Positions 1 to 9,490 of a DNA stretch of 9,490 nucleotides are shown in pieces; the stretch's first letter is position 1; every line of letters starts with the position of its first letter. The notes under the pieces were generated by a model that saw only the letters and a list, made by a program, of their open reading frames with translations, was not told the origin of the DNA and did not search any database. The stretch covers positions 1-9,490 of the forward strand of contig QMNM01000034.1 of assembly GCA_003647765.1 (NCBI GenBank). Direction: 5' to 3'. Both the position numbers and the translations under genes were made by a program. This stretch comes from Candidatus Cloacimonadota bacterium. Its GTDB lineage: Bacteria; Cloacimonadota; Cloacimonadia; JGIOTU-2; B8-G9.

Positions 1-2367
1 CTCAATGCTCTTAAGAACTTGTTTGAGAAGATTGAAAAACAGAAAAGTGAACTTTCTAAATTAGAGAGCAAGGAAAACGAATATAAAGAAAGAGAGAGTC
101 AACTTCGCAATTATGAAATCTGTGTTATGAATTTTAAGTATATTCTGGATAATAAAAAAGAAAATGAAAAAATGATTAAACAATGTGAAGAGAATTTGAA
201 AAATAAAAGGGATAATTTCAATAGGATAAAAATACAATTAAAGCAAAGTGAGAATAAGTTTAATGAGATAAAAGAAGAGTATGAATCAAGAGATGCTTTG
301 ATAAAAAAATCTGAAGAATTAAAGAAAATTATCAGAATTAAAGAATTGGACAAGGCAATAAATAAATTAGATGAACAGATTAAAAAAGAGGAGGAATTTT
401 TAAAAGATACAAATATAGAGATAGAAAATATGCATAAACAAATCAAAACTATAGCTGAATTGGTCAAGACTAAGAAAAAAGAAGTCCCTGATTTAAAAGA
501 ACTTGCAGAAATACGACAGTGGTTCACAGAAAAAAATCATCTGTTGAAAATGATAAAAACTTTGGAAAATGAAGTTCAAAAGTTCAAAAGAGAATACGAC
601 TCTTTCATTGACAAAAAATTTGTATTACTTAATCAAGAAATTGTTTCTAAAATGTTTAATGAAATACCACGGAATTTACAAATTGACAAAATTATACGCA
701 TTTTGATGGATAAGAAAGATGATATTGAAATGGAGATAGAATTAACTGACAATAAAATTAGTCATTTGCAGATACAGAATAAACTTTCTGAATATGTATC
801 AGAGCTGGAACAAGGAAAGCCATGTCCTCTTTGTGGTTCAATAGTGCATCCTAATATTTTGAATATTGAAAATGTTGAAAATCAGTTAAAGATAGATAAT
901 GAACAAAAGCAGAATTTGAAAAAGGCGTTTAAATCTATTAGCGATATTGTTAATCAGCTTAACATCATTTCTGCACAGATAAATGATAAAGAAAATATGA
1001 TTCAGGAAAAAAACGCAGAATTAGCAAATTATAATAAAAATTTACAAAAGCACATACGAGGATTTCAATGGCAAAAATATCAGCCTGATGATGAAATGGC
1101 TGTTTCTAATGTTTTCAATAAGGCGGAAAAATTGAAAATAGAAATTGAGGATATGGAAAATAAGAAGGAAAGTTTGGAAGAAAGCTTTAATAGAAAAAAG
1201 CATGATAAAGAAGAGTATCAAGAAAAATTAGAAAAAACTAAACAAGAGCATACGACTAAAAAGGCACAAAGAGATATTTTGTTTAGTCAGATAACTATTT
1301 TAAGTTATAGAGATTTTGGAGAAATGAGTAATGAGTGGTTACACAAAGAAATTACAGTATTCCTGCAACAATATAATGAAATTGAGAATGATTACAAAAA
1401 TGCCGAAGATGAATTGACGCAGTTAAAAGAGCAAAAGAATAGATTAAATGGAGAAATACTATCTGATGAGAAGAACCTTTTACAACTGCATAATAATCAA
1501 GAAAATATTGATATGGAATTAAATGAAAGGATAAAAGAAAAAAATTATGATAATATAGACACAGTTGAGAAAATTCTTGGATGGAATTTAAATATTGATA
1601 AGGAGAGAAAAGAAATTACTTGTTTTTGGCAGAATTTGAATGAAGTTAAAGTGCAATTGGAACAGTTTGAACGAGAAAGAGTTGGCAGGATTTATGATGC
1701 GGATTTTCATCAGCAACTCATTCTGGATATAGAAAATATGAACAGAACGCGAGAAGAGAAAAATCAGCAGTTAGGGAATGTAAAAGGTAATATTGAAAGA
1801 ATGCGGCAAGATTTGCAGAATAAATTTAGTTTGGAAAAGGATAAAGAGAGTTTAGAAAATAGGGCTAGTGATATTGATACATTAAAAAAACTGTTTAGAG
1901 AAAGTGGCTTTGTGAATTATGTATCTTCTATTTATTTGAAGAACTTATGCAATTCTGCTAATCATCGTTTTCATAAGCTAACTCGTCAAAATTTAAGTTT
2001 GGAATTAAATGAGAATAATGAGTTTCAGATAAAGGATTTCTTAAATGATGGAAGAATCAGAAATGTGAAGACCCTTTCTGGCGGACAAACATTTCAAGCT
2101 GCATTTTCTTTGGCTCTTGCTTTAGCGGATAATATACAGAAGTTGGCAAATACTAATCAAAACTTCTTCTTCTTGGATGAGGGCTTTGGAACTTTGGATA
2201 ATGAATCTCTACAAATCGTTTTAGATACTCTCAAATCATTATATAAGGAAAATAGAATTGTTGGGATTATTTCTCATGTAGATGAATTTCAGCAGGAAAT
2301 CCCTGTTTATTTAAAGGTTAAAAATGATCCGAAAAAAGGAAGTATAATAGAAAAAAATTGGGAATAG
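1..2367 (+). CDS. sbcC: SbcC/Rad50-type exonuclease ATPase subunit, 5' end cut by window
   Basis: This is the large subunit of the SbcCD (Mre11-Rad50-like) complex, a cytoplasmic ATP-driven nuclease that processes DNA ends and hairpins together with SbcD. Counting from the first visible codon (788 residues), it shows a long charged coiled coil, a zinc-hook Cys-Pro-Leu-Cys at 275-278, a second coiled coil, the ABC signature LSGGQ at 692-696, Walker B ending in Asp726-Glu727 (FFFLDEGFGTLD) and the H-loop His759. The N-terminal Walker A half (roughly 200 residues or more, judged from the usual ~1000-residue family length) is missing. The frame is open to base 1 with no ATG, so a TTG at 19 is not the true start. 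sbcD is expected just upstream, outside the window. The stop lies 11 bases before the pilin-like gene, suggesting co-transcription. Family assignment is firm; the symbol follows the usual bacterial naming. Confidence 0.95.
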   Translation, partial: LNALKNLFEKIEKQKSELSKLESKENEYKERESQLRNYEICVMNFKYILDNKKENEKMIKQCEENLKNKRDNFNRIKIQLKQSENKFNEIKEEYESRDALIKKSEELKKIIRIKELDKAINKLDEQIKKEEEFLKDTNIEIENMHKQIKTIAELVKTKKKEVPDLKELAEIRQWFTEKNHLLKMIKTLENEVQKFKREYDSFIDKKFVLLNQEIVSKMFNEIPRNLQIDKIIRILMDKKDDIEMEIELTDNKISHLQIQNKLSEYVSELEQGKPCPLCGSIVHPNILNIENVENQLKIDNEQKQNLKKAFKSISDIVNQLNIISAQINDKENMIQEKNAELANYNKNLQKHIRGFQWQKYQPDDEMAVSNVFNKAEKLKIEIEDMENKKESLEESFNRKKHDKEEYQEKLEKTKQEHTTKKAQRDILFSQITILSYRDFGEMSNEWLHKEITVFLQQYNEIENDYKNAEDELTQLKEQKNRLNGEILSDEKNLLQLHNNQENIDMELNERIKEKNYDNIDTVEKILGWNLNIDKERKEITCFWQNLNEVKVQLEQFERERVGRIYDADFHQQLILDIENMNRTREEKNQQLGNVKGNIERMRQDLQNKFSLEKDKESLENRASDIDTLKKLFRESGFVNYVSSIYLKNLCNSANHRFHKLTRQNLSLELNENNEFQIKDFLNDGRIRNVKTLSGGQTFQAAFSLALALADNIQKLANTNQNFFFLDEGFGTLDNESLQIVLDTLKSLYKENRIVGIISHVDEFQQEIPVYLKVKNDPKKGSIIEKNWE

Positions 2368-2378
2368 GTATTTTTCAG

Positions 2379-2879
2379 ATGAGAAAGAACAATGGTTTTA
2401 CTGCACCAGAATTTTTATTTATTGTATTTATGATTATTGTGATAACTATTGTTCTAATCTATTCATATAATAAATATACAAAGAAACTGAAAGAAGAGCC
2501 AAAGCCAATAATTATAAAGTTATGGAATGTCTGCGAACAATACCATCAACAAACAGGTGTATGGATAACTGATCTAGATAGATTATTAGAACAAATAGAA
2601 GTTGAACGAGAATTTTTAGACAGATGGGAATTACAGATTATTGATAATCCGCCACAAAAGATTATGGCAATCAGCACAAAAAAAATGGAATTAGGCAAAG
2701 GAATTAGAATTATTTATGATATACGAACAAAGAAATGGTCAGAAGTAAAATCAGGAGACAGAAATCAGGAGACAGGAGTCAGAAGACAGAAATCAGGAGA
2801 CAGAAATCAGGAAACAGGAGTCAGAAGGAAAAAATGTCCAATAAAATTCTCATTCATATCTGCTGTGCACCTTGTTTAA
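2379..2879 (+). CDS. Type IV pseudopilin-like protein with repeat-derived C-terminus
   Basis: Small (166 residues) predicted inner-membrane pseudopilin. The N-terminus MRKNNG-FTAPE matches a class III prepilin leader: Gly6 before the cleavage point, Phe at mature position 1, Glu at mature position 5, then a hydrophobic helix to about residue 30. The rest (about 35-124) is a short globular domain of unknown specificity. I chose ATG 2379 because it gives the normal short basic leader; the TTG at 2358 would overlap sbcC and lengthen it. The likely ribosome site is weak (AGG about ten bases upstream). Residues from about 125 are encoded by a DNA repeat (SGDRNQETGVRR twice), and the last ~15 are out-of-frame queH sequence, so the frame overlaps queH by 46 bases. 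The native protein probably ended near WSEVK at 2750. A partner prepilin peptidase or assembly ATPase is not in view, so its apparatus (pilus, type II secretion, competence) cannot be told. Confidence 0.75.
   Translation: MRKNNGFTAPEFLFIVFMIIVITIVLIYSYNKYTKKLKEEPKPIIIKLWNVCEQYHQQTGVWITDLDRLLEQIEVEREFLDRWELQIIDNPPQKIMAISTKKMELGKGIRIIYDIRTKKWSEVKSGDRNQETGVRRQKSGDRNQETGVRRKKCPIKFSFISAVHLV
2751..2827 (+). repeat. Two-copy 35-bp purine-rich direct repeat
   Basis: Two copies of a 35-base unit at 2751-2785 and 2793-2827 differ at one base and are 42 bases apart. Each is itself made of variations on CAGGAGACAGAAAT and CAGGAGTCAGAAG. The 42-base spacing is a multiple of three, so the pilin-like frame reads through it as a 14-residue peptide repeat. 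It fills the whole pilin-queH junction. Confidence 0.9.
2825..2829 (+). promoter_or_regulatory. Ribosome binding site of queH, overlapping the end of the repeat
   Basis: AAGGA lies four bases before ATG 2834. Its first three bases belong to the second repeat copy. It decides the queH start: the in-frame GTG at 2735 would add 33 residues read entirely from the repeat and the preceding gene. Confidence 0.6.
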
Positions 2880-3391
2880 TTGCTCCTTATGACAATTTAA
2901 TAAGGCAAAATTTTCAAGTAATGGGATTTTGGTATAATCCAAATATTCATCCGTATACTGAATATAAAAGGCGTTTGCATGAAGTAAAAAGATTCTCAGA
3001 AAATCATAATTTTAATATTATTTATAAAGATAATTATAAGCTTGAAGAATTTCTTCGCAATGTCGTATTTCGTGAAAATAATCGTTGTCAATATTGTTAT
3101 TATGATAGATTGCTAAATACGGCTATATATGCAAGACGAGGCAAATTTGATTATTTTACTACTACTCTTCTTTATAGTAAATTTCAGAATCATAAGCAAA
3201 TTATTGATATTGCTCAAAGTTTAGCTAATAAATATGGTGTGAAATTTTACTATCAGGATTTTCGGAAACTATGGAAAGAAGGCATTGAATTGTCTAAATC
3301 AGAAAAAATGTATCGTCAACAATATTGCGGATGTATTTATAGTGAAAGAGATAGATATTTAGGGAAAAAGAGCGTAGGGCGTAATGCGTAG
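2834..3391 (+). CDS. queH: Epoxyqueuosine reductase QueH
   Basis: 185 residues. QueH reduces epoxyqueuosine to queuosine in the wobble position of GUN-anticodon tRNAs, a cytoplasmic last step that replaces the cobalamin-dependent QueG. The family (formerly DUF208) is iron-sulfur dependent. All its signatures are visible: CCAPC at residues 10-14, NPNIHPYTEY, Cys85-x-x-Cys88 in RCQYCYYDRL, TTTLLYS, FYYQDFRKLWKEGIELSKS, and the C-terminal Cys165-Gly-Cys167 in YRQQYCGC. Start ATG 2834 has AAGGA in front and places the CCAPC motif at the normal distance from the N-terminus. The final residues SVGRNA and the stop TAG are encoded by the GCGTANN repeat array, so the original stop has been replaced or lost; the catalytic part ends before it (SERDRYLG). 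No other queuosine gene is present in the window. Identification is firm. Confidence 0.96.
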   Translation: MSNKILIHICCAPCLIAPYDNLIRQNFQVMGFWYNPNIHPYTEYKRRLHEVKRFSENHNFNIIYKDNYKLEEFLRNVVFRENNRCQYCYYDRLLNTAIYARRGKFDYFTTTLLYSKFQNHKQIIDIAQSLANKYGVKFYYQDFRKLWKEGIELSKSEKMYRQQYCGCIYSERDRYLGKKSVGRNA

Positions 3392-3427
3392 AGCGTAGGG
3401 CGTAATGCGTAGGGCGTAGGGCGTAAA
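3372..3427 (+). repeat. Array of eight GCGTANN heptamers
   Basis: Eight back-to-back seven-base units GCGTANN (last two bases GG, AT, GA, GG, AT, GG, GG, AA). Positions 3371-3391 and 3392-3412 form two identical 21-base blocks. The third unit contains the stop codon of queH. Because each unit carries TAG or TAA and seven is not a multiple of three, any 21 bases stop all three forward frames, while the opposite strand has no stops. Confidence 0.92.
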
Positions 3428-3480
3428 TTCACCACAGAGACACAAAGGACACAGAAAGAGAATTATGCCACAGAAAACAA
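3428..3480 (+). repeat. CCACAGAGACAC-type dispersed repeat block
   Basis: The heptamer array runs straight into TTCACCACAGAGACACAAAG and ends with CCACAGAAAACAA at 3468-3480. The 18 bases GCGTAAATTCACCACAGA (3421-3438) recur exactly at 7731-7748, and CCACAGAAAACAA recurs exactly at 7742-7754. A relative is at 7001-7025. No plausible gene is present here. Confidence 0.8.
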
Positions 3481-3497
3481 AATGTAGACCTGGAATG

Positions 3498-3525
3498 AAT
3501 AGATGAGTGTAATGACTAATCTATT
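3498..3525. terminator. Hairpin between convergent genes, possible bidirectional terminator
   Basis: AATAGATGAGT (3498-3508), a six-base loop GTAATG, and ACTAATCTATT (3515-3525) pair over 11 positions with one G/A mismatch. It sits between queH (+) and the small membrane gene (-), where a shared terminator is expected. The stem is AT-rich and neither side has a convincing T run, so the assignment is tentative. Confidence 0.35.
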
Positions 3526-3535
3526 GATATGGTTC

Positions 3536-4024
3536 CTATTCATTTATAGGTGTAATTACAGTTTTCATAAAGTCATCTAATTCAATATGCTTGGAATAAT
3601 AAGCAATCTTGTTTAATATTTCTATCAATTGAGGAAATGCTCTCGGAATAATTACATTTTTTATATTGCCATTATCTTCATAAGTGAGCAAAATCTTTCT
3701 ACCACCCTTTACAATAAATTCTAACTTCACCAACTTATCCCAATATATTTTCAAATTTTTTGATAATAAATAATTAAATTGAATATACGAGTCCGTTATA
3801 TAAATACTATTAACAGAGAATAGATTTTTTATTAGAGTATTTGTAACTAGAAAAAGTATTACAAAAGGAACTATCTTAATGAAGAGATTGCTATCCCTAT
3901 ATGTTTTGAAGAAGATTACAAATAAAGCATAAAAGAAAGCAAATAATGCAAAACTAATAGTAATGAATCTTACAATCATACTAAATCTGTAAAGTCGTCC
4001 TTCTTTATTATTTTGATTTTTCAT
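3536..4024 (-). CDS. Small two-helix membrane protein with PH-like C-terminal domain
   Basis: 162 residues, no recognised family name. A basic, hydrophilic N-terminus (MKNQNNKEGRLYR) is followed by two hydrophobic helices at about 17-39 and 47-65, then a soluble segment (about 70-140) with alternating strands: SIYITDSYIQFNY, KIYWDKLVKLEFI, KILLTYEDNGNI and a final helix. That layout (two helices, a strand-rich domain with a KIxWDKLxKLEF motif) is typical of small bacterial PH-like membrane proteins, whose function is generally unknown. ATG 4024 is supported by GGGAGAG seven bases upstream. It lies 156 bases downstream of the helix-hairpin-helix gene on the same strand, with a possible promoter in the gap, so it may be transcribed alone. 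The PH-like call is inferred from pattern only. Confidence 0.75.
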   Translation of the reverse strand: MKNQNNKEGRLYRFSMIVRFITISFALFAFFYALFVIFFKTYRDSNLFIKIVPFVILFLVTNTLIKNLFSVNSIYITDSYIQFNYLLSKNLKIYWDKLVKLEFIVKGGRKILLTYEDNGNIKNVIIPRAFPQLIEILNKIAYYSKHIELDDFMKTVITPINE

Positions 4025-4079
4025 TAGACATCTCTCCCAATAAATCGCTGTTATAATAATTTGCTTATAATACTAATGA

Positions 4080-4098
4080 ATTATACAGAATATGTAAA
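4080..4098 (-). promoter_or_regulatory. Weak promoter-like boxes ahead of the small membrane gene
   Basis: Reading the minus strand, TATAAT (4080-4085) and TTTACA (4093-4098) occur in the 156-base gap upstream of ATG 4024. They are only seven bases apart, so they cannot form one standard -35/-10 pair. TATAAT alone is a candidate -10 box. In sequence this AT-rich, such matches arise easily by chance. Confidence 0.2.
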
Positions 4099-4180
4099 AA
4101 CTGTATCATTCCAATAAGATGAGATTGGTTCTGTTTATGGTTCTTGTTGTTTGAGTAAATGAACAATAAATCATCAACTA

Positions 4181-6037
4181 TCAAATTTTCATATCTATCA
4201 AAAACTTTATCTGATTATTGTTGTATAACTTATCAGTTTTCCATAAATCTTCTGCGTATTTAAACTGCAATGATAAATAATTAGTAATACGATATTTTAG
4301 TAATAAAAACCAGAAGAAGCCATCGCCAGAAAATTGTGAATTAAGCATAATACCATCAATATCATTTTCATACATATACAAAGTTATATCATTTGACCGA
4401 TACTGAGTAAAACGAATGAGATTTTGCCATCTTTTGAAAAATACAATCTTTATCTCCTGAAAAAATAGAAACCCATCATCATATTTACTGATTGACTCAT
4501 AATCTTCGTAACTGTATTCAGCCCGAAGCCGCAATCTGACATTCTTCTGTAAATAATGCCAAAAGTCACTTCGTAAACTAGTTCGCTGAAAACTATAAAT
4601 CTTTTTGCTGTCCTCAATGTTCTGATATGTCTCTTTATCCTGATTTCTTACTGTAATTCGGATCTTATTATCTTTCCATTTTTGGTCAAATTGCAGAAAT
4701 TTATCCACTCCATAGGTTGGCATTTTTTCAAAATATCTCTCTTTAGGAAAATTGTATATGTCAAAGTATAGATTTAATTTGCTTTTTTTTGCTGGACGAA
4801 ATAATATCCCATAATAGATACCTTTTTGATTATCATAATTAGAAGAATTGTGAAAAGGATTGCCATGATAGGTTGGAAAATATTTATCGTAATCATAAAC
4901 TATAATCAAATTTTCAAATCTCTTTTCCAGTAATGAAAGTCCGACTAAATATGCTTTACGCCTTTTGCTTCTATCTGTTATAGACATTTCTCCAAAAAGA
5001 CAAAATCGGTTTAATAATAAAGAATAGTCAATTCCAAACAATATCTGTTCTTGTGGATATTCTTTATCAAGAAATGGCTTATCAAATTTATATTTGAAAG
5101 CAGTTAAGCCAATATATTTTTTATTCCCATATTGCAAATGAATTCCGTACAATCGCTCTTCTATAGCATTTTTTTTATCTTTCTCCGTATCAGTGCGATG
5201 GAATCCGGTAATGTCAATATTGTTGATAGAATCATTGATAACACTTGCATCAAGTTTGTATTGTGAATAAAATGGTAAAATGGATAATTTTCGCCATTGG
5301 AATTGACTTGCTCCACCAAATAGAGAGAATGATTCAGCTGTGCTTGTATATTGCTTTAGCATTCCGAAGGACTTGACTGGCTGTCTTGTTGTCTCACCAC
5401 CTTTTGACAAACCAATTTTTGGAGCAAAAAGAATACCTTGTCCAATGGCTAAACGATAATTGCCTATAATTGCTTTTTTGATTATGCCAAAATCCTCTTT
5501 TTGTAAAGATGCGGAACAGAAATCTAAATAGTCATTTTCACCCTCATCTTTTTGAGAAAGCAATGATAAAGTGTAATCATTCCAATAAAATTGATGGCGT
5601 TGATATAATTTTAAGGGATTGTCATAAGGCGAATCAAATTTATTCTGGAAACGAATTCTGCTTTTTATTTGTATTGGCTTGTACATGGCTTTTGTTTGGC
5701 TTTCATTTGTAGGAAAAGTTATGTAAGGTTCAATTTCAGTACAAATTTCTGGAGAAATCCCAGCATCAATCAAATTTTGCATACTTGTAATTAGTTGCCG
5801 TGTACGAAGTTTAATAATTATACTCACTTCTGTTTTGGACAACCAAGGGAATGTAAGTAGCTGTTCTGATGTGGCTTTATTGATGTCTAATTTATCTTTC
5901 TTTAATTGTTGGAGATAGTCATGTAATTCTGTCTCTTTGTAGGTCTCTTCTTCGTTTGTGAATAATTTTTCCAGGTCGCCTTCATCGGCAAGAAGAATGT
6001 ACGGAAATAAAAATATTATTAGGATTAGTTTTTTCAC
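4181..6037 (-). CDS. Secreted helix-hairpin-helix protein with predicted outer-membrane beta-barrel
   Basis: 618 residues from GTG 6037. A signal peptide (VKKLILIIFLFPYILLA, cut about residue 17) is followed by an acidic linker, a ComEA-like helix-hairpin-helix segment at about 50-108 (LDINKATSEQLLTFPWLS onward) and some 500 residues of alternating, aromatic-rich strands ending in FLIDMKI, which looks like an outer-membrane barrel. ComEA-type hairpins bind DNA in the periplasm during uptake. Here the hairpin glycines of the usual LPGIG are Trp and Ser (FPWLS), so DNA binding is doubtful. I know such HhH-plus-barrel proteins only as uncharacterised proteins in Bacteroidota-like groups. The GTG start has AAAAGGAG five bases upstream; a GTG at 6076 would add 13 residues read from a repeat, although AAGGAGG lies ten bases before it. 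It probably shares an operon with the PorV-like gene upstream. The domain call is fairly secure; the function is unknown. Confidence 0.8.
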   Translation of the reverse strand: MKKLILIIFLFPYILLADEGDLEKLFTNEEETYKETELHDYLQQLKKDKLDINKATSEQLLTFPWLSKTEVSIIIKLRTRQLITSMQNLIDAGISPEICTEIEPYITFPTNESQTKAMYKPIQIKSRIRFQNKFDSPYDNPLKLYQRHQFYWNDYTLSLLSQKDEGENDYLDFCSASLQKEDFGIIKKAIIGNYRLAIGQGILFAPKIGLSKGGETTRQPVKSFGMLKQYTSTAESFSLFGGASQFQWRKLSILPFYSQYKLDASVINDSINNIDITGFHRTDTEKDKKNAIEERLYGIHLQYGNKKYIGLTAFKYKFDKPFLDKEYPQEQILFGIDYSLLLNRFCLFGEMSITDRSKRRKAYLVGLSLLEKRFENLIIVYDYDKYFPTYHGNPFHNSSNYDNQKGIYYGILFRPAKKSKLNLYFDIYNFPKERYFEKMPTYGVDKFLQFDQKWKDNKIRITVRNQDKETYQNIEDSKKIYSFQRTSLRSDFWHYLQKNVRLRLRAEYSYEDYESISKYDDGFLFFQEIKIVFFKRWQNLIRFTQYRSNDITLYMYENDIDGIMLNSQFSGDGFFWFLLLKYRITNYLSLQFKYAEDLWKTDKLYNNNQIKFLIDMKI

Positions 6038-6042
6038 ACTCA

Positions 6043-6050
6043 CTCCTTTT
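6043..6050 (-). promoter_or_regulatory. Ribosome binding site deciding the GTG start of the HhH-barrel gene
   Basis: On the minus strand AAAAGGAG lies five bases before GTG 6037. It favours a protein starting directly with the signal peptide over the longer frame, whose extra 13 codons lie in the CCACGAAAACAC repeat and in this site itself. Confidence 0.65.
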
Positions 6051-6084
6051 AGCCACGAAAACACACAAAAAGACACAAAAAATA
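6051..6084. repeat. CCACGAAAACAC-type intergenic repeat
   Basis: AGCCACGAAAACACACAAAA followed by AGACACAAAAAATATG is a low-complexity A/C-rich block related in style to the CCACAGAGACAC blocks elsewhere in the window. On the minus strand it reads as the peptide-like FCVFLCVFVAK, a spurious translation. It lies just upstream of the HhH-barrel gene's ribosome site. Confidence 0.65.
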
Positions 6085-6132
6085 TGCCTCCTTACAGAGA
6101 ATTCATTACAGCACAGGGATTTGAAATTAGAG

Positions 6133-6153
6133 ATTACGCTCTTCGCTCCACGC
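6133..6153 (-). repeat. Three degenerate GCGTANN heptamers directly after the PorV-like stop codon
   Basis: On the minus strand the 21 bases read GCGTGGA, GCGAAGA, GCGTAAT, a decayed version of the array at 3372-3427. They start at the first base after the TAA (6154-6156) of the PorV-like gene and have that gene's orientation. Confidence 0.7.
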
Positions 6154-6960
6154 TTACAATTTACATTCAATTGTGAAAAAGTGAGTAAGATTTAGACATT
6201 GATGATTTTTGACTGCGTAACTGATATTAAAGAACTTGTAGCTAACAGTCATTCCGCCATATATCTCATTTGGTTCTGTCTGAAATCCGCTATTTAATTG
6301 GAAAATTTGAAATGGTTTGTAAGAGACAGCAAAATGATAAGAAAATGGATAATCCAATTCTTTAACAAAAGAAACTGCTGTTGACAGGTTGCCGTGAACA
6401 TTATAAACGATACCTGTGCGACTTTCTTGAGGCAATGTTTCATTATCCAATTTGCTAAAAGTTAAATTAGAAAATGAGGTAAAAATTTTGAATTTGTCAA
6501 ATTGCATCAGAGTTCCAATATCAATTTGATAAGCATTTTTATTCTGAAAAATTGATATGGATTTGTGAAGAAGCCGTCCATTTACACCAAATTTAAGATT
6601 TTTTATAATTTGATAATTAACTGAAACGAGTGCGGTTTGTTCTTTGTATATGTCATTGCCTAAATCTTGTAGAGCCAAAACCATATTAGCATTTTTATAG
6701 CCATAAGCTAACATTGCATTTTTATAAATCAAATCAGGGATGGAAAATGGCTGATAATAAGTGGAAGAGAAATAAAAATTATCTGTGCGAAATACAGCTG
6801 GATTATAGAAACAGGATGCTGGTGAATTTGTTAAACCAGAGATATTGGATAGGCCTGCTAATTCCGCACATGGAGATATTTGTAAAAATGCACATTGGCT
6901 CAGTTTTGGGATGAAGAGTATTACTAAAAATATAAAAAATTTAATGATATATTTTATCAT
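6154..6960 (-). CDS. PorV/FadL-like outer-membrane beta-barrel protein
   Basis: 268 residues. A signal peptide (MIKYIIKFFIFLVILFIPKL, cut near residue 24) is followed by a Gly-rich start of the barrel with LAGLSNISGLTNSPASCFYNPA; the Asn53-Pro54-Ala55 motif near the N-terminus is the hallmark of PorV/PorQ and related FadL-fold outer-membrane proteins. The remainder is amphipathic strands (SVNYQIIKNLKFGVNGRLL, FHFAVSYKPFQIFQL-like pattern) ending in a Phe-rich last strand (FFTIECKL). PorV in Bacteroidota shuttles type IX secretion substrates; other members have no known role, and no type IX genes are visible here. ATG 6960 has AGAGG six bases upstream; the longer frame to 7020 adds 20 residues, partly translated from a repeat. 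The HhH-barrel gene follows 116 bases downstream, the gap being filled by repeats, so the pair may act together in the outer membrane. Confidence 0.78.
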   Translation of the reverse strand: MIKYIIKFFIFLVILFIPKLSQCAFLQISPCAELAGLSNISGLTNSPASCFYNPAVFRTDNFYFSSTYYQPFSIPDLIYKNAMLAYGYKNANMVLALQDLGNDIYKEQTALVSVNYQIIKNLKFGVNGRLLHKSISIFQNKNAYQIDIGTLMQFDKFKIFTSFSNLTFSKLDNETLPQESRTGIVYNVHGNLSTAVSFVKELDYPFSYHFAVSYKPFQIFQLNSGFQTEPNEIYGGMTVSYKFFNISYAVKNHQCLNLTHFFTIECKL

Positions 6961-6966
6961 AATTAA

Positions 6967-6971
6967 CCTCT
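6967..6971 (-). promoter_or_regulatory. Ribosome binding site of the PorV-like gene
   Basis: AGAGG on the minus strand, six bases before ATG 6960. It supports this start over the ones further upstream that would translate the CCACAGAGAC repeat at 7001-7025. Confidence 0.55.
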
Positions 6972-7000
6972 GCAAATTGCGTTCCAAAGCCATTGCTTTG

Positions 7001-7025
7001 CCACAGAGACCCAAAGACACAGAGA
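7001..7025. repeat. CCACAGAGAC-type dispersed repeat
   Basis: CCACAGAGACCCAAAGACAC followed by AGAGA closely resembles 3432-3453 and 7742-7754. It lies in the 165-base gap between maf and the PorV-like gene. Confidence 0.7.
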
Positions 7026-7041
7026 TTTATTTCTATCTAAG

Positions 7042-7082
7042 ATATCCGTGACAAAATGGATATTTGTCCTACACATTTGTAG
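7042..7082. other. Cluster of small inverted repeats in the maf / PorV-like gap
   Basis: Three overlapping or adjacent small hairpins can form: ATATCC (7042-7047) with GGATAT (7058-7063); GACAAA (7050-7055) with TTTGTC (7063-7068), mutually exclusive with the first; and CTACA (7069-7073) with TGTAG (7078-7082), four-base loop. They could be a maf terminator, part of the PorV-like leader, or another dispersed repeat. No U-run follows, and the stems are short. Confidence 0.35.
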
Positions 7083-7125
7083 TCGGGATTGAAATAAAAA
7101 TGATAATTTAATTTTGATAATTACT

Positions 7126-7713
7126 TTACCTGTTGATTATCAAATATTTTTTTAACATTCTATAAAATAGAGCAATAGGAAAACCCATCACATTAAAATA
7201 ACATCCTTCAATCCTCTTGATAAATTGACTGCCAAAACCTTGAATGCCATAAGCACCTGCCTTATCCATTGGCTCATTTGTCTTAATATACTCTTCTATA
7301 TCCTTATCTGACAATACTTGAAAAATGACTCTTGTCTTCTCAAAATCTGTTATTATCTTACCTTGATAATAAAGACCAATCCCAGTATAGACAAAATGAC
7401 TGTTATTACTTAACAATTTTAGATAATCTCTTGCCTGGTTTTTGTTCACTGGTTTTCCCAATATTTTATTTTTGATGACAACAATTGTGTCCGCTCCAAT
7501 TATGAGTGCATTTTTATGTAGTCCAGAAATTTCTTCCACTTTCTTTTGAGCATAGAACACAACAAATTTTTTAGGAGATAGGTCTATATGTGCTTCTTCA
7601 ATATTAGCAGGAATAGAAACAAAATCAATACCCAACATCTTTAGGAGTTCAATCCTTCTTGGGGAGTTTGAGGCTAAAATTACATTCTTGTTTGCTAATA
7701 AATTATGTATCAT
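7126..7713 (-). CDS. maf: Maf-family nucleoside triphosphate pyrophosphatase, dTTP/UTP type
   Basis: 195 residues, normal length. Maf proteins are cytoplasmic house-cleaning enzymes that hydrolyse nucleoside triphosphates, including modified ones, to monophosphate and pyrophosphate. All signatures are present: SNSPRR at 15-20, Lys57 in YAQKK, the catalytic-site GADT with Asp75, GKP at 86-88, SHFVYTG at 105-111, EPMDKAGAYGIQG at 147-159 and GCYFNVMGFP at 170-179. The DKAGAYGIQG form is that of the YhdE (dTTP/UTP) subgroup rather than YceF. ATG 7713 is the only start that leaves the NVILASNSPRR segment intact, but it has no Shine-Dalgarno sequence; the upstream bases belong to a repeat (7724-7790). 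It lies 106 bases downstream of the HD-GYP gene on the same strand. Family is certain; the substrate class is inferred. Confidence 0.96.
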   Translation of the reverse strand: MIHNLLANKNVILASNSPRRIELLKMLGIDFVSIPANIEEAHIDLSPKKFVVFYAQKKVEEISGLHKNALIIGADTIVVIKNKILGKPVNKNQARDYLKLLSNNSHFVYTGIGLYYQGKIITDFEKTRVIFQVLSDKDIEEYIKTNEPMDKAGAYGIQGFGSQFIKRIEGCYFNVMGFPIALFYRMLKKYLIINR

Positions 7714-7723
7714 ATCACATTGT

Positions 7724-7790
7724 GCGTAATGCGTAAATTCACCACAGAAAACAAGGAGTAGAGCGTAAAGGATACAGAAAATATGTAGTG
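7724..7790 (+). repeat. Composite GCGTANN / CCACAGA repeat
   Basis: Two heptamers (GCGTAAT, GCGTAAA, 7724-7737) run into TTCACCACAGAAAACAAGGA, then a further GCGTAAA and AAGGATACAGAAA, ending near ATATG. The 18 bases at 7731-7748 match 3421-3438 exactly and the order of parts is the same as there. It fills most of the 106-base gap between the HD-GYP gene and maf, and lies on the strand opposite to both genes. Confidence 0.85.
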
Positions 7791-7819
7791 ATCATAGCAT
7801 AATTAAACAGTTTCTTACA

Positions 7820-9490
7820 TTATTTTTTATAGATTTCCTTAATTTTTTCAATATTCACTTCATCAATTTGAGAAGGATTGATTTCCTTTTTAGCGTATTC
7901 TAAATAAATCTTTTTATCTATGAATAACTCAAAAATATCCTTGTCAATTTTACCATTTTTTACATCATTTGCCATAATTGAAAGTGCTTCTGACAATGTT
8001 TTTCCTTTTTTATATGGACGGTTCTGTGCGACCAAAGCTTCGTAAATATCAGCAATAGCAATGATTCTTGACTGCAAAGGAATCTCTTTTCCTTTAAGTC
8101 CGTGTGGATACCCAGTGCCATCTAATCTCTCATGATGAGCAGAAGCAAAAAGAGGTATATTCCTCATTTTTTTAGGAAATGGTAATTCTATTAACATCCT
8201 CTCAGTAATATATGCATGTGCCTTCATTATACTGAACTCTTTCCCTGTTAAGGTCCCTTTTCTAATAGAAAGATTCTCTAATTCGTCATTATTAAGCAAT
8301 CTATCATTATCATTCCATTGTATTTTTTTACTTGCAATATGTTCCAGCTTTTCTAATTCTTTATTGTCCATTTTTTCCCTGCCAATATTGATATACCGAA
8401 GAAATTCTAAATAATTGTCAATCTCTGCTAACTGAAAATCAAGATCCTTATGTAATTGTTTTATTTTATCTTCATCTATATTACCACTTTTATACATTTC
8501 CAATTCTTTTGTTAAATATCTTATTTTTATTTCTTTTTTAACTGCCTGAAATCTTGTATCAATAAGTTCAATGCGGTCAAATATTGTTTGTAGTTTTGTT
8601 GATTTATCCATAATTGCTTCAGGAGTAATGATTTTACCTATATCGTGCATCCATCCAGCAATCCTAATTTCAGTCAATTGGTCATCTGAAAAATGCAGGC
8701 CTATGCAATTTTCATCATCATTGTTTATTGCATTAGCTATCATCATAGTAAGTTCAGCAACTTTTCTTATATGCTCGCCTGTATATGCAGATTTTTTGTC
8801 AATGGCATTAGCAATAGATTTTATAAATGCTTCCAATAAGTCCTGTAATCCTTTGATAAGGGTTTTATTTGTCAAAGCCACAGCTGCCTGAGATGCAAGA
8901 GAAAGCACTAATCTCTCTTTTTCCTTAGAAAATGGGATTACATTCCAGTTATTATCCTGAGCATTGATTAGTTGTAATACACCTATAATGTCATCCTCGT
9001 GATTTCTCATAGGTATTACAAGCATAGATTTAGAACGATAGTCATTAGCTTCGTCATACTTTTTAGTGCCACTCATATCAAATCCTTCTAAATCATAGAC
9101 ATCTTCAATGTTCATTGCTTTTCCAGTATGAGCTACATAAGTAGATACATTATGATGATTAGGATTGTTATATTTATCATACATAGGCACAGGTGGCCAG
9201 TCAATCTTGCCATAAGTTCCACCCTTACGAACTTTTAAAGATATATTAACTGCAATGGCAAATTCTAAATTTCTCTCGTCATTACTAAGCACATAAATCG
9301 TTCCACCATCAGCAGAGGTAAATTTCATCGCTTCATCAATTATCATCTCAAAAATTTTATTTATGTCCTTCTCTGCTGAAAGTGCAGAACCAATTTTATT
9401 CAAATGATAAAGATGTTCTAATTGTTGTTCTGCAAAATTTCTTACCTCTGTTAACACATTATTCAATAATGAGTTTAGTTCTGAATTTTC
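7820..9490 (-). CDS. GAF and HD-GYP domain cyclic-di-GMP phosphodiesterase-like protein, 5' end cut by window
   Basis: At least 556 residues, counted from the first visible codon. HD-GYP enzymes hydrolyse cyclic-di-GMP in the cytoplasm; the GAF domain is the likely sensor. A short helix is followed by GAF (about 42-208), then the HD domain with His282-Asp283 in WMHDIGKI, and the GYP half with HHERLDGTGYPHGL (GYP at 460-462) and IIAIADIYEAL. The main metal ligands and the GYP motif look intact. About 110 extra residues separate HDIGKI from MKAH (His425), including DKSTKLQTIFDRIELIDTRF; I recall this insert from a GAF/HD-GYP subgroup in other bacteria. There is no membrane segment in the visible part. 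The frame stays open to base 9490, and the first possible start, 9466, is a TTG without a Shine-Dalgarno sequence, so further N-terminal sequence is likely. The repeat at 7724-7790 follows downstream. Confidence 0.92.
   Translation of the reverse strand, partial: ENSELNSLLNNVLTEVRNFAEQQLEHLYHLNKIGSALSAEKDINKIFEMIIDEAMKFTSADGGTIYVLSNDERNLEFAIAVNISLKVRKGGTYGKIDWPPVPMYDKYNNPNHHNVSTYVAHTGKAMNIEDVYDLEGFDMSGTKKYDEANDYRSKSMLVIPMRNHEDDIIGVLQLINAQDNNWNVIPFSKEKERLVLSLASQAAVALTNKTLIKGLQDLLEAFIKSIANAIDKKSAYTGEHIRKVAELTMMIANAINNDDENCIGLHFSDDQLTEIRIAGWMHDIGKIITPEAIMDKSTKLQTIFDRIELIDTRFQAVKKEIKIRYLTKELEMYKSGNIDEDKIKQLHKDLDFQLAEIDNYLEFLRYINIGREKMDNKELEKLEHIASKKIQWNDNDRLLNNDELENLSIRKGTLTGKEFSIMKAHAYITERMLIELPFPKKMRNIPLFASAHHERLDGTGYPHGLKGKEIPLQSRIIAIADIYEALVAQNRPYKKGKTLSEALSIMANDVKNGKIDKDIFELFIDKKIYLEYAKKEINPSQIDEVNIEKIKEIYKK

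Follow-up and report, generated by a model that had tools for sequence, protein, structure and literature searches.

A predicted helix-hairpin-helix outer-membrane barrel and an adjacent PorV-like barrel in Cloacimonadota and other FCB bacteria

Genes and features at the locus

The stretch of DNA analyzed here (the window) is a whole contig of 9,490 bases from a Cloacimonadota metagenome assembly, whose relatives are named Candidatus Cloacimonadota. Two neighboring genes on its minus strand concern us. One encodes a 618-residue protein that joins a helix-hairpin-helix (HhH) domain to a predicted outer-membrane barrel, and the other, directly upstream, encodes a smaller barrel of the PorV/FadL type. 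Their features are as follows.

4181..6037, minus strand: HhH-barrel gene, 618 aa, with a GTG start preceded by AAGGAG; full-length orthologues found
5984..6037, minus strand: predicted signal peptide, residues ~1-18 (hydrophobic N-terminus by inspection, conserved in the homologue alignment)
5714..5899, minus strand: ComEA-type HhH domain, residues 47-108, predicted periplasmic (Pfam, AlphaFold model, profile match to ComEA structures)
5837..5848, minus strand: degenerate first hairpin, residues 64-67, PWLS in place of PGIG (homologue alignment)
4187..5671, minus strand: predicted outer-membrane barrel of 24 strands, residues 123-617 (AlphaFold model, structure match, topology count)
5324..5449, minus strand: predicted extracellular loop linking strand 5 to strand 6, residues 197-238; it is long, and its conservation is high (0.623 vs 0.508 for the whole protein)
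4826..4888, minus strand: predicted extracellular loop linking strand 13 to strand 14, residues 384-404, with the highest conservation of all loops (0.688)
6154..6960, minus strand: predicted PorV/FadL-type 14-strand barrel, 268 aa, directly upstream of the HhH-barrel gene (NCBIfam, fold prediction, structure match, gene order)

In the open reading frame (ORF) reading of the window, the plus strand opposite 4181-6037 is full of stops; the sequence-only note on this gene had named no strand. Querying the contigs of relatives with the single protein sequence returned no homologues; when the search was repeated with an alignment, homologues were recovered. A contig scan with the alignment profile placed HhH-barrel homologues across Cloacimonadota, Bacteroidota (Bacteroidales, including Bacteroides), Chlorobiota, Ignavibacteria and other FCB lineages. 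Because homologues span these phyla, the architecture encoded at 4181-6037 is not a product of chance. A phmmer search of the whole 618-aa protein against the Protein Data Bank (PDB) gave no match. In a literature search of mostly openly accessible papers, we found no paper on the HhH-barrel architecture and none joining type IX secretion with helix-hairpin-helix domains. An earlier sequence-only reading of this DNA had likewise named no established function for the architecture.

Elsewhere in the window, a tandem repeat with a 14/21/42-base unit (ATCAGGAGACAGAA-like) occupies 2748-2827, where ORF 2358-2879 meets the beginning of the QueH gene; this leaves uncertain both the true QueH start and where the preceding ORF ends. 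A second short tandem repeat, with the 21-base unit AGAGCGTAGGGCGTAATGCGT, lies at 3369-3426, where it overlaps the end of the QueH ORF and extends beyond it. An Rfam scan of the window detected no RNA.

A predicted 24-strand barrel with two conserved loops

AlphaFold modeled the 618-aa protein with a mean pLDDT of 81 and 24 strands running from residue 123 to residue 617. An outer-membrane barrel in the C-terminal part had been proposed from sequence, and a soluble, non-barrel fold is not predicted. Of the connections between strands, the 11 with even numbers are short (2-5 residues); the 12 with odd numbers range from 2 to 42 residues and include all the long ones, a regular alternation typical of outer-membrane barrels. 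Given these short even turns and long odd loops, with both chain ends periplasmic in the model, the HhH domain should lie in the periplasm, where the sequence-only reading had also put it.

Among solved structures, the 24-strand usher pore FimD/PapC matches best (Z 17.0, rmsd 3.9, 373 residues, over residues 118-618 of the window protein), followed by porins, MtrB and TonB-type barrels. Together with the topology, this match suggests that the barrel is closed. We take it as a guide to the size and fold of the modeled barrel and not to its function. Identity over the alignment is 7-8 percent, and the window has no chaperone or pilin genes. Chaperone-usher identity was considered and rejected, as neither Pfam nor NCBIfam recognizes an usher family in the protein despite its 24 strands. 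No other long stretches of the barrel are as conserved as the loops at 197-238 and 384-404. Both may fold into the lumen, and the first is a possible plug or gate.

A ComEA-type domain lacking the DNA-contact residues of ComEA

Pfam HHH_3 matches residues 47-107 only weakly (E 0.006, below the cut-off). A profile of the homologous HhH segments nonetheless reaches solved ComEA structures (8dss, E 9e-10; 2duy, 5.5e-4; 8dfk, 6.7e-4), and the AlphaFold model has helices at 57-61, 68-80, 86-91 and 96-105, the helix positions of ComEA, with pLDDT 73-90 in the HhH region. Model and profile agree in assigning residues 47-108 to the (HhH)2 fold of ComEA, and the HhH segment first recognized from sequence is real.

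That reading had also noticed FPWLS where LPGIG is usual. The homologue alignment extends the loss of both hairpin 1 glycines, whose positions are W65 and S67 in the window protein, to the whole family: Cloacimonadota typically have LPWLS and Bacteroidota LPFLS/T (W/F and S/T at the glycine positions), and glycine stands at the second position in 1 of 69 barrel proteins. Since this pattern runs through the homologues of both phyla, the degenerate hairpin is an old trait common to the whole FCB family and not a local accident. Hairpin 2 keeps G93-I94 in Cloacimonadota (G93 in 28/28), the only lineage to retain its first glycine, a point absent from the sequence-only reading; ComEA has glycines in both hairpins.

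In Bacillus subtilis ComEA, where K164, K193, K197 and K199 were mutated, K164A and K199A each lose more than 2 logs of transformation and the other two lose 2-4-fold (PMC9747964). Mapped by profile alignment and lysine spacing, these four DNA-contact positions correspond to E70, E97, E101 and E103 of the window protein, glutamate in every case. Lysine or arginine occupies the K164 position in 0 of 69 barrel proteins. In the soluble ComEA-like proteins of this phylum it does so in 22 of 24 domains, and these also retain the hairpin glycines. Because the K164 position and the glycines are lost in the barrel proteins and kept in their soluble counterparts, this comparison makes it very unlikely that the barrel-fused domain holds DNA as ComEA does. 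The net charge of the HhH segment was tried as a test of DNA binding and dropped as weak; the soluble ComEA controls average only about +1.

The earlier suggestion that the fold has been reused for protein contacts is supported, and the HhH domain may now serve such contacts. There is a precedent in PsbU, an extrinsic protein of photosystem II whose HhH domain plays a structural part. Weak profile matches connect the HhH domain with PsbU chains, although PsbU is soluble and lacks a barrel.

Mean conservation of the HhH domain is 0.52 (0.51 for the whole protein). In a sister family of the same class (f3), the barrel protein has only ~480-550 residues and the HhH domain is undetectable at maximum sensitivity in 15/15 genomes; the upstream partner gene is kept. 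The f3 genomes also retain ComEC, together with soluble ComEA-like proteins that score strongly against HHH_3. As these genomes have lost the HhH domain yet keep both genes, the domain is optional, and the core of the system would be the barrel and its PorV-like partner.

A PorV-like barrel encoded directly upstream

The neighboring gene at 6154-6960 was missed by the sequence-only reading and offers better guidance on function than the HhH domain does. Its product is modeled as a 14-strand barrel (pLDDT 91) with the FadL/PorV fold and its N-terminal hatch. The best solved match is PorV from the type IX secretion system (T9SS) translocon of F. johnsoniae (8gl6_F; Z 31.4, rmsd 2.0, 249 residues), and the next are FadL proteins and BamG (BamG structures Z 23-26). 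By sequence the partner is a probable remote member of the PorV family, scoring 33.5 bits (E 3e-8) against NCBIfam PorV_fam, whose curated cut-off is 90 bits. A profile of the PorV-like family found no match in the PDB by sequence; the relationship is visible by fold alone. The partner falls ~100 residues short of PorV, a difference presumably due to shorter loops, and its N-terminal hatch region carries an NPA motif.

The partner gene lies directly upstream on the same strand in all 25 loci compared and in 14 of 15 further ones, that is, in 39 of 40 Cloacimonadota genomes, often with an overlap of a few bases. In the window the two genes do not overlap and are separated by 116 bases, in which a pattern scan found no terminator. 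This gap (6038-6153) contains an A/C-rich stretch (CCACGAAAACACACAAAAAGACACAAAAA) and may be an insertion or repeat, because the two genes of near relatives touch or overlap.

PorV-family proteins are very numerous in Cloacimonadota, with ~6-17 matches per near-complete genome (G000 to G025) and 11 in the window's own genome, which suggests that the PorV fold has expanded broadly in the phylum. This abundance could make some adjacency coincidental, though not 39 of 40.

The gene pair beyond the phylum

A PorV-like gene is found directly upstream of the HhH-barrel gene in four Bacteroidota loci and in one locus labeled as spirochaete (L102). Neighbor clustering outside Cloacimonadota returned the PorV-like gene as the only widely conserved partner. 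The four Bacteroidales partners group in one clade (support 100/98), although the barrel tree puts their barrels in three different positions; for these trees the simplest account would be an ancestral pair in Bacteroidales that was split several times. Beside most Bacteroidota and Chlorobiota homologues there is no PorV-like gene; adjacency is therefore not universal, and the partner may be dispensable.

At L102 (2915-6726), a PorV-like barrel carries two fused ComEA-type HhH domains, and its gene shares four bases with the one for an 827-aa HhH barrel. The fusion is a direct link between the PorV-like and HhH-barrel parts. Two loci labeled Armatimonadetes (L068) and Neomarinimicrobiota (L087) encode HhH barrels with 36-47 percent identity to those of the Cloacimonadota family, the former also with an adjacent PorV-like gene; these taxon labels may be wrong.

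Could the two genes be neighbors by operon history only, the HhH barrel importing a solute and the PorV/FadL-like protein being an unrelated transporter? FadL relatives are commonly transporters, and the NPA motif of the partner would suit this role. Pfam recognized no TonB-receptor plug domain, however, and linkage in Cloacimonadota, in three Bacteroidales lineages and in the spirochaete-labeled fusion is hard to explain without a joint function. We therefore hold a nutrient porin to be unlikely.

Competence and type IX secretion genes

Competence genes, named by the sequence-only reading as a check on its DNA-related role, are present in part in the window's own genome, which is 89 percent complete. 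A soluble ComEA-like protein and ComEC were found, DprA gave a weak match and a secretin search gave none. A DNA-uptake channel, in which the barrel admits DNA and the periplasmic HhH domain catches it in place of PilQ and ComEA, would suit the coexistence of ComEC and no secretin match in this incomplete genome, the ComEA-type fold and the more canonical HhH domains of the L102 partner. ComEC also occurs in 55 of 59 Cloacimonadota relatives and in 35 of 38 barrel-carrying genomes outside the phylum. Being nearly everywhere, it cannot decide the DNA question by its presence or absence; five barrel-carrying genomes, all possibly incomplete, have no ComEC match. The missing lysines and hairpin 1 glycines, the separate soluble ComEA with intact hairpins and the f3 genomes, which dropped the HhH domain while keeping barrel, partner and ComEC, all weaken a DNA-related role. 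Moreover, a transposon screen in R. anatipestifer yielded a soluble HhH protein and a TonB-type barrel, not a protein of the HhH-barrel kind (PMC8459023). An uptake channel thus seems to us decidedly improbable.

The resemblance of the partner to PorV raises the alternative of a T9SS accessory, with the PorV-like protein as a specialized shuttle or anchor for T9SS cargo and the HhH barrel as a surface platform. SprA exceeds the cut-off in 55 of 59 Cloacimonadota genomes, and the window's genome has a separate SprA. Outside the phylum, each of the four Bacteroidota genomes that carry the pair has a full SprA, and 14 genomes have SprA without the pair; a further 18 keep the barrel with neither SprA nor an adjacent PorV-like gene. 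The resulting contrast (pair in 4/18 genomes with SprA vs 0/18 without; one-sided Fisher ~0.05) is only suggestive, as the genomes are related and not independent, and adjacency of the partner may on this weak contrast be linked to the T9SS. Because 18 genomes keep the barrel without SprA, the barrel itself is independent of type IX secretion. With the partner also ~100 residues short of PorV, we consider an accessory role rather unlikely. Identity with the SprA translocon was rejected: the 618-aa protein has no SprA match in Pfam or NCBIfam, and SprA measures ~2000 aa or more.

A two-barrel complex as the preferred explanation

The reading we favor, with modest confidence, is that the 24-strand pore and the PorV-like 14-strand barrel form a complex with loop gating, the HhH domain having been reused for docking. 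Fold predictions, topology, gene pairing, the loss of DNA-contact residues and the loss of the HhH domain in the sister family were computed. Joint function of the two barrels is indicated by their linkage across Cloacimonadota, three Bacteroidales lineages and the spirochaete-labeled fusion. The PorV-family or FadL-like neighbors of a second HhH barrel in Cloacimonadota, described below, also speak for the complex. In such a complex, the smaller barrel would flank the larger one, as PorV flanks SprA and BamG flanks BamA, and the two conserved extracellular loops would fold inward and gate the pore. The ComEA-derived domain, its DNA grip lost, would dock another envelope protein from the periplasm as an optional part.

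Both precedents combine a large barrel with a small one of the same fold as the partner. In SprA-PorV, the SprA-family proteins of these genomes have ~2000-2500 aa, versus a barrel of ~500 aa in the HhH gene, and this barrel also occurs without SprA. In the Bacteroidota BAM complex, BamA is flanked by BamG, a FadL-family 14-strand barrel (PMC12578637, PMC12611786). The two-barrel arrangement is shared, although Pfam recognizes no POTRA or Omp85 domain in the HhH-barrel protein; for this reason BAM membership, considered because of the BamG likeness, was ruled out. More tentatively, and with less than even confidence, we speculate that, next to the type IX translocon and the BAM complex of Bacteroidota, the pair represents a third outer-membrane machine built from two barrels in the FCB superphylum, consisting of a 24-strand pore, a PorV/FadL-type flank and a former DNA-uptake module turned to docking.

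If the pair is a complex, it would be a widespread outer-membrane machine awaiting study. Homologues in Bacteroides and other FCB bacteria are usually recognizable by their HhH domain only, and the lost DNA-contact lysines warn against annotating HhH barrels as competence proteins.

A second HhH barrel in Cloacimonadota

Cloacimonadota also encode a second predicted HhH-barrel paralogue of ~860-880 residues (L180 466-3048, in the window's own genome; L204 2720-6528). It is assigned as an HhH barrel by sequence, since it resembles the HhH part and the opening strands of the barrel. In the window's order, the gene is preceded by a PorV-family gene of ~290 residues and an ORF of ~100 aa. Across the phylum it is followed by a gene of ~440-475 residues, some members of which match FadL/Toluene_X or PorV_fam.
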